Shown piece by piece: positions 1 to 37,423 of a stretch of 37,423 nucleotides of DNA. Below the pieces are notes generated by a model. That model was not told where the DNA came from and did not search any database. It was given only the letters and a program-made list of their open reading frames with translations. Location of the stretch: the NCBI GenBank assembly GCA_029057785.1, contig JAIDZC010000008.1:1-37423 (forward strand), read 5' to 3'. The stretch is from Anaeroplasmataceae bacterium. Its GTDB lineage: Bacteria > Bacillota_I > Bacilli_A > Acholeplasmatales > Anaeroplasmataceae. Each line of letters opens with the position of its first letter. The stretch's first letter is position 1. Position numbers and translations under genes: made by a program.

Positions 1-2
1 GA

Positions 3-134
3 CATAAATTGATTTATAAAATAAATGTAATTTGCTATATATACTTATTCAAACTTATGATAAAAGCAAGTGTGATTGAAAATGAATTAAAAGAGATTCA
101 AAAAAACTTGAAATTCTGTGAAAATAATTATTAA
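3..134 (+). CDS. possible 3' fragment of a truncated gene
   Basis: A reading frame is open from the window edge to a TAA at 132-134, giving about 43 codons. The tail (ENELKEIQKNLKF) is lysine/glutamate-rich and could form a coiled coil. No family is recognised. Chance openness over 43 codons in DNA this AT-rich is only a few percent, so a real 3' end of a gene that starts outside the window is plausible, but nothing else supports it. The upstream part is missing, so no start or RBS can be judged. Confidence 0.25.
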   Translation, partial: HKLIYKINVICYIYLFKLMIKASVIENELKEIQKNLKFCENNY

Positions 135-162
135 AAAATAAACGACCTCTTTTCTTTTACCA

Positions 163-214
163 AGTGAAAGTTCGAACCCCCTACTTAACTTAGTGAGTGG
201 TTTGAAGTTTCACT
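163..214. repeat. imperfect 16-bp inverted repeat
   Basis: The arm at 163-178 (AGTGAAAGTTCGAACC) matches the reverse complement of 199-214 at 14 of 16 positions, with a 20-nt loop between. It lies in the gene-free stretch 135-350. There is no T-run beside it, so it is not an ordinary terminator. It could be a cruciform, a recombination site remnant or a decayed RNA. Apart from this repeat and the tandem repeat at 297-316, nothing is seen in 135-350. Confidence 0.5.
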
Positions 215-296
215 CAGTGATATATCTTGATAAAAAATTTTTCCTAAATATCAACAAAACGCACTTTTTTCTCCAGTTTTATCAAAATTATATTTT

Positions 297-316
297 TGCG
301 TAATTCTGCGTAATTC
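297..316. repeat. tandem direct repeat TGCGTAATTC x2
   Basis: Two perfect head-to-tail copies of TGCGTAATTC lie in the gene-free region. A related TTGCGTAATT occurs at about 15468-15477, at the left edge of the accessory island. The role is unknown. Confidence 0.5.
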
Positions 317-350
317 GGTTTGATTTGGTAAAATCAAGTAAAATTAGGTA

Positions 351-383
351 TAAAAAAACAGATAATACCAATGTATTATCTGT
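351..383 (-). terminator. intrinsic terminator of the tRNA-Gly/Ser unit
   Basis: A perfect 10-bp stem, ACAGATAATA (358-367) with TATTATCTGT (374-383) and a 6-nt loop, is followed on the minus strand by a run of U. It sits just downstream of tRNA-Ser. The same 10-bp arms recur in the terminator at 6542-6575. Confidence 0.85.
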
Positions 384-395
384 GTACTCTTAAGA

Positions 396-486
396 TGGCG
401 CAGAGAAGGGGATTTGAACCCCTGCACCGTGTTACCGATCTGCACGCTTTCCAAGCGTGTCCCTTCAGCCTCTTGGGTATCTCTGC
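396..486 (-). tRNA. tRNA-Ser(GGA)
   Basis: A 91-nt class II tRNA with a long variable arm and encoded CCA. The anticodon loop contains GGA, which reads UCC/UCU serine codons. The T-arm (GGTTCAAATCC) and acceptor stem GCAGAGA are intact. It lies 3 nt downstream of tRNA-Gly and is probably co-transcribed with it. Confidence 0.95.
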
Positions 487-489
487 ATC

Positions 490-563
490 TGGAGCAAGCG
501 GCGGGAATCGAACCCGTACTGACAGCTTGGGAAGCTGATGTTCTACCATTAAACTACGCCTGC
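490..563 (-). tRNA. tRNA-Gly(CCC)
   Basis: A 74-nt tRNA with encoded CCA. The anticodon loop TTCCCAA gives anticodon CCC, which reads GGG. The 27-43 position appears as a T-T mismatch below a 4-bp stem; the rest of the cloverleaf is regular, with T-loop GGTTCGATTCC. It is the first gene of a two-tRNA unit with tRNA-Ser. Confidence 0.92.
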
Positions 564-578
564 GATAGACTATTAAGA

Positions 579-608
579 ATTATAACATAAATAAACATAA
601 AATTTCAA
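579..608 (-). promoter_or_regulatory. promoter of the tRNA-Gly/tRNA-Ser unit
   Basis: On the minus strand, TTGAAA and TATAAT are separated by 18 bp, with a TGT before the -10 (extended -10). It lies about 15 nt upstream of tRNA-Gly. Confidence 0.7.
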
Positions 609-647
609 GAGAAAAGAAAAGCTACTTTCAAGAATAAAGTAGCTTTT
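609..647 (-). terminator. terminator after the XRE membrane regulator
   Basis: A perfect 12-bp stem, AAAAGCTACTTT (617-628) with AAAGTAGCTTTT (636-647), is followed on the minus strand by a T-rich run. It starts 8 nt after the stop of the gene at 656. Confidence 0.85.
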
Positions 648-655
648 GATTCTTC

Positions 656-1219
656 TTATATAACAACATAAAACATAACATCTAAGAACAAAGAAATCAC
701 GCATAGTACAGCACATATAGTACTATGCTTTTTCATAACTCTTAAATATTCCTCTTTGTAATCTCTAGTTTTCATATGATGATATAAACCCAAATATGCA
801 ATCGCTTCAATAGAAAGTGAAAGTATGGTTGTTATAACTGCCAGAAGTAAGAGAATATAACTGTTTTGAAGGTTCCCTTCATCCTTCATCCAATTAGCAA
901 GCAAAACAATTAAAGGAGAAATTATAAGTAAAATATAAGACACTATACTATATTTCACATATTTCCAAATACGATCTGTGTCATAACGATACTCTGTTTC
1001 TTCTTTTGGTTCATTTACCTCTTCCACACAATCATATAGTTCTGAAATAGATACTTCTAATACTTCAGATATTTTTTTCATCATCAAAATATCTGGCAGC
1101 GATTTTCCTGTTTCCCATCTTGATATAACTTTATCTGAAACATTTAATTGTTCTGCCAGTTCCTTTTGCGTCATCTTCTTCTTTTGTCTTAATTCAATTA
1201 GCTTTTGTGCAATAGACAT
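656..1219 (-). CDS. XRE-family regulator with C-terminal membrane domain
   Basis: A 187-aa protein. Residues 1-63 are a typical XRE/Cro-CI helix-turn-helix (MTQKELAEQLNVSDKVISRW). Three hydrophobic segments follow at roughly 88-111, 119-146 and 166-187, so the DNA-binding domain is probably tethered to the inner face of the membrane. The start is the ATG at 1219: GAGGTG lies 7 nt upstream, whereas an ATG two codons earlier is too close to it. This family architecture is common in Bacillota but its signals are mostly unknown. It is near a small membrane protein and a divergent ABC exporter operon that it might sense or control; that is inference. A terminator follows at once. Confidence 0.85.
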   Translation of the reverse strand: MSIAQKLIELRQKKKMTQKELAEQLNVSDKVISRWETGKSLPDILMMKKISEVLEVSISELYDCVEEVNEPKEETEYRYDTDRIWKYVKYSIVSYILLIISPLIVLLANWMKDEGNLQNSYILLLLAVITTILSLSIEAIAYLGLYHHMKTRDYKEEYLRVMKKHSTICAVLCVISLFLDVMFYVVI

Positions 1220-1393
1220 ATTCATTCACCTCAAAAATATAGTATTACTAAAATTTAAAAAAATCAATCTAGAAATGTGAGAATCACTCTCATAATTAAA
1301 GAATACAGATGAGAATTCATATTTGCCATAAGAAACATCTATTTTATATAGGTTCTGCCATTAATTCAAGGATCATTTTACTATAAAGTAATT

Positions 1394-1419
1394 AAAAAAT
1401 GCCTATTCCTAGACATTTT
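1394..1419 (-). terminator. terminator after the small membrane protein gene
   Basis: On the minus strand, AAAATG/CATTTT plus a G-U pair and CTA/TAG enclose a GGAA tetraloop, followed by TTTT. It lies about 35 nt downstream of the stop at 1454. Confidence 0.6.
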
Positions 1420-1453
1420 CAAAAGGATTCTTATTTTTCATTGTATTTTCTTA

Positions 1454-1852
1454 TTAGGACATGCCACCTAATATCCCAAGTACAAAAAGCACACTACCTA
1501 CTAAACCTGCAATAAAAACAAGTATGGCAAGCCAGCCAATCCATTTCTTATTAATACTTAATTGTAATATCCAACCTACTAATGCCCAAATAAATAAAGT
1601 AATGCCACCTAGCATAAAAGCAATGCCAATGATGATGATAAATAAAACAAGGGATGTATCTAAGAAATTTTTAAACAGCCATGCACCTAAGACACACATT
1701 CCTGTAGATAAAACAGAATATGCAATACTTTCTATACCAAAATATATACTTGTTTCACGCTTTTCCTCATCTTGCTTGATTCGATTTGCCTTATCCTTCA
1801 TTTTTGAAACACGAAATAAAAAATTCATTAACCCATTTAAAATTTTTAACAT
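1454..1852 (-). CDS. small membrane protein of unknown function
   Basis: A 132-aa protein with a basic N-terminal 35 residues (KMKDKANRIKQDEEKRE) and three hydrophobic helices at about 41-64, 67-96 and 104-130. Glycines are frequent in the last helix. A strong AAGGAGG lies 6 nt before the ATG at 1852, so the start is secure. No family is recognised with confidence. It lies between the XRE membrane regulator and the divergently transcribed exporter operon, so a link to membrane-stress or peptide response is possible. A plus-strand frame opposite it has no RBS and is treated as a shadow. Confidence 0.7.
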   Translation of the reverse strand: MLKILNGLMNFLFRVSKMKDKANRIKQDEEKRETSIYFGIESIAYSVLSTGMCVLGAWLFKNFLDTSLVLFIIIIGIAFMLGGITLFIWALVGWILQLSINKKWIGWLAILVFIAGLVGSVLFVLGILGGMS

Positions 1853-2037
1853 ATTTGCCTCCTTATAGTTTTCATTATTGACCTAAACTAAAAATTTATG
1901 CGCGCCTAGTTCTTTTTTATTTTATTGTAAATCGTTATTGTACTTCTTCTTTTATAATACCGAATTTTTTTAAAATAGTCAATAAAAATTAGATTACTTC
2001 TTAAATCTATCAATCAAACTCTACAAAATAATAAAAT

Positions 2038-2060
2038 TCTACGCTCCGTAGACTTTTTTT
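2038..2060 (+). terminator. palindrome with T-run: terminator or operator
   Basis: TCTACG-CTC-CGTAGA (2038-2052) is a perfect 6-3-6 palindrome followed by CTTTTTTT on the plus strand. It has terminator form, yet no plus-strand gene lies upstream, and it is 20 bp upstream of the -35 of the exporter operon. It could end a short leader RNA or be an operator for one of the two XRE proteins. Confidence 0.5.
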
Positions 2061-2071
2061 CTTGTTTTTTT

Positions 2072-2100
2072 TTGATATTTCGCAAACAATATAGTATAAA
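2072..2100 (+). promoter_or_regulatory. promoter of the ABC exporter operon
   Basis: TTGATA (2072-2077) and TATAAA (2095-2100) are separated by 17 bp. The predicted transcript starts near 2107, just before the Shine-Dalgarno, which rules out upstream TTG starts for the next gene. Confidence 0.75.
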
Positions 2101-2122
2101 TAGCAATGTGGAGGTTTTAATC

Positions 2123-4426
2123 ATGGAAAAAAATTATGAAATTGGTAATTTTATAACCACGTTACGAAAAGAAAAAAATCTTACTCAAGGGAAGCTTGGA
2201 GAGCTTGTTGGTGTATCAAATAAAGCCATCAGCAAATGGGAAAATGGTCAAGGGCTTCCAGAACCTAAATATATGGCTAAGCTTTGCGAGGTTTTAGGTA
2301 TTACAATGGAGGAACTTTTAAATGGGAAAAGAAATCCCATTTTAGAAAATGAAGTTTTGGATGATTTGTCACGTTTAGAACACGTCTATAAATATTATAA
2401 CAATGATTCTAGAGTAGAAATTGGTTTAAAGGATATTTCTTTAAATTTTAAATTAGGAGAAATCATTGCTGTAACTGGTGTTTCAGGTTCAGGTAAAACT
2501 ACACTGATCAATATGATTGGTGGAGTTGATTCCTTTGAAGACGGAGAAATCTATATGAATAATGAAGGAATCTCTAAATATGACACCTTTGATTATGAGA
2601 ACTATCGTAAAAAATATATATCCTTTATCTTTCAGGATTACGGAATTTTAGAAAGCTACTCTTTATTAGATAATCTTATTCTTGTTCGTCTACTGATGAA
2701 TGATTCCTATAAGGAAGCCAAAAGAAAATCTTTGGAAATGCTAAAACGAATTGGCTTTTTAAAATTCAAAAATAAAAAGGCTTCTAAATTATCTGGTGGA
2801 CAGAAACAAAAGCTTTCTGTAGCTAGAGCCATTTTAAAGGATACTCCTATTATTTTAGGAGATGAAATTACAGCTAATCTAGATAGTACTTCTGGTAAAG
2901 AAATCTTAGAATTGCTATTTGAAAATGTCAAAGATAAACTCGTCATTTTAGTTACACACCACTATGAACAAATTGAAAAATATGTAACTAGAAAAATAAC
3001 CTTAAGTGAAGGAAAAGTAACTGAAGATAAGAAGATTAAAGATGTTAACTATATCAATTATAAGGAAACTCCAACTAGTGAAAAATCCAAGGATATTTTT
3101 TTAGGCTTTCTGATTGCATGTAAGAAATTTAAAAGTAATTTCTTTAATCAATTTTTAACTCTAATTAGTATTTTATTATGTGCTGTTCTTCTCTTTGGAG
3201 GTAATATAATTGCTGACTATTGTGTTGGAGATTTTAGTCGTGGATCATATAATAGAGAAAATAAATATATAGAAATAAAGAATAGCGATAATTCTTTCCT
3301 TACGCAGAAAGACATTGAGGAGTTTAGAAAAATCAATGGTGTTGAACTAATCACTCTGCCTAATTTGATCTTTAATTACAATATTCATGTATATGGTATA
3401 CATGATAATTTGAATAGTTTTTATTTAGCTATCGATGATTCCTTAAATTTTGGAGAAACAAAGATACAAACCTTTAACAATTCTACTTTCATTGATGAAT
3501 CTGGAACATGCTATTTAAATACAAAAAATAAAGAATCAATATTTTTCAAGTTGAAATGTTTAAAGATTATGCACGTAGAAGGAATGAAAGATTATAATAA
3601 TATTGTTTATTTATCTTCTTCCACTTTAGATTTCATTCTAAAGACGTATGACATTTCTATGAATTTTCAAATTAAAGATACGGACCTTACGTTTAGGATT
3701 GAACCTAAATATGTTGAAACTGATGAAGAACGATACTATTTAGAGGAAGCCTTAGAAATTGATTTCACAAGCTCTTTTGATGGGTTTTATGTTCCTCAAA
3801 ATTATTTAACTTCATCTAATATTTATATTCCTACAATTCCAATGAACCCTATTATTGTAGGAGAAAATAAACTTGAAACTCCGCTTTATCTTACAGATGA
3901 ATCAAAAGCTAAGGCTAGAGTTTCCTATACTTTCTATGAAGCTCTAGAATTGCAAGCGAATACTCTACTTATTCAATGTAATACAAACCAAATTCATGAA
4001 ATTGATTCTACTTTGAATCAGTGGGGGTATCACACTTATAAAGCACAAGATATTTCATATCCTTTAGAGGATTCTGAGCTTTTCTTTTCTAATACAGTCT
4101 TCTTTAGTATGAATGCAGTATTAGCAATTTTAATTTATATTCTACTGAAAGTTACTTATAAAAAACTACTCAAGGCAAGACAAAAGGAATTCACACTTTT
4201 AAAGAAATTAGGATTTTCTAACAAGACCGTCTTTATTCATATGATTTGTCCTATGCTTCTTTCACTAGTCCTTGTATTACTTGTTTCAGGTTGTATCTAT
4301 TTTGTGCGCCCATTTATCATTTGGTATTTCTATATAATTCCTCTATGCTTACTACCTATTGTAATCTATCGTGTATGTAAGCATATTTACGAGCAATATG
4401 ATTCCATTTTAAAGGAGGTTAAATAA
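2123..4426 (+). CDS. XRE-HTH / ABC ATPase / FtsX permease fusion
   Basis: A 767-aa protein. Residues 6-65 form an XRE helix-turn-helix (LTQGKLGELVGVSNKAISKW). Residues 85-300 form an ABC ATPase with Walker A GVSGSGKT (119-126), Q-loop (FQDYG), signature LSGGQ (223-227), Walker B ILGDE and H-loop LVTHH. Then come one transmembrane helix (344-364), a large extracytoplasmic domain, and three helices (from about 659) of the FtsX/MacB type. ATG 2123 has GTGGAGG 8 nt upstream. The family suggests peptide or antibiotic export, or membrane-mediated resistance, probably as a heterodimer with the next gene. Walker B reads GDEIT instead of the usual ADEPT. The fused DNA-binding domain is unusual in a transporter. 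The stop overlaps the next ATG by one base. Confidence 0.85.
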   Translation: MEKNYEIGNFITTLRKEKNLTQGKLGELVGVSNKAISKWENGQGLPEPKYMAKLCEVLGITMEELLNGKRNPILENEVLDDLSRLEHVYKYYNNDSRVEIGLKDISLNFKLGEIIAVTGVSGSGKTTLINMIGGVDSFEDGEIYMNNEGISKYDTFDYENYRKKYISFIFQDYGILESYSLLDNLILVRLLMNDSYKEAKRKSLEMLKRIGFLKFKNKKASKLSGGQKQKLSVARAILKDTPIILGDEITANLDSTSGKEILELLFENVKDKLVILVTHHYEQIEKYVTRKITLSEGKVTEDKKIKDVNYINYKETPTSEKSKDIFLGFLIACKKFKSNFFNQFLTLISILLCAVLLFGGNIIADYCVGDFSRGSYNRENKYIEIKNSDNSFLTQKDIEEFRKINGVELITLPNLIFNYNIHVYGIHDNLNSFYLAIDDSLNFGETKIQTFNNSTFIDESGTCYLNTKNKESIFFKLKCLKIMHVEGMKDYNNIVYLSSSTLDFILKTYDISMNFQIKDTDLTFRIEPKYVETDEERYYLEEALEIDFTSSFDGFYVPQNYLTSSNIYIPTIPMNPIIVGENKLETPLYLTDESKAKARVSYTFYEALELQANTLLIQCNTNQIHEIDSTLNQWGYHTYKAQDISYPLEDSELFFSNTVFFSMNAVLAILIYILLKVTYKKLLKARQKEFTLLKKLGFSNKTVFIHMICPMLLSLVLVLLVSGCIYFVRPFIIWYFYIIPLCLLPIVIYRVCKHIYEQYDSILKEVK

Positions 4427-6492
4427 TGTTAACCGTTCAAAATTTATGTAAATATTATGATAAGAATAAATTGAGTGAACAATATGTTCTAAAAAATATT
4501 AACCTAGAACTTCCTACTACTGGATTGGTTAGTATATTTGGTCCTTCTGGCTGTGGCAAAACAACCTTGCTCAATATGCTTGCTGGATTGGATACTCCTA
4601 CAAGTGGTACAGTTTGTTATAACGATATACCTGTAACAGATAGTTTTCGTTATAACAACGTAGGCGTTATCTTCCAGGATTTTGCCTTACTTGAAAATAA
4701 AACTGTTGAAGAAAATATAAGAATCGGTTATTTGGATGCTACTGATCAAGCGTTAGAGGATACTCTAAAGGCTCTAGATATTTCAAGGCTAAAGGACCGT
4801 CGTGTTTCTATGCTCTCTGGTGGAGAAAAGCAACGTGTTTCTATCGCAAGAGCCCTTATAAAAAAGCCTGCCTACATTGTAGCAGATGAACCAACAGGTA
4901 ATCTTGATTTAAAAAACAGAATGCGCGTGATGCAAATCTTACAATCCTTATCTACGCATATGCTTGTCATTTTAGTTAGCCATGATATTGATTTAGTAAC
5001 AAAATATAGTGATCGTATTATTACTCTTACAGATGGGAAAGTGTCACAAGATAAAACCATCTCTGCTTCTGAGGTAAAAACAAACTATGAAGTAAAACAA
5101 GGAAAAACAAAATTCAATTTATCTTCTTATTTAAAGGATACCTTTAAAATAAAAAATAAAACCAATTTTATGATTATTCTATTTATGATTTCTTTAACAT
5201 TATTGATATGTATTTGTTCTTCTAATATCACAGGATACAAATATAAGTCCTCTAATATCACAAATAATTATATTACATTTAAAAGGCCACTTCCTTTTGA
5301 AACATTTGAAAGGATTAAAGATAAAGGCATTTTTCAATATGAGATTGATATAAATGACTGGGATATTCCAGAAGAAAAACAATTTTCTAGAGCTGAGAAG
5401 AGTGTATATATTAAAAATGCTAGCATGAAGTTATTTCCTTATCAAAATGAAACTATACTTTATAAGTTAGAAGATGAAAAAAATAAATATACTCATCCAG
5501 ATTACCCAAAAGTCTATTTAACTCTTCCTCTTGCAAATCGCCTTTTAAAAGAAGGGAGAATGGGTACATCTTATCGAGGGGATGGCTATCTATCTATTAA
5601 GAATTTTTATATTGAAACTGTAGAGGAATTATTAGGCTCTTGTGTAACTACATCAAGAAACTTCTATGATGTAATTGGAATTGTGGATAGTGATGTAGAG
5701 TGTATTTTATACACAGACTCTTATTTCATCACTTCAACTAGTGCGTTGCCATATAGTATTTATAAAAAATATAACCCTGATGCTCCCCTTCTTGAAAATG
5801 GAAGAGTTTTGATTCTTGGTCCTACAGAATATCAAATTGGTGATAGAATATTTGAGTTTCTTTCTGATAATGAGTCTTATATCGTTCAAGGCATCTACGA
5901 TTCTGTTCTAACTTTAGATGATAAGAATGTTCAATACGTGGTAAGTGACTATAATTATTATGAAAAAAATCTCCCTTCCTTCTTCTATACAACAAATTTA
6001 GAGGAAGTGACATCTATCTTAGAGGAAGAAAATGTGTTATATCAACTCACTGCAGTAAACATGTATGAATCCATCGATTCACTACTAAATCAACTCAATA
6101 CTATTCTCTTATCTGTTATGAGTGTTTTACTCATCTTTACTCTCTTCTTTATAATTTTAGCTACCGCTAACTATATAACACATCAAATTTGGGATATCAT
6201 CATATTACGAAATATGGGTATCACAAAAACAACAGTGGTTCATACTTATGCTATCAAATTAATATTAAAGCTATTGCCTAGCTTTATAGTAGGTTATATC
6301 TTAAGTATTCTTGTTACTTTGTATTTAAAAACCTTTAATTATCAAACCTCTTTCGTTTTTGAAATGAATCCAATTACTCTTCTATTGAGCCTTGTTATTG
6401 GAGGATTTACATTAAGTATAGCTATTTATCTATATTTACTAAAAAGATTTAGTTCTACAGCTACAACACTTAAAACATTAAATAAAATATAA
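4426..6492 (+). CDS. ABC transporter, ATPase-FtsX permease fusion
   Basis: A 688-aa protein with the same ATPase-permease plan as its neighbour but without the DNA-binding domain. Walker A is GPSGCGKT (39-46), the Q-loop is FQDFALLENKT, the signature is LSGGE (130-134), Walker B is YIVADEPTGNLD, and the H-loop is SHD. A first transmembrane helix lies near residue 250, followed by an external domain of about 300 residues and three C-terminal helices. The ATG overlaps the previous TAA (TAATG), and AAAGGAGG lies inside the upstream gene, so translation is probably coupled and the two products made in equal amounts. MacB-like and lantibiotic-immunity-like exporters are the nearest families. The substrate is unknown. 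Confidence 0.88.
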   Translation: MLTVQNLCKYYDKNKLSEQYVLKNINLELPTTGLVSIFGPSGCGKTTLLNMLAGLDTPTSGTVCYNDIPVTDSFRYNNVGVIFQDFALLENKTVEENIRIGYLDATDQALEDTLKALDISRLKDRRVSMLSGGEKQRVSIARALIKKPAYIVADEPTGNLDLKNRMRVMQILQSLSTHMLVILVSHDIDLVTKYSDRIITLTDGKVSQDKTISASEVKTNYEVKQGKTKFNLSSYLKDTFKIKNKTNFMIILFMISLTLLICICSSNITGYKYKSSNITNNYITFKRPLPFETFERIKDKGIFQYEIDINDWDIPEEKQFSRAEKSVYIKNASMKLFPYQNETILYKLEDEKNKYTHPDYPKVYLTLPLANRLLKEGRMGTSYRGDGYLSIKNFYIETVEELLGSCVTTSRNFYDVIGIVDSDVECILYTDSYFITSTSALPYSIYKKYNPDAPLLENGRVLILGPTEYQIGDRIFEFLSDNESYIVQGIYDSVLTLDDKNVQYVVSDYNYYEKNLPSFFYTTNLEEVTSILEEENVLYQLTAVNMYESIDSLLNQLNTILLSVMSVLLIFTLFFIILATANYITHQIWDIIILRNMGITKTTVVHTYAIKLILKLLPSFIVGYILSILVTLYLKTFNYQTSFVFEMNPITLLLSLVIGGFTLSIAIYLYLLKRFSSTATTLKTLNKI

Positions 6493-6498
6493 TAAACC

Positions 6499-6530
6499 AA
6501 ATTCCCCTATAAAACAGGGGAATTTTATTT
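6499..6530 (+). terminator. terminator of the ABC exporter operon
   Basis: A 10-bp stem AAATTCCCCT/AGGGGAATTT is followed by TTATTTTA on the plus strand, 7 nt after the last stop codon. Confidence 0.9.
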
Positions 6531-6541
6531 TATGAGAGCTA

Positions 6542-6575
6542 CAAAAAAAACAGATAATACATTGATATTATCTGT
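6542..6575 (-). terminator. terminator after tRNA-Glu
   Basis: The 10-bp stem ACAGATAATA (6550-6559)/TATTATCTGT (6566-6575) is followed on the minus strand by eight T. The arms are identical to those of the terminator after tRNA-Ser (358-383); only the loop differs (CATTGA versus CCAATG). Confidence 0.88.
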
Positions 6576-6588
6576 GCTTTTATAAAAT

Positions 6589-6664
6589 TGGTGACCTGTA
6601 TGGGGTTCGAACCCATGAATGTTGCCTTGAGAGGGCAATGTGTTAACCATTTCACCAACAGGCC
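6589..6664 (-). tRNA. tRNA-Glu(CTC)
   Basis: A 76-nt tRNA with encoded CCA, acceptor stem GGCCTGT and D-arm GGTGAAATGGTTAACAC typical of tRNA-Glu. The anticodon loop CTCTCAA gives CTC, which reads GAG. It lies directly downstream of gltX, whose product charges it. A promoter candidate in the gap suggests it can be made independently of gltX. Confidence 0.93.
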
Positions 6665-6694
6665 AAGGCATATGCAACTAAAGTCGCATATACT

Positions 6695-6722
6695 AATATA
6701 TCATATTTTAATTTTTTTTCAA
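6695..6722 (-). promoter_or_regulatory. promoter candidate for tRNA-Glu
   Basis: TTGAAA and TATATT on the minus strand are 16 bp apart, 31 bp upstream of the tRNA. An 8-bp hairpin (TATGCGAC/GTTGCATA) falls in the predicted leader. Confidence 0.5.
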
Positions 6723-6729
6723 GTTTTTT

Positions 6730-8397
6730 TTACAAAGTTTTAAGAATTGTTGCAATTCTTTGTTGTACTTTTTCTTTTCCTAAAATTTGAATGACATAAT
6801 ATAGATTTGGTGAATTTCTTCTTCCAGATAAAGCGATACGCAAGAATTCTGATACATCTCCAACATGTCCTTTATAAGACTCCTTATCCTTTTTCCAAAC
6901 CTTAATATTATCGGCAAAGCCATGACGAACAGCTAACTCTTTGATAGAATTAAACCAGTTTTCTTCATCCAAATTCATATTGATAGTATCAGAGTAATCC
7001 TGTAATACAGCCTTAATATCTGCTTTGTCAATATTTGGATTCCACTCTAAATTAATTTTATCAATCGTTTCATATACATCATCATAGAAGAATGAAATAA
7101 TTGGATAGATATCAGAATATTTTGCATAGTCTTTACGAGGCTTTTCTTTTTCTCTTTCAATATTTAAAATAGATATAAAGAAATCTTCATTAGATAGAAT
7201 CTTTTGGTAAAATTCAGGCTGATATTCTTTTGCCCAAGCCTTAACCTCTTCTGCAAGATCTTTAGCTTTTCTGTAAGCCATACGCTCCTTAGAGATGTTT
7301 GCTACCTTAGCAATATCAAATAAAGCTCCATCTAAAGCCATCTTATTGAACGCCAATTTAAATTCATGGAAATCCTTATCTAAATTTTCATCTCTCCAAG
7401 CTTCATAATTGGAATTGGCAATAGTTAATAAATATTCAAGGAAACCATATTTAGGATAGCCTTGTTCTAAGAAATAGCTTACTGCGGCCTCTGCATCCTT
7501 ACGCTTAGATAGCTTTCTTCTGCTGCCATTTTCATCAACCTTCATAATGACAGGGAAATGTGCATATTTAGGGCGTTCAAATCCAATTGTATCAAATAAC
7601 TCTAAATGGATAGGTAGACTTGGAAGCCATTCTTCGCCACGTGTAATATGAGTTGTACGCATAAAATGATCATCTACTAAATGAGCAAAATGGTAAGTAG
7701 GTAGACCATCAGATTTACAAATAACAATATCCTGATCGTTTTCTGTTAATTCTAAATCTCCTTTAATTTCATCATGGAAGAAAATTTTATTGTTATGATC
7801 TCCTATAGATTTAAAACGGATAATATAAGGATCTCCAGCCTTAATTTTGGCAATAGCCTCATCTATTGGAAAATCACGATATTTTGCATATTTTCCATAA
7901 TATCCAGGAATCTCTTTTCTTGCTTCTTGTTCTTGACGTAAGGCTTGTAATTCTTCTGCACTACAAAAACAAGGGTAAGCTCTTCCCATTTCAATTAAAT
8001 GCTTAATGCAAGTATTATAAATTTCAGAACGATTGGACTGCTTATATGGTCCATAAGCACCAATTTCTTTACTATCTGAAATATAACCTTCATCAGGGAT
8101 AACATCAAATGCTTTTAATTGCTCAATTAAAGATTCTCCAGAACCAGCAATTTCACGTTTTGTATCTGTATCCTCTAAACGAATATAAAATACGCCACCA
8201 CTTTGATGTGCATAATAACAATCCAAAAAAGAAACAAATAAGCTTCCTGTATGTAAAAATCCCGTTGGACTAGGAGCAAACCTGATAACCATAGCACCTT
8301 CTTTTAAATTTCTCTTAGGAAATCTCTTTTCTAAATCTTCTATAGTTAAATTTATATTTGGATAAATTAAATTTGCTAAATCTTTATATGTTGCCAT
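6730..8397 (-). CDS. gltX: glutamate--tRNA ligase
   Basis: A 555-aa class I aminoacyl-tRNA synthetase that charges tRNA-Glu with glutamate. The N-terminal 37 residues (KDLANLIYPNINLTIEDLEK) are the extension seen in the longer clostridial-type GluRS, followed by RFAPSPTGFLHTGSL with the HIGH motif as HTGS (49-52). The KMSKS motif is RKLSKRK near residue 300. The C-terminal anticodon-binding part is helical. At 555 residues it is longer than the usual 470-490. Since a GlnRS gene is also present in this window, this enzyme can be discriminating (Glu only); that is inference. The RBS (GGGGTA) is weak. tRNA-Glu(CTC) follows on the same strand. Confidence 0.95.
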   Translation of the reverse strand: MATYKDLANLIYPNINLTIEDLEKRFPKRNLKEGAMVIRFAPSPTGFLHTGSLFVSFLDCYYAHQSGGVFYIRLEDTDTKREIAGSGESLIEQLKAFDVIPDEGYISDSKEIGAYGPYKQSNRSEIYNTCIKHLIEMGRAYPCFCSAEELQALRQEQEARKEIPGYYGKYAKYRDFPIDEAIAKIKAGDPYIIRFKSIGDHNNKIFFHDEIKGDLELTENDQDIVICKSDGLPTYHFAHLVDDHFMRTTHITRGEEWLPSLPIHLELFDTIGFERPKYAHFPVIMKVDENGSRRKLSKRKDAEAAVSYFLEQGYPKYGFLEYLLTIANSNYEAWRDENLDKDFHEFKLAFNKMALDGALFDIAKVANISKERMAYRKAKDLAEEVKAWAKEYQPEFYQKILSNEDFFISILNIEREKEKPRKDYAKYSDIYPIISFFYDDVYETIDKINLEWNPNIDKADIKAVLQDYSDTINMNLDEENWFNSIKELAVRHGFADNIKVWKKDKESYKGHVGDVSEFLRIALSGRRNSPNLYYVIQILGKEKVQQRIATILKTL

Positions 8398-8455
8398 AAT
8401 AACTACCCCATTTCTTATCCTATATAATTATAGCAAATTTAAAAAAATTATCAAG

Positions 8456-8480
8456 AAAAAAGGCCCACTTTGTAGGGCCT
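8456..8480 (-). terminator. terminator after the HtrA-like gene
   Basis: On the minus strand AGGCCC/GGGCCT with an 8-nt loop is followed by TTTTTTCTTG. The first arm overlaps the TAG stop of the protease gene at 8479. Confidence 0.88.
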
Positions 8481-9672
8481 AAATATTATATACATATTGA
8501 ATTAGTGAGATTTCTATTTTCACATTCTCATTTCCTCTGGTAATATCAAAAGTAATGACATCTCCAATAGATAATCCTGCAGAATAAATAAATTGATAGA
8601 TTCCCTCTAAGGTTGTAGTTTGAGCCGTAATATTGGTTAAGGATAAAACCTCCTTGGCATCATCCTTATAAGTAATTGTAATTGCATTTAATTTATCATT
8701 TACTTGAAGCTTATTATAATCGGAATGTGTTGGATTCGTGGCAATACTTGCAATGCCAATGCTCGTTCTATAAAACAGATTGCTACCATAGCCAAGAGTA
8801 AAGCCTAGCTCCCAGCGACCTTCAACATAGCCTGTTTCCCAAGCTTCTTCTTGGACATTATATCTTGCAGTTTTTAAAATGCTGTCAATGATGGTTCTTG
8901 CTTGATTTGCAGGGATTGCAAAGCCCAAGCCTTCAATTCCAGAGGAAGAATATTTTGCATTCACAATACCAATTAAAGCTCCTGCTGCATTAAACAAGCC
9001 ACCACCAGAGTTTCCTGAATTAATAGCTACATCTGTCTGAATAAGCTTCATAGAATGATAGCTATCCACTTGTATTATACGATTGTTATAGGAAACTACA
9101 CCTGTAGAAACACTGCCGGGAAGAGTTCCAAGAGGATTTCCAATACAAATTACACTTGATCCCAGTCTTAGCTTTTCTGTATCCTCAAACCATGAAGCAT
9201 AGGTTAAGCCTGTCTTTTCAACAGATAAGACGGCAATATCACTTTCTGCATCTCCACCAACTAGCTTTGCCTCTAAAGTTTCCTCATTAGATAAAATAAT
9301 CTTAAAGCCTTGACATCCTTCTATCACATGATGGCAGGTTGCTATATAGCTGAACTTTTCATCAAAGCCAAATAAAACACCACTACCACTACCATAATGC
9401 TGATTATTCATATAGGCATCAATTGCTACTACACTATCATAAATCTGTTCTACTGTATCTTCTACACTTCCTGTATCTAACTGTGTACTCGTGTAGGTTA
9501 CATTTAAATTTAAATACTCTGTTTCACTTTCTCGATCTCCAGTAGGATTTTCTATATCTACAATAGGTGGATCATTCTCTTCGTTATTTTGAGACTGCTT
9601 GTTAGAACAAGAAGCAAGTCCTAAAGTTCCAATAAGTATACCACTTATTAAAATATTTTTCCAAAATTTCAT
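8479..9672 (-). CDS. HtrA/DegP-like serine protease, lipoprotein
   Basis: A 397-aa trypsin-fold protease likely anchored on the outer face of the membrane. The signal peptide ends in lipobox LASC (Cys22). The catalytic triad is His115 in TCHHV, Asp145 in SDIAVL and Ser222 in GNSGG. An acidic, proline-rich linker (about 30-70) precedes the protease domain and a PDZ-like region forms the last 110 residues. The start is ATG 9672: AAGGAGG lies 9 nt upstream, and an earlier in-frame ATG at 9699 falls at or before the predicted transcription start. The family handles misfolded exported proteins. It is monocistronic between two terminators. In Bacillota, HtrA is more often anchored by a transmembrane helix than by a lipid. 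Confidence 0.9.
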   Translation of the reverse strand: MKFWKNILISGILIGTLGLASCSNKQSQNNEENDPPIVDIENPTGDRESETEYLNLNVTYTSTQLDTGSVEDTVEQIYDSVVAIDAYMNNQHYGSGSGVLFGFDEKFSYIATCHHVIEGCQGFKIILSNEETLEAKLVGGDAESDIAVLSVEKTGLTYASWFEDTEKLRLGSSVICIGNPLGTLPGSVSTGVVSYNNRIIQVDSYHSMKLIQTDVAINSGNSGGGLFNAAGALIGIVNAKYSSSGIEGLGFAIPANQARTIIDSILKTARYNVQEEAWETGYVEGRWELGFTLGYGSNLFYRTSIGIASIATNPTHSDYNKLQVNDKLNAITITYKDDAKEVLSLTNITAQTTTLEGIYQFIYSAGLSIGDVITFDITRGNENVKIEISLIQYVYNI

Positions 9673-9700
9673 CGTCTTCATCCTCCTTAAAAACGACATT

Positions 9701-9709
9701 ATTATATCA
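9701..9709 (-). promoter_or_regulatory. extended -10 promoter of the HtrA-like gene
   Basis: TGATATAAT on the minus strand is a TGN-extended -10. No good -35 is visible. The transcript would start near 9694, giving a leader of about 20 nt. Confidence 0.5.
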
Positions 9710-9750
9710 TAAAATTATGGGAAAAGTTTGGAAAAGCTATATTAAAACAT

Positions 9751-9792
9751 AAAAAAAGAATTAAGTAACGCTCAAATTCACGTTCTTAATTC
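9751..9792 (-). terminator. terminator of the perR-rubrerythrin operon
   Basis: GAATTAAG (9758-9765) pairs with CTTAATTC (9785-9792), with ACG/CGT further in, followed on the minus strand by seven T. Confidence 0.85.
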
Positions 9793-9801
9793 CTTTTTAT
9801 C

Positions 9802-10341
9802 TTACTTAAAATATCTATTTAATAAGCCTTCAAATGCTCTACCGTGGCGAGCTTCATCCTTAGCCATCTCATGAACTGTATCATGAATTGCATCTAAGTT
9901 CAACTTCTTTGCACGAGTAGCTAAATCTAGCTTACCAGATGTTGCACCATTTTCAGCTGATGCTCTTAATTCAAGATTCTTCTTAGTTGAAGGAGTTACA
10001 ACCTCTCCTAAAAGCTCTGCAAATTTAGCAGCATGCTCTGCTTCTTCCCAAGCAGCCTTTTCATAGTACATACCAACCTCAGGATAACCTTCTCTGTATG
10101 CAACTCTTGCCATTGCTAGATACATACCAACCTCTGAGCACTCGCCTTCAAAGTTTGCTCTTAAATCTGCTAAGATATCTGCAGGCGCATCCTTAGCAAC
10201 ACCAACTACATGCTCACAAGCCCAAGTTGTTCCTTCCTTTAATTCTTCAAACTTCTCCTTTGGAGCTTTACATTGTGGACATTTTTCTGGAGCCTCAGGT
10301 CCTTCATGTACATATCCACATACCTTACAAACGTACTTCAT
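9802..10341 (-). CDS. reverse-type rubrerythrin (NADH peroxidase)
   Basis: A 179-aa non-haem iron protein. The rubredoxin-like centre is at the N terminus (C5, C8, C21, C24: CKVC and CPQC) and the ferritin-like di-iron domain follows, with [11 protein letters not shown] and DEARHGRAF. This domain order is the reverse of classical rubrerythrin and is known in clostridial peroxide-reducing enzymes, where it reduces hydrogen peroxide with electrons from NADH via rubredoxin partners. The start is ATG 10341, with AGGGGAAAG upstream inside perR; a longer frame extending into perR is an overlap artefact. The start overlaps the perR stop by 17 nt, so translation is probably coupled and peroxide-controlled. 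Confidence 0.92.
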
Positions 10342-10729
10342 TTTCTTTCCCCTTTCCCTTTTCAGTACAATTTTGACATAAGCCATAAAAGGCCATATCA
10401 CATTTTTTAATTTGATGTATACAAACTTTAGATGCTTTAGAAAGTACATCCTTCTTATCAACAACAATATCCTCAATACTTCCACACTGCTCACAAACGA
10501 AATGTGCATGGTCTTCTTTGACTGTTTCCAAAACATCATTTCCTTTTAATTTAACAATTCTAATCTTTTGTTCTGCAAGGAGTGCTTGAATATTTCGGTA
10601 TATCGTTGCTAAAGAAATCTGCTCATTCTTGCTTCTTAAATATTCGATCAAGAATTCCACACTTGCATGTCCAAGTTCTTCTAATGCTTGATATACTATC
10701 CTTTTTTGAGTTGTCATTCTTCTTAACAT
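10325..10729 (-). CDS. perR: Fur-family regulator, PerR-like
   Basis: A 134-aa metalloregulator with a winged helix (residues 1-68, recognition helix [13 protein letters not shown]) and a metal-binding half: histidines in EDHAHFVC and structural zinc pairs CEQC (79, 82) and CQNC (118, 121). Co-transcription with a peroxide-reducing rubrerythrin favours PerR over Fur or Zur. ATG 10729 is chosen because AAGGA lies 7 nt upstream; an upstream TTG lies at the transcription start. A PerR-like palindrome overlaps the promoter, which suggests autoregulation and release on peroxide oxidation. Confidence 0.88.
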
Positions 10730-10748
10730 AATCATTTCCTTATCAAGA

Positions 10749-10763
10749 ATTATTCTCAATAAT
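10749..10763 (-). promoter_or_regulatory. PerR/Fur-type operator
   Basis: ATTATT-CTC-AATAAT is a perfect 6-3-6 palindrome resembling the PerR box TTATAATNATTATAA. It covers the transcription start just downstream of the -10, a position that would block RNA polymerase. Confidence 0.7.
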
Positions 10764-10791
10764 AGTATATCATATATTCAGTTAATGTCAA
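10764..10791 (-). promoter_or_regulatory. promoter of perR-rubrerythrin
   Basis: TTGACA (10786-10791) and TATACT (10764-10769) lie 16 bp apart on the minus strand, with TGA extending the -10. The -35 covers the last codons of the SNF2 gene. Confidence 0.85.
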
Positions 10792-13700
10792 GAAATAAGT
10801 TCCAAAATATCCTCTTTAGATAGAGATATTTTTTGTCCTTGTGATAGTAGAATTTGATCTGCAAGACCACTCTTCAAATGCTGGAGTAGCATAACCTTTT
10901 CTTCAATGGAATGAATTGTAACCAGCTTAATCACATGAACATTTTTCGTTTGACCAATCCGGTATGCTCTATCTGTTGCTTGATTTTCTGCTGAGACATT
11001 CCACCATGGATCTAAATGAATGACCATATCCGCACCTGTAAGATTTAATCCTGTTCCTCCAGCCTTTAAGGATATCATAAAGACCTTTACAGATAAATTC
11101 GTATTAAACTCATCTACAAGTTCAATTCTTTTATGAGCAGGTGTGCTTCCATCTAATTCTAAGTAGGAAATGCCTTCTGCTTCAAGCATTCCTGCTAAAA
11201 TAGGAAAGATGCTTGCAAATTGAGAAAATAACAAAATACGATGATTTGCTGAGATGGCTCTTGTAATCAATTCTAATGCTAAGTTCAATTTCGCACTTGC
11301 AACCTCTTCTTCATAAAACAACTGAGGAGAAATACAAATCTGTCGAAGTCTTGTGATTAAAGCTAAAATATGATTTCCATCTTCCTGTAAATCATTTTTA
11401 ATTTTTTCAACATAAGTTTGATAAAGTTCTTCTTGTTTTCCTTCCATCTTACAATAATATACTTCCTCAATCTTTTCAGGAAGCTCTGTTAAAACATCCT
11501 GTTTTGTACGTCTTAGGATAAAAGGCTGTACTCTTTTCTTTAACTGCAGTAAAGTTTCTTCATCCTCTTCCATAATTAAGGACTCATAACGTGTCTTAAA
11601 GTGATGATAATTGGATAGATACCCTGGCATCAAATAATCAAAAATACTCCATAAATCAGCTAGACCATTTTCAATTGGTGTACCTGTTAATGCAAATCTT
11701 AATTCAGCATCAAGTTGTTTTATGGCCGCTGATTTTAATGCATTCTGATTTTTGATATACTGTGCTTCATCGGCCACAATTATACGAAATTGATTTTTAT
11801 AATTTGCAATATCTCTTCTTAAAGAATCATAGGAAGTAATATAAATGGATTTCTTTTTATAATCAATCGAATGGATAATGTCCTCTCGTTCCAGTGCACC
11901 ACCTATAATCAACTGAACAGGAATATCTAAATCCCATTTCCGACATTCATTTTCCCAGTTATAAATTAAACTCATCGGACAGACAATCAAGGTTGGTTTC
12001 TTTTTATTATCCTTTGCAATAAACGAAATGATTTCTAATGTTTTTCCAAGTCCCATATCATCTGCTAAGATACCACCAAAACCAAATTCTGCAAGCATAT
12101 TTAACCACTTAAAGGCTTCCACCTGATAAGGACGTAAAATCTTTAAAAAAGCCTCATCTGGTAATGTAGTACTTTTTTTATAATTTTGAACCTGTTTAAT
12201 CATTTTATAAAGCTTTGCATCACAATGAATATTTTCACTATCCTCATCAACTAACTTTAATAAATAGTTCATTGGTTTAGATATTCTTGAAGAAAGCTTT
12301 TCATTAGTCAAATTAAAGTCTTCTAAGAAATTGTCTAAATCTTTAACATCCTCTTCTTTAACCTCTAAAATAACATCATTTTTCAATTTGACATATCTTT
12401 TCTTATTATGATATGCATCTAGCATTGCCTCAATTTCTTCTATGGTTAATTCTTGTCCATCAAATTTAAAATCCAATAATCCAACATTAAAAGAAACATA
12501 AATATGAACTCGATTAGATTTTTTAAGCTTAATTTTTTTCATTGAACTATCAAAGAAAATCTCACCATAATTCTTTAGACCTGACAAATCTGTAGTTAAA
12601 AAGGCATATTGATCTTCTACCATATTTAAATCATAGGTTTCCTCTAATCCTTTAACAAAACCGAAGGACTCTAAAAGCTTATTATATCCATCTAGGATCT
12701 GACCTACATAAGGAGTATTTCTATACTTTTTTTCAACTTCTATTTTGCAAGCATTTTTAATGACTCCATTTTCATAATGAAAATAGGACGTGATATTCAC
12801 CTCTGGCAAATGATATTTTTGGTAAAAACTATCTTCAATGATAATATCTTTTTTTAACATCGGCAAAAGATTGGAGATGAAATCTGTTTCATTTGCCTCA
12901 ATCCATAAGGCATTTGTTTTACACTTAAATAAAGCATTAAAAATCATAGCCTCATTTCTCTTTTTGAAATGATAGATATAGATTTGATCTTCTCCTATAA
13001 AATAGGCATTATTCACACCACAAACTAGCTGTTCTGTATCTTTTGGCATTTCAATATGTAAACACTGATCATCTAAAATAAGATTGACTTTTTCAATTTC
13101 TGTTAGATGATAAAACTTTGCTTTCTTAGTTTCATTGGAATAATAAACTCCACTATTATGATAAATTTCTAAAATCTTCAAAAATTGACTTTTCTTTATT
13201 TGGATGGTCTTTAAAGCATTCTCATGACTAATACTTAAAAGAAATCCATAGAATTCCTTTGACTCATCATCTAGCATTTCATAAGAATGGACAAAGGAAA
13301 GCTTTTGGCCGTAGGAAAAATATTTCTTATTCTCCATCAAATCGATAAATTCAGAAATACTTTTCACAATATACTCCTTATCATATCCAATACGTAAGGA
13401 TAATAGATTGATGTTTTGTTCTCTTGTGATTTCTGCAGTTAAATGAATCTTTTTGAAATAGGAGGCATTCGTTCTTAAATCTGTAGCTAAATCATTTAAG
13501 ATAACCTCTTGTTCTAACGCTAGCTTAATTCTTTTATATTTTTCAAGCTGTTCTTTATACTTTTCTGGACATAATTCCTTTAAAGCCAATGCGTATAATA
13601 AAGTAGTATGAACACACTGTTGTTTACGATAATGTTCTAAACATCCACATTCAACTGAAACAATATTGAAATCTTCATCTAATACAAGACTAGAAGAGAT

Positions 13701-13874
13701 AGCCCCTGTATAGCTACAGAAATCCTTGGTCGTTCCAACAATGGTATGAGGCTTCCCCTCTATTGTTTTATTTAAGATGACTATAAAATTGGAAATATCC
13801 TTATCTTCTGTCTCAAGCATTCGCTCTATAATGGATAAATGTTTGTATGCAGTTAATAATTCATATAGTTGCAT
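10788..13874 (-). CDS. SNF2-family helicase with SWIM zinc finger
   Basis: A 1028-aa ATP-dependent DNA translocase. The SWIM zinc finger is at about residues 74-89 (CGCLEHYRKQQCVH). A long variable middle follows. The helicase core starts near 590: motif I ADDMGLGKT (~608), motif II DEAQ (~702), LTGTPIENGLADLWS, and motif VI QATDRAYRIGQ (~971). The SNF2/RapA class remodels protein-DNA or RNA polymerase complexes; in Bacillota this SWIM-SNF2 form is a chromosomal gene of poorly defined function. GGAGG lies upstream of the ATG. It starts 3 nt from the end of the phosphatase gene, so the two form one transcription unit. No terminator separates it from perR. Confidence 0.92.
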   Translation of the reverse strand: MQLYELLTAYKHLSIIERMLETEDKDISNFIVILNKTIEGKPHTIVGTTKDFCSYTGAISSSLVLDEDFNIVSVECGCLEHYRKQQCVHTTLLYALALKELCPEKYKEQLEKYKRIKLALEQEVILNDLATDLRTNASYFKKIHLTAEITREQNINLLSLRIGYDKEYIVKSISEFIDLMENKKYFSYGQKLSFVHSYEMLDDESKEFYGFLLSISHENALKTIQIKKSQFLKILEIYHNSGVYYSNETKKAKFYHLTEIEKVNLILDDQCLHIEMPKDTEQLVCGVNNAYFIGEDQIYIYHFKKRNEAMIFNALFKCKTNALWIEANETDFISNLLPMLKKDIIIEDSFYQKYHLPEVNITSYFHYENGVIKNACKIEVEKKYRNTPYVGQILDGYNKLLESFGFVKGLEETYDLNMVEDQYAFLTTDLSGLKNYGEIFFDSSMKKIKLKKSNRVHIYVSFNVGLLDFKFDGQELTIEEIEAMLDAYHNKKRYVKLKNDVILEVKEEDVKDLDNFLEDFNLTNEKLSSRISKPMNYLLKLVDEDSENIHCDAKLYKMIKQVQNYKKSTTLPDEAFLKILRPYQVEAFKWLNMLAEFGFGGILADDMGLGKTLEIISFIAKDNKKKPTLIVCPMSLIYNWENECRKWDLDIPVQLIIGGALEREDIIHSIDYKKKSIYITSYDSLRRDIANYKNQFRIIVADEAQYIKNQNALKSAAIKQLDAELRFALTGTPIENGLADLWSIFDYLMPGYLSNYHHFKTRYESLIMEEDEETLLQLKKRVQPFILRRTKQDVLTELPEKIEEVYYCKMEGKQEELYQTYVEKIKNDLQEDGNHILALITRLRQICISPQLFYEEEVASAKLNLALELITRAISANHRILLFSQFASIFPILAGMLEAEGISYLELDGSTPAHKRIELVDEFNTNLSVKVFMISLKAGGTGLNLTGADMVIHLDPWWNVSAENQATDRAYRIGQTKNVHVIKLVTIHSIEEKVMLLQHLKSGLADQILLSQGQKISLSKEDILELIS

Positions 13875-13876
13875 AA

Positions 13877-14665
13877 TTATCGTTCCTCCAAATACATACT
13901 CTGTAGCTTTTCTTTATCCTTAGAGGTTAGCAATAAACCTTTCTCTAAATAAGCATCAAAACTACCATATATATTCTTTATACTTCCTAGTAATACCTCA
14001 ACATATTCTTCTTTCACTCCAAATATTGTTTCTAAAACTTCACGATATCCTTCTCCGCATTCTTTAACAAAATGCTCAATATTTCCTTGATAAAACTGAT
14101 TTGTACTCAAATAATCTTCTACGATATCCTTCATATCGAAATCTAATGCATATAAAATAATCATTGTGGCAAAGCCAGCACGATCCTTACCAGCACTACA
14201 ATGCCAAAGGGTTGCCCCACCAGCATCTTCTAGTAAAATTCTTAAAAACTTCTGGTAAGCCTTCTTAGAAAATTCAGAACTTACAACTTCTTGATATACT
14301 TTTGTCATAAAACGAACTGAACTATCAGCTCCATTTGTATGAATGGCCTCAATGAAATCTCTGAAATCCTCTTCGTCATTTCCTTTTTTCGTAACACCAA
14401 CTCGCTCACTAGGTAGGATTGGATTTAAAATCAGTTGGACGCCTTCCATAGAAACATCTGGATTATTTTTAACCTCATTATCACAACGTAAATCAATCAC
14501 TCTTTTCAAATGATATTCTCTTCTCAAAACGTTTTGATCAGATGCATCTATCTTGTTTAAAGCATCACTACGAATAAGTAAATGTTTTTTAATTTTTAAA
14601 CCATTTTTATTAGTTAAATCAGATAAACTTCTTGTGTTTTTTGTGTTTTTTAACTTGATATGCAT
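13877..14665 (-). CDS. tyrosine/serine phosphatase (DSP-like)
   Basis: A 262-aa protein of the bacterial tyrosine-phosphatase family (LipA/PTP type). The catalytic loop HCSAGKDRAG near residues 155-164 gives the CX5R signature, with Cys as nucleophile and Arg binding phosphate. The N-terminal region IDLRCDNEVKNN matches the DLR-x-EV segment of this family. No signal peptide is seen, so it acts in the cytoplasm. ATG 14665 has GGTGA 6 nt upstream; an earlier TTG is less good. It heads a two-gene unit with the SNF2 helicase. Substrates could be phosphoproteins or phosphoinositides; this cannot be told from the sequence. Confidence 0.85.
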   Translation of the reverse strand: MHIKLKNTKNTRSLSDLTNKNGLKIKKHLLIRSDALNKIDASDQNVLRREYHLKRVIDLRCDNEVKNNPDVSMEGVQLILNPILPSERVGVTKKGNDEEDFRDFIEAIHTNGADSSVRFMTKVYQEVVSSEFSKKAYQKFLRILLEDAGGATLWHCSAGKDRAGFATMIILYALDFDMKDIVEDYLSTNQFYQGNIEHFVKECGEGYREVLETIFGVKEEYVEVLLGSIKNIYGSFDAYLEKGLLLTSKDKEKLQSMYLEER

Positions 14666-14736
14666 TTTTATCACCAAAGATTATTTTATCATATTTTAAA
14701 TAATTTTGGTATATAATTTATTGGTGATTTAAAAAA

Positions 14737-14862
14737 ATGAATGAAATAGCTAGAAATTACAACGATGATTTAACCAAAAGATCCTTTAACAACCAATCTC
14801 AGTCTAAAATGTCAAAATATGAAAAGCCTAAGAAGAAAAATAAAAAGAAAGATAATAAATAA
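14737..14862 (+). CDS. small lysine-rich protein, 41 aa
   Basis: The frame starts at ATG 14737 with GGTGAT about 8 nt upstream and ends with TAA at 14860-14862. The N-terminal half is polar (NYNDDLTKRSFNNQSQSK) and the C-terminal third is mostly lysine (KPKKKNKKKDNK), so the product would be strongly basic and could bind nucleic acid or the ribosome. A TATAAT lies at 14712-14717, without a clear -35. It is oriented towards the MntR-like gene 54 nt away. No family is recognised; a basic tail can arise by chance in A-rich DNA, so confidence is moderate. Confidence 0.5.
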   Translation: MNEIARNYNDDLTKRSFNNQSQSKMSKYEKPKKKNKKKDNK

Positions 14863-14864
14863 TA

Positions 14865-14893
14865 TTTAAAAAAACAGAACTTTAAGGTATAAT
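14865..14893 (+). promoter_or_regulatory. promoter of the MntR-like gene
   Basis: TTTAAA and TATAAT are 17 bp apart; the -10 is consensus and the -35 weak. The predicted start is about 15 nt before the ATG. Confidence 0.6.
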
Positions 14894-14915
14894 ATAGATA
14901 CTGGTGGTGAATGAT

Positions 14916-15281
14916 ATGTCTTTACTAGAATCTGGAGAGAATTATTTAGAAACAATTTTGATGCTTTCAAAAAATCAAAAGGAAATCCATGCAATAGATG
15001 TTGTGAATCATTTAGGATTTTCTAAGCCTTCTGTATCTATTATGCTTAAAAAATTAAGCAATGATGGCTATCTTATTGTAGATGAAAAAAGTCATATCTA
15101 TTTGACTGAACAAGGAAAAGCTGTGGCTGAAAAGATTTTAAATCGACATACTTACTTAACTGAATTCTTCACAAAAATTGGAGTAGATCCTAAAACCGCT
15201 GAAGAGGATGCCTGTAAGATTGAGCATGATTTATCAGATGAAACATTCAATGCATTAATTAAACTCAATAATAAAATATAA
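14916..15281 (+). CDS. MntR/DtxR-family metal-dependent regulator
   Basis: A 121-aa protein. Residues 5-65 form a winged helix (HAIDVVNHLGFSKPSVSIML) and the rest is the DtxR-type dimerisation domain with metal ligands in EEDACKIEHDLS (C100, E103, H104) and H78. It lacks the SH3-like third domain and is about 20 residues shorter than MntR, so it is of the MntR/TroR type. It probably senses Mn or Fe and represses uptake genes elsewhere; none is in this window. ATG 14916 is preceded by GGTGGTGA. It is followed by a strong terminator. Confidence 0.88.
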   Translation: MSLLESGENYLETILMLSKNQKEIHAIDVVNHLGFSKPSVSIMLKKLSNDGYLIVDEKSHIYLTEQGKAVAEKILNRHTYLTEFFTKIGVDPKTAEEDACKIEHDLSDETFNALIKLNNKI

Positions 15282-15307
15282 AAAGGACTTTCAAAGTCCT
15301 TTTTCTT
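15281..15307. terminator. bidirectional terminator
   Basis: AAAGGACT/AGTCCTTT with a TTCA loop has a T-run on both strands. It ends the MntR-like gene on plus and abuts the stop codon of the minus-strand remnant at 15307, so it was probably the shared terminator of two convergent genes. Confidence 0.88.
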
Positions 15308-15489
15308 TATAATTCAAATTCATCTGTTTTTAAGTCAGAGTACCATCTACAGGTTTTAGCAGTAAACTTGAGGACACAATAATCTGGATCAGTTACTCCT
15401 TTTTTATAAAATAGTGTATCTCCAAAATGCCAAATCTCTTTTTTCGTTTTTTCATCAGTTGATATATTTGCGTAATTTAATTTCTTGTC
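15307..15489 (-). pseudogene. 3' remnant of a pyridoxamine-phosphate-oxidase-like gene
   Basis: The minus strand is open from 15489 to a TAA at 15307. It reads as the C-terminal third of the PNPOx-like / general-stress flavoprotein family: STDEKTKKEIWHFGDTLF, then KKGVTDPDYCVLKFTAKT and RWYSDLKTDEFEL. No start codon, RBS or N-terminal half is present in or beyond the adjacent operon. Its 5' end overlaps the last codons of the GIY-YIG membrane gene, so the accessory island has removed or replaced the front of this gene. The family call rests on the pattern GVxDPDYCxLKxT. Confidence 0.65.
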
Positions 15490-16367
15490 TTATTCTCCCA
15501 GGGCATATCTTCGCCAAAATAAGCGGCTTTGCTTTGCAAGTATCTTTCAGCTTCCCAACATTTATCTGCTGTATCAAGATTAAAATATTCCACTCTAATC
15601 AAATCCCTATTTTTGGAAGTAATATTAATATTACCGCTTGTTTTATCACAACGATAATATTGCCCCATTCTTTTAAACATTCCCCCATCAACTGCTTTTC
15701 CTATTTTCATTAATTTGTTTTCAAAGTACAGGGCATAAACCCCCATCTTTCTTGTTGTATCTGTAGGTTTACCTTCTATTCGTGATGCCATTTCCCCTGT
15801 ATGCTTAGTATATTCTTTATAAAAAGGCTGATATATTTCCTTGATTGTACTTTTTTCAACTTCACATTCATATTTTGTTTTAACAATAGTTTCAAAATTA
15901 AATTGTCCCTCTTGTATTGAAAAAACTTTTGGTTCTATTTTATAGTTTTTCTTTAAAATAAGTGTCAATACATAACCAATTAATGTTTGAATATCTTTTA
16001 CACTATTAAACAAGTTAAATCCAAATATTTTATCTAATTCAAATACTGATTCTACAAATAATTTGATTGTTAATAGTATTAGGAACCAATAATTTAAAAC
16101 CGTTAATAAACAAAATAAATACTTTTTATCCTTTTTTTCATCCAAAAAAAATCCAAAAGATATAATAATTGCTGGAATAAAATATAATATGCTCTTAAAT
16201 AAAATAAGTAATGAGTAAAAACCAAAAGTCGGATATACCATAGTACCATCTTCTTGTTTCCCCCACGAATTCCATACGCTAGAAACGTCAAAATATGATA
16301 AAAGTATTATTACAACTAATAAAATAGTAATTGCTATAATCGAGCAAATGATTGTATTTTTTTTCAT
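15477..16367 (-). CDS. membrane-anchored GIY-YIG domain protein
   Basis: A 296-aa protein. Three hydrophobic segments occupy about 5-26, 47-72 and 80-103, with a possible fourth near 130-148. The C-terminal 89 residues are a GIY-YIG domain of the T5orf172/MUG113 type: VYALY and MKIGKA for the two halves of the motif, Arg in FKRMGQYYR, Glu in CWEAERYL, and the family ending GEDMPWENK. All expected catalytic positions are present. ATG 16367 has GGAG upstream and begins 1 nt after the previous stop, so translation is coupled. A GIY-YIG domain on a membrane anchor suggests cleavage of nucleic acid at the envelope; that is inference. Confidence 0.75.
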   Translation of the reverse strand: MKKNTIICSIIAITILLVVIILLSYFDVSSVWNSWGKQEDGTMVYPTFGFYSLLILFKSILYFIPAIIISFGFFLDEKKDKKYLFCLLTVLNYWFLILLTIKLFVESVFELDKIFGFNLFNSVKDIQTLIGYVLTLILKKNYKIEPKVFSIQEGQFNFETIVKTKYECEVEKSTIKEIYQPFYKEYTKHTGEMASRIEGKPTDTTRKMGVYALYFENKLMKIGKAVDGGMFKRMGQYYRCDKTSGNINITSKNRDLIRVEYFNLDTADKCWEAERYLQSKAAYFGEDMPWENKTRN

Positions 16368-16368
16368 A

Positions 16369-16710
16369 TTAACTCCATTTAAATAAATCAATTAGTTTTT
16401 CAAAAAAAGATTTATTTCCTTTTTCAATGCTAGGTTTTAGTTCGTTTAGCATATTAAATATTGTTTGTTTCTCTTTATTACCGATTGGGCTGCTCAAAAT
16501 ATCATCTACCAAATGGTCAACTATAGAATAATAATCTGTTTTAAATTTTTTAATTATTCTATCGATTGCATTCTTAATTTTAGAATCTGGCATTTTATTT
16601 TCGCAATTTTCTAGCACTTTTATGACACGTTGTTGCTCTTCGCTATCATCTATAAAATATAAAATATTTTTTAAGGTTACCTCTATTTGTTTTCTTTCTT
16701 TTTTGTCCAT
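16369..16710 (-). CDS. small helical protein of unknown function
   Basis: A 113-aa charged protein, rich in lysine and glutamate, with heptad-like helical stretches (QRVIKVLENCENK, FEKLIDLFKW) and no membrane segment. Not recognised. The RBS is weak (GTGAG). It is coupled to the membrane GIY-YIG gene with 1 nt between stop and ATG, so it may be a partner or immunity/inhibitor protein for it. Upstream, 16711-16818 holds only a 25-codon frame without RBS. Confidence 0.6.
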   Translation of the reverse strand: MDKKERKQIEVTLKNILYFIDDSEEQQRVIKVLENCENKMPDSKIKNAIDRIIKKFKTDYYSIVDHLVDDILSSPIGNKEKQTIFNMLNELKPSIEKGNKSFFEKLIDLFKWS

Positions 16711-16818
16711 GTTCAGTTCTCACTTTCTTATACTTTCAACTTTTTTAATTATAGTTTTTAAAATGATCTTTATATTTTCCTCTATTTTTTGCACCATCAA
16801 TTCAGATTATTGAACATA

Positions 16819-16893
16819 TTAGAGTAAAACTTTTGCTAGGTCTTTTCCAAAAGTACTTTTACCACTTGCATTTAATCCGCCTTCAAAAATTCC
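16819..16893 (-). pseudogene. P-loop NTPase/kinase remnant
   Basis: Directly after the TAA of the LEM-3-like gene, in the same frame, 24 codons read GIFEGGLNASGKSTFGKDL and then AKVLL before a stop. GGLNASGKST is a perfect Walker A of the nucleotide-kinase / zeta-toxin type. No start codon or RBS precedes it and no ATPase follows, so it is a decayed fragment. Confidence 0.55.
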
Positions 16894-17640
16894 TTAGTTT
16901 TTTGAAAATAATACTGGAAATGCCATTCCCTTTTTACAATACTTTTTTGGAATTCTAGTATTGATGTATTTCTTTCTAATATCTTCTTCAGCTACTCCGC
17001 CTTCAAATGCATATCTAGTTCCATCAAGTACTTTGAACCATTTTTCAATCTTATATACTTCTTTAACGATTCCATCTGTTACTGAGAAAACATAAGGATA
17101 CTCTTTAATTGAGCGTGGTGTAATCTTCCAGCACCATCTGGTTGCTTCATAACGATATGAATCAGGATACTTTTGGAATAACTCTTCGAGTCTCCACCAA
17201 CGAACCTTAATGATTAAATATTTAAAATCTTTTGGTTCTTCATATTCCTTCATACTGAATCTTTTTTGAAGCATCTCAGCATTTGTTACGCCGTATTCTG
17301 AATGATGTCCTCTTTGAAGATTTGATAAACCTTGATATGCATCTAATAGAGCAGACTCAACCTCAAACGCTTCTTTTTCAGTTAAATTCCATCTTTGAAT
17401 AATATGAATGACTTCTAATCCTTCATTAAGAATTTCGTTTATAATTCTAAGCTTATTCGGATCGACATCACTTGTTTCTTCAACACCGTCATAATAATCG
17501 ATAGTACATTGAACATGTTGAAATATTCGATTTCCTTTTCCTTTTCCAACATAAAAAGTCTGCCCATTACGAGGGTCGATTAGTCTATAAACATAATATT
17601 TAAGTTGCTCTACAACTTCTTGTGAAAATTCTTTAATCAT
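16894..17640 (-). CDS. LEM-3-like GIY-YIG nuclease
   Basis: A 248-aa protein. The N-terminal GIY-YIG domain shows YYVYRLIDPRNG (15-26), FYVGKGKGNR (29-38, with the catalytic Arg38) and the metal-binding Glu in EAFEVESALL (near 95). The C-terminal 120 residues (VRWWRLEELFQKYP, RYEATRWCWKI, WFKVLDGTRYAFEG) form the second domain usual in this family. ATG 17640 has TAGGAG upstream, and the gap from the previous stop is 13 nt. Such proteins cut DNA, often branched or foreign. It is one of two unrelated GIY-YIG genes in this operon, which suggests a defence or mobile-element role. Confidence 0.82.
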   Translation of the reverse strand: MIKEFSQEVVEQLKYYVYRLIDPRNGQTFYVGKGKGNRIFQHVQCTIDYYDGVEETSDVDPNKLRIINEILNEGLEVIHIIQRWNLTEKEAFEVESALLDAYQGLSNLQRGHHSEYGVTNAEMLQKRFSMKEYEEPKDFKYLIIKVRWWRLEELFQKYPDSYRYEATRWCWKITPRSIKEYPYVFSVTDGIVKEVYKIEKWFKVLDGTRYAFEGGVAEEDIRKKYINTRIPKKYCKKGMAFPVLFSKN

Positions 17641-17653
17641 CTTAAGTAGTCTC

Positions 17654-18469
17654 CTATCTATTCTTAAACCAAACAAAATGATCAAACTTTCTCTTTCTAA
17701 AAGAAATCGTTATGCCATACTCATCTAGTTTTCTGGTGATATAATCATTATAAGCTTTATAGTTATATGTATCTACCCAGTGCTGAATATTTGATTTTTT
17801 TATATCAGTAAACATCTTAGGTAACGAATCCTTTAACACAGTGTCCAATATGGAATAATCATCTCTTCCATAAAGATTCTTGTTGTGATAACAGCAATAT
17901 TTGGAAGCAAATGAGAATAAATTAATTTTTCCATTTGCCTTTGCTATAATAGTTACAACTTCAGGATCACCATTTTTTATTCTTTCATCGATATTAGGAA
18001 TAAGTGATATTATTTCAGCCAACTCAACAACGCTGATAAATCTTTTATATCTTGAAATGTTTGTAGAATTTGTGATATCAATTAGACCGATTTTCATTGC
18101 TACAGTGGCAATATCAGTATTATTTGGATACTTTTTAAAGCACTCAGTTATCAGGTTATTTTCGCGACCATAATTGTCTGTAGCCTCAACTTCAGCATCT
18201 ACTGTCTCAATTGATTCGTTTGTCATTAACAGATTAATAGTTTTTTCTTTTTTTGGCTTTGTTATTTCTAAATATTCACGTCCGCTTAACGAATATAAAG
18301 CAGGATATTCTCCAGTTCTATTTACGATTCCAATTTTAACTAAATTCATTAATGAAGCATAGATGTTTGGCATATGTCTATTATCACCGTAAATCGCAAT
18401 AGAAAGTTCTCCTTGAGTCATTGTTTTTTTTTCATTCAAAAGTGAAATTATTTGTTCTTTTTGAGACAT
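17654..18469 (-). CDS. winged-helix protein with C-terminal unknown domain
   Basis: A 271-aa protein. Residues 1-65 look like a winged helix (MTQGELSIAIYGDNRHMPNI, then YASLMNLVKIGIVNRTGEYP). After a linker (75-100), the C-terminal half holds the pattern NLFSFASKYCCYHNK and RDDYSILDTVL, which resembles helical proteins in restriction/abortive-infection neighbourhoods; I cannot name the family. AGGAGG precedes the ATG. The gaps to its neighbours are 12 and 13 nt, so it belongs to the island operon. It may regulate the operon or recognise nucleic acid. Confidence 0.65.
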   Translation of the reverse strand: MSQKEQIISLLNEKKTMTQGELSIAIYGDNRHMPNIYASLMNLVKIGIVNRTGEYPALYSLSGREYLEITKPKKEKTINLLMTNESIETVDAEVEATDNYGRENNLITECFKKYPNNTDIATVAMKIGLIDITNSTNISRYKRFISVVELAEIISLIPNIDERIKNGDPEVVTIIAKANGKINLFSFASKYCCYHNKNLYGRDDYSILDTVLKDSLPKMFTDIKKSNIQHWVDTYNYKAYNDYITRKLDEYGITISFRKRKFDHFVWFKNR

Positions 18470-18481
18470 AGGTTTTCCCTC

Positions 18482-19708
18482 CTATTTCTTGTAACTATAA
18501 TAATCTTCAAAATTATCTGTAGTTCTTTTGCTATATTGTTCGACTAATTCAATAGCACATTCATCCAACAACGAAAGAACATCAATATCATTAATTTTCT
18601 CATCTACGCCAGCATCTTCACATAACATTCTATATGAATGAGCAACCGTAAAATATAACATAAGCGATATTTCAAAATAATGAAGCAACGGATATTTAGA
18701 GTTTCCAACGTTTCCATGAGTATAGGCATGACACATTTTATAGAGTTGACTTAATGCATCAAATGTTTGATCGTTTTCCTCACTAGCAAATATGTTTTTC
18801 AAGTACGAAAGCAAGCCATACACGCTATAGTCTTGACCATTACAAAGTAAATGATAATTGCTTATGTTGTCAACCCAACCAAAGTGAAGATAATCTATTT
18901 TACTCTTAAAATGCTTATTTAATCTATTGTACCACTTTTCAATAAATTGTTTATCAAATTCCTGACCACAGCAATTGTATCTAACTTCGAGATCTACAAA
19001 ATCATTATGTTCTTTTAAGGCATTATCATTTGATTTAAGAACTAAAAGCTTTAGATACAATTCAACAATTCCCCTGCACAAAGGATAACAACTATCTAAA
19101 AAATTACCTTCCATTAATACTAAAGCAGATAATGATTTATTAAATATTGTTGCATAAAAAGAATTAAATTTCATATCAAGTCTAATTAGAGAAATTGCGT
19201 ATGTTGTCATCGAAAAAAGATAGTATGGAACAGGAAAAAACTGAAATTCATCTCCAGGTATAAGTTGTGTCCTTCGATAAAAAATTGCTGAATATCTTCT
19301 TATTCTGAGTTGATTAACAACTTGATTAGCCAGTTTTTCTTTGTAAATAGAATCGTTTTCTCTAGTTACTCTTAGAGTATTAGAAACGAATACACAATTA
19401 GAACGATGAATACTTACTATATTTCTACATATTTCGTACTCGATAGCTTCAGAGTTTCCAGTAACCATACTTACTCCATCAAAGTTTATATCAAATAACG
19501 AGAATAAATCTGCTGGATTTTGAAATTTCCCAAAAACCTTATATAGTATTTCAATCATAAAATTTGCTTTGATTCTAGAACTAAATATACGTTTTAAAAA
19601 CTTATGCTTTTCTCTAGTTATTGAATCTAGCATCTTCTTAACATCAAAAGGATTAGAAATTCCAGAAAGCGTATTATCGGGCGTTATTAAATTATTTTTC
19701 TTACTCAT
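18482..19708 (-). CDS. DUF5677-like helical protein
   Basis: A 408-aa mostly helical protein, first gene of the island operon. Conserved-looking segments are YPLCRGIVELYLKLLVLKS (mid-protein) and LYKMCHAYTHGNVG followed by LLHYFEISLMLYFTVAHSYR. This resembles DUF5677/HEPN-like proteins that carry an R...E helix and a later Y-x-H motif. No membrane segment is certain. The ATG at 19708 is 6 nt after GGGAGG; an ATG two codons earlier is too close to it. Family assignment is tentative. Confidence 0.6.
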   Translation of the reverse strand: MSKKNNLITPDNTLSGISNPFDVKKMLDSITREKHKFLKRIFSSRIKANFMIEILYKVFGKFQNPADLFSLFDINFDGVSMVTGNSEAIEYEICRNIVSIHRSNCVFVSNTLRVTRENDSIYKEKLANQVVNQLRIRRYSAIFYRRTQLIPGDEFQFFPVPYYLFSMTTYAISLIRLDMKFNSFYATIFNKSLSALVLMEGNFLDSCYPLCRGIVELYLKLLVLKSNDNALKEHNDFVDLEVRYNCCGQEFDKQFIEKWYNRLNKHFKSKIDYLHFGWVDNISNYHLLCNGQDYSVYGLLSYLKNIFASEENDQTFDALSQLYKMCHAYTHGNVGNSKYPLLHYFEISLMLYFTVAHSYRMLCEDAGVDEKINDIDVLSLLDECAIELVEQYSKRTTDNFEDYYSYKK

Positions 19709-19767
19709 AGGCATCCTCCCAATACTTATAATTTATCAATAAACTTACTTAATTTCGCTCTTACTGT

Positions 19768-19788
19768 GATTACAGTTACAATGTAATC
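19768..19788 (-). promoter_or_regulatory. inverted repeat in the operon leader
   Basis: GATTAC (19768-19773) and GTAATC (19783-19788) flank 9 nt that contain further GTAA/TTAC copies. It lies in the 5' leader, about 48-68 bp downstream of the -10, and could be an operator for the winged-helix protein. Confidence 0.4.
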
Positions 19789-19835
19789 TATATTCATATT
19801 ATCGTATACGTACAAATTATCAAATTATATAAAAA

Positions 19836-19864
19836 ATTATAGCAATTTTTTGAGGAAATTACAA
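19836..19864 (-). promoter_or_regulatory. promoter of the island operon
   Basis: On the minus strand TTGTAA and TATAAT are 17 bp apart. It gives a leader of about 120 nt before the first gene. Confidence 0.75.
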
Positions 19865-20041
19865 GAGTGTTACAATATTATGTCGAATCAAATTCAAGAT
19901 TATTATAAGAATACTTTATAGAAATTTCGTTAAATCGCGGGTGACTTTACCAACGATTGCTCATAAATTTTAACTAGATAGTGTGCTGTGCTTAAAATAG
20001 CAAAAAAAAGCCGACATGACTCAATTCTAACTCTATTTTAC
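19865..20041. other. gene-free right flank of the island
   Basis: No ORF with an RBS is seen. At 19933-19958 an imperfect palindrome pairs AATCG with CGATT and GGT with ACC around a 6-nt loop. No copy of the tRNA-Leu 3' end is found, and the missing front of the PNPOx-like gene is not here either. Confidence 0.5.
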
Positions 20042-20080
20042 AAAAAAAGTATTGATACCTATCGTTAATCGTATCAATAC
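20042..20080 (-). terminator. terminator after tRNA-Leu(CAG)
   Basis: A perfect 10-bp stem GTATTGATAC (20049-20058)/GTATCAATAC (20071-20080) is followed on the minus strand by seven T. Confidence 0.9.
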
Positions 20081-20093
20081 CTATGTTTACTTA

Positions 20094-20178
20094 TGGTGCA
20101 GATAACGAGAGTCGAACTCGTACGGCATTAACCACTACCGTCTGAAGATAGCGCGTCTACCAATTCCGCCATATCTGC
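20094..20178 (-). tRNA. tRNA-Leu(CAG)
   Basis: An 85-nt class II tRNA with encoded CCA. The anticodon stem CTATC/GGTAG encloses TTCAGAC, giving anticodon CAG, which reads CUG. The D-arm GGCGGAATTGGTAGACGCG is typical of bacterial tRNA-Leu. It is downstream of the Nudix/acetyltransferase operon on the same strand with no clear promoter of its own. Confidence 0.95.
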
Positions 20179-20184
20179 ATATAA

Positions 20185-20198
20185 GGGATTTAAATCCC
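20185..20198. repeat. perfect 14-bp palindrome
   Basis: GGGATTTAAATCCC lies between tRNA-Leu and the stop of the Nudix/acetyltransferase gene. There is no T-run, so it may be a processing or protective hairpin. Confidence 0.4.
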
Positions 20199-20206
20199 AT
20201 ATCATT

Positions 20207-21211
20207 TTAGAATTTTTCGTTATCAAAAAATTGTTTTCTTTGTTGCCATAGCTTAGCATCCTCTTCTGTAATTCCTCTTATCACTCTACAAGGATTTCCA
20301 CAGGCTACAACATTGGAAGGAATATCCTTTGTAACAACTGAACCTGAGCCTATGACAACATTAGATCCGATCGTAACCCCTGGGTTAACGACTACATTTC
20401 CACCAAACCAAACATTTGAGCCTACTCGAATTGGATATCCATATTCTAAATCCATATTTCTAACATCTGCATCAATGGGATGTCCTGCAGTATAAAAACA
20501 GCATCTAGGAGCAATAAAGACATGGTCTCCAAAAATAATAGGGGCAACATCTAAGAATACGCAATCAAAGTTTGCATAGAAATGATCTCCAATATGAATA
20601 TTAAAGCCATAGTCCATTCTAATAGATGGTTCAATATAAAAATGTTCTTTTGTTGAACCAAACAGATTCTTTATAATATCTCTTCTTTTATCTATTTCTT
20701 CAGGTAAAGTTTGGTTATACTCCATTGCCTTACGAACAGCATTTTTATGTAATTCTGGATCATTTAAGAAAGAATTGTATAAAGTTCCTGCAACCATTCT
20801 TTTCATATTAGAACCAAACTTTATTTCTGTATTTTGCACAACATAATTGAAAATCTTAGGTTGGATATGAGGATAAGTTAACTCTTGTGGCATATAATCT
20901 CCAAAGCTTAAGCTTTCTATCTCATATTCTAGTTTCCCTAATTCTTCAATTTCAGCGTAAAATACTGCACCATAAGAATACACGGAATAGTAACAAACAA
21001 ACTTTATAGTAAACTTTTTAGCTCCCGTTTCTTCCATCAATTCTCTCTTGGCTGCAGTTAAGATGTCCTCACCTGGCTCAACATGTCCTCCTGGAAGCTC
21101 GTAAGTATTTCTATCCTTATGCTTGCAAAAAACAAAGGAATCCTTATATCTTGCAACAATAATAGCGTATTTAATAAATTGATCTGTTTCCTTGTAAAAT
21201 TTTACTTCCAT
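20207..21211 (-). CDS. Nudix hydrolase / sugar O-acetyltransferase fusion
   Basis: A 334-aa two-domain protein. Residues 1-130 are a Nudix hydrolase with a complete Nudix box at 42-64 (GHVEPGEDILTAAKRE, then LMEETGA). From about 135 it is a maltose/galactoside acetyltransferase-type protein: MKRMVAGTLYNSFL start, hexapeptide repeats (left-handed beta helix), the catalytic His in YTAGHPID, and the ending GNPCRVIR. Either half could stand alone as a full protein; the join is in frame with no stop, so it is a true fusion. GAGGGA precedes the ATG. It is the last gene of an operon DUF3781-GNAT-this gene. The substrate of the Nudix half is unknown. Confidence 0.88.
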   Translation of the reverse strand: MEVKFYKETDQFIKYAIIVARYKDSFVFCKHKDRNTYELPGGHVEPGEDILTAAKRELMEETGAKKFTIKFVCYYSVYSYGAVFYAEIEELGKLEYEIESLSFGDYMPQELTYPHIQPKIFNYVVQNTEIKFGSNMKRMVAGTLYNSFLNDPELHKNAVRKAMEYNQTLPEEIDKRRDIIKNLFGSTKEHFYIEPSIRMDYGFNIHIGDHFYANFDCVFLDVAPIIFGDHVFIAPRCCFYTAGHPIDADVRNMDLEYGYPIRVGSNVWFGGNVVVNPGVTIGSNVVIGSGSVVTKDIPSNVVACGNPCRVIRGITEEDAKLWQQRKQFFDNEKF

Positions 21212-21220
21212 CTCTATCCC

Positions 21221-21622
21221 TCACTTTTTTAAAATAACTTCATACTCTTCAGCAGTTGGGTGAAATCCCCCAACAACTTGATATCCATATTTCATATAAA
21301 AATGAATAGCATCCTCATGAACTAAGGTTGAAGTCATTAAGGTTTCATATCCTTGGATTTGCATCTGGTTTTCCCAATGCTCTAATAATTGAGAGCCTAA
21401 ACCTTGATTTCTGAATTCTTCAAGAATATAAAGCATATTTAAAAATGGCGTATTATCCCAAAATAGATTATATCTTAGCCAGCCAATGATTTTATTATCC
21501 AATTGAAGAACATAAATATATCCTTTTTCTATACTCTCTCTTAATATATCATAAGCTATATGCTTATCATGATCTACTAAAAATTCCGTATCTTTTAAAT
21601 TTGCAAGACGTATACTTCTCAT
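21221..21622 (-). CDS. GNAT-family N-acetyltransferase
   Basis: A 133-aa single-domain acetyltransferase. The acetyl-CoA pyrophosphate-binding motif appears as FRNQGLGSQLL, after MLYILEEF. The C-terminal segment HEDAIHFYMKYGYQVVGG is the usual A-x-x-FY-x-K-x-GF pattern. ATG 21622 is taken as the start because GAGGTG lies 7 nt upstream; a GTG three codons earlier falls within the RBS. It has 10 nt before it and 9 nt after it to its operon neighbours. The acceptor substrate is unknown. Confidence 0.85.
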   Translation of the reverse strand: MRSIRLANLKDTEFLVDHDKHIAYDILRESIEKGYIYVLQLDNKIIGWLRYNLFWDNTPFLNMLYILEEFRNQGLGSQLLEHWENQMQIQGYETLMTSTLVHEDAIHFYMKYGYQVVGGFHPTAEEYEVILKK

Positions 21623-21632
21623 TCTTCTCACC

Positions 21633-21872
21633 TCATTTTACAATATGGGCAGTAATAATTGTGTAGCTATAGGCATTAATTGTCAAGATGATGTTATTCC
21701 TCTTGGCGTACCAGTTCTTACCTTGACGAGTGATGTCAGTATCTGTATGCTTTAGGAATTCTTTACAATAGGCAACTACATCTATATCATATAATTTTAA
21801 ATTCTTTTGTATACGATCAATTCCCATAGGAGTTGTATGAAGCTTTTCAATATTTTGAAGTAACTCATTCAT
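21633..21872 (-). CDS. DUF3781 family protein
   Basis: A 79-aa protein with the family pattern NIEKLHTTPMGIDRIQKNL at the start and GKNWYAKRNNIILTINAYS, then YTIITAHIVK, at the end. Its function is not known. AAAGGAG lies upstream of the ATG. It is the first gene of a three-gene unit with a GNAT and the Nudix/acetyltransferase fusion. Confidence 0.8.
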   Translation of the reverse strand: MNELLQNIEKLHTTPMGIDRIQKNLKLYDIDVVAYCKEFLKHTDTDITRQGKNWYAKRNNIILTINAYSYTIITAHIVK

Positions 21873-21900
21873 ATATTTTGTACTCCTTTTTTATAGGCAT

Positions 21901-21922
21901 AAAAGCACTCGTAAAAGAGTGC
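21901..21922 (-). terminator. terminator after the iron alcohol dehydrogenase
   Basis: GCACTC/GAGTGC with a 6-nt loop is followed on the minus strand by TTTTAT, 9 nt after the stop. Confidence 0.8.
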
Positions 21923-21930
21923 CTCTATAA

Positions 21931-23097
21931 TTATAAACTTTCTTTTAAGATAGAACGGATGTCCTCAGGCTTTAAAACCTTATAGCCTCCATCCATAACT
22001 AAGGTGCCTTTAACAATGCCATCAAGCTTTTCTTCAGTGACACCTAATTCTTTACTATGAAGGACAAGTCCGATTTCCTTCATCCAAGCTTCCATTAAAT
22101 CTAAACCTTCTAAAGCTACTGCTTCATCTGTTTTGCCATTTGGATTTACATTCCAAACATTACAAGCAAACTTTTTAAATTGATGTAGACCATCCTTTAA
22201 AATATATCTATAGTATGGTAATGAAACTGCAGATAAAGTCATGCCATGAGTTGCGTTAGTATATGCACCAATAGATTGACCAATCATATGCACCATCCAG
22301 TCAGTAGATTTTCCCTTGGCAACTAAAGTATTTAATGCCCATGTAGAAACCCACATAATATTACTTCTTGCCTCATAGTCTGTTGGATTTTTTACGGCAA
22401 TCTTACTAGAATGGATTAAGCTTCTCATTAAGCCTTCCATAATATAGTCTGATGCAGAATCATCAGTACCTGAAAAATATTGTTCCATAATATGAGACAT
22501 AATATCAAAAATACCTGCAACCATTTGATATTGTGGAACAGTGAAAGTTAATTCAGGATTTAAAATAGAGAATTTAGGAAATACCGTATCACCAAACACA
22601 TGACCAATCTTTAACTTTTGGGTAGGATGAGTAATCACTGCACCGCCATTCATTTCAGAGCCTGTTCCAACCATTGTTAATATAGAACCAACAGGTACAA
22701 CTCGACAAGTAGGCTCCTCAAAGCGTAAATAATACTTATCCCATGGATCTTCTTCACAGTGTACAGAAACAGAAACTGCCTTAGCATAGTCAATAACAGA
22801 TCCTCCACCAACTGCAAGTAGTAAATCTGCATTACAAGCACGAGCTCTTTTTACACCCTCATAAAGCTTTTCTACTGTAGGATTTGGCATAACACCTGCA
22901 TCCTCATAAACATTCTTACCAGCTTCTTGAAGAATCTTAACTACTTTATTATAAAGACCTGTTTTTATGATAGAACCTCCACCATAAATTAATAAAACAT
23001 TGTTTCCGTACTTCTTTAATTCTGTTTTCAAATTATCTAATGCATCCTTACCAAAATAAAGCTTTGTAGGATTAGAATATGTGAAATTACCTAACAT
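21931..23097 (-). CDS. iron-containing alcohol dehydrogenase, BdhA/YqhD type
   Basis: A 388-aa group III dehydrogenase. The N terminus MLGNFTYSNPTKLYFGKDAL and the nucleotide-binding segments GGGSIIKTG and VGGGSVIDYAKA match butanol dehydrogenases. Metal ligands are the Asp and His of DIMSHIMEQ and the histidines of HMIGQSIG and NATHGMTLS. It probably reduces aldehydes to alcohols with NAD(P)H in fermentation or aldehyde detoxification. GGAGG lies 8 nt before the ATG. It follows the ArsR gene, with a hairpin terminator candidate in between, and ends in its own terminator. Confidence 0.93.
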   Translation of the reverse strand: MLGNFTYSNPTKLYFGKDALDNLKTELKKYGNNVLLIYGGGSIIKTGLYNKVVKILQEAGKNVYEDAGVMPNPTVEKLYEGVKRARACNADLLLAVGGGSVIDYAKAVSVSVHCEEDPWDKYYLRFEEPTCRVVPVGSILTMVGTGSEMNGGAVITHPTQKLKIGHVFGDTVFPKFSILNPELTFTVPQYQMVAGIFDIMSHIMEQYFSGTDDSASDYIMEGLMRSLIHSSKIAVKNPTDYEARSNIMWVSTWALNTLVAKGKSTDWMVHMIGQSIGAYTNATHGMTLSAVSLPYYRYILKDGLHQFKKFACNVWNVNPNGKTDEAVALEGLDLMEAWMKEIGLVLHSKELGVTEEKLDGIVKGTLVMDGGYKVLKPEDIRSILKESL

Positions 23098-23186
23098 GAC
23101 AAATACCTCCTAAATAACACTACCATTGTATCATAATTTTTTTAGTTTTACTACTTTTTTATAATAGATTTTCCACAAATCATAAA

Positions 23187-23216
23187 ATTTAAAAGCATCC
23201 TCATTAGGATGCTTTT
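23187..23216 (-). terminator. hairpin between the ArsR and dehydrogenase genes
   Basis: AAAAGCATCC (23191-23200)/GGATGCTTTT (23207-23216) is a perfect 10-bp stem. On the minus strand the tail is TTTTAAATTTT, so termination may be partial. Confidence 0.75.
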
Positions 23217-23220
23217 TATA

Positions 23221-23490
23221 TTATGAACAACAACCACATCTAGTTGGAATAAAGGACAGTAATGTATCTAACAATTCCTTATCACAACAATAGTCTTCAT
23301 TCTGCTTCTTCACTAAACCAGCTTCACACAAAATATTTAAGTGGGATTTTAATTCAAGTGCAGACAACTCCATTATTTGAGATAATCTTTCCACACTTAA
23401 TGTAGAATTATGATAAAGCATTTTTACAATCTTTACTCGGTTTGGATCGCCTAGACTTGCAAAAAGCTTGCTCGCTTCATCCTTATGCAT
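23221..23490 (-). CDS. ArsR-family regulator with Cys-rich C terminus
   Basis: An 89-aa winged-helix repressor (SLGDPNRVKIVKML, LSVERLSQIMELSALELKSH). The protein ends in RCGCCS and also has a CC pair in EDYCCDKELL, so five cysteines could bind a thiophilic metal or act as a redox sensor. The classical ELCVC metal site is absent from the recognition helix (MELSALEL). ATG 23490 is preceded by GAGGTGA at a good distance. A palindrome at 23529-23555 is the likely operator. Possible targets are itself and the dehydrogenase downstream. Confidence 0.85.
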   Translation of the reverse strand: MHKDEASKLFASLGDPNRVKIVKMLYHNSTLSVERLSQIMELSALELKSHLNILCEAGLVKKQNEDYCCDKELLDTLLSFIPTRCGCCS

Positions 23491-23528
23491 CAATATTCAC
23501 CTCTACTTTTATTTTACTTTTCTATACA

Positions 23529-23555
23529 TTTGATTGGTTTTAAAAATCAATCAAA
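23529..23555 (-). promoter_or_regulatory. ArsR operator candidate
   Basis: TTTGATTG (23529-23536) and CAATCAAA (23548-23555) form a perfect 8-bp inverted repeat with an 11-bp spacer, in the presumed promoter of the ArsR gene. A second palindrome ACTATA-TCTC-TATAGT lies next to it at 23560-23575. Confidence 0.6.
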
Positions 23556-23600
23556 TCAAACTATATCTCTATAGTATATTTTCTGTTTCCTGTCTCTTGA

Positions 23601-24548
23601 TTATGAATCCAAATTTTGGAACAAATCAAAGGAGATAGGTATTTTATAGGATTCTTGATTTGCCTCTTTTATCTTATCGTTTGGTTGTAAATGACCAATT
23701 AGAAACGGGGAATTATCATCATGCATTTTATAATTGTTCATTACAGTATTTTTGTTCCCATTGGCATAACAATAGGTACATAAATGTAAACAAGAATTAT
23801 ATGTTCCAATATCATTAGATAAATAACAGGCACAATAGCCTTTTCTTGCTTGCATTTTCTGCTTGATTTTAAGTTTTGAATTTATACTACGCTCATAGTC
23901 CTCTATTCTCATACAGCCTTCTACATCAATGCCATAATCTCTTAACCATTTTTCCTTAGAGCATAATCTTAAATCCATATGATGTTCTTTAGCGATTTTA
24001 GAGAATTCCTTTGCAATATATATTTTATCTTCATCAGAACAATCCTTTATTTCTGGATGATTTCTTTTTAATTTATCATATAAATCAACAAATCCAAAAA
24101 CGGATAAAGTGGTATATCCTTCTAATTGTTTTGCAATAGATTTGAAGGTTTCTATATGCCTTTTAACGGTATATTTTTCATTCACAATGATTGGGGTATA
24201 TCTCCAGCCTATAGCATTCTTTCCAACTTTCTCAGATAGATATTTAAAATCTTCAATCGCTTGATTAATGGAGGGAACATTAGGCTCTAAATCTTTTTCA
24301 AAGCCTGTTATGGAAACATACCAAAATTGACCAAATGGTTTTAGTTCATCCAAATAGGGAAACATAGGTCTAGGGTTTTTTGTACAAAATCCAATGACAT
24401 CTACAACATCTGGAGTTAATAAAAATTTAGTCACCAAGGTTGGGTAATAGGGATTTCTCACTAAAACATAACCCTCTCTTATTCGATTCATAAACCATTT
24501 GGGATAAAAGGCTGGTATATCTGTTCTTTGTCCTGTATTTATTATCAT
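23601..24548 (-). CDS. DUF1848 protein with iron-sulfur cysteine cluster
   Basis: A 315-aa protein. The N-terminal pattern IINTGQRTDIPAFYPKWFMN and the segment GQFWYVSITG match DUF1848. A cysteine cluster near the C terminus (CACYLSND, NSCLHLCTYCYANGN) is spaced CX3CX2C, like a radical-SAM-type or structural [4Fe-4S] site, although at the wrong end of the protein for a classical radical SAM enzyme. The start ATGA overlaps the stop of the GNAT-Nudix gene by 4 nt, so the two are coupled. A nucleotide- or nucleic-acid-repair role is suggested by the Nudix partner but not shown. Confidence 0.85.
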   Translation of the reverse strand: MIINTGQRTDIPAFYPKWFMNRIREGYVLVRNPYYPTLVTKFLLTPDVVDVIGFCTKNPRPMFPYLDELKPFGQFWYVSITGFEKDLEPNVPSINQAIEDFKYLSEKVGKNAIGWRYTPIIVNEKYTVKRHIETFKSIAKQLEGYTTLSVFGFVDLYDKLKRNHPEIKDCSDEDKIYIAKEFSKIAKEHHMDLRLCSKEKWLRDYGIDVEGCMRIEDYERSINSKLKIKQKMQARKGYCACYLSNDIGTYNSCLHLCTYCYANGNKNTVMNNYKMHDDNSPFLIGHLQPNDKIKEANQESYKIPISFDLFQNLDS

Positions 24549-25486
24549 AAGATATCCTTTAAACTCCCCTTTACCATTTCTTTTACATTATCGTAACTAC
24601 ATTTCTCTAAAAATTCAGCTAAATCCATATATTTAATTTCTAAAATTCTTTCTTCCTTAGAAATTAAATCTCCCTTCTCTTGCGTACAGAAACAAACAGG
24701 GTAGATTGTTTTTAAAATAGGTTTATTATGATGATCTATAAATTTTATTTGATACGGCGTTCCTTCTTTTACATAATTCTTATGTGTTAAAATAACATTC
24801 GTTTCTTCAAAGCATTCACGGATTGCAGTCTCAATATGTGTTTCCTTTCCTTCAATATGCCCCTTTGGACAAGAAATAACTTCTTTCCCAAAAATTAATT
24901 CTTTAGTTGCAAGAATCTGGTTATTATAAAAAACAATAGCCATAGCACTTTCTTCTTTTTGATATTCGCCTAAATGAATCCAGAAAAGCTTTGTATTTAT
25001 AGTTTCTTTTTCAAAAACACCTCCACAGGATAGAATGACCTTCTGTGAAGCAAGATTATCCAAATCTGTTGTAAGCAAAAAATCCTTCATTCCAAAATCT
25101 AAGCCAAGAAGTAAAACTCGTTTTAAAGCTTCCTTAGCATATCCTTTATTTCTTTCCCATGGAGCAATTCCATAGCCAATATGCCCTGCAGAATTAAGGA
25201 TAAAATCATTCGTACCTAAACGTAAATTAATTCCACCAACGAGCCGTTCATCTACATAAATTAAATAATTTCTTGCTGGAACAAAGCCTTCTGGCAAGGT
25301 TTCTTTGTGTTTACATTTTTCTAATTCTTTTAAGAATTCATTATACTCTAGGTTATTAGGATTTAAGCTATAGGGTACTTTTTCATTCCCGCATTCTTTT
25401 TTATATCTTTTTTCAAATGCACAAAAGGCTTGTTCATCTTCATTTGATATTTCTTTAAGTACTATATTTTCTTTTTTCAAAGACAT
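24545..25486 (-). CDS. GNAT acetyltransferase / Nudix hydrolase fusion
   Basis: A 313-aa protein. The first 180 residues are a GNAT domain of the type GHIGYGIAPWERNKGYAKEA (acetyl-CoA site), ending SCGGVFEKETI. The last 130 residues are a Nudix domain with box GHIEGKETHIETAIRE then CFEETNV, where the usual EExG is EETN. ATG 25486 (MSLKKENIVLKE) has AAGGAAGTGGA upstream; a TTG frame 75 nt longer runs into the previous gene. It overlaps the DUF1848 start by 4 nt. It is unrelated in layout to the Nudix fusion at 20207. Confidence 0.85.
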   Translation of the reverse strand: MSLKKENIVLKEISNEDEQAFCAFEKRYKKECGNEKVPYSLNPNNLEYNEFLKELEKCKHKETLPEGFVPARNYLIYVDERLVGGINLRLGTNDFILNSAGHIGYGIAPWERNKGYAKEALKRVLLLGLDFGMKDFLLTTDLDNLASQKVILSCGGVFEKETINTKLFWIHLGEYQKEESAMAIVFYNNQILATKELIFGKEVISCPKGHIEGKETHIETAIRECFEETNVILTHKNYVKEGTPYQIKFIDHHNKPILKTIYPVCFCTQEKGDLISKEERILEIKYMDLAEFLEKCSYDNVKEMVKGSLKDIL

Positions 25487-25538
25487 ATTTCCACTTCCTT
25501 GTAGATCATTTGCTTTAGGCTTTTCTATAAATTGTATA

Positions 25539-26681
25539 TTATTTTTCTTGTATCTTTCCAAATAATTTATCTGTAGAAGCGGCTGTTATGTCTGTTTCAT
25601 CTCCAGTGAAAATGCAATTTTTTACATAATCGCCTCCCCAAATATAACCAGCAATTCCGCCTGCATTTTTTACTGCAGTAATTTTTCCTTCCGCTGTGCA
25701 GCCGATTAATCCGTATTGATATGTTTCAAATGGACATGGAATACCTATATATCCAGCTATACCTCCAGCTCCTGTTGCGCCATCAGATAATGCGTGTGCT
25801 GAAAGTTCTTCATTTGTGGTCACACTGCCTGAAAATGTGCAATTCTCAATACAACCCCAGTTGACACTTCCCACAATTCCACCAGTTCTTCCAACTGCTT
25901 TTATATCCCCCGTAACAGTACAATCTTTAATATATGTCCCACTTGTTAAACCAGCTATGGCACCTGCTTCCGAATAGGAAACACCATCAAAATCGCTGAC
26001 ATCTATTTGAACGTTTTCCAAATGAATTCCATACAAAAACGCTCCTGTTACACTACCGAAAAGACCACCACAACAACCACCATATGGTCCATGAAAAATT
26101 TCCTTGGAGGAAGTAATAGTTAAGTTTTTTATTTTATAGCCATGTGGATTAATGAACATACCTGTGAACGCATTTTCGGAAGGAAGATTTCCAATAGGTT
26201 CCCAATTTTTTATACTGCTCAAATCAATATCAGCAGTTAAAATATACTTACCGTTCAAATCCGTAATGCTCTGCAATTCATTTGCGGTAGATATAGGAGT
26301 AAAATCTTTTTCATCGTATGAATAGAGCGTACCCAATGAACAAACATACCGTGTATTTTCATAAGGACAGTAAAGCGTCACAGATATGGATGAAACTCCC
26401 GTCCCCACAGCGGTAATTGTATCACCACTAACAGTATAATTTTTATCTTTTGATGGTTCTATATTATATTTTTCTATCTCTAGCCCACTGTCCTTAAAGA
26501 TCTCGTGTATGTCAAACGTATAACTATCGTTTGATTTCAAAGCAATTCTTTGAGTATAATAGTTTTTGACATCATTAGAAATACTTGTATATTTATTGCC
26601 ACTACAACCAAAAAGTGAAGTAGACAATGCAATGAATATGACAAATAGGATAAGACATTTACTTATCGAACGTTTTTTCAT
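25539..26681 (-). CDS. surface lipoprotein with GLUG-like repeats
   Basis: A 380-aa exported protein. The signal peptide ends in lipobox LFGC (Cys26). Residues 35-120 resemble a bacterial Ig-like/DUF module. From about 130 (ISTANELQSITDLNGKYIL, ADIDLSS) the sequence has repeated GG-G-AG-I units (GGLFGSVTG, AGAIAGLTSG, GGIVGSVNWG, GGIAGYIG, GGIAGYIWG) of the GLUG / right-handed beta-helix type, usual in adhesins and surface enzymes. GGAGGG precedes the ATG. No sortase signal is seen. It is separated by 52 nt from the GNAT-Nudix gene. Confidence 0.85.
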   Translation of the reverse strand: MKKRSISKCLILFVIFIALSTSLFGCSGNKYTSISNDVKNYYTQRIALKSNDSYTFDIHEIFKDSGLEIEKYNIEPSKDKNYTVSGDTITAVGTGVSSISVTLYCPYENTRYVCSLGTLYSYDEKDFTPISTANELQSITDLNGKYILTADIDLSSIKNWEPIGNLPSENAFTGMFINPHGYKIKNLTITSSKEIFHGPYGGCCGGLFGSVTGAFLYGIHLENVQIDVSDFDGVSYSEAGAIAGLTSGTYIKDCTVTGDIKAVGRTGGIVGSVNWGCIENCTFSGSVTTNEELSAHALSDGATGAGGIAGYIGIPCPFETYQYGLIGCTAEGKITAVKNAGGIAGYIWGGDYVKNCIFTGDETDITAASTDKLFGKIQEK

Positions 26682-26810
26682 AAATAAACCCTCCTTATAA
26701 AAATATACTAATATATTTTATTATAGCATACTTAAAAATCTATAACAAGAATAACCTCTTTTTATAAAGTTTAAATATATAATAATTATCCAACAACTTA
26801 GCTGGTGGTC

Positions 26811-26848
26811 AAAAACAAAAAAACAAGTAATCATAAGCAATTACTTGT
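26811..26848 (-). terminator. terminator after tRNA-Leu(GAG)
   Basis: ACAAGTAAT/ATTACTTGT with an 8-nt loop is followed on the minus strand by seven T and more T-rich sequence. Confidence 0.9.
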
Positions 26849-26861
26849 GTTCTTTAAAATA

Positions 26862-26946
26862 TGGTGCGGCCAATGAGAATCGAACTCACACGGGAAATCC
26901 CATACGCCCCTCAAACGTACGCGTCTACCAGTTCCGCCATGACCGC
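26862..26946 (-). tRNA. tRNA-Leu(GAG)
   Basis: An 85-nt class II tRNA with encoded CCA. The anticodon stem TACGT/GCGTA encloses TTGAGGG, giving anticodon GAG, which reads CUC/CUU. It is a second leucine isoacceptor beside the CAG one at 20094. Confidence 0.95.
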
Positions 26947-26958
26947 ATATATGCTATT

Positions 26959-26986
26959 ATTATAGCATACTATTATTTCGTTTAAA
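26959..26986 (-). promoter_or_regulatory. promoter of tRNA-Leu(GAG)
   Basis: TTTAAA and TATAAT are 16 bp apart on the minus strand, and TGC extends the -10. It overlaps the end of the GNAT gene and lies 12 bp before the tRNA. An inverted repeat TATGCTA/TAGCATA surrounds the -10. Confidence 0.6.
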
Positions 26987-27499
26987 ATATTGTTCTTTTG
27001 TAAGTATAAAATTAACGATCTTATCTTTTTTATTTAGAATAGAAAATCCAGCATTCAAATGTATATGTAGCGCAGTTGTTCTTTCTTCTTCAAAAGAATT
27101 ATGGACTGCTTCTGCATGAAATTTGTCGAATGCAATCTCCATTAGTAACTTCATAGCTACTTTTGAATACCCATTATTTCTATGAATGCTTTCTATTACA
27201 ATACCCATTTCATAATCTTTTGTATCATCTATTTTTCTTAAACAAACTTCTCCTAAAAATGTATGATCATTTTTTCTTAAGATATAAGCATAATAGCGTT
27301 CTGGTTCATTGTTGATAAAGTATTCATACCAATCATCCCAATCTTTTTTTGGAAAAAGAATACATCCCGTATCATTATTATAATTTTTAGAATCAAGAAA
27401 GTATCCTTTATTATAGTCCATTGTTTTTGGGTCTTCCATCATACGCTTTCTATACCATAATTCTTCTTTCTCAGGAATATATAGTTCAATTTGAAACAT
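26960..27499 (-). CDS. GNAT-family N-acetyltransferase
   Basis: A 179-aa acetyltransferase of the RimJ/RimL-like sort, with YAYILRKNDHTFLGEVCLRK, the acetyl-CoA region SIHRNNGYSKVAMKLLMEIA, and HLNAGFSILN near the end. GGAG lies upstream of the ATG, inside the end of pcrA. It starts 2 nt after the helicase stop, so it is the last gene of the pcrA transcript. The substrate is unknown. Confidence 0.8.
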   Translation of the reverse strand: MFQIELYIPEKEELWYRKRMMEDPKTMDYNKGYFLDSKNYNNDTGCILFPKKDWDDWYEYFINNEPERYYAYILRKNDHTFLGEVCLRKIDDTKDYEMGIVIESIHRNNGYSKVAMKLLMEIAFDKFHAEAVHNSFEEERTTALHIHLNAGFSILNKKDKIVNFILTKEQYFKRNNSML

Positions 27500-27501
27500 A
27501 T

Positions 27502-29631
27502 TTACTTTTTCTCCAATTTCTTGTAAGAGGGATGGTCTTTAATTAAAGGCTTAATACCTGTTGGCATAGGAAAAGCCACTTTAATAAAATTATCCTCTCC
27601 AACACTGACAACAATGCCCACACCAAAAGCCTTATGCTCTATCTTATCTCCTACATGATAATGTTCTTCATCTGTAGTTTTAGGCTTTTCTTTCTTAGGT
27701 TTTCTTACTATATAGCTATCATATTTCTCTTTGGCTTTTTTATAGAAATCTGCAGAAATATTTTTTAAATACTCTGTACCCATTTCTTTTACAAAACGAG
27801 ATAAGGATTCCATTTCCATATGTCCATATAGCATACGTGCTTTCGCATTCGTAACATACAAACGTTCTTTGGCTCGAGTTATACCAACATAGCATATACG
27901 TCTTTCTTCTTCTATATCTAAATCGTCACTATGGAATCCACTTGGAAATATTCCTTCCTCCATAGCCACCATAAATACATTTTTAAATTCCAAGCCTTTC
28001 ACTTGGTGATAAGTAGAAAGAATTACAGAATCTCTTTCCTCTTTATCGTCTTCATCTGTACGTAAAGATAAATCATTTAACAAGCTTTCTAGTTTATCAA
28101 AATTATCTCCATCAACTATACTTTCTGTTTCCTTCAAAACATTTTTCAACTCATAAACATTTTCTAAACGTTCGTGTTCTGGATCCTCTAAAGCAAGCAT
28201 CGCCTTGTATCCCGTTTCTTCCAAAATGATATCTATCAACTTAACTAAAGGTACATTGTTTATTTGTTCTTTTATAGATAAAATAGTTTGATAGAAATCC
28301 TTTAAAGCATTGTATCCAGCACCTGTACCTTTAAAGGTTGGAATAGAATTAAATAAAGAAGTGTCTTCTTCTAATGCATGTATATGTAGCTTTTCTAGTA
28401 AGGCAGAGCCAATCTTACGTTTTGGTTCGTTAACAATACGCATAAAAGAAAAATCATCTTCTGGATATACTATTACTCTTAAATAAGCAACCATATCTTT
28501 AATTTCTTTTCTTGCAAAGAAAGATAATCCACCATAAATTTTATAAGGAATCTGATATTTTATCAATAAATCCTCAAATACACGAGAAATGTAATTTGTT
28601 CTATAAAGTATTGCAAAGTCATTATAAGAATCTCCAGCCAAATGAAATTCTTTGATTTTATCGACAACAAACATTGCCTCACTTTTTCCACTTACCGCTT
28701 CATAATAAAAAGGTAATATGCCTTCTTTTTTTTCAGTAAACATCACCTTTTTAATTTGATTTGGATTATGTTTGATAATTTCATTTGCCAAATTTAAAAT
28801 TGGGGATGTGGATCTATAATTTTCCTCTAACAATATCAATTGATGTTCTTTGAAATCATCTCTAAAACGATTGATATTTTCAATTCTTGCTCCTCTAAAG
28901 GAATAAATAGACTGGAAGTCATCTCCTACAACAAAGACATTATGATATCTAGCTGATAGCATAAATATCAAGTTGTACTGAAGGTCATTTGTATCTTGAA
29001 ACTCATCCACTAAAATATATTGAAATTTTTCTTGATACTTTTCTAAAAGAACTGGATTCTTTTTAAATAACTCAATCGTCTTAATAATTAAGTCATCAAA
29101 ATCCAACATATTATTTTCTTCTAAATACTGATTATATTTCGTATTTACTTTTTCAAATACACTTTTCAAATAAGGATCCTTGAAGTAATAATTTGGGAAA
29201 TTCTTCACCTTAGAAATTAAGCTTTGAAGCTTTTTAGGCTTCATCTCTTCAATATCGTTTTCTTTACAAATATCCTTAACAATCTTTAAGGAATCCTCTT
29301 CATCAAGGATCAAAAAGTTCTTAGAATAAGGAGGAAGCGCCGTTATTTCTAAACGTAGCAATCTTGCACAAAAGCTATGGAAGGTTGAAATCCACATATA
29401 CTTAGTTTCTACATGCACTAACTCTTCTACTCTACGCTTCATTTCATTTGCTGCCTTATTCGTGAAGGTTACAGCTAAAATTTGAAAAGGAGAAATTCCC
29501 ATATCAATGATGTAGGCAATACGTTCTGTTAAAACTCTTGTCTTACCAGAACCCGCACCAGCCATAACCATAACAGGTCCTTCTGTAGTTGTTACAGCTT
29601 CTAATTGTCGTTCATTTAATCCTTCTAACAT
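27502..29631 (-). CDS. pcrA: ATP-dependent DNA helicase PcrA/UvrD
   Basis: A 709-aa superfamily 1A 3'-5' helicase. Motif Ia/Walker A is AGAGSGKT (24-31), motif II is VDEFQDTND, then VGDDFQSIYSFRGA (motif III), LEENYRST (motif IV), and STYHQVKGLEFKNVFM with EEERRICYVGITRAKERLYV (motifs V and VI). The C-terminal tail ends with the tudor-like segment GDKIEHKAFGVGIVVSVGED seen in PcrA. Roles are nucleotide-excision and mismatch repair, and removal of RecA or stalled RNA polymerase. GGAGG precedes the ATG. It sits 34 nt after the ABC-F gene with no terminator between. Confidence 0.95.
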   Translation of the reverse strand: MLEGLNERQLEAVTTTEGPVMVMAGAGSGKTRVLTERIAYIIDMGISPFQILAVTFTNKAANEMKRRVEELVHVETKYMWISTFHSFCARLLRLEITALPPYSKNFLILDEEDSLKIVKDICKENDIEEMKPKKLQSLISKVKNFPNYYFKDPYLKSVFEKVNTKYNQYLEENNMLDFDDLIIKTIELFKKNPVLLEKYQEKFQYILVDEFQDTNDLQYNLIFMLSARYHNVFVVGDDFQSIYSFRGARIENINRFRDDFKEHQLILLEENYRSTSPILNLANEIIKHNPNQIKKVMFTEKKEGILPFYYEAVSGKSEAMFVVDKIKEFHLAGDSYNDFAILYRTNYISRVFEDLLIKYQIPYKIYGGLSFFARKEIKDMVAYLRVIVYPEDDFSFMRIVNEPKRKIGSALLEKLHIHALEEDTSLFNSIPTFKGTGAGYNALKDFYQTILSIKEQINNVPLVKLIDIILEETGYKAMLALEDPEHERLENVYELKNVLKETESIVDGDNFDKLESLLNDLSLRTDEDDKEERDSVILSTYHQVKGLEFKNVFMVAMEEGIFPSGFHSDDLDIEEERRICYVGITRAKERLYVTNAKARMLYGHMEMESLSRFVKEMGTEYLKNISADFYKKAKEKYDSYIVRKPKKEKPKTTDEEHYHVGDKIEHKAFGVGIVVSVGEDNFIKVAFPMPTGIKPLIKDHPSYKKLEKK

Positions 29632-29665
29632 AGGGCTTCCTCCTTTCTTTTTACTATAAATACTT

Positions 29666-31243
29666 TTAATTCTTGCTATCTAAGAACTCCTCATAGGTGG
29701 TCATCTTATCAATGATCGTACCATCCTTCTCAAAGGAAATTATACGATTAGCAACTGTCTCTAATAACTCGGCATCATGGCTAGAGAATAGGATATTTCC
29801 CTTATAAGCCTTCATACCCTCATTTAATGCTGTAATAGATTCCAAATCTAAATGATTGGTTGGATCTTCTAAAACTAAAATATTTGGTGCTTCTAGCATT
29901 AGCTTTGCAAACATACATCTAACCTTTTCTCCACCAGATAAGACATTACATTTCTTTAAAGATTCTTCTCCACTAAATAGCATTCTACCTAACCAGCCAC
30001 GAATAAAGCTTTCTGTTTGGTCTTCTTTAGAATATTGTCTTAACCAATCTACAAGGCTTAAATTCTTATTAAAATATTCTTTATTCTCTTGTGGCAAAAA
30101 GCCTGTAGAGGTTGTAATACCCCATTTAAACTTACCTGTGTAATCTGTATCTTTACCAGATAGAATATTAAATAATGTAGTAATAATCACTGAGTTTTCA
30201 GCCAAGAATGCAATCTTATCATTCTTATTTACACTGAAGGTTAAATTTTTAAATAAACCTGGTTTAGATAGGTTTTCAACAAATAAGATATCATTTCCTA
30301 CTTCTCTATTTGGTTTAAAGCCAATGTAAGGATATCTTCTAGAAGATGGCTCAATATCTTCAATCTTAATCTTTTCAAGAAGCTTCTTTCTAGAGGTTGC
30401 CTGTCTAGATTTAGATTTATTGGCAGAGAATCTAGCGATAAATTCTTGAAGCTCCTTCACCTTTTGTTCACTCTTCTTATTTTGGTCCTTAGCCTGTTGT
30501 AAAGCCAATTGGCTAGATTCATACCAGAATTCATAGTTACCTACATATAGCTTAATCTTACCAAAATCTACATCACAAATATGAGTACAAACATTATTTA
30601 AAAAGTGACGGTCATGAGATACGATCAAAACTGTATTTTCAAAATTAAGTAAGAAATTTTCTAACCAGCGGGTAGACTTATAATCTAGGTTGTTGGTAGG
30701 CTCATCTAAAAGTAAGATATCTGGATTTCCAAATAAAGCTTGAGCAAGTAAAACCTTAATCTTTAATTTAGCATCTAAATCACCCATTAGAGTGTAATGA
30801 TATTTTTCATCAACACCAATTCCATTTAAAAGAGTTGCAGCATCAGTTTCTGCATCCCATCCACCAAGCTCTGCAAATTCTCCTTCTAGCTCAGCTGCCA
30901 ATATTCCATCCTCTTCAGAAAAATCCTCTTTAGAATATAAGGCATCCTTTTGTTCCTTAATCTCTATTAATCTTGGATGACCCAATAAAACTGTATCTAA
31001 TACAGTCTTATCATTATAAGCATTTTGATCCTGTTTTAAAACAGACATTCTTTCATTCTTATCTAGAATAACCTCACCTGTTGTAGATTCAATCTCACCA
31101 GATAAAAGCTTTAGGAAGGTGGACTTACCAGCACCATTGGCACCAATAATTCCATAACAGTTACCTTTTGTGAAGGTAATGTCTACATGCTCAAATAATT
31201 TTCTTGAGCCATATTGTAATCCTAGGTTCACAGTTTTTAACAT
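29666..31243 (-). CDS. ABC-F ATPase (YbiT/YkpA-like)
   Basis: A 525-aa cytoplasmic protein with two ABC domains and no membrane segment, of the translation-factor class ABC-F. Domain 1 has Walker A GANGAGKS (34-41) and Walker B LLLDEPTNNLD but lacks LSGGQ (DLDAKLKIKVLLAQ instead). Domain 2 has LSGGEKVRCMFAKLML and LEDPTNHLD, but its Walker A is degenerate (LAENSVIITTLF, no GK[ST]). Therefore only one of the two composite ATP sites looks complete. The linker between domains (FIARFSANKSKSRQATSRKK) is basic. The RBS GGAGAG precedes the ATG. It is expected to act on the ribosome; a resistance role is not evident. Confidence 0.9.
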   Translation of the reverse strand: MLKTVNLGLQYGSRKLFEHVDITFTKGNCYGIIGANGAGKSTFLKLLSGEIESTTGEVILDKNERMSVLKQDQNAYNDKTVLDTVLLGHPRLIEIKEQKDALYSKEDFSEEDGILAAELEGEFAELGGWDAETDAATLLNGIGVDEKYHYTLMGDLDAKLKIKVLLAQALFGNPDILLLDEPTNNLDYKSTRWLENFLLNFENTVLIVSHDRHFLNNVCTHICDVDFGKIKLYVGNYEFWYESSQLALQQAKDQNKKSEQKVKELQEFIARFSANKSKSRQATSRKKLLEKIKIEDIEPSSRRYPYIGFKPNREVGNDILFVENLSKPGLFKNLTFSVNKNDKIAFLAENSVIITTLFNILSGKDTDYTGKFKWGITTSTGFLPQENKEYFNKNLSLVDWLRQYSKEDQTESFIRGWLGRMLFSGEESLKKCNVLSGGEKVRCMFAKLMLEAPNILVLEDPTNHLDLESITALNEGMKAYKGNILFSSHDAELLETVANRIISFEKDGTIIDKMTTYEEFLDSKN

Positions 31244-31265
31244 AATATTTTCTCTCCTAACTTCT

Positions 31266-31292
31266 TAAAAATCGGGGCTGCAAAGCAGTCCC
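31266..31292 (-). terminator. terminator after glnS
   Basis: On the minus strand GGGACTGC/GCAGCCCC forms an 8-bp stem with one mismatch and a TTT loop, followed by GATTTTT. Confidence 0.8.
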
Positions 31293-31298
31293 TATTTC

Positions 31299-32945
31299 TT
31301 ATAACTTAAATGAGGACTTTAAGCTTACTGTACAGTTAAATACTAAATGGTCCTCTGTACTATCCTTATCTGTTGTATAATAGCCATTACGAACAAATTG
31401 GAAATGATCAAGTGGCTTTGTTCCCTTTAAGGAAGCTTCTACAAATCCTTCCTTGATAGATAATGAATTTGGATTCAAACGCTCCATAAAATCTAAATCC
31501 TTTGTTTCTTCAGTCTCAGGTAAAATCAAATCCTCAAACTGACGGAAGGTTGCAGGGATTGCTGTTGTCTTTTCAACAAAGTGAATATTACCATTAGGCT
31601 TACGTTCAGAAAAACCAGAGCCAGAACGTGTAGCTGGATCATAGGTAGCATGAATCAAAGTAATGTTGCCATCCTTATCCTTTTCTACACTTGTAGCCGT
31701 AATAAAGTAAGCATGCATTAAACGTACCTCTACACCTAAAGCAAGTCTCTTCCACTTCTTATTTGGTTTTTCTTCAATAAAGTCATCTCTTTCAATATAT
31801 ACATATTTACTAAAGGCAATTTTTCTTGTACCCATCTCTTCATTTTCTGTATTATTTGGACAGTCCATATATTCCACTTGTCCTTCTGGGTAATTATCAA
31901 TTACAACTAATACAGGATTTACAACTGCATTAGGTCTTACTGCCTTTAGCTTTAAGTCATCTCTTAAGGCTTCCTCTAATGCATGATATTCTACAGTTGA
32001 GTTTACTCTAGATAGACCTGTAGATAAAATAAAGTTTTTAATTGCCTCAGGAGTAAAACCTCTACGCTTTAATCCAACTAAGGTAGGCATTCTTGGATCA
32101 TCATAGCCACTTACCTTTTTCGTATCTACTAAGGTTCTTAAATAACGCTTTGACATTACCATACCTGTAATATTCAAACGACCAAATTCATACTGATGAG
32201 AAATGTGTTCTACATCTGTATTTGCTAACACCCAGTCATATAATACTCTGTGGTTATCAAACTCTAGAGAACAACAGCTATGCGTAATTCCTTCAAAGCT
32301 ATCCTGTAAAGGATGTGCAAAATCATACATTGGATAAATACACCACTTATCACCTTGACGGTGATGATGCATATGAATGATACGATATAAAATTGGGTCA
32401 CGCATATTGATGTTTGGGCTAGCCATATCAATCTTAGCACGAAGTGTCTTTTCTCCATCTTTGAATTCACCTGCACGCATTCTTGCAAATAAATCTAGGT
32501 TCTCTTCTACACTACGATTACGATAAGGAGAATTCTTACCTGGTTCTGTTAATGTACCACGATAAGCTGATGCTTCTTCTTGAGACAAATCATCTACATA
32601 AGCTAAGCCCTTCTTAATTAAAAGAATTGCCTTTTCATAAGTTGCCTCAAAATAATCACTACCAAAGAACACATGATTTGGAGTATATCCTAACCACTTT
32701 AAATCCTCTTGTATAGCATCTACATACTCACTATCTTCCTTTGTAGGATTGGTATCATCAAATCTTAAATTTGTCTTACCACCATATGCCTTAGCACATT
32801 CAAAGTTTGTGATGATAGCTCTAGCATGTCCAATATGTAAATACGCATTAGGCTCAGGTGGGAAACGAGTAATGATTTCATTTACTCTTCCTTCCTTTAA
32901 ATCCTCTGCCATTAATGTCTTTATGTAATTACTGATTTCTTCCAT
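31299..32945 (-). CDS. glnS: glutamine--tRNA ligase
   Basis: A 548-aa class Ic synthetase. RFPPEPNAYLHIGHAR contains the HIGH motif (37-40), and VMSKRYLRTLV is the KMSKS loop. The segment FRFDDTNPTKE-like LRFDDTNPTKED and the C-terminal double beta-barrel (LGVEVRLMHAYFI, FVRNGYYTTDKD) are those of GlnRS, not GluRS. It charges tRNA-Gln directly. ATG 32945 follows GGAG at a good distance; a GTG nine bases earlier overlaps the RBS. Most Bacillota lack GlnRS and use GatCAB amidation, so its presence is informative about the lineage. A promoter-like TATAAT lies upstream at 32996-33001. Confidence 0.95.
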   Translation of the reverse strand: MEEISNYIKTLMAEDLKEGRVNEIITRFPPEPNAYLHIGHARAIITNFECAKAYGGKTNLRFDDTNPTKEDSEYVDAIQEDLKWLGYTPNHVFFGSDYFEATYEKAILLIKKGLAYVDDLSQEEASAYRGTLTEPGKNSPYRNRSVEENLDLFARMRAGEFKDGEKTLRAKIDMASPNINMRDPILYRIIHMHHHRQGDKWCIYPMYDFAHPLQDSFEGITHSCCSLEFDNHRVLYDWVLANTDVEHISHQYEFGRLNITGMVMSKRYLRTLVDTKKVSGYDDPRMPTLVGLKRRGFTPEAIKNFILSTGLSRVNSTVEYHALEEALRDDLKLKAVRPNAVVNPVLVVIDNYPEGQVEYMDCPNNTENEEMGTRKIAFSKYVYIERDDFIEEKPNKKWKRLALGVEVRLMHAYFITATSVEKDKDGNITLIHATYDPATRSGSGFSERKPNGNIHFVEKTTAIPATFRQFEDLILPETEETKDLDFMERLNPNSLSIKEGFVEASLKGTKPLDHFQFVRNGYYTTDKDSTEDHLVFNCTVSLKSSFKL

Positions 32946-33044
32946 AAATATCACTCCTATAAAAACATAGTTTTTAAAACATACATAACAATACTATTAT
33001 ACATTATTTAGTACAAAAAAAATAGAGACTAAAAGCATTTTCTA

Positions 33045-33085
33045 AAAGAAAAAAGCAAAATTCTTAAAATTTTGAATTTTGCTTT
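33045..33085 (-). terminator. terminator after the Phd-like gene
   Basis: A perfect 12-bp stem, AAAGCAAAATTC (33052-33063)/GAATTTTGCTTT (33074-33085), is followed on the minus strand by TTTTCTTTTAG. Confidence 0.85.
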
Positions 33086-33142
33086 GATTTATACTACGCC
33101 GACATAATTTCTTAATTTATTTAAAAGGAAAAAACTACAAAT

Positions 33143-33403
33143 TTACTCCCTATACTTGCTTTTCATTTTAAAAAAGAATAATTCACTTTTAATAGCTGGT
33201 ATATCTTTTAAGGATTCATTTATTTTGTTAGCAACTTGAAGTTTGATCAATAATTCTTCATAAACTTGAACACTCATCATAATCATATCACTATATCCAT
33301 TTTTGGTAATGATTATAGGCTGATTACTCTCTTTACAAAGTCTTGAAATATTTGCAGTATTTTTCAATTCATTAATTGGCAATACTTTTGGTAAAACTTT
33401 CAT
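33143..33403 (-). CDS. Phd/YefM-family antitoxin, no toxin partner seen
   Basis: An 86-aa protein with the N-terminal fold of Phd/YefM antitoxins: LPINELKNTANISRLC, then QPIIITKNGYSDMIMMSV and YEELLIKLQ. The toxin-neutralising C-terminal tail is present but basic. AAGGAGG lies before the ATG at 33403. Downstream there are only 58 nt before a terminator, and no RelE/YoeB/Doc toxin lies on either side, so it is an orphan or its toxin has been lost. The nearest other gene is the 115-aa protein 366 nt upstream. Confidence 0.82.
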   Translation of the reverse strand: MKVLPKVLPINELKNTANISRLCKESNQPIIITKNGYSDMIMMSVQVYEELLIKLQVANKINESLKDIPAIKSELFFFKMKSKYRE

Positions 33404-33660
33404 ACTTTTCCTCCTTATTACATTACTCCAATGATATAATAAATCCTGCTGACAGAATAATTTAGAAGTTTATTTTCTTTCCGGTTCTTCAATATCTTAG
33501 GTCTCTCTAAAGCTTACGATATTCTTTTGGAGTATTCTCATAATCGATTTCATCCATTTAGACTTGCTTTACATTTTTGAATCTACTTTCTGAAGTCTTC
33601 TCTATAACGTTAACATTTCTTTCTTACTTTCAATCCTTATTTTGAAATCTCATTTCATCT
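33404..33660. other. gene-free stretch with possible decayed minus-strand ORF
   Basis: No intact gene is seen. On the minus strand an ATG at 33557 opens 16 codons (MDEIDYENTPKEYRKL) to a TAG at 33507. The same frame goes on, past that stop and a later TGA, with coding-like residues (RDLRY, RTGKK). This looks like a decayed gene rather than chance, but no family is assigned. Confidence 0.3.
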
Positions 33661-33665
33661 TCTAT

Positions 33666-33694
33666 TTGACAATCTCTACATAATATGCTAGAAT
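33666..33694 (+). promoter_or_regulatory. strong promoter for a plus-strand small RNA
   Basis: TTGACA (33666-33671) and TAGAAT (33689-33694) are separated by exactly 17 bp, with TGC extending the -10. No ORF with an RBS follows, only the structured segment at 33701-33770. Confidence 0.8.
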
Positions 33695-33700
33695 AATCAC

Positions 33701-33770
33701 ATAAGAATTGTTCCTTGTTTAACAAGGCCGTCCGTCAGCAATATGCTGTTTCTGGCACAATTCTTTTTTT
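33701..33770 (+). ncRNA. structured small RNA, about 70 nt, unrecognised
   Basis: Just after a near-consensus promoter, the plus strand carries a closing stem AAGAATTGT (33703-33711)/ACAATTCTT (33757-33765) that runs into seven T (33764-33770). Two hairpins sit inside it: CCTTGT-TTA-ACAAGG (33713-33727) and CAGCA-ATA-TGCTG (33736-33748). This three-way-junction-like RNA with a terminator tail is well explained as an independent sRNA. It converges with the 115-aa gene, whose stop overlaps the T-run. I do not recognise the family. Confidence 0.65.
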
Positions 33771-34116
33771 ATTTGATTTTCCTTCGGGCATAGTCTTCTA
33801 TCAGTTTATAGTCGCTTGGACTAAACGTCCAATTCAATGGTGCAGAGAATGCACTTTTTTTATTTGCCCTCATTCTAAAAATAACGTATGATTTTTCATT
33901 TTTTGTTTTTGGGTGTGGATTTGGATTCTTTTTTAATTGTATTGTTTTAGCAATGGGGTTAGTTGTCATAGGTAAAAATAAATAAGATTTCCCATCTTCT
34001 CCTATAATAATAGTTGGATGATTTGAAATGTTATTTTTTCTAATATGTATAGCAAGTCTTTTTGCTTTGCTACTGTTTGGTCTTACAAGATCCAACTGTA
34101 TATCACTTAATACCAT
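33769..34116 (-). CDS. small basic protein of unknown function behind a structured leader RNA
   Basis: A 115-aa basic protein, pI clearly high. The middle is beta-like (HPTIIIGEDGKSYLFLPMT), then comes a KKNPNPHPKTKNEKSYVIF segment, and the end is SPSDYKLIEDYARRKIK. The order of short strands recalls MazF/PemK- or ToxN-like RNases, but no catalytic signature can be named, so function is left open. AAAGGATG precedes ATG 34116. A minus-strand RNA with its own promoter and terminator lies directly upstream (34154-34299). A convergent small RNA ends on its stop codon. Confidence 0.65.
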   Translation of the reverse strand: MVLSDIQLDLVRPNSSKAKRLAIHIRKNNISNHPTIIIGEDGKSYLFLPMTTNPIAKTIQLKKNPNPHPKTKNEKSYVIFRMRANKKSAFSAPLNWTFSPSDYKLIEDYARRKIK

Positions 34117-34153
34117 TTACTTTTCATCCTTTCCATAGTTCTAAATTATAAAT

Positions 34154-34299
34154 TAAAAAGCGTGATGAAATTTAGATAGTACATAAGTACTAACCAGTTT
34201 CAATCACGCTATCCAGCAAGGAAAACCACTCTACTACATTCAGTTGTCTTAGCCATCTATAAAAAGTAGAGTTCTTACTTATAGACTTCTTCTAGCTAC
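34154..34299 (-). ncRNA. structured leader/antitoxin-like RNA with pseudoknot and terminator
   Basis: From the promoter at 34306-34334, about 146 nt run to a terminator: AGCGTGAT (34159-34166)/ATCACGCT (34203-34210) with an inner TAGTAC/GTACTA hairpin, then TTTTT on the minus strand. In the 5' part, TAGCTA (34293-34298) pairs with TGGCTA (34250-34255) and TCTATAA with TTATAGA (34256-34262/34279-34285). The loop sequence ACTCTACT (34265-34272) is perfectly complementary to AGTAGAGT (34228-34235), which gives an H-type pseudoknot. The layout promoter-RNA-terminator-ORF is that of type III toxin-antitoxin loci or of a riboswitch/attenuator. Neither is proven. Confidence 0.6.
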
Positions 34300-34305
34300 A
34301 TTTTT

Positions 34306-34334
34306 ATTATATCATAAATTCCTTCTTGATTCAA
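34306..34334 (-). promoter_or_regulatory. promoter of the leader RNA / 115-aa gene
   Basis: TTGAAT (34329-34334) and TATAAT (34306-34311) are 17 bp apart on the minus strand, with TGA extending the -10. Confidence 0.8.
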
Positions 34335-34383
34335 TTTAAAGTTTAAAAATAGCCAACATAAATTCGATACTTTTTCTTCTGAC

Positions 34384-34857
34384 TTATCGGATAATATCTA
34401 TAAATTCTACTCTTATAACCTTAGCTAAATCTAAAGGATTCATCTTAACCTGATATCCTATTTTTCCTGCAGAAAAAATAATATGAGATAAGCTTTTAGC
34501 AGAAATATGTAGAGTTGTAGTAAATTGCTTTTTCATTCCAATTGGACTACATCCACCACGAATATAGCCAGTAATTCCTAATAAATCCTTTACTGGAATT
34601 AACTCCACAGATTTTTCTTTAACTGCTTTTGCAGCTTTTTTTAAATCTAATTCTGCTTGAACTGGAATTACAAAAACATAGTAATGCTTACTGTGTCCTA
34701 TGGCAACTAAAGTCTTAAATACTTCTTCTTTATTCTGACCAAGTAGTTCTGCAACCTTTACTCCATCCACACATATTCCTTCCTCGTGCGGATATTCAAA
34801 AGCTTCATATGAAATTTTCTTCTGATCTAAGATACGCATTACATTTGTTTTTTCCAT
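34384..34857 (-). CDS. ybaK: Cys-tRNA(Pro) deacylase YbaK
   Basis: A 157-aa trans-editing protein of the YbaK/ProX family, which hydrolyses Cys-tRNA made by mistake by ProRS. The family lysine is in KEEVFKTLVAIG, and the glycine-rich GYIRGGCSPIGMKK is the YbaK signature near the active site. ATG 34857 overlaps the stop of the upstream RimI gene (TAATG) and has GGAG 6-7 nt upstream; an ATG six codons earlier lacks an RBS. It is the last gene of the tsaE-tsaB-rimI unit. Confidence 0.92.
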   Translation of the reverse strand: MEKTNVMRILDQKKISYEAFEYPHEEGICVDGVKVAELLGQNKEEVFKTLVAIGHSKHYYVFVIPVQAELDLKKAAKAVKEKSVELIPVKDLLGITGYIRGGCSPIGMKKQFTTTLHISAKSLSHIIFSAGKIGYQVKMNPLDLAKVIRVEFIDIIR

Positions 34858-35963
34858 TATTTCTCCAAAAAACATTCATAAAGAGTTTCTACCTCTTTGA
34901 AATTCATTTTCTTATACATTTCAATTGGTGTATCATCTAGCTCTGCTTCTAGATAAACCTCATATTTATTTACTTTTTTTGCATACTCTATACAAGCATC
35001 CATCAAATTAGAGGCAATCCCCTGATGACGATATGCTTCATCTACATACAAAGCATAAATAAAGATACTATGATAATATTCTATAATCAAAACACTACCA
35101 ATAGTCATATCATTTTTAACTACAGAATAACTCTTGATTTTACCTTCTACGATTTTATCATAGTTAAACTTTGCATATTTTTGTGCATATTCCTCACCAT
35201 ATTCAACATTGCTTTTATAAGTAAATTCCTTACAATCCTTTAGATAATTAAAGCTTACTGGATGAATAGTTTTAGTTAAGCTTTTATAATGATATGCATT
35301 AACATGCATTAAAGCACAGCTATCTATCTCATAGCCTTCAAATAACTTTTCATCCAGCCAATTGGAAAGAAATAATATATAGGAATCATATGTAAAATCC
35401 TTTAAGGAATTTATTTTATAATCATATAGATCATAATAATTTAAACAATATCTTTCCTTGAAGTCACTTGTATATTTCAAGCCTTCTTTTTTAGAAAATA
35501 GAATTGCCTCTAGATTTGCAATATCTTTCTTTTCATCATAAAGCTTTTGCATAAAATAGGCATCTTCTTTATTCTTATAGTATTCTTTTCTAACTCTGAT
35601 AATTTTAAAGCCTAATTTTTCATAAACATGAATAGCTTTTTTATTTGACTCTCGAACCTCTAAAGATACATTATTTAATCCTAAAGGAACCAGCTCATCT
35701 AAAACACTAACTAAAGCCTTTGTTCCATAGCCTTTTGATTGATAGGCTTTATCGATTACAAAATTTAGTATCTCTAAAGAAAAGCCATCAAATACTGAGG
35801 AAATAAATCCTATGATTTTAGAATCTATTTCAAATACATAATGCCTTGCAAGCGGATTATTTAAATCATTCAAATAATAGGATTCCTCTAAAGAAGATTC
35901 TAAATGATTTTTTTCTAACTCAACAATTCTACCTATGTCTTCTTTTTTATATTTTCTAATCAT
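34857..35963 (-). CDS. RimI-like acetyltransferase fused to a second GNAT domain
   Basis: A 368-aa protein with two GNAT domains. The N-terminal one (1-150) fits RimI, the S18 N-acetyltransferase: IDKAYQSKGYGTKAL for acetyl-CoA binding and ESNKKAIHVYEKLGFKIIRVRK for the end. After a linker of about 80 residues, the second (from about 230) has YVDEAYRHQGIASNLMDACI and EMYKKMNFKEVE. The start overlaps tsaB by 8 nt, with GGAGCGG upstream. RimI next to tsaB is a common arrangement; fusion to a second GNAT is not. What the second domain acetylates is unknown. Confidence 0.85.
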   Translation of the reverse strand: MIRKYKKEDIGRIVELEKNHLESSLEESYYLNDLNNPLARHYVFEIDSKIIGFISSVFDGFSLEILNFVIDKAYQSKGYGTKALVSVLDELVPLGLNNVSLEVRESNKKAIHVYEKLGFKIIRVRKEYYKNKEDAYFMQKLYDEKKDIANLEAILFSKKEGLKYTSDFKERYCLNYYDLYDYKINSLKDFTYDSYILFLSNWLDEKLFEGYEIDSCALMHVNAYHYKSLTKTIHPVSFNYLKDCKEFTYKSNVEYGEEYAQKYAKFNYDKIVEGKIKSYSVVKNDMTIGSVLIIEYYHSIFIYALYVDEAYRHQGIASNLMDACIEYAKKVNKYEVYLEAELDDTPIEMYKKMNFKEVETLYECFLEK

Positions 35964-36537
35964 GAAGATTCCGCTCCGCTTCTGTTTCTCTTAAATAATT
36001 AGGAACAAGTGTTCTAGGCTCTGCTACCTCTTTAGCCCACTTGATTACCTTTAAGGGATTCACTTTATATTCATTTTCATTCACGGATGCATCAAACTTG
36101 TTTTGTTCTAAAGATGTTTTTTCTACTAATGCCTCAGATTCAATATAGGTATTTGTTGTTGTATCTAAAATACAACCAAAACAGTTTCCTCTTCTTGCAT
36201 CTATACTTGCTAAAACTAGTCCATCTATACCACTTGTCATAAGCTTTAAAGTAGAGATTTCATATAGCTTGATTTTAGATTCTAAGGTTGCAATCATTTT
36301 CCCAACAGCAACTCCCATACGTACACCTGTATAAGAACCAGGTCCAACACCTACAATGACTTTATCTATATCTATTAAATCAATATTTCCCTTTGAACAA
36401 GCCTTTTCCACCTCAACCAAAATCACACTTGCATGATCATGCTTTCCAGGAACATAAGATTCACAAATGACTTTCTCATCAAAGCATAAAGCTGTATATA
36501 AAACATTTGTTGCTGAATCTATAATTAAAGTTTTCAT
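35956..36537 (-). CDS. tsaB: tRNA t6A synthesis protein TsaB
   Basis: A 193-aa actin-like-fold protein that supports TsaD in making threonylcarbamoyladenosine at A37 of ANN-reading tRNAs. The family signature is VGVGPGSYTGVRMGVAVGK (near 62-80), with IDSATNVLYTAL at the start and IDARRGNCFG in the middle. At 193 residues it is a little shorter than the usual 220-230. Its ATGA start overlaps the tsaE stop by 4 nt. It is followed by the RimI fusion, overlapping by 8 nt. TsaD and TsaC are not in the window. Confidence 0.95.
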   Translation of the reverse strand: MKTLIIDSATNVLYTALCFDEKVICESYVPGKHDHASVILVEVEKACSKGNIDLIDIDKVIVGVGPGSYTGVRMGVAVGKMIATLESKIKLYEISTLKLMTSGIDGLVLASIDARRGNCFGCILDTTTNTYIESEALVEKTSLEQNKFDASVNENEYKVNPLKVIKWAKEVAEPRTLVPNYLRETEAERNLHD

Positions 36538-36980
36538 AATTCTTTTAGCACCTCTTCATAACGACTTCCCTTTGCCTTAACTTCTATACTACGCTTAAAT
36601 TCATCTAATCTTTTCAGGTTAATTTCTAAATATTCTTTAGGCAGTATTTCTTCTACTTGATAAGGCCATTCAATGACACATACGCCGTCCCCTTCAATGA
36701 ACTCCTCTAAATCAAAATCATTATTCAAACCATCTAGGCGATATAAATCTAGGTGATATAAAGGACATTTTCCTTTGTATTCTTTTACAATAGTAAAGGT
36801 TGGGGAGTTGATAATCTTAGTCACTCCAAGGCTAATCCCGATTCCCTTAGTTAATGTTGTCTTACCTGCAGATAAATCACCTGTTAACAAAAGAACATCA
36901 CTAGGATTCAATAAATTACCTATTTTCTTACCTAATTCAATTGTTTCTTCTGCAGAGTTTGTTGTATATTTTTTCAACAT
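36534..36980 (-). CDS. tsaE: tRNA t6A synthesis ATPase TsaE
   Basis: A 148-aa P-loop ATPase of the TsaE family, with Walker A GDLSAGKT (34-41), INSPTFTIVKEYKGK and LYHLDLYRL. It binds TsaB-TsaD and hydrolyses ATP to reset the complex after each t6A made. AAGGTGA precedes the ATG. It is the first gene of tsaE-tsaB-rimI-ybaK and overlaps tsaB by 4 nt. Confidence 0.95.
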   Translation of the reverse strand: MLKKYTTNSAEETIELGKKIGNLLNPSDVLLLTGDLSAGKTTLTKGIGISLGVTKIINSPTFTIVKEYKGKCPLYHLDLYRLDGLNNDFDLEEFIEGDGVCVIEWPYQVEEILPKEYLEINLKRLDEFKRSIEVKAKGSRYEEVLKEL

Positions 36981-37020
36981 AAAATATCACCTTATATAAG
37001 TATACCACAAAATAGGGCAA

Positions 37021-37043
37021 AAGAAAAAGCCCAAAAATTGGGC
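37021..37043 (-). terminator. terminator after the TIGR03943-like gene
   Basis: GCCCAA/TTGGGC with a 3-nt loop is followed on the minus strand by CTTTTTCTTTT. Confidence 0.85.
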
Positions 37044-37051
37044 GAATTCAT

Positions 37052-37423
37052 TTAAAAGGATAAAACAGTATCCTCTTCCTTAGGCAATTTAGAAACCTTC
37101 TTAGCATGTAGCATAACAACTTCCTCTTCTGCAATGCTAGAATATTCATGGGTAACCTCACACTCTAAGAAAATGCAATCTCCAATAGCTACAAGTTCAG
37201 AAACATCTTTTACCTCATATCCTAAAAACTGAATATCATTTTCACAACAGGTCATTACATTTCTACCAACCACAATTGAGTTTTCTAACATATCTCTAAC
37301 AAACGTTTTGAAACGAATGGTTTTACCTAAATATTTTTCATAATTATCAAATACATCAATATACCAGGTTGGATAATCATTGTCCTCTAAAAGAATGGTA
37401 TCCTTTGTAATATCATAAGGCAA
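37052..37423 (-). CDS. TIGR03943/DUF1980 (YcgQ-like) C-terminal part, 5' truncated by the window
   Basis: A 123-codon frame that runs off the window's right edge. The segment IVVGRNVMTCCENDIQFLGY matches the conserved cysteine region (VVGR...CC) of the soluble domain of the TIGR03943 permease-associated family. It starts with GKTIRFKTFVRD and ends with VVMLHAKKVSKLPKEED. In related bacteria the protein pairs with a YcgR-like permease. The N-terminal membrane part is outside the window. The terminator at 37021 follows the stop. Confidence 0.8.
   Translation of the reverse strand: MPYDITKDTILLEDNDYPTWYIDVFDNYEKYLGKTIRFKTFVRDMLENSIVVGRNVMTCCENDIQFLGYEVKDVSELVAIGDCIFLECEVTHEYSSIAEEEVVMLHAKKVSKLPKEEDTVLSF

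Follow-up and report, generated by a model that had tools for sequence, protein, structure and literature searches.

A pseudoknotted leader RNA and its possible role in the control of toxin- and defence-like genes

To our knowledge, where toxin or defence genes are known to be controlled by RNA, every protein is served by an RNA of its own. In the processive antitermination RNAs Put and EAR, a cis-acting structure precedes terminators and a competing helix is not needed. In Clostridioides difficile, the ncRNA of the RCd22-AbiF system acts both in cis and in trans (PMC12373285). The antitoxin RNA of type III toxin-antitoxin systems is defined by tandem repeats (PMC5086642), and the toxins of type I systems are mostly small hydrophobic peptides (PMC4885055). 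Here, we describe a locus of an Anaeroplasmataceae bacterium in which the gene of a small basic protein is preceded by a pseudoknotted leader RNA (RNA A) and met at its 3′ end by a compact convergent RNA (RNA B). As RNA A precedes many different genes, it appears to be an off-switch shared by a group of risky genes and not an antitoxin reserved for a single small protein. Positions refer to the window, which is the whole 37,423-nt stretch of DNA analyzed.

Architecture and conservation of the leader RNA

RNA A and the gene behind it lie on the minus strand and comprise the following elements:

34306..34334, minus strand: promoter of RNA A, TTGAAT-17-TATAAT with TG ahead of the -10 box, score 10/12
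34155..34299, minus strand: RNA A, a pseudoknotted leader RNA of about 145 nt, supported by its copies, covariation and a z-score of -3.1
34298-34294 with 34254-34250, minus strand: helix P1, 3 pairs with compensatory changes
34286-34274 with 34266-34255, minus strand: helix P2, 4 pairs with compensatory changes
34267..34271, minus strand: pseudoknot loop strand CUCUA, invariant in near copies, CUCUGC in the distant copy L068
34229..34233, minus strand: pseudoknot distal strand UAGAG, compensated by GCAGAG in L068
34211..34222, minus strand: hairpin P4, 2 pairs with compensatory changes
34155..34210, minus strand: intrinsic terminator with a covarying stem tip, then TTTTT, stem -22 kcal/mol
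33769..34116, minus strand: 115-aa small basic protein of an unnamed family, motif HP...T(H/T)...L.KNPNP...SY

The initial annotation had described a promoter with 17-bp spacing, a structured RNA of about 146 nt, a pseudoknot between two octamers and a Rho-independent terminator ahead of the 115-aa ORF, and this anatomy was reproduced in every part. The promoter ranks second among 12 promoter-like sites of the region, and its score is weak taken alone because 6.4 such sites are expected by chance; a promoter at an equal offset, with the -35 box starting near -35, precedes most of the RNA A copies tested, with promoter scores of up to 11/12. The minimum free energy of RNA A is -40.8 kcal/mol, and only 1 of 200 shuffled sequences was equally stable. 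The octamers ACTCTACT in the loop and AGTAGAGT downstream are complementary. The terminator, which ends 38 nt ahead of the ORF, was not flagged by a simple terminator scan, since its long apical part probably exceeds the loop limit of the scan. RNA A matches no covariance model of Rfam, including that of the abiF RNA (RF03085), and a loose threshold returned chance matches only. A leader peptide within RNA A was considered and rejected by eye, as the ATG frame of the window copy lacks a ribosome site and is disrupted elsewhere by an extra T.

The first 101 nt of RNA A were used to build a covariance model, which was run on 160 genomes of the order. About 30 copies were found in eight of the 11 genomes of the genus, with up to about 10 copies per genome (six in the genome of the window, G000, seven in G047 and nine in G042), and none in the remaining 149 genomes. 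When 55 genomes of the family were searched at the DNA level, RNA A was detected in five, all belonging to the genus of the window, with 11 pieces in G042. Viral searches with RNA A and RNA B gave no matches. Candidate RNAs of human microbiomes have been published in large number (PMC8040213), and RNA A may already be among them without an assigned function.

The copies covary as expected for a conserved structure. RNAalifold on 23 copies predicted 37 pairs, 11 of which have changes on both sides. When the named structure including the pseudoknot was evaluated on the same 23 copies, 95.8% of the cells were paired, in comparison with 36-55% in controls with slid partners, and nine pairs showed double-sided changes. 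The pseudoknot core CUCUA/UAGAG is 98% kept across these copies, yet invariant; support for it comes from L068, where CUCUGC/GCAGAG replaces CUCUAC/GUAGAG as a compensatory change. Inspection by eye indicated that the distant copies L067 and L069 also retain the fold.

Downstream genes and a probable shared attenuator

The genes behind RNA A are mutually unrelated and encode RhuM (PDC-S23), a DUF1016/YhcG nuclease (PDC-S02), Fic (SoFic), a pair of an HTH protein and an S_4TM membrane protein (PF18159), RecQ, and three types of small basic proteins (115, 154 and 165 aa). By family name, the recognized genes are mostly single-gene defence candidates of PADLOC, so that the downstream genes appear mostly defence- or toxin-like, and RecQ may be an ordinary helicase. 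An AAA_14 gene (PDC-S01) lies about 1 kb from the copy L049, beyond a decayed ORF. In a survey of gap lengths that left out the udk and RecQ copies, the start codon was located 18-38 nt beyond the terminator in seven copies with no promoter in between; therefore, downstream expression in these cases must come by readthrough. The RhuM and YhcG genes begin 66-243 nt downstream of RNA A and could use other promoters or starts.

Because seven genes are reachable solely by readthrough, the best reading of RNA A is that of a cis-acting leader, or attenuator, common to defence- or toxin-like genes of one genus, which we consider on balance probable. At the level of sequence, the basis of this reading is the conserved structure, its recurrence before unrelated genes, and starts placed right after the terminator. 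A new riboswitch or attenuator had been the fall-back guess of the initial annotation, and it agrees well with a conserved structured domain that stands ahead of several genes and is not in Rfam. In the proposed mechanism, a sigma-70-type promoter would start transcription of the pseudoknotted RNA, which would halt at the terminator by default and leave the downstream gene nearly silent. The pseudoknotted domain, or a common protein or RNA partner, would sense some condition, upon which polymerase would pass and the gene would be expressed. RNA A would thereby gate genes that are dangerous when expressed, and the 115-aa ORF would be one client, also bearing its own convergent RNA B. Regulated readthrough, a trigger for it, and an anti-phage action of the client genes are inferred.

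Comparison of individual copies points in a similar direction. In the clearest cases, an aptamer resembles those at other loci of its own genome more closely than it resembles its orthologue: the aptamer of the window (ybaK locus) is 100% identical to the RhuM-locus copy of the same genome and 91% identical to the G047 orthologue, and the terminators of the two same-genome copies are only 73% alike. G047 and G046 show a similar tendency. Homogenization of the aptamer and not of the terminator fits one common partner reading all RNA A copies; the uniform aptamer may also be the product of gene conversion or of recent duplication without any such partner. A mutually exclusive antiterminator was sought in 23 copies and none was found; in 23/23 copies, the longest duplex between the upstream part and the 5′ arm of the terminator was weaker than the shuffled mean. 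Controlled readthrough, if any, is therefore likelier to be mediated by a protein or by the polymerase than by a simple helix switch.

The 115-aa protein family and its convergent RNA

The 115-aa protein is rich in Lys and Arg and has no match in Pfam, NCBIfam, PHROG, PADLOC or the PDB. Relatives were detected in 27 of the 395 genomes of its class and are frequently multi-copy, with H33, P34 and T51 as the invariant residues of the family; viral, phage and plasmid searches with these relatives gave no matches. An AlphaFold2 prediction from four close sequences reached a pLDDT of 49, too low to assign a fold. RNA A is not specific to this ORF: in G046 and G048 the ORF lacks RNA A, and RNA A stands before other genes. 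The initial annotation had overlooked that RNA A is multi-copy and that another RNA is encoded on the plus strand, and its interpretation is partly supported. The elements on the plus strand are as follows:

33666..33694, plus strand: promoter of RNA B, TTGACA-17-TAGAAT with TG ahead of the -10 box, 11/12, kept in L003, L004 and L005
33701..33774, plus strand: RNA B, a compact structured RNA of about 74 nt, convergent with the ORF, with its terminator at the stop codon of the ORF

RNA B was found in all four genomes of the genus with the 115-aa ORF, and the seven genomes that lack the ORF also lack RNA B. The surroundings of RNA B differ among genomes, and four sequences contain three compensated pairs. 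The constant partner of the ORF is RNA B, not RNA A. By a strict test with thresholds that were chosen after examples had been seen, a convergent compact RNA was detected at the end of 13 of 45 family members, which represent about seven independent groups with some close relatives among them, vs 1/136 control ORFs (3/138 other ORFs passed, two of which were duplicate entries of family loci). Flanking convergent compact RNAs are also present at relatives in other bacterial families. For the 165-aa gene, all six copies with a covered 3′ end have a convergent RNA whose promoter scores 11/12 and lies 56-72 nt beyond the stop codon, and the closing stems of these RNAs covary (GAGU/ACUC, GAAUUU/AAAUUC, GGAUUU/AAAUCC, GGCUU/AAGUC, GAGC/GCUC and GGGC/GCCC).

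In all likelihood, RNA B serves as an antagonist dedicated to the 115-aa protein or to its mRNA. That the ORF and RNA B form a toxin-antitoxin-like pair, which would be compatible with RNA A as an attenuator above it, is plausible and in our estimation slightly short of probable. The constant company of RNA B in differing surroundings, the enrichment among relatives and the covarying stems of the six 165-aa copies argue for such a pair, whereas 32 of the 45 relatives fail the strict test, whose post hoc thresholds and partly redundant positives also weaken the case. RNA B may act by binding the protein, as in type III systems except for the convergent arrangement, or by silencing the mRNA as an antisense RNA, as the type I-like layout suggests. 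The ORF with RNA B is a better toxin-antitoxin candidate than the ORF with RNA A, and an RNA of this kind beside a widespread unnamed protein family could represent a novel type of RNA antitoxin.

Several further arrangements were observed around this family. The 165-aa small basic genes also occur in tandem (L034:1774-2883 and L037:1688-2802), each with its own convergent RNA, and these RNAs contain the motif CGACATACGG (CGATATACGG in one). At L002:1851-1940, L006 and L008 (+), the 104-aa paralogues of the ORF are accompanied by another type of RNA, which is encoded opposite to the gene and diverges from it; this RNA has a strong promoter and the conserved 3′ hairpin CCTGGTCATGTGCGG...CCAGG. 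Related, strongly structured RNAs of 166-191 nt are convergent to the family ORF at L121 and L107, which come from a different bacterial family within the class. At 33143-33403 (minus strand) of the window, an 86-aa ORF is weakly similar to Phd/YefM antitoxins (27.4 bits, below the cut-off), with no recognizable toxin adjoining.

As a tentative proposal, and a rather doubtful one when taken as a whole, a single pseudoknotted RNA may be the master gate of an anti-phage or toxin regulon that also includes a nested module of a small protein and a convergent mini-RNA. If so, unrelated defence genes in one genus would have taken up the same attenuator and would be released together by a common signal, and the nested module would be a new RNA-protein pair, the small basic protein being restrained by a convergent mini-RNA that ends at its stop codon. 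With one RNA class before RhuM, YhcG, Fic, S_4TM and small toxin-like genes, it would follow that defence genes can share a signal-reading RNA, and the common signal would be findable with one reporter.

Alternative roles of RNA A

RNA A might instead be mainly trans-acting, an abundant 145-nt antitoxin or sRNA whose readthrough gives little protein, comparable to RCd22/AbiF and ToxI/ToxN. The order of promoter, RNA, terminator and gene is that of RCd22-abiF, which is active in cis and in trans (PMC12373285), and the lack of an antiterminator is in accordance with this explanation. In addition, intact copies at L041:1566-1713 and L069:1501-1640 are located near AbrB-HSP20 genes and are not directly followed by any gene. 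These orphan copies leave room for a trans role, and they count against the attenuator because a purely cis-acting element needs no gene-less copies. However, the same RNA class precedes RhuM, YhcG, Fic, RecQ and small basic proteins, so that it can hardly be a specific ligand of each product, and the 115-aa ORF exists without it in two genomes. We therefore regard a mainly trans-acting RNA A as rather unlikely.

The spread of RNA A could also be that of a repeat carried along with gene cassettes by transposition or recombination, with no regulatory role. RNA A is multi-copy and dispersed within a single uncultured genus, which is represented by draft assemblies; several copies sit at contig ends, and the accompanying genes are patchy. 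Such a passive repeat is nevertheless improbable in view of the compensatory changes in the helices and the terminator. The udk-HTH locus tracks descent and is the oldest locus of RNA A, and there the copies behind udk in six genomes are divergent but intact. Moreover, the promoters vary by downstream gene family while the RNA stays conserved.

The initial annotation had recognized the gene order of a type III toxin-antitoxin system, and the order itself stands, together with the pseudoknot and a terminator separating RNA and gene. Membership in this type does not follow, because no tandem repeat is present within 33600-34400, the protein has no profile similarity to ToxN, RNA A is common to unrelated genes, and the ORF occurs elsewhere without it. 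Thus, we consider a true type III pair of RNA A and the 115-aa protein very improbable. A search with PF13958 did not match the 115-aa protein, and kinship with the ToxN family, whose fold is MazF-like, had been raised by the motif G..Y....T.(S) and was rejected at the level of sequence profiles when hhalign of 44 relatives against eight ToxN proteins gave a probability of 0.1-0.2%.

A CRISPR-repeat-like element of the CreTA type, by means of which toxins would be repressed by a Cas effector, is scarcely credible: the core CTCTACTnnnTATAGAT visually resembles the end of a Cas12a repeat, but neither Cas1 nor Cas12a was found in the RNA A-rich genomes G000, G042, G043, G046 and G047 with models that detected Cas1 in nine control genomes and Cas12a in none. 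Separately, 33627-33650 (plus strand) of the window is a lone stretch like the CRISPR repeat family DR45, sub-threshold and in a genome without Cas1.

Comparison with known systems

In the type I systems par of pAD1, SprF/SprG and TxpA/RatA (PMC4885055), a short convergent RNA ends at the 3′ end of the gene, and RNA B likewise converges with and overlaps the 3′ end of the putative toxin transcript. Unlike these systems, the proteins considered here have 100-165 aa and are basic, the ORF product being a Lys/Arg-rich protein of 115 aa and not a small hydrophobic peptide, and the fold of RNA B is conserved. The type III systems ToxIN, CptIN and TenpIN (PMC5086642) share with the RNA A locus a promoter, a pseudoknotted RNA, a terminator and a small protein gene on one strand, but RNA A is without tandem repeats and is not protein-specific, and the protein is without homology to the ToxN family. 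Riboswitches and protein-responsive attenuators resemble RNA A in having one conserved domain with locus-specific terminators before several genes; in contrast, no switching helix was detected in RNA A, and its clients are defence- or toxin-like instead of metabolic. Put and EAR may resemble RNA A in that a cis RNA structure stands before terminators with no competing helix, but RNA A has no sequence match in Rfam. The arrangement of RNA A is the one seen in RCd22-AbiF, where a SigA promoter, an ncRNA of about 130 nt, a terminator and a toxin or defence gene follow one another with no intervening promoter and a readthrough transcript is made (PMC12373285). The abiF RNA is confined to a single protein family and contains two abiF motifs (RF03085), whereas RNA A has no counterpart among the Rfam models and stands ahead of six or more unrelated gene families. 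By analogy of layout, RCd22-AbiF is the clearest precedent for RNA A.
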